From: a virus
IMG/VR virus record: IMGVR_UViG_3300008117_008504
Span: 1-48,497 of that record
Length of the DNA: 48,497 nucleotides
Strand: one strand, 5' to 3'
A program made the translations under genes and the position numbers. Shown piece by piece: positions 1-48,497 of the stretch (position 1 is the first letter of the stretch; every line of letters starts with the position of its first letter). The notes under the pieces were generated by a model that was given only the letters and a program-made list of their open reading frames with translations, was not told the origin of the DNA and ran no database searches.

Positions 1-315
1 ATGGGAAGTTCATATAGAAAATTAAAAACTATTTTAGAATCAAATCTTTCACTTGAAAAAAGATATTTGTTAAGAGAGCAAGCTCCATCAACAGGTGCAA
101 CTACAGGTAATACAACCACAACAACAACCGCAGCCCCAACAACCACAACTACGACAACGGTAAAAAAAATTACAGATAAGGATATTACTAATATGCCTAA
201 GTGTTCAAGTTTTAAAGGTGCGTTTACAGGTGCGTCATCCGCTAAAACTGAAAATTTTATAATTTACTATAAAGACAATTTAAAATGTAAAAAACCTATT
301 GAATCTGAGGAATAA
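1..315 (+). CDS. Probable capsid-internal or virion protein, Thr-rich
   Basis: 104 aa. The reading frame opens with ATG at the first base of the window, so a start further upstream cannot be excluded. Residues 1-26 form a charged, probably helical leader ending in LLRE-Q, which fits the (I/L)xE cleavage pattern of T4-type prohead proteases and resembles leaders of several other proteins here. A Thr-rich low-complexity linker (about residues 31-53) follows, then a short C-terminal part with two cysteines. No enzymatic domain is recognisable. Virion location is inferred only from the leader. Confidence 0.6.
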   Translation: MGSSYRKLKTILESNLSLEKRYLLREQAPSTGATTGNTTTTTTAAPTTTTTTTVKKITDKDITNMPKCSSFKGAFTGASSAKTENFIIYYKDNLKCKKPIESEE

Positions 316-333
316 TTTTCTTAGATTTGATAT

Positions 334-948
334 ATGAATAAATTAGATAAAGATTATCAAAACCTATTAAGGGATATTTTACAAAATGGAACCAAAAAGC
401 AAGACAGAACTGGAACAGGAACACTCTCAGTATTTGGAAGACAATTTAGACATGATTTTCGGGACGGATTTCCTCTCCTCACCACAAAACGAATGGCTTT
501 TAAACAGATTGTTACAGAACTCATCTGGTTCCTCCGAGGAGACACAAACATCAAATTCTTAGTTAATAATAATTGTCACATTTGGGATGGTGATGCTTAT
601 AAGAATTGGTGTAGACAATTTGAAGTTGACCCAAATAATTTTGATACCGAAGAATTATCTAAAGGTCATAATGACCAATGTTGGGGTTACTCCATATTAG
701 ACCACGTTAAACCTACATCAAAAGAATATAAAAGAGGTCAAATAAATGCTTATTTAGAAGGTAAAGCAGATAAACCTTTCTTTTATTTAACACAAGAAGA
801 ATTCATCAACAAAATCAAAACCGATAATGAGTTTGCTAATAAGTGGGGTGAATTAGGGCCTGTGTATGGGGCTGGTTGGCGTAATTGGGGTGGTAAATCA
901 GATGACAATCTTTACGAAGATTATTTGAAAAAAGTTAAAGAAAAGTAG
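334..948 (+). CDS. thyA: Thymidylate synthase, N-terminal part (split gene)
   Basis: 204 aa, matching the N-terminal half of ThyA, which makes dTMP from dUMP with methylene-tetrahydrofolate. Visible motifs: DRTGTGT with the phosphate-binding Arg25, [27 protein letters not shown], and [12 protein letters not shown] at residues 174-185. Between the last two is an insertion of the kind seen in longer ThyA proteins. The coding match ends at about residue 187 (GG) and runs into a charged tail and stop. The catalytic Cys and the rest of the enzyme lie 1.7 kb downstream (2629-3567), so the gene is interrupted. Whether the parts are rejoined by splicing or act as two polypeptides cannot be told from the sequence. 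Confidence 0.9.
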
Positions 949-987
949 TATTTTTCCATTTATTACCATATTTATATATAGTAAACA

Positions 988-1689
988 ATGGTAATTATGG
1001 ACTACAAAAGAATACACGACAACCTTATTGAAAGAGGAAAAAATAGAAAATTAGATGGATATGTTGAAAGACATCACATTATACCAAAATGTATGAACGG
1101 GACAAATGAACCAAATAATTTAGTGGAATTAACAGCAAGAGAACATTTTTTAGTACATTGGTTATTACACGAAATGTATCCAGAAAATAGTGATTTAAGG
1201 TATGCCTTTTGGTCAATGTGTCGTAATTCAGATAACCAACAAAGATATAAACCATCTTCAAGGGTATATGAATATGCTAAACATAAAATGTTAGAAATAT
1301 GGCAAAAGTTCAAACCATCAGATAAACAAATAAATTCTATTAAAGAAAGTTTAACTGGAACTAAATGGTATCATAAACCAGATGGAACTAATTTAAGAGC
1401 ATTTCCAAATGACCCAAAAATTAGTGATGAAGGATGGTTACCTGGTAGGTTTGGTGGTAAATCAATTTCTGATAAGGCTAACAAAGTTAAAGAGAAGAAA
1501 TACGAAGGAAAGAAATTACCTTCAACATCAAACAAAAGATGTTCAATAGATGGTGTTGAATTTGAATCGGCTAAAGCGGCTGCGGACTTTCTTAATATAA
1601 ATGAATTTTCTATTAGATGGATATTACAGGGTGGAGGTCGGTCAGAGAAACATAAAGAAAAATACAAAAATTGGTTCTATATAAAATGA
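988..1689 (+). CDS. HNH homing endonuclease in the thyA interruption
   Basis: 233 aa (start 988; the in-frame ATG at 997 is also possible). An HNH nuclease core is visible near the N-terminus: VERHHIIPK with His29-His30, then NEPNNLVELTAREHFLVHWLL supplying the Asn and distal His. The C-terminal 50 residues (CSIDGVEFESAKAAADFLNI) look like the NUMOD/IENR1-type DNA-binding helix found in phage homing endonucleases. It sits between the two halves of thyA, the classic location for a homing nuclease that spreads its host intron or insertion. It overlaps the next ORF by an ATGA junction. Confidence 0.9.
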   Translation: MVIMDYKRIHDNLIERGKNRKLDGYVERHHIIPKCMNGTNEPNNLVELTAREHFLVHWLLHEMYPENSDLRYAFWSMCRNSDNQQRYKPSSRVYEYAKHKMLEIWQKFKPSDKQINSIKESLTGTKWYHKPDGTNLRAFPNDPKISDEGWLPGRFGGKSISDKANKVKEKKYEGKKLPSTSNKRCSIDGVEFESAKAAADFLNINEFSIRWILQGGGRSEKHKEKYKNWFYIK

Positions 1690-2099
1690 AAATAGAAATA
1701 CCTTTATATGATATTAAAATTAAATTTTACTTTGACTATGATTTAGGTAAACCCATTAAAAAGATAAAGAAAAAACATAATAAGAAAAAACTTTATAATG
1801 TAAGAAGTAAAATTGATTTTTGTGGAATTGTTATTGGTGAGTTTATACCAAAGGATAAGTTAATTTATGTTTTAATAGAAAAAACTAAAAAGGGTATTAA
1901 TATAGATACATTAACTCACGAAATATATCATTTAACAACCAAAATAATGAAACACAATAACTTCAAGTTTAATAAAACAGATGAACCTTTTGCGAGATTA
2001 AATGGGAAGTTAAATTCAATTATTATGTGTGAATTAATTAAACATGGTGAGAAGTTATATTACCCAATTGAAACTAAAAAGATAAAAATAAAATGGTAA
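1686..2099 (+). CDS. Small zincin-like protein (HEIYH motif)
   Basis: 137 aa using the ATG at 1686, which overlaps the stop of the HNH gene (ATGA); an in-frame ATG at 1671 would add five residues. The protein contains THEIYHLTTK with an HExxH motif at residues 78-82, preceded by a hydrophobic strand (KLIYVLIEK), as in minimal zinc metallopeptidases of phages. The N-terminus is very basic. A glutamate-containing third ligand is not obvious. It lies inside the thyA interruption, so the insert carries more than a homing nuclease. Peptidase activity is inferred from the motif alone. Confidence 0.7.
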   Translation: MKIEIPLYDIKIKFYFDYDLGKPIKKIKKKHNKKKLYNVRSKIDFCGIVIGEFIPKDKLIYVLIEKTKKGINIDTLTHEIYHLTTKIMKHNNFKFNKTDEPFARLNGKLNSIIMCELIKHGEKLYYPIETKKIKIKW

Positions 2100-2365
2100 A
2101 AATGATAAAACAAGAATGTTCATTATTACAGTTAGATATGACTGATGAACAAATAAATGAGTTAATAAAAATAAGTAAAGAAGATTTAATTGAATCTAAA
2201 GGTAGTTTTGATGAAGATACTCTTTATAATTTATCATTATCTAATGTTAAATTACATTGGGTTAGATTTATTAGACAATACTCAAACAACCCACTTAATG
2301 AAATAATTGAGGTTGATAAGATTATCAATGAAGAAACATTAAAAGTTAAAACTTTATTAAAATAA
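2093..2365 (+). CDS. Unknown small acidic protein
   Basis: 90 aa; the start overlaps the end of the preceding gene by 7 nt, indicating translational coupling (an alternative ATG is at 2102). Mostly helical and charged with no recognised domain. Third ORF of the group inserted between the thyA halves. Confidence 0.65.
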   Translation: MVKMIKQECSLLQLDMTDEQINELIKISKEDLIESKGSFDEDTLYNLSLSNVKLHWVRFIRQYSNNPLNEIIEVDKIINEETLKVKTLLK

Positions 2366-2366
2366 T

Positions 2367-2516
2367 ATGTGTGATTTAATCTACTTATTCAATTGCTGGT
2401 GGAAAACAGTAAGGAAAGGAAGACCTAATAAACGGTCATTTTTAATTTTTTCAAAAAGATTACAATTAGAAATAGAATGTTTGTTATGTACTGGTAGATT
2501 TACATCTGAGATTTAG
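2367..2516 (+). CDS. Unknown 49-aa protein
   Basis: Starts one base after the stop of the preceding ORF. It encodes MCDLIYLFNCWW, then a basic stretch (RKGRPNKR) and CLLCTG near the end. The CxxC and basic patch could bind metal or nucleic acid, but this is guesswork. Tight spacing and matching codon use support it as a real gene. Bases 2517-2628 hold only a short reading frame (ATG at 2604, 21 codons) that runs in a different frame into the thyA C-terminal part. Confidence 0.5.
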   Translation: MCDLIYLFNCWWKTVRKGRPNKRSFLIFSKRLQLEIECLLCTGRFTSEI

Positions 2517-2628
2517 TGTGATGGATAAAAAATATTGTGTATAACGTTTCGTGGCTATATTTAGTGCCGAATTAAATAGTATAAAATTTAAATAATAGAT
2601 AAAATGAGTAAAGAAAAACAAACCATCA

Positions 2629-3567
2629 ATGAAGAAGTTGAAAGACAAAACGACAAAACGAATAAATAAAGCTATGGAGTATTTACACGAAGATGGAACT
2701 CCTTTTACAAAAGAAGAGTTTCTACAAAAATTAAAAACAGATAAGGAATTTAATAATGAGTTCGGTAATAAAGGAATAGACCAAATCGCAAACCTAATCA
2801 ACGACCTCAAAACAAATCCAGACTCAAGAAGACTAATGGTTTCAGCTTGGAATGTAGGTGAATTAGACCAAATGGTTCTTCCTCCCTGTCATTATGGATT
2901 TCAAGTTTATACAAGAGAGTTGAGTGAGTTAGAAAGACATGATATTAAAGAACAATATGGGTTTGATTGTAGAAAATTAGCAAAACCTTCTATTAAACAA
3001 TTAGATGATGCGAACATCCCAACCAGAGCAATCTCTTTAATGTGGAATCAACGTTCAGTAGATACATTCTTAGGTTTACCATTTAATATTGCATCATATG
3101 GTTTACTACTTGAAATTATAGCTAAATCAGTTAATATGATACCTGATGAATTGATTGGTAACTTGGGTGATGTGCATTTATATTCAAACCATATTGAACA
3201 AGCTAAAGAACAGATTGGTAGAGAGTTAGATATAATTGAGAGAATAAATTACGGAGTTAATATTTTAGGTTATGAATCATTATTAGACTATGGCCATTCT
3301 CAGAATGAAGATGAATTAATAACAAAGTTATGTAATGAATGGGGTGTACCAAAAAGAACAAGAGAACCATATCCATTACCAACATTAAACATCAATACAG
3401 AATTTTGGCCTTATGAAGGTGGTGAGTGTGGTGTAGGTCCTTTAGACGCTATTAAAGTGTTTGAAGCGTTTAAAAATGATAACTTCTGTAGATGTTTATT
3501 AGAAGAAGATATACAATTAGGTAACTATCAATCACACCAAACAATTAAAGCTCCCCTATCCAATTAA
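2629..3567 (+). CDS. thyA: Thymidylate synthase, C-terminal part (split gene)
   Basis: 312 aa carrying the catalytic half of ThyA: NPDSRRLMVSAWNVGEL, the nucleophile Cys87 in LPPCHYGFQ, MWNQRSVDTFLGLPFNIASY, GDVHLYSNH and REPYPLP. Insertions after the active-site segment make it longer than bacterial ThyA. True homology to the missing middle begins at about residue 48 (KGIDQIANLI). Residues 27-46 instead repeat a segment of the upstream half: T-K-E-E-F...F-G here against T-Q-E-E-F...W-G at residues 153-172 there, 12 of 20 identical. The LGPVYGxxWRxW block is absent between them, so this half cannot work without the upstream half. Confidence 0.9.
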   Translation: MKKLKDKTTKRINKAMEYLHEDGTPFTKEEFLQKLKTDKEFNNEFGNKGIDQIANLINDLKTNPDSRRLMVSAWNVGELDQMVLPPCHYGFQVYTRELSELERHDIKEQYGFDCRKLAKPSIKQLDDANIPTRAISLMWNQRSVDTFLGLPFNIASYGLLLEIIAKSVNMIPDELIGNLGDVHLYSNHIEQAKEQIGRELDIIERINYGVNILGYESLLDYGHSQNEDELITKLCNEWGVPKRTREPYPLPTLNINTEFWPYEGGECGVGPLDAIKVFEAFKNDNFCRCLLEEDIQLGNYQSHQTIKAPLSN

Positions 3568-3689
3568 TGAAAATCACAAAAATAAAATTAGATAAAAGTA
3601 ATCGAATGTTACGACTTGGTTTTGGAAAACATGAAGGTAAATGGTTTTTTAGAATTGATTTGTGGTTTTTTGGTTTTAGATTAACATAA
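3567..3689 (+). CDS. Unknown 40-aa basic protein
   Basis: 40 aa, joined to the thyA C-terminal part by a TAATG overlap and to the next gene by the same kind of overlap at 3687-3691. Sequence features: a Lys-rich start, then LRLGFGKHEGKWFFRIDLWFF, an aromatic-rich strand pattern. No function recognised. The double stop/start overlap supports translation. Confidence 0.65.
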   Translation: MKITKIKLDKSNRMLRLGFGKHEGKWFFRIDLWFFGFRLT

Positions 3690-4075
3690 TGATGAGAAAA
3701 CCTGACAATGTTGCCGACAATCCCGGTCTTTTACCTTATGGTAGTAATATCGGAGCCCCATCAATAAAAATTGATAACGTTGATGGTTGGAAAAAATCTA
3801 ATGTTTTTAAAGTTAACAAAGAATTAAATACAAGATTTGAAGAATTAAAAAATCAATACCAAAAACTGATTGAGGAATATGAATGGAATCAGTTAGTATA
3901 TTCTGCACATTATAATTTTGAACCAATTATCGGAGAAACTTATCATCTGTATAGAAATAATGATAAAATTTTTTTATCTTTAATTAAACCTGAAGAATGG
4001 AAATTAGAGTATTTGGGTAGTTTTAAGTTAGATTCAAATAACAAGTGGAATAAATTAGATGAAATACATTTTTAA
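3689..4075 (+). CDS. DUF2452-family protein
   Basis: 128 aa. The whole sequence fits the DUF2452 pattern as I remember it: LLPYGSNIGAP near the N-terminus, a coiled middle (NTRFEELKNQYQKLIEEYEWN), then NFEPIIGETYHLY and a C-terminal LSLIKPEEW...YLGSFKLDSNNKW block. Function is unknown; homologues occur in bacteria and eukaryotes. It is coupled to the neighbours on both sides (1-nt overlap upstream, 17-nt overlap downstream). Its presence on a phage is uncommon but not unknown. Confidence 0.8.
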   Translation: MMRKPDNVADNPGLLPYGSNIGAPSIKIDNVDGWKKSNVFKVNKELNTRFEELKNQYQKLIEEYEWNQLVYSAHYNFEPIIGETYHLYRNNDKIFLSLIKPEEWKLEYLGSFKLDSNNKWNKLDEIHF

Positions 4076-4895
4076 TGTAATAAAAGAATTTAAATGGTCT
4101 TTATTACTCATATATTTTTACATAGTTTTAGTTGAGGTTATACATTTGGTAGAACCTTACATCTTAGGAAAGAGTATTGATGGTCTTTTAAAGAAAGAAT
4201 ATGGTTGGTTAATTTTGTTTTTTACCACATCTATGGTCTCAAATGTTATATTCTTTAAGAGAATGTTATTTGACACAAAAATATATACCAAAATATATAA
4301 TAAAATCGTTTTTAAATATCTAAGAGCCAATAAAGACTGTAATACCTCAACAAGAGTTGCGAGAACCGAAATGACTAATCAAATTGTTGGATTCTTAGAA
4401 CACGAAATTCACTATTATATATCATCAGTTCTTTCTGTTTTTGGTAGTTTATTTTTTATATTTTTACAACATACCCCAACAGGTTTTGTAACATTATCTT
4501 GTATGATACCAATAATATTTATTGTTTCAAAGTTTTATAAAAAAATTGGTCAAGGAACAAAAATTCTTCACTCCCACTACGAAAAGAAGATGTCAACAAT
4601 GGATACAAATTCAATGACACTAATTGAAAGTTTCTTTAAGAGAAGAGCGAGACTAATTGTTTATCAATCAACAATACAAGGTAAAAATTGGTTTTCACTA
4701 AACTCAACAAAAATGTGTTTTTTAATTTTAGCACTATTTGTATTTACACATAACAATGTAAATTTAACTCAAGGACAAGCAATTTCAATGTACGCATATA
4801 TACATCAATTCTTGATATCTTTATTATCAATCCCTGTCGGGATGGAGACATTTACAAGAATGAAAGACATATTAAATAGAATAAAAGAAAAATGA
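4059..4895 (+). CDS. ABC-type six-helix membrane domain protein without ATPase
   Basis: 278 aa with about five to six membrane segments (residues about 12-35, 48-68, 115-137, 140-160, 220-238, 245-262). The arrangement, including the HLVEPYILGKSIDGL start and long cytoplasmic-loop helices between helices 2 and 3 and between 4 and 5, resembles the ABC transporter type-1 transmembrane domain. No Walker A, signature or Walker B motif follows, and no partner ATPase is encoded nearby. It could borrow a host ATPase, inhibit a host exporter, or have a non-transport role. Overlaps the DUF2452 gene by 17 nt. Confidence 0.75.
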   Translation: MKYIFNVIKEFKWSLLLIYFYIVLVEVIHLVEPYILGKSIDGLLKKEYGWLILFFTTSMVSNVIFFKRMLFDTKIYTKIYNKIVFKYLRANKDCNTSTRVARTEMTNQIVGFLEHEIHYYISSVLSVFGSLFFIFLQHTPTGFVTLSCMIPIIFIVSKFYKKIGQGTKILHSHYEKKMSTMDTNSMTLIESFFKRRARLIVYQSTIQGKNWFSLNSTKMCFLILALFVFTHNNVNLTQGQAISMYAYIHQFLISLLSIPVGMETFTRMKDILNRIKEK

Positions 4896-4978
4896 TTAAA
4901 AAAATATTAACTTGGTTAAGTTTTATAGAAAACAAAAGATTAGATTATTTATCTAAATCAATCTTTGGTAAATTATAG
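4892..4978 (+). CDS. Unknown 28-aa peptide
   Basis: 28 codons; the ATG overlaps the upstream TGA and its TAG overlaps a downstream GTG start (4978). The amphipathic N-terminus MIKKILTWLSFIENK could associate with membrane. Supported only by the tight overlaps at both ends. Confidence 0.4.
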   Translation: MIKKILTWLSFIENKRLDYLSKSIFGKL

Positions 4979-5580
4979 TGGAATTAAACCATAACATACC
5001 CCATTTTAAATGTCTTGTTAGACAATCTTATTTTACAAAAAATGAAGAACATAAAAACATTTACAATAACTGTTACGCATTTGCAATACAATCAGTTCCC
5101 GCAAAAATATTGACCTTTCATGTAATTACTGATTATGGAATGGTTAGGTCAAGAGTCCCAATATCTGAGATTTATTTAAAAGAACCAACCAATGATGTTC
5201 CTTTTTATTTTAAACAACTTTGGGATTGTTTTGATAAGAATGTTACAGTTACAACTTACGACTTTTTAAAATCAAATAGGTGTGAAGTTGTATTGAGAGA
5301 TAGAACAAAAGTTTGGGCAACTTATATGTTCACTATAGATTGGTTTGACAACCCTTTTAGTGATGAGCCTTCAGATTATAAATGTGGTCATGTATTAGTT
5401 TCTGATGATGGTTATCTTTTATGTATGCCAAATAATAGAATCTATTGGAGAGACTCTAATTGGGTAACAAAAGAATTTCCTGTTGAACTCAAAGATATTA
5501 AAGTAGACACCGAACTACTGAGTGTTGAGAGTGTTTCTGACAGATGGGTATCTGATGATACGGATTCTTTTTATTACTAA
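4978..5580 (+). CDS. Unknown phage protein, 200 aa
   Basis: Starts with GTG overlapping the preceding stop (TAGTG); no suitable ATG lies nearby. A soluble-looking, beta-rich, aromatic protein with several Cys, ending in an acidic Ser/Asp stretch (VSDDTDSFYY). No family recognised. Last gene of the forward run that begins at thyA; bases 5581-5680, between it and the convergent giant gene, contain no feature I can support. Confidence 0.7.
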   Translation: MELNHNIPHFKCLVRQSYFTKNEEHKNIYNNCYAFAIQSVPAKILTFHVITDYGMVRSRVPISEIYLKEPTNDVPFYFKQLWDCFDKNVTVTTYDFLKSNRCEVVLRDRTKVWATYMFTIDWFDNPFSDEPSDYKCGHVLVSDDGYLLCMPNNRIYWRDSNWVTKEFPVELKDIKVDTELLSVESVSDRWVSDDTDSFYY

Positions 5581-5680
5581 CCCTTTTTAACATGATTCTT
5601 GTGCCATAATATAAATGGTAATTGCCAACAAGAGTTGTAATAAGTTATCCACATCAACCAAAGATTTGTATTTTCTTTCA

Positions 5681-8600
5681 TTAATCTATTTTAGAAAAAA
5701 GTGTTGTTAAATACTTTTTATTCTCATCATATATTGTTATTTGGTAGAAACCCGTATTCAAAAATCTTAAATCAACTTCATCTTCAGAATTTATATTTTT
5801 AGTTAAATAAACTTTACCTAATATATCTGAAACAACTAAATTAAATTTCTCACTTTCATTATGAAATATTCTTATTTGTAATAAACCATTACCCGGATTC
5901 GGAAATACTATAAATTCAAAATCTTTATTATCTATTTCACCAAAACCAACTGTTTTTGATGTATTACAAACTTTAGTAACTCCAAAATAAGCCATTGGAC
6001 TTGAACCACAAGTATTAACACCCATCACACTAAATGTACCACCCATAAAAGATGAGCTTGTTTTAGCCATAACACTATTTCCTGTTGTTGAACCAATAAA
6101 TTGAGTTCCGTTAGAGTTATTCCAAATATAACTTGTAATTCTTGGAGATGTTGATGCAACTAATCTAATTGTATCAGGAAAACAAACCGATGAAGTTCCT
6201 GTAACAGTGGGTCTAACAGTCAATAAACCAACTTTCTTTTTACTTAATACACTACCACAAGCAAATTGTGTCGCTAATCTTATACTATCACAAGAATTAT
6301 TAATACAAGATGTGGATTCAAAATTACTTGGGAAAAATACGTCTATAGAGTTCGTTCCTTGACCTCTCACTATTTGAGCATTTCCTGGTACAGTCCAATT
6401 AAACGATAACGCTCCTGTTGTAGATACACTATACGTGTTAGTAAACCCATTATCAACACAATTAACACCACTTATACTAACACTTGGTAAACCCAAATCA
6501 ACGGTTCTAATTCTTGTTATAGGATTTCCACATCCACCCGTAATTACAACTTGAATGTTTCCACCTGTAAAACCATTTTGGAATGTTACATTAATTGAAT
6601 TAGTTCCCTGACCACTAATTATTGTTGAGTTAGCAGGTACAGTCCACAAATAGTTAACTCCACTTATTGGACTAACACTAAACGTTGCAGGAGTGTTAGT
6701 TCCTACTAAACTACAAACACTTCTTACACCTGAAATTGCTGAAGCGGAAATTGTTGATGTTGTTGTTGATAGTGTTCTATTTGAAGATATACTTCCTCCA
6801 CAACCATTGTTTAAGTTAACACTAATTGTTCCTGAACTAAATGAGTTAGATACTAATACATTTATTGAATTAGTTCCTTGACCCGATTGTATTGTCATAT
6901 TAGTAGGAACAGTCCAAGTAAATGTTCCACTTTGATTTGTAACACTATAAGTAACTGATTGACCTAAGTACGGACACAAATCGCCAGGGCCTGTTATAGT
7001 TCCTATATTAGCGTAAAGATTATTATTAGATACAGTTCCATAAGTCATAGGTGATGAACCACATTTGTTAACTGACATCACACTAAATTGACCTGAAGTA
7101 AAGTTTGTACTAAATTTTACTTTAAGTGTGTCATTACTACTTGAACCTATTATACTAACACCATTAGGTACATTCCAAATATACATAAACGATGTAGGTA
7201 CAGAATCGACTCTATAAGTGTAAATTGTATTACCATCAGCACAAACTGTTGTAGGTCCTAAGATAGACGTAGGTCTAACAACTAATCTATCAATCGTAAA
7301 TTGAGTTGTACTACTTCCACAAGAATTTGTTGCAGTAACTGAACCACCTGAACCACTTACCAACATTATTGACACTTTAAATTGTACAGTATCGTTACCT
7401 TGTCCACTATATATATTAACTCCATAAGGTACAACCCAATTATAAGTCATATTTGGTTGTGAATTTGTTACAATGTATGATTTAATACTACCTGTAGGTT
7501 CACCACAGAAACTACCTGATACGATTGGTTTATTAGGTAATTTAGTAACCCAAATACTTCTATGATAAGTAATACCATTAGAAACAACATCAACTTCAAT
7601 ACTATCTTGAACGAACCCTGAAGAAAAATTAACATTTATTGTTGGGTTACTTAATCCATTAGTTGATGTTATACCATTAGGTAAAATCCAAGTAATACTT
7701 TCAGGACTTGCGTTAGAATAATCAATGGTATATGAACCAGAACTAAGACCACATATTGAAGTGGGACCTTCTATTTGACCAACATTAATAATTGCTGACG
7801 TACAACCCAAAGTCATTGGAGAAACTGATTGACAACCTTTAGAATCCGTAACAGTTAATGTGTAATTACCTGACGCGACGCCCGTTAAATTTTGTGTTGT
7901 TTGACCATTTGACCAACTGTATGTAAAAGGAGGAGTTCCACCAATAACACTACTACTTACAACACCATTATTTGAACCACAATTAGGGTAAGTTGTTATA
8001 TCTAATGATATACTAATTTCTGATGGTTGAGAAATATTAATATATGTAATTTTTGTACAACCTTTATTATCTGTAACAGTAATTTGATAATTACCTGATG
8101 TTAAATTAGAAATACTACTTTGAGTATTTCCTGTATTCCACATATAAAGATAAGGTAGAGTTCCTCCTGACGCAGTAACCGAAGCGCTACCATTATTACC
8201 ACCATAACAATTCACATTTGTCGTTGTTACAATTGTTGTTAGTTGAGTTGGTTGAGTTATTGTAACCGTTCTTGTCGTCTGACACCCCTTTGAATCCGTA
8301 ACTGTTACACTATAAGTGTTTGCCACAAGTGAGAAAATATCTTCTGTTGTTTGACCATTACTCCATAAGTAAGTATAAGGTGATGTTCCTCCTGATGGAG
8401 TTAAGTTTATACTACCGCCAGGTTGTCCAAAACAACTTGGGTTAAAACTAGTTGATGTTGAGGCAAGTAACGTAGGTTGAGTAATTGTGATTGATGTAGT
8501 TGATGTACAACCATAAAAATCTGTGACTGTAACTGAATAATCTCCTGATGTTAGGTTTGATATGTCCTCAGTAGTTCCACCATTAGACCAATTAAAATTA

Positions 8601-11248
8601 AAAGGTGAATTACCTAACGGAGTTAAATCTATACTACCATTATTACCACCATTACAACTAACATTAACACTTGTTGTTGATAATATAGAAGGAAATCTAA
8701 CAGTCCAAGAAGTTAATACATCATAAGCATTGTTAGAACATCCAATACCTGTAGAACAATCACCTCTGCGACCTCTTATTTGAACTACACTTCCGGCGGT
8801 TAGTGATGTTGTAGATATTAAAGTTCCTGGAGTATAACTTTGCCAAGATGTACCATTAATAGTGTATTGAAATATATCTGAACAGTTTATACCATTACTA
8901 CCCGAATTGAATGTCGCTGATACATCACTACCAACACAAACATTGTTTGAGTTGGGTGTTTTAGTATTTAAAGTTGGATTAATTGGGTCAGGAATTACAT
9001 TAACGGTATGAACGGGTGAGGTTCCTACACACCCTTTAGAATCTGTAACTACTACTCTATAATCTCTTGTTGATGTAGGTGTTGCGTTTATTGTTGTGGT
9101 TGTAACACTGTTTTGCCAAGTAGAGTTAAAAAATTGCCATTGATAAAAATAAGTTGGAAATCCCGATGTTACAGTTGAAGTTATATTATTAGTTCCCGAA
9201 CCTCCAGCACATATCTGACTTGTGTAAGTGTTTAAGGTGACAGATGGGTTTGTTGCGGTAGTTAACGACACAGTATTTGAATTAACAGATTGATTACAAG
9301 TATTTGTAATACTAACATAATAATTTCCTAATGTTGATGTAGAATAAGTCGATGAGTTAGCCCCTGATATTGGATTGTTATTTAAAAACCATTGATAAGT
9401 AAAAGGTTGTCTAACTCCTGATGCGGTAACTGAAAAAGTTACTTGTGATGTACAAGTTGTTTCATTAATAGGTTGTGTAGTTATTGTTGGCGGTGAAGAA
9501 GTGTAATTAACTGATAATTGAAATGTTCCTCTTGCATTACTATAACCTGTAACCATCACATAATATTCTGTTAAATCTGTTGTTGCAAATGTAACTTCAG
9601 AACGAGTACTACAAAAATCATCACTATAGGTTAAACAAGTAAGTGCTCCACAAGTTCCTGTATATACAAATAATTTAGTATCAAAAGAAGTTCCTGTACA
9701 TAAACTTAATGTTACATTTTGTCCGTTACCAATAACCTTATACCAAACCCCTGGTGCAGTCCAAGTCTCAGAGCCACCGTTATAACAACTTGGTGAATCA
9801 CCTGTTTGAGTCGCATTTTGAGTACTACCATTGAAAGTTGTATTACAAGAGGTGATAATCGCTCCTGAACATTCATCATTTGAAGGTGGTGGAATTGTAC
9901 ACTGAACACTTCTTGTTCTTATTGTTACTGATTCTCCACATGAGTTATTTGTATGAGTATAAAATCTCACAGTTTCGTTTGAACTTGGTGTATAAACAAC
10001 TGGTGTTGTCCCGTAAACTAAAACTGTTGTTCCTCCATTATTACTAATAGTTATAAAATCTGTTAACACCGAACTTCTAAATGTATATTGAATTCCTCCT
10101 GTTAAACTAACCACTGAGTATTCACCCGCGTAACCACCTGTTGTAATATTTTCTTGAGTTCCTGAACAAGTTGGTGTGTATGTTGATGTCGGCCATTGAC
10201 CATTTGAAGCGGTTAGACATCCAGGACCTGAAGTTGTAAATGTCCATACCGAACATCCTATAGCATTACCTGCAGAATTCTTTGGGATTATTTGCCAATA
10301 ATATTGTGTGTTATAACTTAATGTTGATGGAGTATATGTTGTTCCAACTTGGTTAACAACAAAAGGTGGAGACGAATTTGACCCAAAATAAACATCATAA
10401 CTTGTTGCACCAGATACCGCTCCCCAAGTTAAAGTAGGTCCTATAAATACACCCGTTTGATTATTTGTTGGCGATGTTAAAGTTGCACAAATAGGAACCG
10501 CTTGATAAGTTAATATAACTCTACCCGCAGCACCTCCACCACCAGCTCTACCTGTTGTATTATTTTTATACGCACCGCCACCTCCACCACCTGGAGATAC
10601 ACCTGACGAACCTGCTCCACCTGAAGAGTGACCACTACCACCATTACCTCCACCAGCAGGTGCGGTAGCTCCCGCAGTTCCCGTTGCATCAACACCGGCT
10701 AAAGTAGTTCCTGCTGATGAGCCCCCTCCTCCCGAAGTTACCCCACCAACTCTACCACTACCACCCCTACTTGATGTTCCTATACACCCTGTTGTAGAAC
10801 CAACTCCAGCAGTAGTTCCAACTGCACTTTGTCCGCCCTTAGCGACAACACCGTTAGTTGATACTGTAGGGGCAATGTTTGACAATTTACTAACCCAAGT
10901 ATCATTACCGTTAGATGCGTTACCTTGAACTCCAGCTCTTGCTGCTCCAACACTATAATAAATTGTTTGACCAGGTGTTACAGATATTGTTGTTGTTGAA
11001 CGAGAACCTCCCGCTCCGCCCGCAAATCCCCCTGTTCCTGATGTTGATTGTCCGGCACCAGCTCCACCACCACCCCAAGCATCAATTTTAATTGAGTATA
11101 CGTTAGCAGGGACAGTCCAAGTTCCTGATGATGTTCCAACATTTGCTCCTGAGGCGGGCATTGTTTGAGAAAAATTTTTAAGATTACATAAAATAAAAAT
11201 AGATAAGAATAGGGTCTTAAAAAATGATGATAAAGTAAGAGGTTTCAT
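5681..11248 (-). CDS. Giant T9SS-secreted adhesin-like protein with SprB repeats
   Basis: 1855 aa. Order from the N-terminus: a Sec signal peptide (hydrophobic about 10-24, cleavage near residue 28); a Gly-rich domain (about 45-250) with GGGGAGAG-type runs; an FN3-like domain (about 252-345); two Cys-rich beta domains (about 345-585; the second begins NDECSGA); Ig-like domains; four SprB-type repeats (each with C...G...G..P..Y.W..G.TT..I..L..G.Y.VTVTD..GC); seven PKD-like modules (WTVP...SGQGTNSI...CG); and a C-terminal type A T9SS sorting domain (FIVFPNPGNGLLQI...LGKVYL...LNTGFYQITI). T9SS exports such proteins to the cell surface in gliding Bacteroidota. Finding one on a phage is odd: it may alter the infected cell surface, act as an adhesin, or be recently acquired host DNA. 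It is alone on its strand. Confidence 0.9.
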   Translation of the reverse strand: MKPLTLSSFFKTLFLSIFILCNLKNFSQTMPASGANVGTSSGTWTVPANVYSIKIDAWGGGGAGAGQSTSGTGGFAGGAGGSRSTTTISVTPGQTIYYSVGAARAGVQGNASNGNDTWVSKLSNIAPTVSTNGVVAKGGQSAVGTTAGVGSTTGCIGTSSRGGSGRVGGVTSGGGGSSAGTTLAGVDATGTAGATAPAGGGNGGSGHSSGGAGSSGVSPGGGGGGAYKNNTTGRAGGGGAAGRVILTYQAVPICATLTSPTNNQTGVFIGPTLTWGAVSGATSYDVYFGSNSSPPFVVNQVGTTYTPSTLSYNTQYYWQIIPKNSAGNAIGCSVWTFTTSGPGCLTASNGQWPTSTYTPTCSGTQENITTGGYAGEYSVVSLTGGIQYTFRSSVLTDFITISNNGGTTVLVYGTTPVVYTPSSNETVRFYTHTNNSCGESVTIRTRSVQCTIPPPSNDECSGAIITSCNTTFNGSTQNATQTGDSPSCYNGGSETWTAPGVWYKVIGNGQNVTLSLCTGTSFDTKLFVYTGTCGALTCLTYSDDFCSTRSEVTFATTDLTEYYVMVTGYSNARGTFQLSVNYTSSPPTITTQPINETTCTSQVTFSVTASGVRQPFTYQWFLNNNPISGANSSTYSTSTLGNYYVSITNTCNQSVNSNTVSLTTATNPSVTLNTYTSQICAGGSGTNNITSTVTSGFPTYFYQWQFFNSTWQNSVTTTTINATPTSTRDYRVVVTDSKGCVGTSPVHTVNVIPDPINPTLNTKTPNSNNVCVGSDVSATFNSGSNGINCSDIFQYTINGTSWQSYTPGTLISTTSLTAGSVVQIRGRRGDCSTGIGCSNNAYDVLTSWTVRFPSILSTTSVNVSCNGGNNGSIDLTPLGNSPFNFNWSNGGTTEDISNLTSGDYSVTVTDFYGCTSTTSITITQPTLLASTSTSFNPSCFGQPGGSINLTPSGGTSPYTYLWSNGQTTEDIFSLVANTYSVTVTDSKGCQTTRTVTITQPTQLTTIVTTTNVNCYGGNNGSASVTASGGTLPYLYMWNTGNTQSSISNLTSGNYQITVTDNKGCTKITYINISQPSEISISLDITTYPNCGSNNGVVSSSVIGGTPPFTYSWSNGQTTQNLTGVASGNYTLTVTDSKGCQSVSPMTLGCTSAIINVGQIEGPTSICGLSSGSYTIDYSNASPESITWILPNGITSTNGLSNPTINVNFSSGFVQDSIEVDVVSNGITYHRSIWVTKLPNKPIVSGSFCGEPTGSIKSYIVTNSQPNMTYNWVVPYGVNIYSGQGNDTVQFKVSIMLVSGSGGSVTATNSCGSSTTQFTIDRLVVRPTSILGPTTVCADGNTIYTYRVDSVPTSFMYIWNVPNGVSIIGSSSNDTLKVKFSTNFTSGQFSVMSVNKCGSSPMTYGTVSNNNLYANIGTITGPGDLCPYLGQSVTYSVTNQSGTFTWTVPTNMTIQSGQGTNSINVLVSNSFSSGTISVNLNNGCGGSISSNRTLSTTTSTISASAISGVRSVCSLVGTNTPATFSVSPISGVNYLWTVPANSTIISGQGTNSINVTFQNGFTGGNIQVVITGGCGNPITRIRTVDLGLPSVSISGVNCVDNGFTNTYSVSTTGALSFNWTVPGNAQIVRGQGTNSIDVFFPSNFESTSCINNSCDSIRLATQFACGSVLSKKKVGLLTVRPTVTGTSSVCFPDTIRLVASTSPRITSYIWNNSNGTQFIGSTTGNSVMAKTSSSFMGGTFSVMGVNTCGSSPMAYFGVTKVCNTSKTVGFGEIDNKDFEFIVFPNPGNGLLQIRIFHNESEKFNLVVSDILGKVYLTKNINSEDEVDLRFLNTGFYQITIYDENKKYLTTLFSKID

Positions 11249-11260
11249 CTTCTTGTTTTT

Positions 11261-11280
11261 TTGATACCTCCTAAGAGGTG
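11261..11280 (-). promoter_or_regulatory. Hairpin covering a purine-rich ribosome-binding-like site
   Basis: Inverted repeat ACCTC (11266-11270) and GAGGT (11275-11279) with a 4-nt loop, lying 17 nt upstream of the giant adhesin gene's start on the minus strand. The 3' arm read on that strand, TAGGAGGT, is a near-perfect Shine-Dalgarno sequence, unusual in this genome where most starts have none. The spacing to the ATG is too long for classical use, so the hairpin may be a translational switch or a protein site. The function is inferred. Confidence 0.4.
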
Positions 11281-11387
11281 GTTATTAATAACACGTCATA
11301 TATTTATAAATATAAAGAAATTATACAATTTTGAAAAAACTATTGTTGTTTAATTAAAGTTTAAATCTTATATTTTTAATAAAAAAA

Positions 11388-11537
11388 ATGAAAGAAATTA
11401 CAATACTAAAAAAAGTCGAGAACTACTACGTTGTTCAATCTCTTGATGGAGAAACTCATGTTATTGATGAAGAAACTTTAAAAAAGTTAATATCTTATGG
11501 TAAAGTTTTTAACCATGAAGATTATATTTATGATTAA
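11388..11537 (+). CDS. Unknown 49-aa protein
   Basis: Encodes MKEITILKKVENYYVVQS, a short beta-hairpin-like protein with an acidic C-terminus. Its TAA overlaps the next gene's ATG (TAATG), implying an operon with the HEWVH protein. No recognised family. The upstream stretch 11281-11387 is AT-rich and has no clear TAnnTTTG promoter on either strand. Confidence 0.6.
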   Translation: MKEITILKKVENYYVVQSLDGETHVIDEETLKKLISYGKVFNHEDYIYD

Positions 11538-11926
11538 TGAAAGTAACGGTAAAACATATAAAATCAAAAATAGATAAACGGAATTATAATATAATAGATA
11601 AGTTTATTCATTTTTTACAAGAACAATATTCATTAAATAATGATGTTGTTATTAATTTTGTTGGGGAAAGAATTGGTAAAATGACCACCGGGTCAAGAAG
11701 AAAAGACAGTAATATTTTTGTATTAACTAAAAAAAGAATTATTAGAGATATATTAAGAACATTGGCTCATGAATGGGTTCACGAATATCAAATGAATGTA
11801 TTAAATAGAGAAAGAGGTCCTGATATTGGTGGTGAAAATGAAGACATGGCGAACGCCGAGGCGGGTGCATTGATGAAAAAATTTGAAAAAAGAAATCCTG
11901 ATATTGAAGAAAAGATGTATGAATAA
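11537..11926 (+). CDS. Small zinc metallopeptidase-like protein (HEWVH)
   Basis: 129 aa. HExxH motif at residues 78-82 in TLAHEWVHEYQ, with a downstream acidic helix (ENEDMANAEAGAL) that could provide the third zinc ligand, as in SprT-like or gluzincin-type minimal peptidases. The N-terminal half is basic. Coupled to the 49-aa ORF upstream. Ends 24 nt before the convergent prolyl isomerase gene. Substrate unknown. Confidence 0.75.
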   Translation: MKVTVKHIKSKIDKRNYNIIDKFIHFLQEQYSLNNDVVINFVGERIGKMTTGSRRKDSNIFVLTKKRIIRDILRTLAHEWVHEYQMNVLNRERGPDIGGENEDMANAEAGALMKKFEKRNPDIEEKMYE

Positions 11927-11950
11927 CATACATCTTTCTTTATTTCTTTC

Positions 11951-12376
11951 TTAGTCAACAGATACTATTTCTAAATCAAATATTAGTTTTTTACCAGCCA
12001 ATGGATGATTTGCATCAACAACAACACTATCTTCTTTTATTTCAGTCACTCTAACTACAATAGGTCCTTGAGGACCGTGTCCTTCTAAACTGTCACCAAT
12101 ACTACAATTTTCAGGAACTTGGTCTTTAGGAATTTCAGCCGTCATATCTGAAATATGGTGACCATAAGCGTCCCCTGGTTCAATCTCAATAGTTTTTTTT
12201 TCTCCTTCGGACATTTCTAAAAGACCGTTTTCAAATCCTTTAATTAATTGACCTTCACCTAAAACGGCGACCAAAGGTTCTCTACCAGGATTTAAAGATG
12301 AATCAAAAATAGTTCCATCTTCTAGTTTTCCTGTGTAATTTACTTTAACAGTACTTTTGTTTGTTACTTTTTTCAT
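11951..12376 (-). CDS. slyD-like: FKBP-type prolyl isomerase, SlyD-like
   Basis: 141 aa. FKBP half (VKVNYTGKLEDGTIFDSS, GEGQLIKGFENGLLEMSEGEKK) followed by an IF-type insert (about 70-120, with GDAYGHHISDMTAEIP and GPQGPIVVRVTEI) and a closing DANHPLAGKKLIFDLEIVSV strand, the SlyD arrangement. The host SlyD's His-rich metal-binding tail is absent. It catalyses cis-trans proline isomerisation and acts as a folding helper. Together with the phage DnaK at 19067 it suggests that folding of phage proteins is supported by phage-encoded factors. Confidence 0.92.
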   Translation of the reverse strand: MKKVTNKSTVKVNYTGKLEDGTIFDSSLNPGREPLVAVLGEGQLIKGFENGLLEMSEGEKKTIEIEPGDAYGHHISDMTAEIPKDQVPENCSIGDSLEGHGPQGPIVVRVTEIKEDSVVVDANHPLAGKKLIFDLEIVSVD

Positions 12377-12446
12377 AATATTAATTTTTATAATTATAAG
12401 TAATAAAATTTAACAATCAAATAATTTTTTATTAAAAATAATTTAA

Positions 12447-12454
12447 TAACTTTG
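12447..12454 (+). promoter_or_regulatory. Candidate TAnnTTTG promoter element
   Basis: TAACTTTG, 36 nt upstream of the ATG at 12491. No TTTG is found 20 nt upstream, so it is weaker than the cassette promoters elsewhere in the window. Confidence 0.4.
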
Positions 12455-12490
12455 TGGTATAATATTTATAATAACCCAATCTTAATAATC

Positions 12491-12676
12491 ATGTCAAACG
12501 AAGAAATTTTAGAAGAAATCTATGGAATGGCTCATAAATTTGGAGTATTTAATGAGTTTATAACTGAAGTAAATAGGTTGTTGAAAACAACAAAAGAAAC
12601 AATTTATGAAATTGCAAATAAAGTTTATTATGAATTTATAAAAAAAGGTTTAATTATTGAGGTTTGTCCTGTATAA
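12491..12676 (+). CDS. Unknown 61-aa helical protein
   Basis: I chose the ATG at 12491 (MSNEEILEEIYG) because a promoter-like TAACTTTG lies at 12447-12454 and an in-frame upstream ATG (12452) would fall inside that element. Predominantly helical and acidic at the start. Its 3' end overlaps the convergent gene by 23 nt. Confidence 0.6.
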   Translation: MSNEEILEEIYGMAHKFGVFNEFITEVNRLLKTTKETIYEIANKVYYEFIKKGLIIEVCPV

Positions 12677-12941
12677 TATCCAATCTAGTTAATAGTAGTG
12701 GCTTATAATCTTTAAGACCTGTGTATATCCAAGATTCTTCAATTATATAATTGATACCGTCTAATTGTGTTTCTTGGAATAGAGATAAATCAGCAACATA
12801 TAATACACAATCTATTATATAGTTTTTTTTATTGGTTGAGTAAGTTACGTGATTAATCTTAACTTGAGTTCCTTCTCCGTATAATAATTCAAGTTCTTTT
12901 TTATAAAGTTTATCAATTATAAGGGATAACGGTTTTTTCAT
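12654..12941 (-). CDS. Unknown 95-aa phage protein
   Basis: Small soluble protein starting MKKPLSLIIDKLYKKEL, with a beta-rich middle (KKNYIIDCVLYVADLSLF) and YIIEESWIYTGLKDY near the end. The normal amino-acid composition supports coding. It overlaps the forward ORF tail to tail. No function recognised. Confidence 0.6.
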   Translation of the reverse strand: MKKPLSLIIDKLYKKELELLYGEGTQVKINHVTYSTNKKNYIIDCVLYVADLSLFQETQLDGINYIIEESWIYTGLKDYKPLLLTRLDIIQDKPQ

Positions 12942-12994
12942 TTTTATAAATATATGGTAAAAAAATTTAAATATAAATTGTAATATTTATTGGT

Positions 12995-13345
12995 ATGAGA
13001 TTAATAATCACTGAACAAGATAAAGAAAAAATACTTGATAAGTATAAGGATAATACTGATAATGAACTTTTTAATAAATTAAAAAGAAGATATAGAATAA
13101 TTCCTAAACAAACTATAGAAACACCTTTCGGACCTCATGAAGTTGATACCTCAATAGTATATGAAGATGGTGATAGAGTTGCGGAAATAAAAAATAGAAA
13201 ATCTGAACTAATTAATAAAATTTATAATGAAGTTGTAGATGACTTATATTATGGTGAAAATTTAGACCGAGATAAAATAGGGATTATACGAAGAACTATT
13301 AAAAGATATTTAGACCAAGCACCTTTTATCGAACCAATTAAATAA
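12995..13345 (+). CDS. Small protein with capsid-targeting-like leader
   Basis: 116 aa. Starts MRLIITEQDKEKILDKY, matching the leader pattern I-T-E-[SQ]-x-K-x-x-I-L shared by several proteins in this window; ITE-Q is a possible prohead protease site. The remainder is helical and basic (FNKLKRRYRI, IIRRTIKRYL) with a short conserved-looking TPFGPHEVDTS. Delivery inside the virion is an inference from the leader. Confidence 0.65.
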   Translation: MRLIITEQDKEKILDKYKDNTDNELFNKLKRRYRIIPKQTIETPFGPHEVDTSIVYEDGDRVAEIKNRKSELINKIYNEVVDDLYYGENLDRDKIGIIRRTIKRYLDQAPFIEPIK

Positions 13346-13391
13346 TATTGACTTAATAAAATTATTTTTATATAATTTTTTAAAAAACAAT

Positions 13392-13625
13392 ATGATACTA
13401 ACAATTATTTTAGCAATTTTAACTATTTCAATCATTACCGCATTGATTATGATGTATTTGTGGTGGAAAAAATATGGGAAAGAATTATTTAAAATGATTC
13501 TCAATCAAAACGATATAAATTTAGGAAATCCTTTTGGAGACACTAAAAATATGTTTAAAGAGTTAAATAAAACAATGGGAATAATTAACGAAATTAGTAA
13601 TAAAAATCACAAAAATGGAAAATGA
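13392..13625 (+). CDS. Small single-pass membrane protein
   Basis: 77 aa. One long hydrophobic helix at residues 2-24 (ILTIILAILTISIITALIMM) followed by WWKKYGKELF and a polar C-terminus. Overlaps the next gene by 11 nt. Holin, anchor or superinfection roles are possible but unsupported. Confidence 0.65.
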   Translation: MILTIILAILTISIITALIMMYLWWKKYGKELFKMILNQNDINLGNPFGDTKNMFKELNKTMGIINEISNKNHKNGK

Positions 13626-13815
13626 TTTTAGTTGGATTATTAGAATTTTAGCCTCATCCAAAAATTTACAACACATTAAAGTTTCTGAAAAACTTTTTGA
13701 AAATTTTAAGAAAAAGTGGTCAGAGTTTATTGAGGATAGTGTTAACGATATTGTCTATACAAGACAATTTAATGAAAAAAAACGTAATATACAAAAAAAA
13801 TTGGGTTTTTCATAA
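13615..13815 (+). CDS. Unknown 66-aa protein
   Basis: Starts within the end of the membrane protein gene (11-nt overlap), so probably translationally coupled. Basic and helical (FENFKKKWSEFIEDS). No recognised family. Followed by an AT-rich gap and a terminator at 13893. Confidence 0.6.
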   Translation: MENDFSWIIRILASSKNLQHIKVSEKLFENFKKKWSEFIEDSVNDIVYTRQFNEKKRNIQKKLGFS

Positions 13816-13892
13816 TAAAAACTTAAATTTTTTTAAATTTATATTATATTTATTATTACTATCACTCATCAGGGTGTCAACATATAATAATG

Positions 13893-13920
13893 GGGAAACT
13901 TTTTTTAGTTTCCCTTTTTT
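13893..13920 (+). terminator. Rho-independent terminator
   Basis: Stem GGGAAACT (13893-13900) and AGTTTCCC (13907-13914), loop TTTTTT, followed by a T run. It closes the small-gene operon ending at 13815 and lies just upstream of the next promoter. Confidence 0.85.
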
Positions 13921-13937
13921 ATTTTAAAAAAACTTTG

Positions 13938-13949
13938 TATCTTTGTCGT
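13938..13949 (+). promoter_or_regulatory. TATCTTTG promoter, leaderless configuration
   Basis: TATCTTTG at 13938-13945, then 4 nt (TCGT), then the ATG at 13950. A TTTG at the -33 position is not obvious. The geometry matches the other cassette promoters. Confidence 0.75.
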
Positions 13950-14546
13950 ATGAAAGAGGAAAAATTAAATATCTTTAAAAAAATAGGTCTTTGGTGGAAG
14001 TTTGAAGGACAATACTATCATAAGGACTTTATAAATGGAGTGAAAAACTTATGGAAATGGTTTCCAACTATTTGGAAAGATAGGGATTGGGATGATAGTT
14101 TTATATTTGATATTTTAACAAAAAAACTAAAAAATCAAGCGGATTATATCGGTAAAAAAGATAGGCATACACGAGCAAAACGAGATGCGGAAGTTATGAT
14201 GACTTGCGTTAGATTATTGGAAAAAGTAAAAACTGAAGAATACGGAATTGAGCACTTTGATTACGAAAAATCTGATTGGGATTTTGTTCCTTGTGAAGAC
14301 CATCCGGGTTACTCAACATTAGAGGTTAATAGAATCTCAGAAAACTTTGATGATTACTTCAAAAAATATCCAAGACAATATAAACGAGTTATGAATGGTG
14401 AGATTAATAGATTTAATCGTGATATTACCGAATTAACAAATGACAAACATAATATTGCTATGGAGATTGCCCACGAAAATCACGAAAGAGCTAGAAAATT
14501 GGTTTTCAAGATGTTAGAACAAAACATTGAAAAATGGTGGGATTGA
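13950..14546 (+). CDS. Unknown phage protein, 198 aa
   Basis: Start set at 13950, immediately after the TATCTTTG promoter; an upstream in-frame ATG at 13890 lies in the preceding terminator and is rejected. Trp-rich N-terminus (KKIGLWWKFEGQYYHKDF, NLWKWFPTIWKDRDW), charged helical C-terminus. Conserved-looking but without a family I can name. Monocistronic; the next gene has its own promoter. Confidence 0.7.
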   Translation: MKEEKLNIFKKIGLWWKFEGQYYHKDFINGVKNLWKWFPTIWKDRDWDDSFIFDILTKKLKNQADYIGKKDRHTRAKRDAEVMMTCVRLLEKVKTEEYGIEHFDYEKSDWDFVPCEDHPGYSTLEVNRISENFDDYFKKYPRQYKRVMNGEINRFNRDITELTNDKHNIAMEIAHENHERARKLVFKMLEQNIEKWWD

Positions 14547-14582
14547 TTTGGTGAATCGAAATAAAATTCGTATCTTTGTATT
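14547..14582 (+). promoter_or_regulatory. Bacteroidota-type promoter, leaderless
   Basis: TTTG at 14547-14550, 20-nt spacer, TATCTTTG at 14571-14578, 4 nt, ATG at 14583. The TTTG overlaps the end of the upstream gene. Confidence 0.85.
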
Positions 14583-15266
14583 ATGAAAATTACGTTAATA
14601 AGTGATACTCACACCAAACATAATGAAATTACCAATGACTTAATTGGGGGTGATTTAATTATACACGCAGGTGACCTTAGTAATATGGGTTATCTTAATG
14701 AAATTAGAGACTTTTTTAAGTGGTTTAAGAAATTACCTTATGATGAAAAAGTCTTTATTTGTGGTAATCACGATTTTGGATTTCAAGATTATCCTGTTGA
14801 GATTGAAATGATGTTAAATGAACACCCTGAAATTGATTATTTACAAGATAATATGTATGTTATCGGAGATGATTATCAAAGTGGTATTAAAATTTGGGGT
14901 AGTCCTTGGCAACCAAGATTTTATGATTGGGCGTTTAATGCTGACAGAGGTGATGATATAAAACAACATTGGGATAAAATACCAAACGATATTGATATAT
15001 TGGTAACTCACGGACCTGCCTTTGGTCATTTAGATAAAATATTAGGTCAAAGTAATTCTTTAGGTTGTGAGGAATTAACCAAAGCAATTGAGAGAATTAA
15101 ACCTAAAATTCATATCTGTGGTCATATTCATAGTGGGTATGGTTACAAGTTTGATGGAACAACTCATTATTTTAATGCGGCGGTTTTAGGTGAAAGATAC
15201 ACATATCAAAATAAACCATTTCATTTTGATTGGAATCCTGAAACAAATGAAGTAACCTTCATATAA
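14583..15266 (+). CDS. Metallophosphoesterase
   Basis: 227 aa calcineurin-like phosphoesterase with the full motif set: SDTHTKH near residue 7, HAGDLSN, GNHDFGF, THGPAFG and CGHIHSGYG. The active site therefore looks complete for two metals. Substrates of the family include phosphodiesters, nucleotides and RNA 2',3'-cyclic ends; the sequence does not decide. It has its own leaderless promoter and ends at a strong bidirectional terminator shared with the endolysin gene. A second member of the family lies at 45218. Confidence 0.9.
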   Translation: MKITLISDTHTKHNEITNDLIGGDLIIHAGDLSNMGYLNEIRDFFKWFKKLPYDEKVFICGNHDFGFQDYPVEIEMMLNEHPEIDYLQDNMYVIGDDYQSGIKIWGSPWQPRFYDWAFNADRGDDIKQHWDKIPNDIDILVTHGPAFGHLDKILGQSNSLGCEELTKAIERIKPKIHICGHIHSGYGYKFDGTTHYFNAAVLGERYTYQNKPFHFDWNPETNEVTFI

Positions 15267-15272
15267 ATAAAA

Positions 15273-15296
15273 AACCCCTCAACGAGGGGTTTTTTA
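15273..15296. terminator. Bidirectional terminator
   Basis: AACCCCTC / GAGGGGTT stem with loop AAC, flanked by A and T runs, between the convergent metallophosphoesterase and endolysin genes. It can work in both directions. Confidence 0.9.
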
Positions 15297-15899
15297 TTAA
15301 CTATTTAACGATTGATAAAAATGTTTAAAGTGTTTAATTCTGTCGGCAAGACCTAATGTACCTCCATTAACTCTTTTAGTTACCGCAGTTACGGTTGCAT
15401 CATCCGCCCCCTTATCACAAATTTCCCATAACTTATTATTGTTAAAGAAAAATGCGGCTGAAGCCAAAGGATATTTTGTTGAGACCAAATCAGGATTTAC
15501 AACACAATCTTCTCCGATAAATTTAGTAAAGTTAGTGTAGTTACTTTTTCCGGTTAACTGAATATAACCTCTACCTCTAAATTTATACCCTTCTTTAGTT
15601 GTTTCATCACCATTCCCCATTCTACTACCATAAACTCTTGACGCAATTTTTTCAGGATTTTTTGCATAAGATTCCGCCAAGTTACCGGGAAAATACTTTG
15701 GGAAGACTTTCATAAGTCCGTCCTTAGAATAGTTTAGGTTTTCATTAACGGCCTTAAAATTACCCGATTCGTGGGCACATTGAGCCAAAAAATGAGCCAA
15801 TCTTAAATTAGATGTAATGTTAAATTTTGACGCCGTATCAGGGATTTGAGATAATACATTGTCAGGTACATGACCTTTTAATTTTTCTACGTTTATCAT
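15297..15899 (-). CDS. Endolysin, GH19 chitinase-like
   Basis: 200 aa single-domain GH19-fold hydrolase, a common phage endolysin type that cuts the glycan chains of peptidoglycan. Visible: AQCAHESGNF with the proposed catalytic Glu44, YGSRMGNGDET, the family signature FRGRGYIQLTGKSNY, and VTKRVNGGTLGL near the C-terminus. No signal peptide, so it needs a holin or other route to the periplasm; a holin-like gene lies at 20950-21201. It is alone on its strand, back to back with the histidine kinase gene. Confidence 0.92.
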   Translation of the reverse strand: MINVEKLKGHVPDNVLSQIPDTASKFNITSNLRLAHFLAQCAHESGNFKAVNENLNYSKDGLMKVFPKYFPGNLAESYAKNPEKIASRVYGSRMGNGDETTKEGYKFRGRGYIQLTGKSNYTNFTKFIGEDCVVNPDLVSTKYPLASAAFFFNNNKLWEICDKGADDATVTAVTKRVNGGTLGLADRIKHFKHFYQSLNS

Positions 15900-15974
15900 A
15901 TTTTAAAAGTTTTTATTATAATAAATATGTCAAAAATGTAAATGGTTTTTTAAAAATAAAACTATTTATTAAGT

Positions 15975-17576
15975 ATGAATTATAAATTTAAAACTTATTT
16001 ACTCCCTTCAATTATTATCATGTCTGTTTTTTTTATTCTTAAAACAATGATAATAATTGGTTATATTGAATCAACTCAAATTACTAAAGTTGTTGAATAT
16101 CTTTGTATAATACTATTTATACCATTATTTTATTTTTTGATGAAATCACAAAACGATGAATTAAAAAGTAATTTATTAAAGAAAATAAAAGATGATGAGG
16201 GGTTTATTGATGCTGCTGCGATTATTTCAGTAGCGGATAAAAATGGTAAAATTACATACGTTAATAAAAAATTTGAGGATGTGTCCGGATGGTCTTTGGA
16301 TGAAGTAATTGGTAAAGACCATAATATTGTTAACTCAGGACGACAACCTAATGGTTATTGGGGTAAAATGTATCAGACGGTAATGAAAGGTGAGATATGG
16401 AATGATGTTGTTACCAATAAATCAAAATCTGGTGAATTATATTACGTTGACACATATATTAAAGCGAAATTCGATAATAATGGTAAATTAGAAGGTTTTT
16501 CATCAATTAGACAAGATGTTACAGAGCTTAAGAAAAAAGAGACGGAAATCCGTAATAGAATGAATGCGATTAATAAATCTAACGCGGTTATTGAGTTTGA
16601 TTTAGAAGGAAACATTATTTTCGCAAATAATTTATTTATAGAAACTATGGGATATTCTCAACAAGATGAACTATTTGGGAAACATCACAGAATTTTTATA
16701 GATGATGAATATGCAAAAAGTGAAGATTACTCTCTTTTTTGGAAAAAATTAAATGAGGGTATATTGTTTTCTGGAGAAATTGTTAGAATCAAAAAAGACG
16801 GGTCTTTGGTACATTTACAAGCCACGTATAACCCTATTATTGGTGTGGATGGTAAAATTTATCGTATTATGAAAATCGCAACTGATGTAACTAATTCTTA
16901 TGAACAAAAGAAAGAGATTGAGAAGAAAAACACTTACCTAGAACATGCTGCTAAAATATTGAGACATGATATGCACTCAGGAATTAATACTTATATGCCA
17001 AGAGGACTTAGTTCATTAGAACGTAGATTAAAACCTGAAGATATTGAGTTGTTAAAGATTGAATCACCTCTTAAAATGATTAAAGAAGGTCTTAAACACT
17101 CACAAAAAGTTTATAAAGGTGTTTATGAGTTCACCAATCTTGTAAAGAAAGATGTTGTATTAAACAAATCTGAATGTAATGTAAAGAATATCCTTAATGA
17201 TTATTTATCATCGACCGCCTATATAAGTCAAGTCATATTAGAAGATAATTTACCAACGATTGAAATTAATGAAGCGTTGTTTTGTACTGCGGTTGATAAC
17301 CTAATAAGAAATGGTTTAAAGTATAATGACTCTGAAACAAAGTTTGTTAAGATATATTATGAAGGAGATTTAATTTTAATACAAGATAATGGTAGAGGAA
17401 TTACTCAAGAAGATTTTAATTATCTGTCTAAACCGTATACAAGAAAAGAAGGTCAAAAAGAATCAGGAACAGGGTTGGGATTAAATATTTGTGTTGCAAT
17501 TTTAGAAGAACACGGATTTACAATTACGTGCGAGAAAAACGAAATTGGGACTAAAATGAAAATAAAAATAAAATAA
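15975..17576 (+). CDS. PAS-domain sensor histidine kinase
   Basis: 533 aa. Two N-terminal membrane helices (about 8-28 and 41-56) are followed by a PAS domain (about 75-190, with ITYVNKKFEDVSGW and the linker SIRQDVTELKKKE) and a second PAS/PAC domain (about 200-310). Then come a dimerisation helix with H-box LRHDMHS (His331) and an HATPase domain with N446 (IRNGLKYN), D471 (DNGRG) and the G2 box GTGLGL at 498. All catalytic motifs are present, so it should autophosphorylate. No periplasmic sensor of any size, hence probably an intracellular signal. It heads an operon with a stand-alone receiver and a membrane coiled-coil protein. Sensor kinases are rare in phages. Confidence 0.93.
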   Translation: MNYKFKTYLLPSIIIMSVFFILKTMIIIGYIESTQITKVVEYLCIILFIPLFYFLMKSQNDELKSNLLKKIKDDEGFIDAAAIISVADKNGKITYVNKKFEDVSGWSLDEVIGKDHNIVNSGRQPNGYWGKMYQTVMKGEIWNDVVTNKSKSGELYYVDTYIKAKFDNNGKLEGFSSIRQDVTELKKKETEIRNRMNAINKSNAVIEFDLEGNIIFANNLFIETMGYSQQDELFGKHHRIFIDDEYAKSEDYSLFWKKLNEGILFSGEIVRIKKDGSLVHLQATYNPIIGVDGKIYRIMKIATDVTNSYEQKKEIEKKNTYLEHAAKILRHDMHSGINTYMPRGLSSLERRLKPEDIELLKIESPLKMIKEGLKHSQKVYKGVYEFTNLVKKDVVLNKSECNVKNILNDYLSSTAYISQVILEDNLPTIEINEALFCTAVDNLIRNGLKYNDSETKFVKIYYEGDLILIQDNGRGITQEDFNYLSKPYTRKEGQKESGTGLGLNICVAILEEHGFTITCEKNEIGTKMKIKIK

Positions 17577-17591
17577 AAAAAAAGAAAAAAA

Positions 17592-18023
17592 ATGATTGAT
17601 TCAATTTTATTAGTTGATGACGAGGATTTATTCCATTTGGTTTTTGAGGATAGTTGTTCCTTATTAGACATTACATTGTCATTAAAAAGTTTAAATAGTT
17701 CTGATGAGGCGGCTAGGTTATTCGCCGATTGGCAAAAGAACTCAAGTGGTAGACCCGAATGTGTATTCGTTGACCTTAATATTATAGGTTCATCCTTTGA
17801 TGGTATTGAACTTATTCGTAAGATTAATTTTGAATACGGTAATAACGTAGTTATAGGTATTATATCTTCGAGTAACGAATCGGAAGAACAGGCAAAGGCT
17901 ATTCAAGCGGGAGCTCAATTTTGGATAATAAAATCTGATGATATTGAACCTCGTTTAGAAGAGTTTAGAAAAGATTACGAAGGTTATAAAAATAGAACCT
18001 CACCTTTTAAGGTTTATAAATAA
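17592..18023 (+). CDS. Stand-alone response-regulator receiver
   Basis: 143 aa, REC domain only. The acidic pocket (LVDDED, residues 7-12), phosphoacceptor Asp61 in VFVDLNI, the Ser/Thr region (GIISSSN) and the Lys in WIIKSDD are all present. No DNA-binding or enzymatic output domain follows, so it acts through protein contact or as a phosphate relay, as in CheY or Rcp1-type proteins. It starts 15 nt after the kinase stop and its stop overlaps the next start, so all three proteins are probably made together. Confidence 0.92.
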   Translation: MIDSILLVDDEDLFHLVFEDSCSLLDITLSLKSLNSSDEAARLFADWQKNSSGRPECVFVDLNIIGSSFDGIELIRKINFEYGNNVVIGIISSSNESEEQAKAIQAGAQFWIIKSDDIEPRLEEFRKDYEGYKNRTSPFKVYK

Positions 18024-18703
18024 TGATTAAACTTAACAAAGAGACTAAATTACAATTAATAGAGTTATATAATACTAAAAATATAACTTTGGAGGGAAAT
18101 ATTGCCAAAGTTATTGATACCGAAAACGATGAAGATTTTAAAAACTATATTGAATACTGTGTTAATAAAGATAGGGAGACTAGAAAGAGGCGTTTGGATA
18201 TAACAAAACAGGTTCAATTACAAAACAAAGAATTATCTGACCTTAATTTGGAAAATACAAAAATTATGTCCGAATTACAAGAAACTTTAAAAAATGTTGA
18301 GACTTCCAAAGAGGAGATTCAAAAACAAAATACTGAACTTGTTGAATGGAAAGAAAAAAATGAAAAAATTAGTTTAGAATTACAAAGTGAAATGGAAAAA
18401 TCCGAACAAGCAAGACTTGAAGCGGAAAATGCCAAACAACACGCAATAAATGATTTAGATTTACTTCAGAAAAAAACTCAAACAGAACTTATCGGTAAAA
18501 TTGTTAAAGTTGCTTTATGGGTAATCGTATCAGTCGGTATTGTAACAACATTAATGTATATTATCTCAATTTTTGCAAATAAAGACACTCAAATGATAGG
18601 TTCAACATGGTCAAATATGTTTGGTATATTATTAACCAACGCTTTTAGTATCATAGGAACAATAATGGGTGTTAAATACGCTTCAGAAAAGAAAGAAGAT
18701 TAA
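18023..18703 (+). CDS. Coiled-coil protein with two C-terminal membrane helices
   Basis: 226 aa, joined to the receiver gene by a TAATG overlap. The N-terminal 50 residues are globular; residues about 55-150 form a long Glu/Lys/Gln-rich coiled coil (LQNKELSDLNLENTKI and similar). Two hydrophobic helices follow (about 160-180 and 195-217), separated by a short loop, then a charged tail EKKED. As the third member of the kinase-receiver operon it is the best candidate for the output or scaffold, perhaps receiver-gated at the inner membrane. No catalytic motif is visible. Confidence 0.8.
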   Translation: MIKLNKETKLQLIELYNTKNITLEGNIAKVIDTENDEDFKNYIEYCVNKDRETRKRRLDITKQVQLQNKELSDLNLENTKIMSELQETLKNVETSKEEIQKQNTELVEWKEKNEKISLELQSEMEKSEQARLEAENAKQHAINDLDLLQKKTQTELIGKIVKVALWVIVSVGIVTTLMYIISIFANKDTQMIGSTWSNMFGILLTNAFSIIGTIMGVKYASEKKED

Positions 18704-18894
18704 GTTTTCTTTCTTGTTCTTTTTATTGTAGGTTTTTTATCTTCAGTCGGGTATTCTTTTTTATATTTCATATCAACTTCATATGGGTTATTACCGTTTT
18801 TTTTAGTATCGTATTTCCAAGTTGATACCGTATATTCATCTTCATACACAACTTCCCATTTACGATGATTTTGTTTTTCAATTTTTGGTTTCAT
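18700..18894 (-). CDS. Unknown 64-aa highly charged protein
   Basis: Starts MKPKIEKQNHRKWEVVYEDE and ends with a basic PTIKRTRKKT tail, like small nucleic-acid-binding phage proteins. It overlaps the preceding forward gene by 4 nt at their 3' ends. Plausible but with no recognised family. Confidence 0.6.
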   Translation of the reverse strand: MKPKIEKQNHRKWEVVYEDEYTVSTWKYDTKKNGNNPYEVDMKYKKEYPTEDKKPTIKRTRKKT

Positions 18895-18962
18895 TTTACA
18901 AATGTAATAATTTTTTTTTATATAAATACAAAAGAATATTTGTCAGGTGTATTTTTAATTTT

Positions 18963-19003
18963 ATGACAAAATGACATAACAAATAATTTGGCATAGAATT
19001 TAA
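18963..19003 (+). promoter_or_regulatory. Possible dnaK control region
   Basis: A tandem ATGACA-AA-ATGACA (18963-18976) is followed by TTTGGCATAG at 18987. It vaguely resembles a -24/-12 (sigma-54) promoter of host chaperone genes, but the -12 GC is missing. No TAnnTTTG lies upstream of dnaK, so this gene is controlled differently from the cassette genes. Confidence 0.3.
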
Positions 19004-19066
19004 TATCTCGCGAACGGACTTGATTCCATAATAAAAAAATAATATAATTAAAAAAAACAGTAAACT

Positions 19067-20917
19067 ATGGGAAAAATTATAGGTATTGACCTAGGAACAA
19101 CAAATTCATGCGTTGCCGTAATGGAAGGTAACGAACCAGTCGTGATTACGAATAACGAAGGAAAAAGAACAACACCATCTATTGTTGGTTTTGTTAGTGA
19201 GGGTGAAAGAAAAATTGGAGACCCTGCAAAAAGACAATCGGTAACCAATCCGAATAAAACAATTTACTCAATTAAAAGATTTATGGGCACTAATTTCACA
19301 GAGTCTAAAAGTGAGATAGAAAGAGTCCCTTATAAAGTAGTAAAAGGAGATAATAATACTCCAAGAGTTGAAATTGACGATAGAAAATATTCTCCACAGG
19401 AAATATCAGCAATGATTTTACAGAAAATGAAAAAAACCGCTGAAGATTATCTTGGAACTGAGGTTACTGAGGCGGTTATTACGGTACCGGCTTACTTTAA
19501 CGATGCTCAAAGACAGGCAACAAAGGAGGCGGGTGAAATTGCAGGACTAACCGTAAAAAGAATTATCAACGAACCTACCGCAGCCGCCTTAGCCTACGGA
19601 TTAGATAAGAAAGGTAAAGACCAAAAAATTGTTGTTTTTGATTGTGGTGGAGGAACTCACGATGTATCCGTATTAGAATTAGGTGATGGAGTGTTTGAAG
19701 TACTATCAACGGATGGAGATACTCATTTAGGCGGAGATGATTTTGACCAAGCGATTATTGATTGGTTAGTATCGGAATTTAAAACCGAAAATGGGATTGA
19801 TTTAACTAAAGATTCTATGGCGTTACAAAGATTGAAAGAATCCGCAGAAAAAGCGAAAGTAGAACTATCCTCAACAAGTTCTACCGAGATTAACTTACCT
19901 TATATTATGCCGGTTGACGGTATCCCAAAACATTTGGTTAGAACGTTAACAAAATCTAAATTCGAACAATTAGTAGATAAATTAGTCGAAAGAACTATTG
20001 AACCTTGTAAATCGGCATTAAAAAATGCGGGATTAAAAACTGAAGAAATTGATGAAATTATTTTAGTTGGTGGAACAACAAGAATTCCCGTAATTCAAGA
20101 CGCAGTTAAAAAATTCTTCGGTAAAGAACCGTCAAAAGGAGTTAATCCTGATGAAGTAGTTGCGTTAGGAGCCGCTATCCAAGGTGGGGTTTTAGCTGGT
20201 GATGTTAAAGATGTTTTATTATTAGACGTTACCCCACTATCATTAGGTATTGAAACAATGGGTGGAGTTTTTACAAAACTTATAGAATCCAATACAACGA
20301 TTCCAACTAAACGTTCGCAAGTATTCTCAACTGCCTCGGATAATCAACCAAGTGTTGAGATTCATGTATTACAGGGCGAAAGAGCGATGGCGAGAGATAA
20401 TAAAACTATTGGTAAATTTTTCTTAGACGGAATTCCTCCGGCTATGAGAGGTACACCTCAAATTGAGGTTACATTTGATATTGATGCAAATGGTATTATT
20501 AATGTATCCGCTTTAGATAAAGCAACTAACAAACAACAATCAATCAGAATTGAATCATCTTCAGGGTTGTCAAAAGAAGAAATTGAAAGGATGAAGAGGG
20601 ATGCTGAATTAAATGCCGAAAGTGATAAAAAGGCCAAAGAAGATGTGGAGATTTTAAATATAGCGGATAGTACCGTGTTCAATATCAAAAAATCTATGAC
20701 AGATTTAGGTGAAAAAATAACTGAAGAACAAAAAAGTGAGATTAATTCTATAATTGATAAATTAACAGAGTCAATTTCTAAAAAAGAAATAGATACCGTA
20801 ACAACTTTAGTTAATGAATTAAATGAAAAGTTTCATAAGATAAGTGAGGAACTTTATAAAACAGAAGAACCTTCAGATATTAATCATAACGATGTAGAAT
20901 TTGAAGAAGTTAAGTAA
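19067..20917 (+). CDS. dnaK: Hsp70 chaperone DnaK, full length
   Basis: 616 aa, colinear with bacterial DnaK. It has a nucleotide-binding domain ([14 protein letters not shown] at the N-terminus, [22 protein letters not shown]), the [14 protein letters not shown] linker region, a substrate-binding domain ([32 protein letters not shown]) and a shortened helical lid ending in the DnaK-like DVEFEEVK. The phosphate-2 loop reads [12 protein letters not shown], where the usual form is F-D-L-G-G-G-T-F-D-V-S, so the Leu and Phe are replaced. A complete DnaK on a phage is unusual; no DnaJ or GrpE was seen here, so it must use host co-chaperones. Followed by a strong terminator. Confidence 0.97.
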
Positions 20918-20921
20918 AATT

Positions 20922-20948
20922 AAAAACCCCTCAGTAGAGGGGTTTTTT
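20922..20948. terminator. Bidirectional terminator after dnaK
   Basis: ACCCCTC / GAGGGGT stem with AGTA loop flanked by A and T runs, between convergent dnaK and the minus-strand holin-like gene. Confidence 0.9.
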
Positions 20949-20949
20949 G

Positions 20950-21201
20950 TTAATTAGTGTCCTGTGTATTATCGGTTTTTTTTGTGGTTTTGTCTAAAAA
21001 CTTTTCTACCACATTACCACCAATACAAACCAAAACAATAACTTTTACCGCATCAACAAGTTCTTCACTTGGTTTAATAGATTCGTGTTGATACGAATTT
21101 AGTAACATAGTTACTGCAATAAATAAAAATCCTAAGAAAGCTATAACTCTCTTAATTGAAGTGTCTCCACCTCCGAACATTGATTTGATGAAATTTTTCA
21201 T
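20950..21201 (-). CDS. Two-helix membrane protein, possible holin
   Basis: 83 aa with membrane helices at about 18-36 (VIAFLGFLFIAVTMLLNS) and 50-66 (VDAVKVIVLVCIGGNVV) and a charged C-terminal tail (KTTKKTDNT). Size and layout fit class II-type holins, which open the inner membrane for the endolysin. It is not next to the endolysin gene (5 kb away), so the assignment is tentative. Confidence 0.6.
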   Translation of the reverse strand: MKNFIKSMFGGGDTSIKRVIAFLGFLFIAVTMLLNSYQHESIKPSEELVDAVKVIVLVCIGGNVVEKFLDKTTKKTDNTQDTN

Positions 21202-21252
21202 AATTATTATTTTTTATAATAAATATTTACTTTTCATCAAAAGTCTTTTATA

Positions 21253-21387
21253 TTAACGACCTTGACCTCTGTATGATTTTGGTTTCTGTTCTTTTGGTCC
21301 GTAATGTTTTTTTAATTTACCAACTTTCTTTTTACCGAAAGAAATTTTAGTTGATTTAGTTGTTCCTTTTGACTTAGTTGTTGCCAT
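21253..21387 (-). CDS. Unknown 44-aa very basic protein
   Basis: 44 codons, rich in Lys, Ser, Thr and Gly: MATTKSKGTTKSTKISFGKK, ending QKPKSYRGQGR. Likely binds nucleic acid, or is a packaged or structural peptide. The reading frame is clean and placed between terminator-like hairpins and the holin-like gene. Confidence 0.6.
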   Translation of the reverse strand: MATTKSKGTTKSTKISFGKKKVGKLKKHYGPKEQKPKSYRGQGR

Positions 21388-21422
21388 AATTTATATATTT
21401 TTTAATATAAATATATTGAAAT

Positions 21423-21456
21423 AAAAAAGGGGATAGTAGCGAACTTCCCCTTTTTC
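21423..21456. terminator. Hairpin with A/T flanks, terminator-like
   Basis: AAAAAGGGGA (21424-21433) pairs with TCCCCTTTTT (21446-21455). Symmetric, so it could terminate on either strand. It lies between two minus-strand genes, just before a 17-bp palindrome. Confidence 0.7.
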
Positions 21457-21457
21457 T

Positions 21458-21474
21458 GTTATCGTAACGATAAC
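21458..21474. promoter_or_regulatory. 17-bp perfect palindrome, operator-like
   Basis: GTTATCGT-A-ACGATAAC: two 8-bp arms around a single central base, placed between two terminator hairpins and upstream of the 44-aa basic gene on the minus strand. Such dyads are typical dimeric-regulator sites; no regulator is identified. Confidence 0.5.
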
Positions 21475-21484
21475 GGTCCTAAAA

Positions 21485-21501
21485 GTCCTCAGTTAAGAGG
21501 A
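21485..21501 (-). terminator. Weak terminator-like hairpin
   Basis: TCCTC / GAGGA stem with 6-nt loop immediately after the stop of the minus-strand gene 21502-22005, followed on that strand by CTTTTAGG. Confidence 0.5.
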
Positions 21502-22005
21502 TTATTTTTCTTTAATCAACATTAAACATCTCTTTAAATATTCTTTAGCTCTTGGAGTTGGGTCAGAGTGATTCAATACCTTTTCAATATCTTTGACTAA
21601 TTCTTCACCATGTTCATTTTCTTTATAAAGTTCTATCACTTTATCCATAGCTCTGTGACAATCATTATTTGTCTCATCAAAATAATGTTTATTTCTATAA
21701 TTTCTTAAATGATTTAACAATTCATAAGATAAGTGTTCACCACCATCAGAAATATTTGGATGTAATCTTAGAGTTCTTAAAATGTCTAAAGTGTCAATCA
21801 TTCCTTTTATACCCCCACGTCTTTTTTTAACGTTAGATGTATAATCATTGTAATCGTCAGAAGTTCCAACAATTTCATCCAAAGGCATTGTGTTGTCAGT
21901 TAAACATCTTGGTTTTTTTTCTTCTTTTTCTTCACCCATTTCTTCCAATAGGTGTTTTCTGATTACTTTACGAATATCAGATTCTTTTATCTTAATTTTT
22001 TTCAT
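21502..22005 (-). CDS. Protein with capsid-targeting-like leader
   Basis: 167 aa. The N-terminus KIKIKESDIRKVIRKHLLEE is a basic amphipathic leader of the type repeated through this window, ending in LEE that fits a prohead protease site. The rest is helical and charged, with RRGGIKGMIDTLDILRTLRL and HYFDETNNDCHRAMDKVIEL. No enzymatic domain. Packaging into the capsid is inferred from the leader only. Confidence 0.7.
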   Translation of the reverse strand: MKKIKIKESDIRKVIRKHLLEEMGEEKEEKKPRCLTDNTMPLDEIVGTSDDYNDYTSNVKKRRGGIKGMIDTLDILRTLRLHPNISDGGEHLSYELLNHLRNYRNKHYFDETNNDCHRAMDKVIELYKENEHGEELVKDIEKVLNHSDPTPRAKEYLKRCLMLIKEK

Positions 22006-22049
22006 AATTAAATATTATTATACACATATAAATATATCTATAATAAGAA

Positions 22050-22244
22050 TTAATCAAGATTTTTTTCGTTAATCTGAACGGTCTTTTCGAGCCAAATATC
22101 AAATATCATAAAATAAACCCACCAAGTTAGTTTTTGAAACTCAACCCCTGAAGAGTCTTTCCACGACACAAATAATAAGTAAACAATATTAATCATAATT
22201 GCTAACCTTATTATCACTAATATAAAAATAAAAAAGTTTTTCAT
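22050..22244 (-). CDS. Small two-helix membrane protein
   Basis: 64 aa from the ATG at 22244, one base after the upstream gene's stop on the minus strand (an in-frame start at 22265 would overlap it). Hydrophobic helix at about 3-26 (FFIFILVIIRLAIMINIVYLLF) and a second Trp-rich segment (WWVYFMIFDIWL). Unknown role; probably co-transcribed with the P-loop kinase. Confidence 0.55.
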   Translation of the reverse strand: MKNFFIFILVIIRLAIMINIVYLLFVSWKDSSGVEFQKLTWWVYFMIFDIWLEKTVQINEKNLD

Positions 22245-22245
22245 T

Positions 22246-22671
22246 TTAATGTAATTTAATTTCAAATCTATCTTTCATCTGTTCGATTTTATCATCAGGA
22301 ACTCCGTGAACATTCTCTCCATTATGTCTATTTTCAACAATGATAGTAAACACTTTATAACCATATTTTTTCGACAGTTCAAAATAATGTGTCATTTCCC
22401 ACTCCATAGTAAAAGTGTTAGAAACTACAATCTCACGATACCATTGGTCGTTAACCATACTATCTTTCATATAAGTCTCAACTAAATCCTGACAATACTT
22501 ATGAGCATCTTTTATCTTAGACCCATCGAACTTATATTCACCTGTTTCTTTATCAATAAAATATTTGTCCGCCTCACACACCAAAAAATCTGAATTAACC
22601 AATTTTTTAGCGAATGTTGATTTACCACTACCAGGTAATCCACGAACTATGTATAAAACTTTTTCATCCAT
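22246..22671 (-). CDS. P-loop kinase, polynucleotide-kinase/N4BP2-like
   Basis: 141 aa. Walker A GLPGSGKST (residues 11-19) near the N-terminus, then the ADKYFID segment and VVSNTFTMEWE, as in small phage and eukaryotic kinases of the PNK/NEDD4-binding-protein-2 group that phosphorylate 5' ends of nucleic acid. No phosphatase domain is fused. It could supply the 5' phosphate needed by the phage RNA ligase (46317), though the substrate could also be a nucleotide. Divergent from the next forward gene. Confidence 0.8.
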   Translation of the reverse strand: MDEKVLYIVRGLPGSGKSTFAKKLVNSDFLVCEADKYFIDKETGEYKFDGSKIKDAHKYCQDLVETYMKDSMVNDQWYREIVVSNTFTMEWEMTHYFELSKKYGYKVFTIIVENRHNGENVHGVPDDKIEQMKDRFEIKLH

Positions 22672-22711
22672 AATACAATTATAAGGATATTTATTTGGAA
22701 AGACAAATATT

Positions 22712-23293
22712 ATGGAATCAACACCAATGAAATTAGTTAAAAATACAAAGGTATCTGATGAGTTAATGTATCATATTGTTAATGAAATACCTTTATCTGA
22801 AAATATATTTAGAGTTTACTCCGATAAATTTTTTGACCTTATAAATGAAGTTAGAAACTTATATAATAAAAACTTAATTAGTTTAGGTGAAGATGATATA
22901 TGGATAATGGAGTCTGATTTAGGTAAAAAAGTGTTACTTGAAAATGGTGAAGAGGTTTGGCTTGACGCTCCAATGTATGAAGAAGATTTAGAAGAAGTTT
23001 TAAATGAGGCAAAACATAGAGGTAAAAATGTAAAATTAGGTAGTCCATTTAGAACGCCAGGAGGACCTAAAAAGTTTGCCGTATATGTTAAAACACCAAA
23101 AGGAACTGTTAAAAAAGTTACATTTGGAGACCCTAATTTAAGAATTAAAAATGCTAGTAAGGGTAGAGCAAAATCATTTAGGGCAAGACACAAATGCGAC
23201 CAAAAGAAAGATAGGACTACCGCAGGATATTGGAGTTGTAATGTATCAAGATATCGTAAAAAATTGGGGTTAAAGTCTTCAAGGAGTTGGTAA
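22712..23293 (+). CDS. Conserved phage basic protein (SFRARHxC family)
   Basis: 193 aa. The N-terminal half is acidic and helical. The C-terminal half has the pattern FRTPGGPKKFAVYVK, VTFGDPNLRIKN, SFRARHKCDQ and YWSCNVSRYRKK, which I associate with a family widespread in marine T4-like phages and giant viruses (DUF5872-like, from memory). Cys and His spacing suggests zinc binding. Likely a structural or head-associated protein, but unproven. Starts 1 nt upstream of its neighbour's operon: the next gene begins 2 nt after its stop. Confidence 0.7.
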   Translation: MESTPMKLVKNTKVSDELMYHIVNEIPLSENIFRVYSDKFFDLINEVRNLYNKNLISLGEDDIWIMESDLGKKVLLENGEEVWLDAPMYEEDLEEVLNEAKHRGKNVKLGSPFRTPGGPKKFAVYVKTPKGTVKKVTFGDPNLRIKNASKGRAKSFRARHKCDQKKDRTTAGYWSCNVSRYRKKLGLKSSRSW

Positions 23294-23294
23294 T

Positions 23295-23876
23295 ATGAAA
23301 AAAGAAAAATTAATTAATTTTATTAACTATTATTTTAAAGAATTCGGTAATCAACAAATTATCGATGAATACTCTATTGACCACGATATTGATATATATG
23401 TTCACGACATTAGAAAAGGTAATGACGGTAAATTTTGGATTTTTATTGATAGTGAACCAATAAGATTAGAACATTCTATTGAAGATGATGACGGCGAGAC
23501 TGTTTCTTTTAGTGATGTTGTTTGGGAAGAGTTAAAAACTTGTTTATCCCATCTTGGACTTGACATTTGGAATTTTAGATATTTTTTTAATAAGAGAACT
23601 CTTATGCCTAATGTACCATTCGACCAAATTAGTATTTCTGAAAATACTAAAGTTAGAGTTTTTAAAGAGTCTGTTGAAAGTGATGAATTGAAATGGCATA
23701 GAGATAGAGAAAATAGAATAGTTGAGGTAATTGAAAGTAATAATTGGTTCTTACAAATGGATAACGAATTACCAAAAAAATTACTTAAAGGTAAAAAATA
23801 TCACATACCTGAAGGCGTTTTCCACAGAGTAATTAAAGGTAAAGGTGACCTAAAAATAAAAGTCACCCTTAAATAA
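23295..23876 (+). CDS. Cupin-like domain protein
   Basis: 193 aa, two parts. Residues 1-125 are of unknown fold. Residues 130-193 are a compact cupin-type segment: ELKWHRDRENR (His135, Asp137 as likely metal ligands), then DNELPKKLLKGKKYHIP and GVFHRVIKG (His177). This short domain recurs in T4-like phages. Cupins bind metal and small molecules; the role here is unknown. Probably co-transcribed with the basic protein upstream. Confidence 0.65.
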   Translation: MKKEKLINFINYYFKEFGNQQIIDEYSIDHDIDIYVHDIRKGNDGKFWIFIDSEPIRLEHSIEDDDGETVSFSDVVWEELKTCLSHLGLDIWNFRYFFNKRTLMPNVPFDQISISENTKVRVFKESVESDELKWHRDRENRIVEVIESNNWFLQMDNELPKKLLKGKKYHIPEGVFHRVIKGKGDLKIKVTLK

Positions 23877-23880
23877 CCCC

Positions 23881-24912
23881 CTATTTATTAAAACGATTAA
23901 GAGCGTTTTGAGTAATAAAAACATACTCAGAACCCTTAAATTCTTCAAGTGTATTAGAGTTGGTGTAAGACATCGCCGACCTTAAATAGTCCTCTAAATT
24001 CTCAACCCACCCACTTAAAGTGTATTCCACTTTATTTGTTTTACTTATCCCTTCAGATGTTTTTAGTTCTGTTTTACCCCACTTATCTTGAACTTCTTTG
24101 GTACTCATACCTCTAAAACCCTTATACAAATATTTCTTTAGTAATGGCATTTCTTCCCAAATTATCTTAGAATATGTTTGATTAATTGGTATTAGATTAA
24201 ATAACATTGTTGTAGAACAAGATTCTAAAGTTTTATTTAATACTCCACCCAACATAACATAATCAGCACCTAAAGCCAATGCTTTTATAATATCATCATA
24301 ATTTCTAAAACCACCGTCAGCAATTATTTTTGTTTTATAACCACCATATTCTTTAATTCTGTAACATTCTGAGATTAGAGATGCCATTGGATAATGAACG
24401 CCTGTATTTGCCGAAGTTAAACATCCGCTACCACCACCAATACCGACTCTAACATAATCAACTCCAATTTCGCAAAACTTTTCAAATGTGTTAGGGTTTG
24501 CAATATTACCAACCATTATCTGATGTTTATCAGATTTTCTAATTTTAGTAAATCTCTCGGATAATTCGTGTAATTTTTTCATATGACCATTTGCAATATC
24601 AACCAAAAATCTTGTTGTCTCAGATTCAATACTACCATCTTCATACCAATTAACAACCTCTTCAAAATCTGATAATGATATTGAATTAAATGGTTCACTT
24701 CTTTCTGAAAATACGCCTCTCGGTAAACAGACCTCTAATGCTTGGTCTAAAAATAAACTACAATTTTCTTCATCAACAACGGTATCCATTGGTGAAACCA
24801 TAATTGGTAAATTACCATTTTCATTATAAGGATTAATTTCTTTTCTTGAATTAACCGAACTAATTGCTTCAGGAACTAATGTAATGTCCTTAAAATCAAA
24901 CTTTTTATTCAT
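23881..24912 (-). CDS. GMP reductase / IMP dehydrogenase-like enzyme
   Basis: 343 aa TIM-barrel of the IMPDH/GMPR family. DFKDITLVPEAIS at the N-terminus, the nucleophile Cys164 in VGIGGGSGCLTSANTGVHYP, then IIADGGFRNYDDIIKALALG and VMLGGVL for phosphate binding. No CBS domains, and the shorter length and T-G-V-x-Y-P after the Cys favour GMP reductase (GMP to IMP), although the Cys loop is divergent (S-G-C-L-T). It would adjust the purine pool during infection, alongside ThyA for pyrimidines. Confidence 0.85.
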   Translation of the reverse strand: MNKKFDFKDITLVPEAISSVNSRKEINPYNENGNLPIMVSPMDTVVDEENCSLFLDQALEVCLPRGVFSERSEPFNSISLSDFEEVVNWYEDGSIESETTRFLVDIANGHMKKLHELSERFTKIRKSDKHQIMVGNIANPNTFEKFCEIGVDYVRVGIGGGSGCLTSANTGVHYPMASLISECYRIKEYGGYKTKIIADGGFRNYDDIIKALALGADYVMLGGVLNKTLESCSTTMLFNLIPINQTYSKIIWEEMPLLKKYLYKGFRGMSTKEVQDKWGKTELKTSEGISKTNKVEYTLSGWVENLEDYLRSAMSYTNSNTLEEFKGSEYVFITQNALNRFNK

Positions 24913-24920
24913 AATTAACT

Positions 24921-24935
24921 AATTGATAATCAATT
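24921..24935. promoter_or_regulatory. 15-bp perfect dyad upstream of the GMP reductase-like gene
   Basis: AATTGAT-A-ATCAATT, beginning 9 nt upstream of the minus-strand start at 24912. Position and symmetry suggest an operator, but the arms are AT-rich so chance is possible. Confidence 0.4.
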
Positions 24936-24979
24936 ATAATAAATTTTTTTGTAATAACCAAAATTTAATAAAAAATTCG

Positions 24980-24991
24980 TATCTTTGTATT
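24980..24991 (+). promoter_or_regulatory. TATCTTTG promoter, leaderless
   Basis: TATCTTTG at 24980-24987, then TATT, then the ATG at 24992. The upstream TTTG (24948-24951) is 28 nt away, further than in the other promoters. Confidence 0.75.
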
Positions 24992-25549
24992 ATGAAAAGA
25001 GGTAGACTATTAATAAGAACAATAATAAGAGATATTGTTAATATTGTTAAAAATAAAAAAACGGGTTTAATTTATCTACCTGAAGATAATGATTTTTATT
25101 CTGTTGGCAGATTCCCTGTTCAAGTTGGAGTTGAGGTGACGTTAAAACATAACCTAAATTCAGACAATTTTATTGTTAACGCTTATTATTCTACCGAAGA
25201 TGATGTAGTTGAGGTATTAGTTATGTTTAACCCAAATACATTAGAAAAAAATATGTATGACTTAATTGGTGAGTTAAATGAAGTTGTTACGCACGAATTA
25301 CAACACTCAATACAAAACTATAACGGTGAATTGGATGATAGAGATAATGAAGATTTACCACCATTGGAATATTATCTTTTACCTGAAGAACTTGATGCTC
25401 AATCAAAAGGTTTTAAAAGATTATCAAAATTAACAAAAACACCTGCCGAGATATTGATTAAAAAATGGTTTGTAAAACATTTAGATATACACAATTTAAC
25501 TGATGAAGAACAGAAAATTGTAACCGATTCTATATTGGAAAATATGTAA
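24992..25549 (+). CDS. Zinc metallopeptidase-like protein (HELQH)
   Basis: 185 aa from the ATG 4 nt after the promoter box. HExxH motif at residues 101-105 (VVTHELQHSIQNY) with a downstream YYLLPEELDAQSKGF helix that could hold a Glu third ligand, the layout of small gluzincin-type phage peptidases. The N-terminus is basic (MKRGRLLIRTII) without a clear signal peptide. Convergent with the next gene and abutting it. Substrate unknown. Confidence 0.75.
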   Translation: MKRGRLLIRTIIRDIVNIVKNKKTGLIYLPEDNDFYSVGRFPVQVGVEVTLKHNLNSDNFIVNAYYSTEDDVVEVLVMFNPNTLEKNMYDLIGELNEVVTHELQHSIQNYNGELDDRDNEDLPPLEYYLLPEELDAQSKGFKRLSKLTKTPAEILIKKWFVKHLDIHNLTDEEQKIVTDSILENM

Positions 25550-26182
25550 TTATTTTCCTTTAAATCTTCTAACTACCTTAGTTATTAATTCTTTTAATAC
25601 GATACCTGATACAGTTAATACTCCAAATCCTGTTAATCTTGTTACCAATTCTTTTATATCTTTGGAATCTGCACCAGTTTTTGCCATATCATATAACATA
25701 GGTAGTAATGGTAAAATAAATGTGTAACTTAGAATGTTAGTTACTTTGTGTAATGTAATACCTAAACTACCAATAAACTCGACAAATACTTTTTTAAGTT
25801 CTCTACTTTTTCTTAGATATTTTTTAAAAGACTCAGTTAATCCTTTTTCTTTTATTATTGTGGTAATTTTATTTACCAAAGATTTGTTATCAATATAATA
25901 AGAGGCAATAATCCCTGTTAATATTAAACTAATATCTAAATCTGAAAATTCTGGGTTTTGATTAGCAATAAAGTCATTTAAAGGACCTACAAATCCCCCA
26001 ATACTTGCTCCCCAAGTGAGTAAAAATTCTAAATTTAAACCTATTTGAGATGATGATTTACTTATAATATCTTTAACTAAATCATAGTTTCTTTTGATAA
26101 CCTCAGAGAAATTACCTCCACCACCACCTTCATTTATAAGTCTTCTTTTTTGACTTTCAGTTATAATAATTGTAATTGCCAT
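25550..26182 (-). CDS. Membrane-associated protein with capsid-targeting-like leader
   Basis: 210 aa. I chose the ATG at 26182 because it gives the leader MAITIIITESQKRRLINE, the clearest example here of the shared motif, followed directly by a Gly-run linker (GGGGG). INE-G fits the (I/L)xE cleavage rule. The body has several moderately hydrophobic helices (LEFLLTWGASIGGFVG, ISLILTGIIASYYI, ILSYTFILPLLPMLY), suggesting membrane insertion. A packaged protein that acts at the host membrane after ejection is one possibility; this is inference. Confidence 0.65.
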   Translation of the reverse strand: MAITIIITESQKRRLINEGGGGGNFSEVIKRNYDLVKDIISKSSSQIGLNLEFLLTWGASIGGFVGPLNDFIANQNPEFSDLDISLILTGIIASYYIDNKSLVNKITTIIKEKGLTESFKKYLRKSRELKKVFVEFIGSLGITLHKVTNILSYTFILPLLPMLYDMAKTGADSKDIKELVTRLTGFGVLTVSGIVLKELITKVVRRFKGK

Positions 26183-26228
26183 ACGATATATAAATACTTT
26201 GAATATATTTATTATTAAAAATAAATTT

Positions 26229-26528
26229 ATGGAAAGAAATCCGAGTTTAAAAGAAGGAGATAGAGTTGTCCTAATACATATGGATGGTGAATCACTACCT
26301 CCATTCACAAGAGGAGTTGTTGGAGATAATGGTCAAAGAGTTCAAGGAATTGTACAATATAAAATGGAATGGGAAGATGTTGAAAGCGGTAGAAACTATT
26401 CTTTAATAAGTAATGTGGATAAATGGGTATTAGAATCCGATTTTGAAGAAGACCTTAGAAATAGAAGAAAAAAAAGATTAGGAGAAACTTCCTATAAACG
26501 TAATATTTATAGAAAAACAAAATTATGA
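26229..26528 (+). CDS. Unknown small basic protein, possible SH3-like fold
   Basis: 99 aa from the ATG at 26229 (an upstream in-frame ATG at 26199 is less likely). N-terminal part LKEGDRVVLIHMDGE and RGVVG resembles KOW/SH3-like beta barrels; the C-terminus is basic (RNRRKKRLGET). Overlaps the next gene by 4 nt (ATGA). Part of a forward run of probable virion-associated genes. Confidence 0.6.
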   Translation: MERNPSLKEGDRVVLIHMDGESLPPFTRGVVGDNGQRVQGIVQYKMEWEDVESGRNYSLISNVDKWVLESDFEEDLRNRRKKRLGETSYKRNIYRKTKL

Positions 26529-26995
26529 ACGCATACTTTTTTAAAATGACAAATGAGGAAAGAAAAAACATCCTAGACCAACATAAAGACCTTTATGATG
26601 GTTATGTAACAAGATATAATCAATCAAATGAACAACCTTTATATGTTCAAGACTTTGCAAATGATAAAGCGGGAATCACCGTTAATAATAAAGGTGAGGT
26701 TGGTGAATATCGTAATATGAGAATAAATGAAGATGCTCATATTAGTTCCGAATTAACTCCATCTCAAAATATCGAGACTAGTGTCCCATTAGAAGATGAT
26801 GAATTCACAGGACTTGACACCATAGGAGACGGCGATTATGATTTAGAACACGGAACATTTGGTCATGAAGACAAATCTACTGAGTTTGAATTAAAATTAG
26901 ATGATTTAGAAAATTTAGATGAAGAAGAAATTTCATCTTTAACAGAGAGTGTAAATAAAAGTTTAGATATGTTTAAACGTTTTAAAAACTATTAA
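26525..26995 (+). CDS. Acidic phage protein, possible capsid-core component
   Basis: 156 aa. The start overlaps the upstream stop; an internal ATG (26546) gives MTNEERKNILDQHKDLYDGY, which matches the shared leader pattern. The C-terminal half is strongly acidic (LEDDEFTGLDTIGDGDYDLE, LKLDDLENLDEEEI) and ends with a basic MFKRFKNY. Acidic proteins with such leaders are typical of T4 prohead core or internal proteins, but there is no direct evidence. Confidence 0.65.
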   Translation: MNAYFFKMTNEERKNILDQHKDLYDGYVTRYNQSNEQPLYVQDFANDKAGITVNNKGEVGEYRNMRINEDAHISSELTPSQNIETSVPLEDDEFTGLDTIGDGDYDLEHGTFGHEDKSTEFELKLDDLENLDEEEISSLTESVNKSLDMFKRFKNY

Positions 26996-27031
26996 TTTAG
27001 TTTATTAAAAAGTTATTTAATATTTTAAATT

Positions 27032-27340
27032 ATGGAAGTTAAAGAATTAGTATCTTTTTATGTTGATGAAACTTCAAATATATTGGAGGTAACATTTAGA
27101 ACAATTGATGATAGTGAAGATGAAATAAGACAAGACACTATTGAAATTGAAAATTTGGAAGAATTTGAAACAGGGTTTTTATTTGAAAAAGTAAGAATAA
27201 ATGAAGACCTTGATGATGAATTTGATTACGATATGTATGATGATTTAGATAATGGGATAGGATTTGATGAAGTAATTTCATTTTTAAATGAGTATTATTT
27301 AGTTTATCCTAATAGATTACCAAAACCAGAGTTATTTTAA
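27032..27340 (+). CDS. Unknown very acidic protein
   Basis: 102 aa. Beta-rich N-terminus (VSFYVDETSNILEVTFRTID) then Asp/Glu-dense stretches (RINEDLDDEFDYDMYDDLD). Could be a core, scaffold or DNA-mimic protein; the composition alone does not decide. The next ORF starts 2 nt after its stop. Confidence 0.6.
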   Translation: MEVKELVSFYVDETSNILEVTFRTIDDSEDEIRQDTIEIENLEEFETGFLFEKVRINEDLDDEFDYDMYDDLDNGIGFDEVISFLNEYYLVYPNRLPKPELF

Positions 27341-27341
27341 T

Positions 27342-27599
27342 ATGGAAAGTGATATTAACTATTTAATAAATTTAATGAAAAAATATACGACAACCGAAAG
27401 TAAAGGTGAGGTTGGTGAACAAGATGCTCCTGCGGGAGGTGGAGGAGCGGCAGCTGGAGGTGGAGGAACTGCAGCAGAATATCCTACAGTAACAAAATGG
27501 GAAAGCGGGGTTACAAGAGGCCCCGCAAATCAAATAGGTTTGACAAAATGGAGAGATACTGTAAAAATAAATCGAGGAAAGGCGAATACTTTACTATAA
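27342..27599 (+). CDS. Small virion-type protein with leader and Gly/Ala linker
   Basis: 85 aa. Short leader (MESDINYLINLMKKY) followed by KGEVGEQDAP, a Gly/Ala-rich linker (GGGGAAAGGGG) and a compact C-terminus (TKWESGVTRGPANQIG...NRGKANTLL). The plan matches T4-like phage structural or capsid-internal proteins. No catalytic motif. Confidence 0.65.
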   Translation: MESDINYLINLMKKYTTTESKGEVGEQDAPAGGGGAAAGGGGTAAEYPTVTKWESGVTRGPANQIGLTKWRDTVKINRGKANTLL

Positions 27600-27632
27600 C
27601 TAGAATATTTATAAAATAAAAATAAAAATAAA

Positions 27633-28532
27633 ATGGGAAAATATAGTTTAAACGAAGGAAATGATGAGTTAATAAGAAGTATATTATTAATGAATTATGA
27701 TACAAAAAAAACATTATCTGAAAATGAACAGAAATTAAAAAATAAAAAATCAATCAATGAAATTGCACCACTTGTAATTCCGGCGATAACCATAGCAGCA
27801 CCTTGGCTTTGGGCAGGTGGAGCGGCAGTAGTTGCTGGTGTTGGTGCTTGGATAAATGGTGTTTGGGGTGGGGGAGACTCATTTGCAAAAACTAAGTCGT
27901 TTTTTGAAGGGTGTAATACTGAAATTTATAAAAATTTAAAACCAACATTAGGTAAACAAGAACATAGAGTAGCGGCAGAACAAATTTATAACGCTATTGA
28001 AGGTGTTGGTACTGATAGACCATCAATAAAATCTGCATTAGTCGGTATGTCAACAGTTTCTGACTTGTGTGCGATGTATAAGTATTACCAACAAACTTTT
28101 GGAGATTTATTTGATGATTTAGATTCTGATATAGACGGAGAAGATTTCAAAAAATATGTTTGGACAGGAATTGCTCCCCAAATAGAAGATGCTAAAGAAG
28201 ACTTAGAAAAGGCAAAATCTGAAGAAACAAATCCTGAGACTAATACCGCCAAAACCGAAAATAATATTGTTAAAAACAAATGCCCTATTGGTAATGGAAC
28301 AAGAAAAGAAGTTATTGATTTCCAAACTTATGTTGTTAATACAATTAAAGATACCACAATCTTAGGAAGATATGGAGCAAATGAAGACGGAATTGATGGA
28401 GTTTGTGGTCCTAACACAAGAAGAGCTTGGGAAAAATATAAATCTGATTATGAAAATAATTCCAAAGCCCCTGCGGCTGACGAAGATGAAGACTCAATTG
28501 TTGATGATAATATGAGTGATATTGACAATTAA
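27633..28532 (+). CDS. Probable virion protein with annexin-like and PG-binding-like domains
   Basis: 299 aa. Leader (residues 1-43) with LIRSILLMNYD and two possible cleavage sites (SENE-Q, SINE-I). A hydrophobic Ala/Gly segment follows (45-80). Residues about 113-176 resemble one annexin repeat: AAEQIYNAIEGVGTDRPSI, then GDLFDDLDSDIDGEDF, with the G-x-G-T-D loop that binds calcium in annexins. Residues about 220-275 (VIDFQTYVV...DGIDGVCGPNTRRAWEKY) look like a PG_binding_1 domain. Together these suggest a packaged protein that meets membrane and cell wall. The C-terminus is acidic. Domain calls are by eye. Confidence 0.65.
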   Translation: MGKYSLNEGNDELIRSILLMNYDTKKTLSENEQKLKNKKSINEIAPLVIPAITIAAPWLWAGGAAVVAGVGAWINGVWGGGDSFAKTKSFFEGCNTEIYKNLKPTLGKQEHRVAAEQIYNAIEGVGTDRPSIKSALVGMSTVSDLCAMYKYYQQTFGDLFDDLDSDIDGEDFKKYVWTGIAPQIEDAKEDLEKAKSEETNPETNTAKTENNIVKNKCPIGNGTRKEVIDFQTYVVNTIKDTTILGRYGANEDGIDGVCGPNTRRAWEKYKSDYENNSKAPAADEDEDSIVDDNMSDIDN

Positions 28533-28551
28533 TTATTAAAAATTAAATAAA

Positions 28552-30111
28552 ATGAAATTAAACGAGCAAGTTTCTACCCAAACAGATATAGATTTATTAA
28601 AACAGGCGGTTAGTAATAAATGTATGCCAACATGGTTAACTGATGGAAAAATTGGTAAAACCAAAAGTGGTAAAACAGTTTGGTATGGTAAGAGTAGTAA
28701 AGGAAGTACTGTAATATTTTTCCCTCCTAAAGATGGTGTTTTAACTGCCAAAAATTTAAAAACAAAAAAAATATCAACTAAAAAATGTGTTTTACCATCA
28801 GTAGACTCAACCGCAAATCCGGCGGAAACTCAACAAAAATTAACCGACTATCAACAAAAAAGTTTAGATAATTTAATTAAAAATAGTAAAACATCTACAG
28901 GAGAACCTTTATATCAAATGGAAAAACCAACATTAGATATAATAAATAATTTTGAAGAGGTTAAAGTTAACACATTACCTGGTTTTGAAAAGGATAATAT
29001 TCCTGAGAATATTGTTGTTTGGAAAAGAAAAGATGTTGTTAACGCTCAATCAATAGAGTCTGCGGATACCAATGAAATTATTAGAAAATTAAATCGTTAT
29101 GTAAAACAAAAAAATTATAATGATAGAGCTTTTTGTGCTAACTTTATAGGTGATTATAATGAACTAAGAAAATTAAATACTAAAGTAACTGAAAAGGAAC
29201 TTTTTAGTTGGAAAGATGGTATTAAAGCTTGTAATAGTAGATTTAAATTTTATTTCACGATGGGAATGACTAAAAATCAGTTAGAGAAAATTTCTAATGA
29301 TAAGGGTTCTTTTGGAATACCTGATTTATTAGGTAATAAATCTGACGATGAAAATTCAGACGAAACAAATACTGAAAATTCAACAAGAAAAGCAATGACC
29401 GAGTCCCAACAATTATTAAAAAATATTGTAAAAGAAAATTTAGAAAAAACCGCTATTAGCAAAAGAAAAAAAATAATTTCAGAAGAAAAAATTATAAATC
29501 AAAGATTTATGGTTATTGCTGAAAACGCTAAATTCAATACTAAAAAACAAAAAGAACAATTTTTCAAAAATTTATTATCAGAAATTAATGATTTAAATAA
29601 TCAAAATTATAGTAAAGAATTAATCAATGAAGGTTTTTGGGATATGTTAAAAAGTATTTTTGGATATGGGGCGGACTCAATTATACCATCATTTAAAGAA
29701 TTTTTAGTAAAATTAATAGTTAAAAAATTAACCCCTATTGACCCTGATGGATGGTTTGGACAATTTATCAGTACTTCTATTGGTAATCTTAACATATCAG
29801 ACATTAGTAAATTAACGGATTGTAAATTTTTGTCTAAGTTTTTAACTAAGAGTGTTGTAGAAACTGTTTTAGCCAAAATGCAACCTAAAGTCGAAAACGC
29901 TGATGCCATTATTACTATAATTAGAAATGGTGTGATGGACGCTATTGATGATACGCAGTTGGCTCAAAATATTGAGAACGGAATTGCTAGTTTTATTTGT
30001 CCGTCACTTAAAAACGTTAATACCAAAATGTCAAATTTAGTTGATAAAACAAAAGAAACTTTAATGAGCGGAACACAAAGCGCTCTACAACCTATCCAAT
30101 CAAAAACATAA
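28552..30111 (+). CDS. Large probable virion protein with repeated LxE/IxE sites
   Basis: 519 aa. Begins MKLNEQ (LNE-Q). The N-terminal 85 residues are beta-rich (GKIGKTKSGKTVWYGKSSKG). The middle carries a leader-like helix (ESQQLLKNIVKENLEKT) and several (I/L)xE sites before a second part starting INEGFWDMLKSIFGYG (about residue 359), which is hydrophobic and helical. The layout suggests a polyprotein-like precursor cut by a prohead protease. Follows the annexin-like gene by 19 nt; a terminator lies after it. Function not recognised. Confidence 0.65.
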   Translation: MKLNEQVSTQTDIDLLKQAVSNKCMPTWLTDGKIGKTKSGKTVWYGKSSKGSTVIFFPPKDGVLTAKNLKTKKISTKKCVLPSVDSTANPAETQQKLTDYQQKSLDNLIKNSKTSTGEPLYQMEKPTLDIINNFEEVKVNTLPGFEKDNIPENIVVWKRKDVVNAQSIESADTNEIIRKLNRYVKQKNYNDRAFCANFIGDYNELRKLNTKVTEKELFSWKDGIKACNSRFKFYFTMGMTKNQLEKISNDKGSFGIPDLLGNKSDDENSDETNTENSTRKAMTESQQLLKNIVKENLEKTAISKRKKIISEEKIINQRFMVIAENAKFNTKKQKEQFFKNLLSEINDLNNQNYSKELINEGFWDMLKSIFGYGADSIIPSFKEFLVKLIVKKLTPIDPDGWFGQFISTSIGNLNISDISKLTDCKFLSKFLTKSVVETVLAKMQPKVENADAIITIIRNGVMDAIDDTQLAQNIENGIASFICPSLKNVNTKMSNLVDKTKETLMSGTQSALQPIQSKT

Positions 30112-30161
30112 ATATAGATTGGAATAAACCGTTAAAAAGAAAGGGGGGGTTTAAATCTACT

Positions 30162-30187
30162 AAAAGGGTGTCGAGAGACACCTTTTT
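30162..30187. terminator. Bidirectional terminator
   Basis: AAAGGGTGTC-GAGA-GACACCTTTT hairpin (one G-T pair) with T tail, between the virion gene run and the convergent glycosyltransferase genes. A run of seven G lies just upstream at 30143-30149. Confidence 0.85.
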
Positions 30188-30211
30188 GGTTTTTATAATA
30201 TATCTATAAAA

Positions 30212-30823
30212 TTATATATTTAAACCCCAAACAGACCTAGTGCCTTTAGTTTTTAACTCAATATAGTCAGTAATTTTAAAATCTGTCAATTCATTAAGAC
30301 ATTTTTTGTTATAAACGTCTATCATAGATTTAATACATGGTGAACCATGTTTAATAAAAGGATGGAAATCAAGATATCTTTTTTTGGATATTAACATACA
30401 GTAAGGATGTATGTACTCATAAATAAACGAATTTTTATCTCTATCAGGTTTTTGATTAAATTCATGTCCAGTACTATCCATAATAATTTTTTTACCCACA
30501 GAATACCCCTTAAAAACTTTAAACATTTCGTAAACTAACGGTTTTTTTAAAGTAACATCACTATCAATAATCAATAAATAATTAAATTGTGATGTTCTAA
30601 TCCCATAATCCATACCAGGTCCATGATGAATATTATAACCAAATCTTTTTACGTTAAAATTAGTATCACTTTCTTCCAAATCTTTAAAATAAATTTCCCC
30701 ATTATCACTACCATCTATAACAGTATATTTTGTATTAGGATAAAATTCTCTAACGGTGGAGTATTGTTTATAAATTAACTCCGGTGTTTTATAATGAACG
30801 GTTAAAATTTCAAAATCTTCCAT
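30212..30823 (-). CDS. Glycosyltransferase, GT-A fold
   Basis: 203 aa. N-terminal FEILTVHYKTPELI, then YTVIDGSDNGE and a DxD motif (LLIIDSDVTL, Asp87 and Asp89), the nucleotide-sugar and metal site of GT-A enzymes. C-terminal HPYCMLISKKRYLDF and HGSPC. It overlaps the upstream transferase by 1 nt, so the two form an operon. Likely to modify phage DNA, virion proteins or the host surface; the sequence does not say which. Confidence 0.75.
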   Translation of the reverse strand: MEDFEILTVHYKTPELIYKQYSTVREFYPNTKYTVIDGSDNGEIYFKDLEESDTNFNVKRFGYNIHHGPGMDYGIRTSQFNYLLIIDSDVTLKKPLVYEMFKVFKGYSVGKKIIMDSTGHEFNQKPDRDKNSFIYEYIHPYCMLISKKRYLDFHPFIKHGSPCIKSMIDVYNKKCLNELTDFKITDYIELKTKGTRSVWGLNI

Positions 30824-31407
30824 TAGTTGTGTACAAATAATACTTTATCAATTTTATAAATTGATGGTCTAGTTTTTAAAATTTCTTCAAAATAAAACCA
30901 ATCGGCGGCAAATTCAGTAGAATTAAAACCAATATTTTTTGCAACTTTTGTTTTAATTACCGCAGAACCAATATCAATCCATCCTCTATTTAGTTTCGCA
31001 TCTAAAAAACCATAATCCGTTTTATTATTGTTATTGATTGTTTTATGAGAATGTACACAATTAAAATAAATAAAATCTTCATTTCTTGAAAGAACTTCAT
31101 TTACCATATTTGGGGTATAATAATTATCCCCATTAGTTATTAAAACATATTCGTTATTTACCAAATTCTCTAATCCCCACCCTCTTAAAATATGACCATA
31201 TTTTTGAGTTCTATTAGGGTACTCAATAAAAACAATTTTTTCATCTATTAAATAATTATTTTTAGTTAAATCATTTTTTAGCTTTTCATTAAGTCCGTCA
31301 TGTATTATAAAAAGTCTCCATCTATTATCTGTTTGAGATTTAATAGAATTAATGAAACATTTTAAATTTTCATCTTGACCGTAGGTTACAGTAATAATAT
31401 CTATCAT
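30823..31407 (-). CDS. Family 2 glycosyltransferase
   Basis: 194 aa GT2 domain: IDIITVTYGQDENLKCFINS at the N-terminus, LFIIHDGLNE, and a DxD-equivalent NGDNYYTP. The C-terminal third (RGWIDIGSAVIKTKVAKNIGF, ADWFYFEEIL) is the acceptor-side half typical of GT2. First gene of a two-gene minus-strand operon, divergent from the 827-aa transferase. Confidence 0.82.
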   Translation of the reverse strand: MIDIITVTYGQDENLKCFINSIKSQTDNRWRLFIIHDGLNEKLKNDLTKNNYLIDEKIVFIEYPNRTQKYGHILRGWGLENLVNNEYVLITNGDNYYTPNMVNEVLSRNEDFIYFNCVHSHKTINNNNKTDYGFLDAKLNRGWIDIGSAVIKTKVAKNIGFNSTEFAADWFYFEEILKTRPSIYKIDKVLFVHN

Positions 31408-31468
31408 TATTTTTTTATTTATTATAACAATAATAACATCTATATTATATATATAAATAAAGTATCTT

Positions 31469-33952
31469 ATGAGTAGTAATAAAATTATAAATTCTAAATG
31501 TGTTGAATTTGGATATGAATTAATATCAGTATTACCTTATGCTTATAAATTATATAAAGAAGGTAATTTATCAGAAACAATATCGGGGTTTGACACAAAA
31601 TGCTTGTATTTTTTTAGTCCAAAGCACACAGAAATAAATGAAAAAAGGAGTTGGGATAATGTTTTAAAATTAAAAAATGAAAAATTCCCAAATATTAATA
31701 TTCATAGAAATGAATTAGATTGGGAATACTTTTCTCCTCCACCGTTAAAAGAATTTTATAAAGATAAAAGTATTAAATTTGAAAAAGAAACTATTGTTAT
31801 TTTTAATAGGTATAATAACGAATGGGGAGAAAAACCAATTAATTATTTAGATTTAAATACGTTAGATAAATTATTTTCAATGTTGAATGAAAATTACCAA
31901 ATAGTTTATTTAAACTTAAATCACGATAAAAGATATTTTGACCATTTTGAACCTTTAGAATTTAATGACTTTAAAATTATAGAAAAATACCCTTCAATAT
32001 TAACTTTTAATAAGTTACAGTCATTATATCCCGACTTAACAATTAACGAAATACAATTAAAAATATTTGCTAATTGCGAAAAATACATCTCATCTAATGG
32101 CGGACAATTAATATTGTCGGCATATTTTGGAGGGGAAAATATTATTTTTTCAAAAAAATGTAATGAGTTAAATCCTGAAGTTAATTCATTTTTTAAATGG
32201 TATCACAAATTTAATGATGGAATATTTCACCATGTTGATAATTATGATAATTTAACTGAATTAGTTAAACAGAAATGGGTGGATAAAAAACCATTGATTA
32301 ATATTTTAGTTAGAACATCTGAAAGACCTTTATTTTTTAAAGATTGTATTAAGTCAATTGAAGGTCAAACTTATAAAAATATTAACATAATAGCATCTAC
32401 AGACACTAAAAATACTAAAGATTATGTATTAAAAGAAAGATGTAGACAAATAGAGTGTGATTATATCAATTTAAAGGAGTATGAAAAACCAAGCGATATA
32501 GGTCAGGATTATGGTGTGTTTTTTAAACCAAATCTTTACATGAATGATTTACAAAACGAAGTAAAAAAAGGATATATTATGTATTTGGATGATGACGATG
32601 TATTTGAAGATACTAAAAGTCTAATGAACATTGTTAATCAAATAAAAACCGAAAAAGATTTGCTTTTTTGGAAAGTAAAATTTAATCATACAGTAATACC
32701 TTCAGATAAATTTTTTGGTAAAGAACCTGTATTTAGTCAAGTTGATACTATGGGGTTTATGTTTCCTAATGGTTATAAACAAAATTGGGAGCCGTTTACA
32801 AATGGGGATTATAGAATTTCAAAAAAATTATATAATACAGTTCCAAATAAAATATATATTAATGAAATATTAACCAAAACTTATAGAAACGTTAAAAAAG
32901 GAAGAGGTTTACGGGACGATAAGACTTTAAAAAATATATCGATAATAATACCGACTTATAACAACGTAGAATTTTTACCTGATTGTTTTAATTCAATATT
33001 AAAATCTATTAAAGATTTAGATTGTGAAGTATTAATTGGAATTGATTCTTGTAAAAAAACAATGGATTATATTAAAAAAAATAAATTTGATAGACGATTT
33101 AAATTTTACTTTTTTGAAAAAAACTTAGGGCCTTATGTTATAAAAAACACTTTAGTATCAATCGCGTCATCAAGTAAAATATTATTTTTTGATTCGGATG
33201 ATGTTATGTTAGAACATATGATACCTGAAATTATAGATAGTTTAGATAATTTTAAAATGTATAAACCAATGTATTTTGATTTTAAAAACGAAAATGAAAT
33301 CAAAAATATTAATACTAATATTAAGACAAACAAATTAGGTGAAGGTGTTTTTGCAATTAATAAAGAAATTTTTTTAGATTTTAATGGTTTTGAAGGGTGG
33401 AGATGCGCGGCGGATTCCGATTTTATGGCCAGATTTTACAAAAAAAATATTAAATTTTATGTTGGTAAAACAATTTCTTTCTTGAGGAGAATTCATCCCA
33501 ATAGTCTAACAGTCCACCCAGAAACAAACTTATCTTCAAAATTAAGAGCTTATTATTATGGTTTAAGTAAAAAAAACAGAACCAAACATTCTTGTGATAT
33601 GTTTATCACATCTCCATATATTGAAACGGATATTAATGAATTAAACAATAAAAATAATGAGTTTGAGGAGTATCGTAATAAATCCAGAAATTTAGTTAAC
33701 AACATTGTTGGTAATACCCACACAAGAACGGAGATTAATTATGACAAAATAAATGAAGTAATTTCAAAAAAAGGGGTTTATGATGTTAAGTCGTCAATCA
33801 AACCTATTAGAGAAAATACTCCTAAAAATAGGAACGAATTAATTGAAAAGAAAAAAGGAATTAATTCTGAATTATTAAAAATAATACTACCAGACAAACC
33901 TGAAAGAAGAAAAAATTTACCTAATATACAGTCAAATAAAAAAAAATTTTAA
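31469..33952 (+). CDS. Multi-domain glycosyltransferase with two GT2 domains
   Basis: 827 aa. Residues 1-265 form a region of unknown type (CVEFGYELISVLPYAYKLYK; SSNGGQLILSAYFGGE), possibly a degenerate transferase. The first GT2 domain begins near 272 (PLINILVRTSERPLFFKDCI) with acidic motif YLDDDDVFED at about 374. The second begins near 490 (ISIIIPTYNNVEFLPDCF) with LFFDSDDVM at about 575 and RIHPNSLTVHPE near 675. The last 150 residues are basic and repetitive (NNKNNEFEEYRNKSRN). A chain-synthesising bifunctional enzyme is likely. No membrane segment. Confidence 0.82.
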   Translation: MSSNKIINSKCVEFGYELISVLPYAYKLYKEGNLSETISGFDTKCLYFFSPKHTEINEKRSWDNVLKLKNEKFPNINIHRNELDWEYFSPPPLKEFYKDKSIKFEKETIVIFNRYNNEWGEKPINYLDLNTLDKLFSMLNENYQIVYLNLNHDKRYFDHFEPLEFNDFKIIEKYPSILTFNKLQSLYPDLTINEIQLKIFANCEKYISSNGGQLILSAYFGGENIIFSKKCNELNPEVNSFFKWYHKFNDGIFHHVDNYDNLTELVKQKWVDKKPLINILVRTSERPLFFKDCIKSIEGQTYKNINIIASTDTKNTKDYVLKERCRQIECDYINLKEYEKPSDIGQDYGVFFKPNLYMNDLQNEVKKGYIMYLDDDDVFEDTKSLMNIVNQIKTEKDLLFWKVKFNHTVIPSDKFFGKEPVFSQVDTMGFMFPNGYKQNWEPFTNGDYRISKKLYNTVPNKIYINEILTKTYRNVKKGRGLRDDKTLKNISIIIPTYNNVEFLPDCFNSILKSIKDLDCEVLIGIDSCKKTMDYIKKNKFDRRFKFYFFEKNLGPYVIKNTLVSIASSSKILFFDSDDVMLEHMIPEIIDSLDNFKMYKPMYFDFKNENEIKNINTNIKTNKLGEGVFAINKEIFLDFNGFEGWRCAADSDFMARFYKKNIKFYVGKTISFLRRIHPNSLTVHPETNLSSKLRAYYYGLSKKNRTKHSCDMFITSPYIETDINELNNKNNEFEEYRNKSRNLVNNIVGNTHTRTEINYDKINEVISKKGVYDVKSSIKPIRENTPKNRNELIEKKKGINSELLKIILPDKPERRKNLPNIQSNKKKF

Positions 33953-33991
33953 ATAAACAAAAATTTTAACATATTTTTTATATATATTTTT

Positions 33992-34026
33992 TTTGGTTAT
34001 TATAATTAAATATGTATCTTTGTAGT
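33992..34026 (+). promoter_or_regulatory. Bacteroidota-type promoter, leaderless
   Basis: TTTG 33992-33995, 19-nt spacer, TATCTTTG 34015-34022, 4 nt, ATG at 34027. Confidence 0.8.
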
Positions 34027-34650
34027 ATGAAAACATTAATCAAAACCGCAATAGTGGCTTCTGTACTACTAACATCTTGCGTAAACAAGAATACAGAAAA
34101 ATCTCAAATTGAACTCGCTAATCAAGAAACAAGTGTTCACGTTTGTAATCATTATGAACACCCTATTAATAATAATGGTCAGAAATATTATGACCCAAAT
34201 AAAACTATCATAATCAGAGGATTAGGTTATGTTAGTCAATCTGACTTAGAATACGCGTCAAAAGTTATAAATGAGTTTTATGGTTATAAATGTGTTATTT
34301 CAGAAAATTTAGAAATATCTAACGAACTATATCTTAATGGTAATCAGTCTGTTATTGAAAGTCATGAGGTTATGGTTAAATATAATAACCTTAACACAAG
34401 AACTATATTTTTAACCAATAAAAACTTATATCGAGGAACATTAGAACTTAGGGGTTATACAACCACTTACGGTAAGGCGGTTGTTGTTAAAAGTGATAAA
34501 TCTTATATGAAAGAGACTTTAATACATGAACTTGGACATACTTTAGGTTTACATCACTGTAATAACTTAACTTGTATCATGGCTATTTATAATGACCAAT
34601 ACGATAGTGGTGATTTTTGTAATAAATGTAAAAACTTTTTAAATAAATAA
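34027..34650 (+). CDS. Archaemetzincin-like lipoprotein
   Basis: 207 aa from the ATG 4 nt after the promoter; an upstream in-frame ATG overlaps the promoter and is rejected. N-terminal lipoprotein signal with lipobox LTSC (Cys18). Near the C-terminus HELGHTLGLHHCNNLTCIM matches the archaemetzincin rule HExxHxxGx3Cx4CxM (His167, His171, His177, Cys178, Cys183, Met185), followed by a C-x-x-C (Cys198, Cys201) only 12 residues later where the family usually has about 17. A lipid-anchored periplasmic peptidase on a phage is unexpected; it may remodel envelope proteins or block superinfection. Confidence 0.85.
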   Translation: MKTLIKTAIVASVLLTSCVNKNTEKSQIELANQETSVHVCNHYEHPINNNGQKYYDPNKTIIIRGLGYVSQSDLEYASKVINEFYGYKCVISENLEISNELYLNGNQSVIESHEVMVKYNNLNTRTIFLTNKNLYRGTLELRGYTTTYGKAVVVKSDKSYMKETLIHELGHTLGLHHCNNLTCIMAIYNDQYDSGDFCNKCKNFLNK

Positions 34651-34651
34651 T

Positions 34652-34915
34652 ATGGCATACGTATCAGTTGATGTAGAAGTAGATGTTGATGCAGGTGAAT
34701 ACTTATCATCTTGTAGTCCAAAAGAAATAAAACAATTAATTAAGTATCTTAAAGAAGACGGTCATTTAGCAAATATTATAGATATTTTTCCTGGTCAACA
34801 CCTATCTTTCTTTGATGAAGAATGGTTTAAAATGTTGGATAAAATGTCCAAAATCAGACAACAAATGGATTCTACTGATATTCAGACAATTAAAGATATT
34901 TTGAACAAATATTAA
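34652..34915 (+). CDS. Unknown 87-aa acidic protein
   Basis: Starts 1 nt after the archaemetzincin gene's stop, so probably translated from the same mRNA. Beta strand MAYVSVDVEVDVDAGEYL, then helices with SPKEIKQLIKYLKEDGHL. A small phage protein of unknown role. Confidence 0.65.
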   Translation: MAYVSVDVEVDVDAGEYLSSCSPKEIKQLIKYLKEDGHLANIIDIFPGQHLSFFDEEWFKMLDKMSKIRQQMDSTDIQTIKDILNKY

Positions 34916-34921
34916 AATAAA

Positions 34922-34957
34922 TTTGGCGGATTAATAAAAACTTCATACCTTTGTATT
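34922..34957 (+). promoter_or_regulatory. Bacteroidota-type promoter, leaderless
   Basis: TTTG 34922-34925, 20-nt spacer, TACCTTTG 34946-34953, TATT, ATG at 34958. Confidence 0.85.
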
Positions 34958-35575
34958 ATGAAAACAAATAAATATAAAACAGCGTTACTTACGGGAGCAA
35001 TGGTATTACTATCTTCTGTTAGTGTTTCAGCAACCCCTGACAATCAACCCGAACCCCCTAAAAAAGGAACAAAATTACAAGCAATTGTAATCAATGGAGA
35101 TACCTTACCTGTGGTTAATTTAAGTATGGTAACTATCCAAACTGATATGGTTTTTGCCACAAGAAGACAAAGAGAACAATGGGATGTGGTTAAATTCAAT
35201 GTAAGAAAAGTGTACCCATACGCAATATTAGCATCGGCAAAACTAAAAGAATATGAGGTTGCGTTAAGTAAAATACAAGACGAAGATGACCGTGATGACT
35301 ATATGAAATACGCCGAAGACCAATTACAAAAACAATTCGGAGAAGAATTAAAAAAATTGTCGATGAAACAAGGTAAAATATTAATCAAATTGATTGATAG
35401 ACAGACTGGTAATACGTCTTATGAACTTGTTAAAAAACTTAGAGGTAGATTCTCAGCCTTTATGTGGCAAGGTGTGGCAAGACTTTTTGGGTCAAACTTA
35501 AAATCTGAGTATGATGCGAATGGTGATGATAAATTAATAGAACTTGCCATAAGACAAATCGAATCAGGAAATTAA
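34958..35575 (+). CDS. DUF4294-family secreted protein
   Basis: 205 aa with a Sec signal peptide (hydrophobic about 9-22, cleavage near SVSA). The mature part follows the DUF4294 pattern of Bacteroidota: FNVRKVYPYAILASAKLKEY, then GKILIKLIDRQTGNTSYEL, RGRFSAFMWQGVARLFG and SEYDANGDDK. The family is known from host genomes and its role is obscure. It looks like a gene taken from a host and given a phage promoter. Acts in the periplasm if exported as predicted. Confidence 0.85.
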   Translation: MKTNKYKTALLTGAMVLLSSVSVSATPDNQPEPPKKGTKLQAIVINGDTLPVVNLSMVTIQTDMVFATRRQREQWDVVKFNVRKVYPYAILASAKLKEYEVALSKIQDEDDRDDYMKYAEDQLQKQFGEELKKLSMKQGKILIKLIDRQTGNTSYELVKKLRGRFSAFMWQGVARLFGSNLKSEYDANGDDKLIELAIRQIESGN

Positions 35576-35611
35576 TTTGGTGGATTAAAAAACATTTTGT
35601 ATCTTTGTATT
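35576..35611 (+). promoter_or_regulatory. Bacteroidota-type promoter, leaderless
   Basis: TTTG 35576-35579 (overlapping the DUF4294 stop region), 20-nt spacer, TATCTTTG 35600-35607, TATT, ATG at 35612. Confidence 0.88.
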
Positions 35612-35812
35612 ATGAAAATAACATTAAACATACCCGATGGAGTTTTAGATAGACTTAAAGAATTAGGAATTACTGACGAAACTACACAAGAAGAAATGGT
35701 AATTGATTTTATTAATGACACTTTAGACTCTCATTACTTCAATGGAATATCCGATAAATTTAAAAAATGGACATTAAAAAAGGATAATATTGAACATTAT
35801 TTAGAAAAGTAA
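35612..35812 (+). CDS. Unknown 66-aa protein, possible ribbon-helix-helix-like
   Basis: Start placed at 35612 after the promoter. MKITLNIPDGVLDRLKELG resembles the strand-helix start of ribbon-helix-helix proteins, with further helices (EEMVIDFINDTL, FKKWTLKKDN). Could bind DNA or be an antitoxin-like protein; no partner toxin is seen. Monocistronic. Confidence 0.6.
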   Translation: MKITLNIPDGVLDRLKELGITDETTQEEMVIDFINDTLDSHYFNGISDKFKKWTLKKDNIEHYLEK

Positions 35813-35819
35813 AAATAAA

Positions 35820-35882
35820 TTTGGCAGATTAGAAAACAATTAGTATCTTTGTATTATAAATAAAAACAATAACAATAACAAT
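35820..35882 (+). promoter_or_regulatory. Cassette promoter with short A-rich leader
   Basis: TTTG 35820-35823, 20-nt spacer, TATCTTTG 35844-35851, then about 31 nt rich in AAC/AAT before the ATG at 35883. The first 66 nt of the region from 35811 are identical to those from 36259; this copy has one extra AACAAT unit. Confidence 0.85.
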
Positions 35883-36260
35883 ATGACCACACTAAATAAA
35901 ATCACAAGAATTACAGAGTTAAAGAAAGAAATGAAAACCCTTAAAAAGGGACTCAAAGAAGAAATGATTGATTTTGTAATTAAAAGTTTCAAGAATAAAG
36001 GATTTACTGTTGACCCAAGAAAAGGATATGAGGAAAGAAGTTTATATAATCCAACATTAAAAGTTTCTGTTCGGATTGTAGGTCTTAACGAAGTATCAGT
36101 TTCAATTAGTGCTCATTTAATGAAAAATGATGGTATGAATTGGGACGATAGACAAAAAATCCATAGTGAAGTTAATTGGAACTTTACCAAAAAAACTTTT
36201 GATAAGTATTACGATACAACTTTCAAATCAAAAGTTGAGAGAATTAAAGAATTTATCTAA
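35883..36260 (+). CDS. Unknown 125-aa protein
   Basis: N-terminal Lys-rich coiled helix (ITELKKEMKTLKKGLKEEMI), then a mixed alpha/beta part (LKVSVRIVGLNEVSVSISAHL). Soluble. No recognised family. Sits between two nearly identical promoter cassettes. Confidence 0.65.
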   Translation: MTTLNKITRITELKKEMKTLKKGLKEEMIDFVIKSFKNKGFTVDPRKGYEERSLYNPTLKVSVRIVGLNEVSVSISAHLMKNDGMNWDDRQKIHSEVNWNFTKKTFDKYYDTTFKSKVERIKEFI

Positions 36261-36267
36261 AAATAAA

Positions 36268-36324
36268 TTTGGCAGATTAGAAAACAATTAGTATCTTTGT
36301 ATTATAAATAAAAACAATAACAAT
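36268..36324 (+). promoter_or_regulatory. Cassette promoter with short A-rich leader
   Basis: TTTG 36268-36271, 20-nt spacer, TATCTTTG 36292-36299, about 25 nt to the ATG at 36325. Near-duplicate of the cassette at 35820. Confidence 0.85.
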
Positions 36325-36657
36325 ATGACAAAATTAACACAAGAAATCATCGAAAAAATTGAAGACACGACATTAAGAATCCAAGCGTCTCATAGAGGTG
36401 GTGGAGTTGAGATAAGTTTATCAGAATGGGGTTACCCTGGTGAAAAAATGACCGCCTATCAAAACTATTTAGGTGGAGGAATGTTAGGTAGAATTGGAAA
36501 TGATTGTACGATTCGTAATTGGAGTGGTGATGATACATTAGTAGAAATTGCGGATAACTTAGCAAGATACTTCCACAACATTACAAATCATGAGGACGAT
36601 GAGTGGGAAAGTGCAACATTTGAACAGAATCAAAATAGACCAACAAGAGCATATTAA
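36325..36657 (+). CDS. Unknown 110-aa protein
   Basis: Gly-rich beta segments (ASHRGGGVEISLSEWGYPGE, NYLGGGMLGRIGND), then a helix (LVEIADNLARYFHN) and a polar tail. Next gene starts 1 nt after its stop. Small phage protein of unknown function. Confidence 0.65.
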   Translation: MTKLTQEIIEKIEDTTLRIQASHRGGGVEISLSEWGYPGEKMTAYQNYLGGGMLGRIGNDCTIRNWSGDDTLVEIADNLARYFHNITNHEDDEWESATFEQNQNRPTRAY

Positions 36658-36658
36658 T

Positions 36659-36943
36659 ATGAAAAATAAAACATTGACATTCGAGGATTTAGAGTTTAAA
36701 TCTCACGGAAATATTGGTGGAGCAACTCACGCAAAAATGATTTTTGAAAATGGTCATAAGATTTCAGTAGTAGGTGGTGGAATGGGGTTGTACGGTGATG
36801 GGGTAAATACTTTTGAAATATGGAGAAGTTGTGACGAAGACATTAAAGGTCATCTAACCAAAGAAGAGGTTACAGAACAAATGATTGAGTTACAGGGTTT
36901 ACTTTCGGGACATAATCATAGTGATTTAGGTTATCAAGGATAA
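36659..36943 (+). CDS. Unknown 94-aa protein
   Basis: Start chosen at 36659, one base after the upstream stop; a longer in-frame version from 36590 would overlap the previous gene by 68 nt. FEDLEFKSHGNIGGATHAKM and SVVGGGMGLYGDGVNTFEIW give a Gly-rich beta protein, reminiscent of its upstream neighbour, so the two may be distant paralogues. Followed by a structured intergenic region and tRNA-Cys. Confidence 0.6.
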   Translation: MKNKTLTFEDLEFKSHGNIGGATHAKMIFENGHKISVVGGGMGLYGDGVNTFEIWRSCDEDIKGHLTKEEVTEQMIELQGLLSGHNHSDLGYQG

Positions 36944-36952
36944 TAAAAAAGG

Positions 36953-37051
36953 TTGATTGGGGAAAACTGCTCATGCGGGAGAGGGGACTGAATGAAGTCA
37001 AAGTAATGCCAATCGTAAAAGTAGATGTCCACTCACCCATCTTCTACTTTC
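36953..37051 (+). ncRNA. Candidate structured RNA upstream of tRNA-Cys
   Basis: About 100 nt without an ORF. Possible pairings: GATTGG (36955-36960) with CCAATC (37009-37014) closing a domain; within it a CTC/GAG hairpin (36970-36972 with 36979-36981) and GACT/AGTC (36986-36989 with 36996-36999); downstream a hairpin AAAGTAG (37018-37024) with CTACTTT (37044-37050) extended by ATG/CAT. No tRNA T-loop is present, so it is not a tRNA by itself. No clear promoter. Could be a precursor processed with the tRNA, or an independent RNA. Confidence 0.4.
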
Positions 37052-37059
37052 CTAATTTT

Positions 37060-37130
37060 GTTCCGATGTCCGATTGGTTAGGAGAAGGTCTGCAAAACCT
37101 TTTAAGTAAGTTCGATTCTTACTCGGAACT
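37060..37130 (+). tRNA. tRNA-Cys (GCA)
   Basis: 71 nt. Perfect 7-bp acceptor stem (GTTCCGA with TCGGAAC), D-loop with GATTGGTTA, anticodon arm AAGGT-CTGCAAA-ACCTT giving anticodon GCA, perfect T-stem GTAAG/CTTAC around TTCGATT, discriminator T as expected for tRNA-Cys. CCA is not encoded. Confidence 0.95.
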
Positions 37131-37144
37131 CAAAAAATAAAAAC

Positions 37145-38011
37145 ATGTTAAAACTTTTTTTCAATGCAGAAAATAATTTCACTTTTAATTTTTTTAAAAA
37201 AAATGTTGAGCATATAGAGGTGGATATTACTAAATGTGACTATATTATTAATGGAGTTATTCCTACAGGGATGATAGATATTGATAGGATAAATAATTTA
37301 TTAGGATTAAATAATATTGATAATAAAAAATACGTTACATTTTTAATATCGGATTGTGAATCTGAATTAAAACTAAAAAAAAACACGATATTGTTCAGAA
37401 CATCAACAAATAAAAAAAATAAAAAAAATAATGAATTTGTATTACCTCATATAATTGAAGAAGATTTAAAGTTTAAATTTGAACCCCTTTTAAAAGAAAA
37501 AAAACCAAATATTGGATTTTGTGGTTATTTTTGCGGTGATTTCACTAAAAGAAAAATTACATGCGAAGAATTTAAAAACTCAGATTCAATAAATACTAAT
37601 TTTATTATTAGAGATAAATTTTGGGGAGGTAAACCCGGTGATAAAACTTTGATTGATGAATTTAAAAAAAATATAAACGATTCTCATTTTACGATTTGTA
37701 ATCGAGGGGTTGGAAATTTCTCAATGAGATTTTATGAGGTTTTGTCAATGGGTAGAATTCCGATTTTAATTAACGATAATACGTGTTTGCCTTTTGAAGA
37801 CGAAATAAATTGGAATGAATATATTTTTATTGAGGATAATCCAAAAAAATTATTAGATTCGGTTTTAAATTTTTGGGAAAATTCTTCTCAGGAAGATGTG
37901 ATTAAACGACAAAAAAAATGCTATGATTTATATTTAAATTATTTTTCATCAAATTCTTACGGAAAAAAAATTAATGAAATTTTAATTACTCAAAAAAATT
38001 TGGCAGATTAA
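37145..38011 (+). CDS. Exostosin-like glycosyltransferase
   Basis: 288 aa. C-terminal GT-B-type nucleotide-sugar half with CNRGVGNFSMRFYEVLSMGR and IPILINDNTCLPFEDEINW, the pattern seen in exostosin (GT47)-like bacterial and phage transferases. The N-terminal half is Lys/Asn-rich, with GFCGYFCGDFTKRK in the middle. No membrane segment. The last codons (NLAD and stop) are made of the upstream part of the next gene's promoter cassette. Adds to the glycosyltransferase set at 30.2-33.9 kb. Confidence 0.78.
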   Translation: MLKLFFNAENNFTFNFFKKNVEHIEVDITKCDYIINGVIPTGMIDIDRINNLLGLNNIDNKKYVTFLISDCESELKLKKNTILFRTSTNKKNKKNNEFVLPHIIEEDLKFKFEPLLKEKKPNIGFCGYFCGDFTKRKITCEEFKNSDSINTNFIIRDKFWGGKPGDKTLIDEFKKNINDSHFTICNRGVGNFSMRFYEVLSMGRIPILINDNTCLPFEDEINWNEYIFIEDNPKKLLDSVLNFWENSSQEDVIKRQKKCYDLYLNYFSSNSYGKKINEILITQKNLAD

Positions 38012-38034
38012 AAAACATTTTGTATCTTTGTATT
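37999..38034 (+). promoter_or_regulatory. Bacteroidota-type promoter, leaderless
   Basis: TTTG 37999-38002 lies inside the end of the upstream gene; 20-nt spacer, TATCTTTG 38023-38030, TATT, ATG at 38035. The 50 bp 37992-38041 are identical to 41188-41237. Confidence 0.9.
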
Positions 38035-38358
38035 ATGAAAAAAACAACAACAACCAAAAATTCACCTGTTAAGGTGTTACACGAAACTAAATTAGTAGAT
38101 AAAGATAGAGCAAGACACACAAGAATATTTGAATTTAATGAAAAGAAATTCAAGTTAATTTATGACCTTAGAAATGGTTTAAGTGATGTAAGTGTATATG
38201 TTATGGATTCAAATGGAGAGTTTAAGTTCGCATTAAACAAGTATGACCTTGGATTTGAATTTGGTTTAAGTTATGTTAGTTACCCTGCGGATAAAGAAAA
38301 GGACATTCTAAAGGCAGTTAAATTAGTTGATGAAGTTGTAATTAAAATTTATAGTTAA
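38035..38358 (+). CDS. Unknown 107-aa protein
   Basis: Start at 38035 directly after the promoter. Basic Thr/Lys-rich start (MKKTTTTKNSPVKVLHETKL) followed by beta strands (KFKLIYDLRNGLSDVSVYVM). Next gene starts 1 nt after its stop. No family recognised. Confidence 0.65.
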   Translation: MKKTTTTKNSPVKVLHETKLVDKDRARHTRIFEFNEKKFKLIYDLRNGLSDVSVYVMDSNGEFKFALNKYDLGFEFGLSYVSYPADKEKDILKAVKLVDEVVIKIYS

Positions 38359-38359
38359 A

Positions 38360-38884
38360 ATGAGAAAAGAGTTTAATCAATTGGTGGAAAAAATGAACCG
38401 TTACGACTTATATCAAAAATGTGATGAAGTTGGTATGGCTTTAACAGAATTAGAACAAAAGATTGCAGAAGTTGAAAAGCGTTTAAAGATTGTTGATAAA
38501 ACGGCAAGGGAAATTGAGCTTGCAATTAGCAAATATACTGAAAGTGTTGATGGTAACGAGGCATTTAAAATGAGTGTTGATAACCACGATGTTATTTTAA
38601 GGGGTAGTCACGATATAATGATAGCGACCGATTTGGGAGATGATGAACCAATAAAGAATGATTGGTATGGTATGTTTAATAAAGAAAAAAAAGAAAAAAG
38701 TGATGAAAATTTTATTCCTTTAAAGGATGAGATTGATAGGTATAAGGTGGTTGAAGAAATAATATCTAAACTAAAAATGATTGATGTTGATGGTGAAACA
38801 ATGGAATACATTTTAAATAAGGTGGGGATGAGCGAGCAAATGCACTCCCAATTATCAAAAAAATTCACTTTATATGATATATAA
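38360..38884 (+). CDS. Unknown coiled-coil protein
   Basis: 174 aa. N-terminal coiled coil (LTELEQKIAEVEKRLKIVDK), a central beta part (NHDVILRGSHDIMIATDLGD) and a charged C-terminal helix. Follows the 107-aa gene with 1-nt spacing, so co-transcribed from the promoter at 37999. Function unknown. Confidence 0.65.
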   Translation: MRKEFNQLVEKMNRYDLYQKCDEVGMALTELEQKIAEVEKRLKIVDKTAREIELAISKYTESVDGNEAFKMSVDNHDVILRGSHDIMIATDLGDDEPIKNDWYGMFNKEKKEKSDENFIPLKDEIDRYKVVEEIISKLKMIDVDGETMEYILNKVGMSEQMHSQLSKKFTLYDI

Positions 38885-38923
38885 AAATGTTTGACTAAGT
38901 GGTAATTAAAATTTATAATTAAA

Positions 38924-39445
38924 ATGAAAAAAATATTATTAACATTAACGATTATAGGAGCATCAATAGTATTTTTGGTTTATCCATCAAAAAAATTAAA
39001 TAAAAAAGAGATGGTCGAACAAATGGATAGTTCAGAAGTAGTAAAATCAAGTGCCGAAATTCAAATGTACTATTTCATTAAAAAATATTCAAAAGAATAT
39101 AATATACCTGAAGAATACGCATTTTCATTAGCTTACCAAGAAACAAGATATAACGGAATTGATGATACCTTATATAGACCAAATAGAGTTTCAAGTGCGG
39201 GTGCTTTAGGTCCCATGCAAATAATGCCGGCAACTGCAAAATATATTTACGGTAAAAAAATACCTAAAAACGAATTAAAAAATAATATCGGTTTAAATGT
39301 AGAGATTTCAATGAAATTATTAAGACATTTACATGAAAAATATAACGATTGGGGTTTAGTCTTTGGAGCGTATAATACTGGAAAACCTTGTGTTAATAGA
39401 TACGCTAAAGCAATATTAAAATCTAAAGAAAATAAAGATTGTTGA
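38924..39445 (+). CDS. Lytic transglycosylase (SLT-like) with membrane anchor
   Basis: 173 aa. N-terminal signal/anchor helix (about 3-20), then an SLT domain: Glu73 in SLAYQETRYNG as catalytic acid, GALGPMQIMPATAKYIYG, LNVEISMKLLRHL and VFGAYNTG. It cleaves peptidoglycan glycan strands with anhydro ring formation. The signal sequence indicates action from the periplasmic side during infection rather than as a tail lysin. No cassette promoter directly upstream; probably read from the preceding operon. Confidence 0.88.
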   Translation: MKKILLTLTIIGASIVFLVYPSKKLNKKEMVEQMDSSEVVKSSAEIQMYYFIKKYSKEYNIPEEYAFSLAYQETRYNGIDDTLYRPNRVSSAGALGPMQIMPATAKYIYGKKIPKNELKNNIGLNVEISMKLLRHLHEKYNDWGLVFGAYNTGKPCVNRYAKAILKSKENKDC

Positions 39446-39450
39446 ATAAC

Positions 39451-39522
39451 GCTCCCATAGTCTATCGGTTAGGACACATCCCTTTCACGGATGAGAGACG
39501 AGTTCGATTCCTAGTGGGACTA
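39451..39522 (+). tRNA. tRNA-Glu (TTC), with mismatched T-stem
   Basis: 72 nt. T8-A9, GTC/GAC D-stem with TATCGGTTAG loop, perfect anticodon stem CATCC/GGATG with loop CTTTCAC giving TTC. The acceptor GCTCCCA/TGGGACT has a C-C mismatch at pair 2 and a G-T at pair 1. The T-stem ACGAG/CCTAG around TTCGATT pairs properly only at one position plus one G-T. It may be non-functional, edited, or a recombinant of two tRNA versions. Confidence 0.7.
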
Positions 39523-39539
39523 CAAAAAAAATATTAAAA

Positions 39540-39674
39540 ATGGAAAACGGAGAATGGAATTCAGATGAATATCAAGGTAGAAGAAAAGACCAGGTTGAGT
39601 ATGCAAATAAAATTGGTACAATCTGTGTATTATTATCATTATTAATTATATTATTAATCTTTATATTAAACTAA
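39540..39674 (+). CDS. Small 44-aa membrane protein
   Basis: Polar N-terminus (MENGEWNSDEYQGRRKDQVE) and a C-terminal membrane helix (GTICVLLSLLIILLIFIL). Starts 17 nt after the tRNA-Glu-like gene; the next gene begins 5 nt after its stop. A real small gene by composition; role unknown. Confidence 0.6.
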   Translation: MENGEWNSDEYQGRRKDQVEYANKIGTICVLLSLLIILLIFILN

Positions 39675-39679
39675 AAAAC

Positions 39680-39919
39680 ATGAACACAAAAACAATTGTA
39701 TTAAAAGGATTATTTTTCCTACTATCAATTATTGTATTATCCACATTAATTGGTTTATCAACTTACTTTACCGTACCCACAAAATACGGATTTGTCGAGT
39801 ATTTTAAAAACTACTACAAATTCTTTTTTGAATTTTTAGGAATGTTACTATTATTCGGAGGAGTAACATTAGTAACAATGTCATTATTAATTAAATTATA
39901 TAACAAATTATTCAAATGA
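39680..39919 (+). CDS. Two-helix small membrane protein
   Basis: 79 aa, membrane helices at about 7-29 and 51-72 separated by an aromatic polar loop (KYGFVEYFKNYYKFFFE). Its end overlaps the next gene by 4 nt (ATGA). Could be a holin or antiholin-type protein or an envelope modifier; unproven. Confidence 0.6.
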   Translation: MNTKTIVLKGLFFLLSIIVLSTLIGLSTYFTVPTKYGFVEYFKNYYKFFFEFLGMLLLFGGVTLVTMSLLIKLYNKLFK

Positions 39920-40323
39920 AAGAGAGAATATACCTTGACGATGTAAGAACTCCAATCGATAAAGATTGGATTATCGCAAGAAACTATGACGAATTTGTTC
40001 GTATAGTAAAAACATATGGTTTAGAAAATATTAAAACAATTTCATTAGACCACGATTTAGGTGATACCGCAATGAAAGAATGGCATAAGAATGTGTATCA
40101 TAATTATACTTTAAATTATGACAACATTACCGAAAAAACTGGTTATGATTGTGCTAAGTGGTTAGTGGAACAATGGATGAACGGAGAACCTGTGGTTGAC
40201 GTTTATACTCACTCAGCAAATGCGATTGGTGCTGCTAACATTATGGGGTACATTAATAACTACAGACATATAAATAAATTACCACAAAATTGTGTTAGAG
40301 TGAATATTGAACATACCGTTTAA
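39916..40323 (+). CDS. Cyclic-phosphate-processing receiver (cREC) domain protein
   Basis: 135 aa. IYLDDVRTPI at the N-terminus (Asp8, Asp9), SLDHDLGD at 43-50, GYDCAKWLVE, and VYTHSANAIGAANIMGYI near the C-terminus match the cREC family, a receiver-like fold predicted to process 2',3'-cyclic phosphates in RNA repair. It overlaps the upstream membrane-protein gene. With the RNA ligase, P-loop kinase and phosphoesterases in this window it suggests an RNA-end repair function; activity is inferred from the family. Confidence 0.8.
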   Translation: MKERIYLDDVRTPIDKDWIIARNYDEFVRIVKTYGLENIKTISLDHDLGDTAMKEWHKNVYHNYTLNYDNITEKTGYDCAKWLVEQWMNGEPVVDVYTHSANAIGAANIMGYINNYRHINKLPQNCVRVNIEHTV

Positions 40324-40701
40324 TTAAAACGGTCTGTCTTGTAAACTATTTGAGTCAACAATTTTAAACTGATATTTATAATCTAATGTAAATAAAAGAT
40401 TTATTTCATACATAACCTCAGAGAGACAAATATATTCGTGATAACCTAACATATTCTCCAAAAAATAACGACTTGTGACAACCAATCTTTTTGGTGTGTC
40501 ACAACGTCTTTTATCTCGTAATTTAGAATAATCTATTTTTATTGTTATTTCGTATTCTTCCCACTGTTCATCAGGTTTGGACATACTACCACTACTAGAA
40601 AATCTACTAACAGTGCCCGAATGTTCTACATCAACAACTTCTTTTATCCAATCTAATTTGGCTGGTAATAACATTTTTATTATCTTTGTGGGGTCACTCA
40701 T
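40324..40701 (-). CDS. Unknown 125-aa protein
   Basis: Abuts the cREC gene tail to tail. N-terminus MSDPTKIIKMLLPAKLDWIK, a Ser-rich stretch, a beta segment (EYEITIKIDYSKLR) and C-terminal helices with YHEYICLSEVMYEINLLF. No family recognised. Its first codons contain, on the opposite strand, the promoter of the next gene. Confidence 0.65.
   Translation of the reverse strand: MSDPTKIIKMLLPAKLDWIKEVVDVEHSGTVSRFSSSGSMSKPDEQWEEYEITIKIDYSKLRDKRRCDTPKRLVVTSRYFLENMLGYHEYICLSEVMYEINLLFTLDYKYQFKIVDSNSLQDRPF
40657..40688 (+). promoter_or_regulatory. Bacteroidota-type promoter inside an antisense gene start
   Basis: TTTG 40657-40660, exactly 20 nt, TATCTTTG 40681-40688, then 27 nt to the ATG at 40716. 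Lies within the 5' end of the minus-strand gene 40324-40701. Confidence 0.75.
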
Positions 40702-40715
40702 AAAATATAAATACT

Positions 40716-41207
40716 ATGAATATATTCTTTTTAGACATGGATGTTAAAAAATGTGCAGAGTACCATTGTGACAAACACGTTGTTAAAATGGTACTTGAGA
40801 CCGCACAACTTCTTTGTTCGGCTCATCATATAACAGACCAAGTAACCGACCAAATACCATATAAGTTGGCTCATAAGAATCATCCGTGTTCTATATGGGT
40901 TAGAGAAAGTTTAACCAATTATCTATACCTTTGTGAGTTAGGTTTGGAGTTATGTAAAGAATATAGTTACAGGTATGAAAAACGACACAAATCTCAAGAA
41001 GTAATAGAATGGTGTGTAACAAATAAGGTAAAAATTTGTGACAAAGGATTAACAGAGCCACCAAAGGCAATGCCCGATGAATACAAAGTTAAAGACGTTG
41101 TAGAGTCCTACAGGAACTATTATATGGGGGCAAAAAAATCTTTTGCAACGTGGAAAAAAAGGGACACTCCTATTTGGTATAATTTTGAAAAAAATTTGGC
41201 AGATTAA
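40716..41207 (+). CDS. Conserved phage protein (YHCDKHVVKM family)
   Basis: 163 aa. MNIFFLDMDVKKCAEYHCDK, HVVKMVLETAQLLCSAHH, HPCSIWVRESLTNY and VESYRNYYMGAKKSFATWKK form a pattern common in tailed phages, sometimes labelled pyrimidine-dimer glycosylase-like without proof. Conserved Cys, His and Trp suggest an enzyme. It ends with NLAD encoded by the next promoter cassette, exactly as the exostosin-like gene does. Confidence 0.75.
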   Translation: MNIFFLDMDVKKCAEYHCDKHVVKMVLETAQLLCSAHHITDQVTDQIPYKLAHKNHPCSIWVRESLTNYLYLCELGLELCKEYSYRYEKRHKSQEVIEWCVTNKVKICDKGLTEPPKAMPDEYKVKDVVESYRNYYMGAKKSFATWKKRDTPIWYNFEKNLAD

Positions 41208-41230
41208 AAAACATTTTGTATCTTTGTATT
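41195..41230 (+). promoter_or_regulatory. Bacteroidota-type promoter, leaderless
   Basis: TTTG 41195-41198 within the upstream coding end, 20-nt spacer, TATCTTTG 41219-41226, TATT, ATG at 41231. Identical over 50 bp to the cassette at 37992-38041. Confidence 0.9.
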
Positions 41231-41854
41231 ATGAAAACAATAATAAAAACAATAACAATCGCATCAACTGTTTTGTTATCATCAATCAGTTGTAGTTTTA
41301 AAACAAAACCAGAATCATTTAAAGATGGTGATATAATATTCCACACATCTAAGTCACAACAAAGTAAAATGTTAAAATCCGCTACGGGTTCTAATTTAAC
41401 TCACGTTGGTGTTATTTTTTATAAAAATGGGTTACCTTATGTAATTGAGGCGGTACAACCTGTTAAAGTTACTAGTTTAAACTCTTTCATTAACAGAGGT
41501 GAAAATGCTAAATACAAAGTAATGAGATATGAAACCGAATTAACTAATGAAGATAAAAATAAAATGATTTCTTGGGGTAAAAAACAACTAGGTAAACCGT
41601 ACGATATTAAATTCCAATGGGGAGATAATACGATGTATTGTTCAGAGTTAGTTTGGAAAATGTATAAAAATGCGGGTATTGAGTTGTGTGAAACTAAAAA
41701 ATTTTCGGACTTTAATTTAACTAACGAAAAAGTAAGGCAAGCAATAAAAAGTAGATTTAAAAATAAAAATGAATTTAGTTTAAATGAAGTAGTGGTTGCT
41801 CCTGTTGATATTTACAATAGTGATAAATTAAATTTAATCTATTCTAATTTTTAA
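41231..41854 (+). CDS. YiiX/NlpC-P60-like cysteine hydrolase with signal peptide
   Basis: 207 aa, start 4 nt after the promoter. Signal peptide with a weak lipobox (SISC, Cys21). The permuted NlpC/P60 (YiiX/YebB-like) core is visible: FKDGDIIFHTSKS, the His in NLTHVGVIFY, IEAVQPVKV, and the Cys in MYCSELVWKMY. Such enzymes cut peptide or amide bonds in the envelope or acyl groups. Exported to the periplasm or outer membrane of the infected cell. Could defend against superinfection or assist lysis; untested. Confidence 0.83.
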   Translation: MKTIIKTITIASTVLLSSISCSFKTKPESFKDGDIIFHTSKSQQSKMLKSATGSNLTHVGVIFYKNGLPYVIEAVQPVKVTSLNSFINRGENAKYKVMRYETELTNEDKNKMISWGKKQLGKPYDIKFQWGDNTMYCSELVWKMYKNAGIELCETKKFSDFNLTNEKVRQAIKSRFKNKNEFSLNEVVVAPVDIYNSDKLNLIYSNF

Positions 41855-42851
41855 ACTGAGCCAGAATCAATACCAAATAACTTCATTTCCCTTGTCATCA
41901 TATTAGGAGTTGGGAAACATTTATCGGGTATATTGACTCCTGAAGCCTTAACAACCTCTAAAGCATATGTGCCGCAATTAGCGGCATCATTGCTAATACT
42001 AAAATCAAGAGCACTATAGTCTTTTTCTTTTACACTTTTCGCGTAACTAATACCTTGTGATATATTAGGAGCAACTGTTAACACCCAATCCATAGGTAAT
42101 CTAGGTCCTTCCCCTTCAGTTCTTGATTTAATAATTTTAACAACGTCCTCAATATTTAAAATATTTTCACCATCTATTTTTGCAATTTTACCTAAATTTT
42201 TACTGACAACAGTACCAAATCCTTTAGTTTTTACACCAGCGTATCTACCAAATTCAAATATCTCAACATTACCATTTGAATTTACCGTGGCAACTCCACC
42301 GTGACCTAATTTACCATATGTTTTATCATTTCTAAAAGGATTTTCACCTTTAAATAAATCGGTTACAACATCTTTACCCGAAAGAGATAAGATTTTAATT
42401 GCATATGCGGACATTATATCAAATTTTGAATTACCATCCACTTTTGGTTTATACGTTGGAAATGAAAATGTTATGACAAATCCTTTATCTGTTTTTATTG
42501 TTGGTCTTTCTAAAGTACCTTTGTTTTTAGATTTTAATAAACTATCATCTTTATTAACAACTCCAGAACTTTTTGTAGAACAACTTCCTTCTTTTTGATA
42601 TCTTAATAATGCTTTATTTGTGATATTACCAAATCTACCGTCATCACTACCTTTAGGTAAACAACCTAGTTGTATTAATTTACCTTGTAATATGTATCAA
42701 CAGGTTTAGTTATTTTATTATCAACGCTTTTAGTGCTTGTTGATGGAAAATAAGGTAATTCCTCATTTAATAAATGTTTACTTATAGCGTTTTTGTGCAT
42801 TTCAAGAATCCTACTTTTTTCAGATTCATCAATAAATAATTTGTTTTTCAT
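41851..42851 (-). pseudogene. Frameshifted capsid-leader / PG-binding / hydrolase-like gene
   Basis: Reads from the ATG at 42851: leader with ESEKSRILEMHKNA and HLLNE-E, then a linker, then a stop after about 55 residues (near 42680). In the -1 frame from about 42690 the reading continues without stops to 41851: a PG_binding-like domain (LQGKLIQLGCLPKGSDDGRF) and a C-terminal domain with LGHGGVATVN (His) and NCGTYALEV (Cys) that resembles an NlpC/P60-type hydrolase. A one-base deletion, real or from sequencing, would explain it. Its paralogue 43387-44358 is intact. No classical slippery heptamer is seen at the junction. Confidence 0.75.
42581..42693. repeat. Duplicated block A, copy 1
   Basis: 113 bp identical to 44099-44211, coding for the PG_binding-like domain in both paralogues. 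No difference over this length implies a recent duplication or gene conversion. Confidence 0.95.
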
Positions 42852-42867
42852 ACTAAATAAATATTTG
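42758..42867. repeat. Duplicated block B, copy 1
   Basis: 110 bp identical to 44265-44374. It covers the leader peptide, the start codon and the upstream region up to and including the TTTG of the divergent promoter. Confidence 0.95.
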
Positions 42868-42899
42868 GTAATTTGAGAATATTTTCATAAATTTGTATT
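42864..42899 (+). promoter_or_regulatory. Bacteroidota-type promoter, leaderless
   Basis: TTTG 42864-42867, 20-nt spacer, TAAATTTG 42888-42895, TATT, ATG at 42900. Confidence 0.82.
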
Positions 42900-43397
42900 A
42901 TGAAAACAATAATAATCATAACATCAATTTTGACTATATACATAATCTCTAATTTTTTTTCATATGAAGAAATTTTTGTGGTTAATAGTATTCCTCAAAA
43001 CAATTTTAAAAATTTTAATTACAAGTCTCAAAATATTGACGAGTTAATTAATGAGTCTTTAGATATTACATTAAATGAGTTGTCTTTTGACTTAAAAAGT
43101 CAATATAATTCTGATGTTAATAAATTAAACGAAACACATGTCGCCCATTGTATTGGGTATTCTAATTATTTTAATTCTGTTTTACATAAATTAGTAGTTA
43201 ATAATAATTTAAAAAATATTAAAATAACTCACGTTAGGGCTAAAGTTAAATTTTTAGGTGCGAATCTTCATGTTATAAACATGAAAGAATTTAAAGACCA
43301 TGATATTTGTGTAGTATACGACAACAATACGAATAAAAAATATATTATTGACCCAAGTCTTTCTGAAGTTTTTGGTAAAATAATTATTAAACAGTAA
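42900..43397 (+). CDS. Transglutaminase-like cysteine protein with signal anchor
   Basis: 165 aa. N-terminal hydrophobic signal/anchor (about 3-22). A possible transglutaminase-like triad: Cys in AHCIGYSNYFNSVL, His in KDHDICVVYD and Asp in YIIDPSLSEVFG, in the usual order. It is smaller than typical members. It would act in the periplasm as peptidase or crosslinking enzyme; this is a motif-level call. Its end overlaps the convergent gene by 11 nt. Confidence 0.65.
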   Translation: MKTIIIITSILTIYIISNFFSYEEIFVVNSIPQNNFKNFNYKSQNIDELINESLDITLNELSFDLKSQYNSDVNKLNETHVAHCIGYSNYFNSVLHKLVVNNNLKNIKITHVRAKVKFLGANLHVINMKEFKDHDICVVYDNNTNKKYIIDPSLSEVFGKIIIKQ

Positions 43398-44358
43398 TAT
43401 TAACCGGAAATCCTTTATATTCACCAGTCTCTCTAAAAGCCACTGTATTTCTAATAACACTATAAAGTGTAGATTTGCCATTCCACCAACTACCAACTTG
43501 GTCAACAAAACTCTTCATAAGGTCTTCTTTAGTTTTGCCTTCAGTATTAAAATCATATGTATCTAAAACAGTAACTTTTGATTTGTCGGGAGATACTCTG
43601 ATATTCGGAGGGTCTATTCGTCCAAGAGTATACATAAATTGACCTGCTAATTCAGGTTTAAGTAAACTTCCTTGACCTCCTTTATCTAAAAGTTTTTTGT
43701 TTTCTTTTTCAGACCCGGCTACAGTCATTGATGTTGGTAAATTACCAGCACCAATCTCTTTCCATAAAGGATAGTTTAATCCTCTTTTGGCGTTTGCGAT
43801 TGCAACCTTTTTTAGAAATATTTGTTCATCAGCGGTTAAATCTTTAGCGGTAAATGGCTCCGTTCTTCCGACCAAATAATCCATTAAAGCTCTTATGTGT
43901 AAAGGTAATGAAGATTTTTTTGATTGGGGTATGTTATTAATAAATGTTTTCATTTCTAGATATTTATCAATATTTCCACCATATAAATTTCTTTCAAATT
44001 CACCCCCTCTACCTAAATAATCACTGGATAATGGTTTATTAGTGTAATGTAAATCATTAGTTGTATTATCATTTTGAGTTTTAATTCCTACCGATTTACA
44101 ACTTCCTTCTTTTTGATATCTTAATAATGCTTTATTTGTGATATTACCAAATCTACCGTCATCACTACCTTTAGGTAAACAACCTAGTTGTATTAATTTA
44201 CCTTGTAATATTTTTAATTTTTTGGGGTTTATATTTATATTCTTGTTATTTGGAACATAAAGTGATTCCTCATTTAATAAATGTTTACTTATAGCGTTTT
44301 TGTGCATTTCAAGAATCCTACTTTTTTCAGATTCATCAATAAATAATTTGTTTTTCAT
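43387..44358 (-). CDS. Probable packaged protein: leader, PG-binding-like domain, unknown C-terminus
   Basis: 323 aa. Leader residues 1-31 (ESEKSRILEMHKNAISKHLL, then NE-E) match the shared capsid-targeting-like pattern. Residues about 46-88 form a PG_binding-like domain (LQGKLIQLGCLPKGSDDGRF, ALLRYQKEGSC). The C-terminal 220 residues (YLGRGGEFERNLYGG, FLKKVAIANAKRGLNYPLW) belong to no family I know and differ from the C-terminus of the frameshifted paralogue at 41851-42851. The two genes thus share a delivery module with different cargo. Confidence 0.7.
   Translation of the reverse strand: MKNKLFIDESEKSRILEMHKNAISKHLLNEESLYVPNNKNININPKKLKILQGKLIQLGCLPKGSDDGRFGNITNKALLRYQKEGSCKSVGIKTQNDNTTNDLHYTNKPLSSDYLGRGGEFERNLYGGNIDKYLEMKTFINNIPQSKKSSLPLHIRALMDYLVGRTEPFTAKDLTADEQIFLKKVAIANAKRGLNYPLWKEIGAGNLPTSMTVAGSEKENKKLLDKGGQGSLLKPELAGQFMYTLGRIDPPNIRVSPDKSKVTVLDTYDFNTEGKTKEDLMKSFVDQVGSWWNGKSTLYSVIRNTVAFRETGEYKGFPVNITV
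44099..44211. repeat. Duplicated block A, copy 2
   Basis: Identical to 42581-42693 (113 bp), in the same orientation. Confidence 0.95.
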
Positions 44359-44374
44359 ACTAAATAAATATTTG
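44265..44374. repeat. Duplicated block B, copy 2
   Basis: Identical to 42758-42867 (110 bp). The linker between blocks A and B is 53 nt here and 64 nt in copy 1, lengths that differ modulo 3. Confidence 0.95.
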
Positions 44375-44402
44375 TTTTAATCATAAATATTTACTATCTT
44401 TG
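44371..44402 (+). promoter_or_regulatory. Bacteroidota-type promoter
   Basis: TTTG 44371-44374 (last bases of duplicated block B), 20-nt spacer, TATCTTTG 44395-44402, then 19 nt to the ATG at 44422. Confidence 0.85.
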
Positions 44403-44421
44403 TAAAATAAATCTAATAAAT

Positions 44422-44760
44422 ATGGCAACAAGAGCGTCAATAGTAATGAAAGAAGAAGGTAAACCAATGTTAGCGGTTTACAAACATTGGGATGGTTATC
44501 CTTCAGGACTTGGTAAAAGTTTGGAAGAAATTGTTATGGGGGGACAGATAACCAATGGTTTGGGTATTAACTCAGAATTAGGTAAAGTGTTTAACGGAGC
44601 GGGTTGTTTATTCGCATCAATAATATCAATTTTGAAAGATAAACCTGGTGATGTATATATCACAAGTTTAGATAGTGTAGGTAATTCAGGTGAAGAATAT
44701 ATTTATGAGATTGACGTGAACGGAAAAGACGTTCAATTAACTCATAAAGAAAACAGATAA
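44422..44760 (+). CDS. Conserved phage protein (MATRASI family)
   Basis: 112 aa. MATRASIVMKEEGKPMLAVY, then KHWDGYPSGLGKSLEEIV, the start of a family frequent in phages with unknown role. Its TAA shares a base with the next ATG (TAATG), so it leads the operon with CYTH, phosphoesterase and zinc-ribbon genes. Confidence 0.7.
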   Translation: MATRASIVMKEEGKPMLAVYKHWDGYPSGLGKSLEEIVMGGQITNGLGINSELGKVFNGAGCLFASIISILKDKPGDVYITSLDSVGNSGEEYIYEIDVNGKDVQLTHKENR

Positions 44761-45221
44761 TGGATGTAAATAAAGAAATAGAAAGAAAATTCTTACTTAG
44801 AAGATTCCCAAAGATTGAAGGTGATTATACACGATACAAGATTAAACAGTGGTACACTCCTGACGGATTAAGATATCGATTTCAAGTCGATACAAAAACA
44901 AATGATGTATTGATTTATAAGACAAAAAAATCCAACATATCTAAGGGGGTCTTTCAAGAAGATGAAGAACCTATTTCTTTAAAAGAGTTTTTGGAGATTG
45001 ATTTATCAAAGGTGAGAATATTAGAAAAAATAAGAACGGTAGTAAAACATAAAGGGTTTGATTTTGAAATAGACGAATTTAAAGATTATGATTTAATAAC
45101 ATTAGAGGTTGAACTTGATGATATTAATGAGAAAATACCGTTCCCTGAAAATATTAAAAAAGAAATTGTAAAAGAATTGACCGGATTAAAAGAATTTAGT
45201 AATTTTGCATTATCAAAATGA
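44760..45221 (+). CDS. CYTH-domain (triphosphate tunnel) enzyme
   Basis: 153 aa. The family hallmark ExExK appears as EIERKFLL (Glu6, Glu8, Lys10), followed by alternating charged strands (YTRYKIKQWYTP, YRFQVDTKTND, VLIYKTKK, KIRTVVKHKGFDFEIDEF, LITLEVEL) that build the eight-stranded tunnel. Members hydrolyse triphosphates, including RNA 5' ends, thiamine triphosphate and polyphosphate. In an operon with a metallophosphoesterase and near an RNA ligase, RNA 5'-triphosphatase is attractive but unproven. Overlaps the genes on both sides. Confidence 0.88.
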   Translation: MDVNKEIERKFLLRRFPKIEGDYTRYKIKQWYTPDGLRYRFQVDTKTNDVLIYKTKKSNISKGVFQEDEEPISLKEFLEIDLSKVRILEKIRTVVKHKGFDFEIDEFKDYDLITLEVELDDINEKIPFPENIKKEIVKELTGLKEFSNFALSK

Positions 45222-45889
45222 TACGAATAGAGCCAGATAGAAAAGGTAGATTTCCTGATGTGTGGGTAACATCTGATACTCATTATCATCATAGAAATAT
45301 CTGTAGGGGAGTTACAGGATGGAGACTACCTGACGGCTCAATTCCTATCGACCAAACAAGAGACTTTCCAACTATTGAAAAAATGAATTCTATAATTGTT
45401 GACAATATCAATAGTGTTGTAAAACAACAAGATATTCTAATACATTTGGGGGATTGGTCTTTTGGAGGTTTTGATAAAGTAAGAGAATTTTATGATAGAC
45501 TTGTTTGTAAAAACATACATTTGGTTTTAGGAAACCACGATGAACATATTGAGAATAATAAAGATAGTATTCAGGAGTTATTTCTGACGGTGTCAACTTA
45601 TCAAACCCTTGTTATCGGAAGCAAGAAGTTTGTTCTAATGCACTATCCGATAAGCTCTTGGAACGGGTTGAATAAAGGGGTGATGCACCTTCACGGTCAT
45701 ACTCACTTACCTACCGAAATCCGATTCGGGAAAGGAAGGAGAATTGATGTCGGCATTGATGGTCATCCCTCGTTCAGACCTTATCACATCTTAAAAGAAA
45801 TATTCCCTATGTTAGATAGGAGAGAAATTATGTCAGATATGTTAAACGACCATCATACAGATGATATTGTAAATAAAGACAATGGATGA
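45218..45889 (+). CDS. Metallophosphoesterase
   Basis: 223 aa calcineurin-like enzyme. SDTHYHHRN (Asp20, His22), HLGDWSFGG, LGNHDEH, the His in LMHYPISSW, and HLHGHTHLP are all present, so both metals can be bound. It overlaps the CYTH gene by 4 nt and the zinc-ribbon gene by 8 nt. Related enzymes from phages act on phosphodiester bonds or RNA ends. It is distinct from the family member at 14583-15266. Confidence 0.9.
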   Translation: MIRIEPDRKGRFPDVWVTSDTHYHHRNICRGVTGWRLPDGSIPIDQTRDFPTIEKMNSIIVDNINSVVKQQDILIHLGDWSFGGFDKVREFYDRLVCKNIHLVLGNHDEHIENNKDSIQELFLTVSTYQTLVIGSKKFVLMHYPISSWNGLNKGVMHLHGHTHLPTEIRFGKGRRIDVGIDGHPSFRPYHILKEIFPMLDRREIMSDMLNDHHTDDIVNKDNG

Positions 45890-46118
45890 GATTAGTTTAG
45901 AGGTTTATCCTGAGATATGTTGTGATTTGTGTAACGATGTTATTCACAACCATATTGATTGTCCGGTATGTAATCAAAAATACGCTCCAACCGAAAGTTA
46001 TTTTGACTTAACTTATGATGACGAATTAACATGCTCAAATTGTAAAACAGTTTTTGAGAGAGTATCTGAGAATTGGTATTATGATTGTAAGGTAAAAATA
46101 AAATTAACAATTCCTTAA
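45882..46118 (+). CDS. Small zinc-ribbon protein
   Basis: 78 aa with four paired-cysteine motifs at close intervals: CCDLC, CPVC and CSNC, plus a His-rich loop (HNHID), enough for two zinc sites. Zinc ribbons of this size commonly bind RNA or DNA or contact polymerase. Starts within the phosphoesterase gene end. Last coding gene before the candidate structured RNA. Confidence 0.75.
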   Translation: MDEISLEVYPEICCDLCNDVIHNHIDCPVCNQKYAPTESYFDLTYDDELTCSNCKTVFERVSENWYYDCKVKIKLTIP

Positions 46119-46127
46119 CATAAATAA

Positions 46128-46157
46128 TTGACATATTGAAAAACTCAATTATATTTA
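46128..46157 (+). promoter_or_regulatory. Possible promoter of the structured RNA
   Basis: TTG 46128-46130, 19-nt spacer, TATATTTA 46150-46157 (7 of 8 of TAnnTTTG). Predicted transcription start near 46161-46162, the first paired base of the RNA. Confidence 0.5.
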
Positions 46158-46160
46158 TGA

Positions 46161-46269
46161 TTGTTGACTTCGTGGGTTTTAAGTGGAAGTCACCCAATAA
46201 AAGATAGATACAGAAATGGGACTATCAACAAATTACCCTTTGACACCTACCTAAACGGTAGGTTTTTTT
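46161..46269 (+). ncRNA. Candidate pseudoknotted small RNA
   Basis: No ORF. P1 TTGTT (46161-46165) with AACAA (46227-46231). P2 GACTTC (46166-46171) with GAAGTC (46186-46191). A pseudoknot pairs loop TGGGT (46173-46177) with ACCCA (46192-46196) directly after P2. P3 GATAG (46203-46207) with CTATC (46222-46226). P1, P2 and P3 meet with almost no unpaired junction bases. A terminator hairpin follows at 46245. Lies between the CYTH/phosphoesterase operon and the RNA ligase gene. Class unknown: sRNA, riboswitch-like or decoy. Confidence 0.6.
46245..46269 (+). terminator. Rho-independent terminator
   Basis: ACCTACC (46245-46251), loop TAAAC, GGTAGGT (46257-46263), seven T. Forms the 3' end of the candidate RNA and closes the 44.4-46.1 kb operon. 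Confidence 0.88.
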
Positions 46270-46280
46270 ATTTAAAAAAA

Positions 46281-46316
46281 TTTGGTAAATTCAAAAAAAG
46301 TTCGTATCTTTGTATT
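46281..46316 (+). promoter_or_regulatory. Bacteroidota-type promoter, leaderless
   Basis: TTTG 46281-46284, 20-nt spacer, TATCTTTG 46305-46312, TATT, ATG at 46317. Lies just after the terminator, so the RNA ligase is transcribed independently. Confidence 0.88.
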
Positions 46317-47381
46317 ATGTTAGAGACTCTAAATAGATACTTTGAAGACGGACTTCTGTATAAACAGACTCACCCTACTCTTCCTTTAACTATATGGAAT
46401 TACACCGAGAAAGTTCAATACGAGAACTTATGGGATGAAATAACCATACAGACCAGAGGTTTGGTAACTGATGATAAGGGAAATATAGTTGCTAGACCTT
46501 TTAAAAAGTTTTTCAATTTAGAGGAAAAAAAACATACCGCAACCCCTTACTTTGAAGTTTTCGATAAAATGGATGGTTCATTGGGGATATTGTTTAATTA
46601 TGAGGGAGAATGGATAATGGCAACCAGAGGTTCATTCACCTCAGACCAAGCGGTTAAAGGATTTGAGTTACTTCAAAAATACGACTATAAAAGATTGGTT
46701 AAAGGTTTTACCTACCTATTTGAGATAATATACCCTGAGAACAGAATAGTTGTTAATTATGGTTATGAGGATTTAATATTGTTATCTGTAATAGATAATA
46801 AAGATGGTTATGAATTAAAGATATTTGATGATTCTATCCATATAGAAGGTATAAGATTAAGAAACCTATATAACAATTTAGGGTTTAAATTGGTTAAAAA
46901 ATACGATGGTATAAAAGACTATAACACCTTAAAAAATATGGTTAAAGACAATGAAGAAGGTTTTGTGGTTAGGTTTTCAAATGGGGAAAGGGTCAAAATA
47001 AAAGGTGAAGAATATATAAGACTTCACAAAATAATGACCAATGTATCAACCACCGGTATATGGGAAATATTAAGTACCGGTGGAAACTTTGAGGAAATAC
47101 TTAAAGATGTTCCTGATGAGTTCTACAATAAAATAAAGGACTACGAAAAAGAGTTGAGGTATCAATACTTTTCAATATCAGAATACTGCGGTAAATTACA
47201 TGACGGATTTAGATATGGTAAATACGGTGATAAAGAAGAACCCACCAAAAAGGAATACGCTGAATTTGTTATGAAAAACGTAAAACCCGAATTCAGACCT
47301 ATAATGTTTTTTATGTGGGATAAAAAGAATTATGACCAGATAATATGGAAACTCATAAGACCCGAATTTAAAAAACTATAA
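46317..47381 (+). CDS. rnlA-like: RNA ligase, T4 Rnl1 type
   Basis: 354 aa from the ATG 4 nt after its promoter (T4 Rnl1 has 374). Nucleotidyltransferase motif I KMDGSLGI with Lys84 as the AMP acceptor, TRGLVTD upstream, RGSFTSDQ, the motif III-like YLFEIIYPENRIVVNY, motif IV EGFVVRF and motif V VKIKGEEYIRLHK, then a helical C-terminal domain as in Rnl1. It seals RNA breaks such as cleaved tRNA anticodon loops. Two phage tRNA genes, a P-loop kinase and a cREC protein in the window fit a repair role against host anticodon nucleases. Confidence 0.95.
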   Translation: MLETLNRYFEDGLLYKQTHPTLPLTIWNYTEKVQYENLWDEITIQTRGLVTDDKGNIVARPFKKFFNLEEKKHTATPYFEVFDKMDGSLGILFNYEGEWIMATRGSFTSDQAVKGFELLQKYDYKRLVKGFTYLFEIIYPENRIVVNYGYEDLILLSVIDNKDGYELKIFDDSIHIEGIRLRNLYNNLGFKLVKKYDGIKDYNTLKNMVKDNEEGFVVRFSNGERVKIKGEEYIRLHKIMTNVSTTGIWEILSTGGNFEEILKDVPDEFYNKIKDYEKELRYQYFSISEYCGKLHDGFRYGKYGDKEEPTKKEYAEFVMKNVKPEFRPIMFFMWDKKNYDQIIWKLIRPEFKKL

Positions 47382-48497
47382 TTAAAAGAATGGACAAGCG
47401 TCAACTGATGTTGATTTTTTTCTTGGATTTTTTGTTGTTTCTAAATTAATAAAAATTTTAGGTAATTTAATTTTTAAACCTTTTTTTGCTCTTTTTACAA
47501 AATTTATTTTGTATTTTGTTGATTTAATTTCTGTTAACTCAGGTTGTTCATTAGGGTCAGTTTGTTCTTCTTGTGCCGGAACATTAAATATAACATCTAA
47601 ATCAACGTCCAATTTTTTGTATTGTTCGTAGTTAGGTCTATCTTCATTTTTTCCAGTCCATTTAGGTCCTGATGTTCCATTTTTGTTTTCACCTAAAAAA
47701 TTTGTAGTTACTTTGGTAGTTTGATTAACTAAAACACCTAGTTTAGTTAATTCACTTATGATATAATCTTTTGCGGTTTTATTTCTTAAACTAGATAATT
47801 GTTGAAATGTATATTTTTTACCATCAGGAGAAACCCCATTTGGTAGTGTAGAACAAGAAGTCTCAACATTTATTGATTGTAAAAATGCCTTTGGTTTACC
47901 TTCTTGAGGTTCAGGTATGGATTTCAATTTTTCTTGTATTGGGTCTAAAATATCGGTTTTAACCGCTTGTATAAATTCGTCAGTTACCTCATAATAATTG
48001 TCCTTAAAAAATTTAGTACTTGGACTAAGGTTGGCAGGAAATACAAAAGGAACTACCGGAAATTTTGGAGTAACTGGAATCACCGACTCTTTTGGTTGTA
48101 CTGTGGTGGATGTTGACATTAATACAGTTACAAGGTCCCATTTTTTTTCAGGGTAAGTTGCATTAAATTGTTCTAATGCCGCAACAGCGTGTCCTTTTTC
48201 ATTTGGGTCTGCTTTGAATTTTTCCCAAACTTTTTTTGATTGGGAGTTCATAAGTCCGACCATTGTTGACTCACTATCTTTTAAATATTTATCCCAATCT
48301 TGTTGAGGTGTTAAAATCTTATAGTTAGTATCTTGAGTATCAAACGACATAGATTGACGTTTTGTTCCGGTATCGATTAACGTTTTTCCTCTTCCTTTTG
48401 CAATTCTAACAGTTAATTGTTCGTTAATAGAGTTATTTTTAAAATTAATAAGTTCTTTAACTCTAATTATTTCATTTAATAATGTCTTATTTTCCAT
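47382..48497 (-). CDS. Probable virion protein with double LNE/INE leader
   Basis: 371 aa; its ATG is formed by the last three bases of the window, so a start outside is possible. Leader MENKTLLNEIIRVKEL...NNSINE-Q contains two (I/L)xE sites. The middle is Pro-rich (PVTPKFPVVPFVFP). Residues about 200-310 (LSSLRNKTAKDYIISELTKL, then NGTSGP) faintly recall OmpA-like domains, which bind peptidoglycan, but I would not rely on it. The C-terminus is basic (KRAKKGLKIKLPK). Separated by one base from the stop of the RNA ligase gene. Confidence 0.65.
   Translation of the reverse strand: MENKTLLNEIIRVKELINFKNNSINEQLTVRIAKGRGKTLIDTGTKRQSMSFDTQDTNYKILTPQQDWDKYLKDSESTMVGLMNSQSKKVWEKFKADPNEKGHAVAALEQFNATYPEKKWDLVTVLMSTSTTVQPKESVIPVTPKFPVVPFVFPANLSPSTKFFKDNYYEVTDEFIQAVKTDILDPIQEKLKSIPEPQEGKPKAFLQSINVETSCSTLPNGVSPDGKKYTFQQLSSLRNKTAKDYIISELTKLGVLVNQTTKVTTNFLGENKNGTSGPKWTGKNEDRPNYEQYKKLDVDLDVIFNVPAQEEQTDPNEQPELTEIKSTKYKINFVKRAKKGLKIKLPKIFINLETTKNPRKKSTSVDACPFF

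Follow-up and report, generated by a model that had tools for sequence, protein, structure and literature searches.

The adhesin locus

The window, that is, the whole 48,497-nucleotide stretch of viral DNA analysed here, carries on its minus strand a gene for an adhesin of 1855 amino acids (5681-11248), recognised from its open reading frame and from domain profiles as T9SS type A cargo. The initial annotation, made from the letters alone, had read in this frame a Sec signal peptide, four SprB-type repeats, seven PKD-like modules and a type A T9SS sorting domain, and this description has been borne out: the reading frame is real, and Pfam profiles return exactly four SprB repeats and seven PKD_6 stretches, all above their cut-offs. 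At the N-terminus a Sec signal peptide is visible at residues 1-28 (11165-11248; MKPLTLSSFFKTLFLSIFILCNLKNFSQ/T, ending ..NLKNFSQ/T), a call made, like those for all signal peptides reported here, by eye and with a crude hydropathy rule, and not with SignalP. It is followed by a Gly_rich_2 domain, likewise above its cut-off, at residues 39-249 (10502-11134; Pfam PF21722), an Ig-like domain at residues 594-658 (9275-9469), the SprB repeats at residues ~851-1150 (7799-8698; PF13573), the PKD_6 array at residues ~1160-1770 (5939-7771; PF19408) and a C-terminal sorting domain (CTD) at residues 1781-1848 (5705-5908), all on the minus strand and with only approximate limits for the two repeat regions. 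The gene had also been described as alone on its strand, which is correct locally; 11951-12376, 12654-12941 and 15297-15899 are likewise on the minus strand. Its neighbours downstream (4978-5580) and upstream (11537-11926) both lie on the plus strand and were identified in a search for relatives as conserved phage genes, each present in at least 80 viral contigs.

The window is itself an IMG/VR entry. A second record, IMGVR_UViG_3300031857_024884 (203,171 bp; hereafter G001), is the reverse complement of the window and is identical to it over the window's first 42.7 kb, the sole difference being a small indel near position ~42693, by a tandem paralogue pair (MKNKLFIDESEK..), past which G001 extends for a further ~155 kb. 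This record encodes a T4-type terminase, a major head protein, a tail sheath and a tail tube, and among the best matches listed for its terminase are Flavobacterium phage vB_FspM_immuto and an uncultured phage of 484 kb. An artefact in which host DNA was joined to phage DNA during assembly or binning, the result that would have refuted the initial annotation, might be argued from the window record itself, whose two ends fall exactly at start codons. This looks like gene-boundary trimming by a virus-calling pipeline and not like biology, and the artefact is hard to reconcile with the longer record, which has the same arrangement and continues into structural genes, with the conserved phage genes on both flanks and with the orthologues found in other assemblies. 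A chimera at the adhesin locus is excluded for practical purposes, and we give an assembly artefact almost no credence. The host phylum is inferred to be Bacteroidetes, from the sorting signal together with TAnnTTTG promoters elsewhere in the DNA.

Export signals

The sorting domain of the adhesin exceeds the curated cut-offs of both type A profiles, scoring 34.7 bits against 23 for TIGR04183 (residues 1781-1848) and 36.6 against 27 for PF18962 (Por_Secre_tail). A profile search also matched the CTD to PDB 8glk_D (E 2.7e-6), an entry entitled 'Type 9 Secretion System dGldL peak II, NucA substrate bound complex', and the same entry was matched by fold (TMt 0.68, 77 columns, rmsd 3.3); the AlphaFold model of the last 166 residues of the adhesin has a pLDDT of 51, and only its CTD half was usable. 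By profile and by fold alike, the CTD belongs with a substrate whose structure was determined on the T9SS translocon. No type B sorting domain was found in the adhesin, in which TIGR04183 and the Pfam profiles detect the type A domain alone, and type A cargo is delivered to the attachment complex of PorV and PorU (PMC11205867).

The gliding adhesins SprB and RemA of Flavobacterium johnsoniae likewise have SprB-type repeats and are T9SS-exported surface adhesins, although these are host chromosomal and gliding-linked, whereas the window adhesin has a type A CTD and a Gly-rich N-terminal domain and lies in a phage genome. SprB of F. johnsoniae carries a type B sorting domain, and of the features that define a SprB gliding adhesin the window protein has the SprB repeats (PF13573) and lacks the type B sorting domain.

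Orthologues, selection and position

Relatives of the adhesin occur in six more viral contigs (G002, G003, L229, L230, L232 and L233), with identities to the window adhesin of 72%, 71% and 69% in G002, G003 and L229, respectively, and with copies in L230 and L233 that are truncated at contig or locus ends. In L232, a 281-kb phage, the orthologue has 2324 amino acids and 47% identity in its best segment, and comprises six SprB and six PKD_6 stretches and a type A CTD above the cut-off. The signal peptide is divergent in sequence yet present in every orthologue whose start can be read, and the last 85 residues, although the most divergent part between the window and G002 (42% identity versus 72% overall), are still recognisable as a CTD. 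The same pair gives a dN of 0.227 and a dS of 0.92, and the resulting dN/dS of ~0.25 is, by sequence comparison, the mark of purifying selection on the adhesin.

In G002, G003 and L229 the adhesin adjoins a homologue of the window gene at 40716-41207, whereas in the window it sits between 4978-5580 and 11537-11926, and from these differing neighbours it follows that the adhesin gene has moved. In L232 it is found in a third genomic context, among genes that look structural by eye, so that the orthologues occupy at least two positions other than that in the window. In G002 and G003 a different, cargo-like gene with a signal peptide (541 amino acids) lies close before the homologue of 4978-5580, at the place that the adhesin occupies in the window.

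This variable position, together with the SprB, PKD and CTD modules, which are common in Bacteroidota, would suit a host-type cargo gene in neutral transit that brings the phage no benefit. We regard such passive carriage as improbable in view of the purifying selection, of the phage-type promoter motif that lies upstream (see below) and of orthologues in phages that reach down to 47% identity, while the matches to the adhesin among 84,980 bacterial and archaeal species were all partial and at the level of repeats; the scan that gave them was pattern-based, and detects close relatives but can miss distant ones.

A second alternative is that the adhesin is a virion component, either a fibre or a capsid decoration, in which signal peptide and CTD are leftovers of host-derived sequence. 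The Ig-like domain resembles proteins that decorate phage capsids (PDB 5lxk, 8zvi; Hoc-like PHROGs) and also RB43-type whisker proteins, and a virion role is not excluded because residues 575-752 have a weak likeness to Hoc-like head decoration and RB43 whisker proteins; the copy in L232 amid structural-looking genes and a promoter motif held in common with structural genes can be added to this. Signal peptide and CTD have nevertheless both been kept through deep divergence, and the adhesin in G001 lies more than 50 kb from the identified head and tail genes, which makes a virion component unlikely in our assessment.

Promoter and leader of the window gene

On the minus strand at 11305-11313, a phage late-type promoter motif, ATATTTATA, starts 65 nt before the adhesin ATG. 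The orthologues in G002, G003 and L229, at their other locus, are likewise preceded by the string TTTATATTTATA. In G001, 13 kb of intergenic DNA upstream of genes contain 36 copies of the motif ATATTTAT[AT], against 14 copies in the 189 kb that are coding, and the motif precedes structural genes and the endolysin as well as some auxiliary or non-structural genes. The host-type TAnnTTTG box, which is present at many auxiliary genes, is absent upstream of the adhesin. Expression of the adhesin is therefore inferred, from these motifs only, to be controlled by the phage and probably late, an inference tempered by the occurrence of the motif at auxiliary genes.

The unusual hairpin that was said to cover the ribosome site is present as the inverted repeat ACCTC-TTAG-GAGGT (11266-11279, minus strand), which is weak and is not the conserved leader of the orthologues. 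The window leader folds just 1.4 SD better than shuffles (z -1.4) and the AGGAGGT of the hairpin lies ~18 nt from the ATG; for these two reasons cover of the ribosome site is not established, and the hairpin was set aside as a meaningful structure of this kind. The possibility that the window leader is a degenerate copy of the conserved RNA described next (model R1) was rejected too, with a best score of 6.8 bits, and R1 was found neither in G001 nor before the window adhesin.

A conserved RNA leader on genes for predicted export cargo

The adhesin leaders of G002/L229 and of the distant L232 fold into the same stems. A 27-nt leader pattern matched 52 viral-contig stretches, and a relaxed pattern added five, giving 57 places with 37 distinct sequences. 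Three stems make up the leader (instances L263-L314, L327, L329-L331, L333 and L347:5997-6059), in which 94% of cells are paired, with 26 double-change cells versus 11.5 in shuffles, and slid controls collapse. Since the first pattern fixed most of the P1 and P2 columns, these say little; changes were seen at the tip of P2 (CCCAT/ATGGG to CCCAA/TTGGG), at several places in P3 and, in the relaxed scan with P1 left free, from CTC/GAG to CAC/GTG. The R1 stems are backed by compensatory change.

A downstream start could be read for 53 of the 57 instances, and all 53 of the proteins begin with a signal-peptide-like sequence, against a background of 6.5% of ORFs under a similar crude rule; the 53 are not independent trials, as many of the instances are related by descent. 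The promoter motif was recognised upstream of the leader in 30 of 34 distinct sequences and, where recognised, mostly starts 13-20 nt before the R1 element, so that the leader is probably the 5' end of the mRNA. Exactly one copy of R1 is found in each of 23 records. Among the complete proteins downstream of the leader (n=23), TIGR04183 is present in nine and PF18962 in ten, and most of the remainder have at their end a GQEV..EIYxDGT tail, which is of uncertain meaning and may or may not be an alternative sorting signal; the LPIEL-type domain that precedes this tail occurs widely among Bacteroidota, in 81 of 198 genomes, where most matches end short of the tail. The T4-type head protein family phrog_138 has a strong match in eight of 39 leader-bearing records and a moderate one in a ninth.

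In its position and conserved stems R1 resembles the cis-regulatory leaders of Rfam, but no Rfam 15 family matches it at E up to 5 (tested in L229 and L232). It was not found in plasmids, nor in 395 Bacteroidota genomes under strict filters, a result that without a positive control is only suggestive. Weak matches to the R1 model in L066, L090, L006 and L210 were not retained after inspection. INPHARED yielded one match, in the 634-kb phage LR745206, where the ORF after the leader contains, as far as it was read, little beyond a signal peptide and a CTD-like tail; this miniature version speaks further against the adhesin as a virion component.

In several related jumbo phages the adhesin gene is one of a wider set of exported-cargo genes with a common RNA leader on their mRNAs, while the window adhesin sits at another locus with a different leader from these relatives. 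We are evenly divided on a more general proposal, namely that large T4-like Bacteroidota phages have a dedicated 'export slot' in single copy, in which a late-type promoter and, directly after it, the RNA leader would precede an exchangeable T9SS-exported gene. On this view the leader would act as a novel cis-regulatory RNA of phages, through which late expression or translation is tied to cargo for export. The leader serves as a sequence handle for finding cargo genes, and it raises the question of what recognises it.

Other T9SS cargo in related phages

The search for TIGR04183 in other phages that the initial annotation had proposed gave matches above the cut-off in 11 of 50 related phage records, and their type A CTDs belong to at least three unrelated protein families. 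G001 itself has a cluster of three genes at 52,252-54,051 (window orientation; L011:9121-10920, minus strand) for signal-peptide proteins of 215, 189 and 189 amino acids. The third of these closes with a type B sorting domain (TIGR04131), the other two with motifs similar to P-V-x-x-x-I-x-H-N/D. A homologous cluster in L229 (L229:14718-16466) lies close behind the adhesin, with one signal-peptide gene of 361 amino acids between them, and G040 and G041 follow the same plan. The cluster could be taken for a modular adhesin in separate pieces or for a fibre made of subunits. It was also noted in L224 and L190. Separately, a region found in related phages (L214:11679-16339) encodes a cargo protein of 629 amino acids that bears a type A CTD. 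Nearby are other exported proteins and a small lipoprotein-like one, which is CsgG-like by eye and has no Pfam or NCBIfam match.

In the 642-kb phage LR756502, TIGR04131 is matched three times and TIGR04183 once. One of the proteins so matched, of 1670 amino acids, is like the window adhesin in combining a signal peptide, SprB repeats (13 copies) and a T9SS sorting domain in a huge phage, but its sorting domain is of type B (CHU_C), and it is not an orthologue of the adhesin over its length.

Phage-encoded T9SS cargo is already known from two earlier reports. Genes with type A T9SS sorting domains have been described in the Bacteroidetes phage Cryophage, whose authors proposed a hijack of the host T9SS and named superinfection exclusion among their suggestions (Bellas et al., 2020; PMC7468147), and one crAss-BACON ORF with a T9SS sorting domain was reported from crAss-like phages in 2019 (PMC6949934). 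The adhesin resembles the Cryophage genes in being a sorting-domain gene inside a Bacteroidetes phage genome, the phylum being inferred in our case. Cryophage cargo consists of an endoglucanase, a GH39 protein and a PA14 protein, in contrast to the giant SprB/PKD protein found here, and the passages of that report consulted here describe no giant SprB/PKD adhesin, promoter analysis or RNA leader (PMC7468147). The crAss-BACON ORF differs in its BACON architecture, its gut crAss-like phages and its place near head genes. In the literature searched, no description was found either of a giant SprB/PKD adhesin with a phage promoter in jumbo T4-like phages or of an RNA leader common to exported cargo genes; what appears to be new is this adhesin variant and, above all, the leader.

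A putative route to the host surface

The best-supported reading is that the adhesin is a phage gene product addressed to the host surface via the host T9SS and is not a part of the virion, with export and location both inferred. Within an infected Bacteroidota cell, a late-type phage gene would give rise to this giant, modular adhesin, its Sec signal peptide would take the protein across the inner membrane, and its type A CTD would hand it to the host-encoded T9SS, to be carried to the outer surface, where it would be cleaved and then anchored or released. Such a route would make the adhesin a tool for remodelling the surface of the infected cell instead of a virion building block. We consider it likely that this explanation holds as a whole, that is, that a late-type phage adhesin is exported by the host T9SS and remodels the infected-cell surface.

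What this would be for can only be inferred. Gliding proteins matter for the adsorption of Flavobacteriia phages, and SprB and RemA have been discussed as possible phage receptors (PMC13288928), for which reason a SprB-type adhesin could alter adhesion, aggregation or superinfection. The purpose that we favour, tentatively and short of conviction, is to make the infected cell adhere or aggregate differently; next comes superinfection exclusion, through masking of, or competition with, receptors of the gliding-adhesin type, which remains possible and rather doubtful. The findings suggest that large Bacteroidota phages repeatedly rebuild the infected-cell surface through the host T9SS, with adhesins from a repertoire that also supplies the gliding adhesins, themselves candidate phage receptors. 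If export is confirmed, the phage-specified surface could affect superinfection, aggregation and how infected cells attach to particles.

Other genes in the window

A PAS-PAS histidine kinase is followed by a receiver-only response regulator at 15975-18023, which by Pfam form a two-component pair. Thymidylate synthase is apparently encoded in two separate ORFs, and an ORF for an HNH-like homing endonuclease lies between these (334-948, 988-1689 and 2629-3567); the endonuclease was judged by eye and has no Pfam match, and no intron was found in this region at the Rfam gathering threshold. The Bacteroidota-type box TATCTTTGTAttATG occurs on the plus strand at 13938, 14571, 24980, 34015, 35600, 38023 and 41219, in each case with a start codon ~4 nt after the box, so that these auxiliary genes probably give rise to leaderless mRNAs. 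At 34958-35575 the phage carries a gene for a DUF4294 protein (PF14127, 171.7 bits) with a signal peptide.
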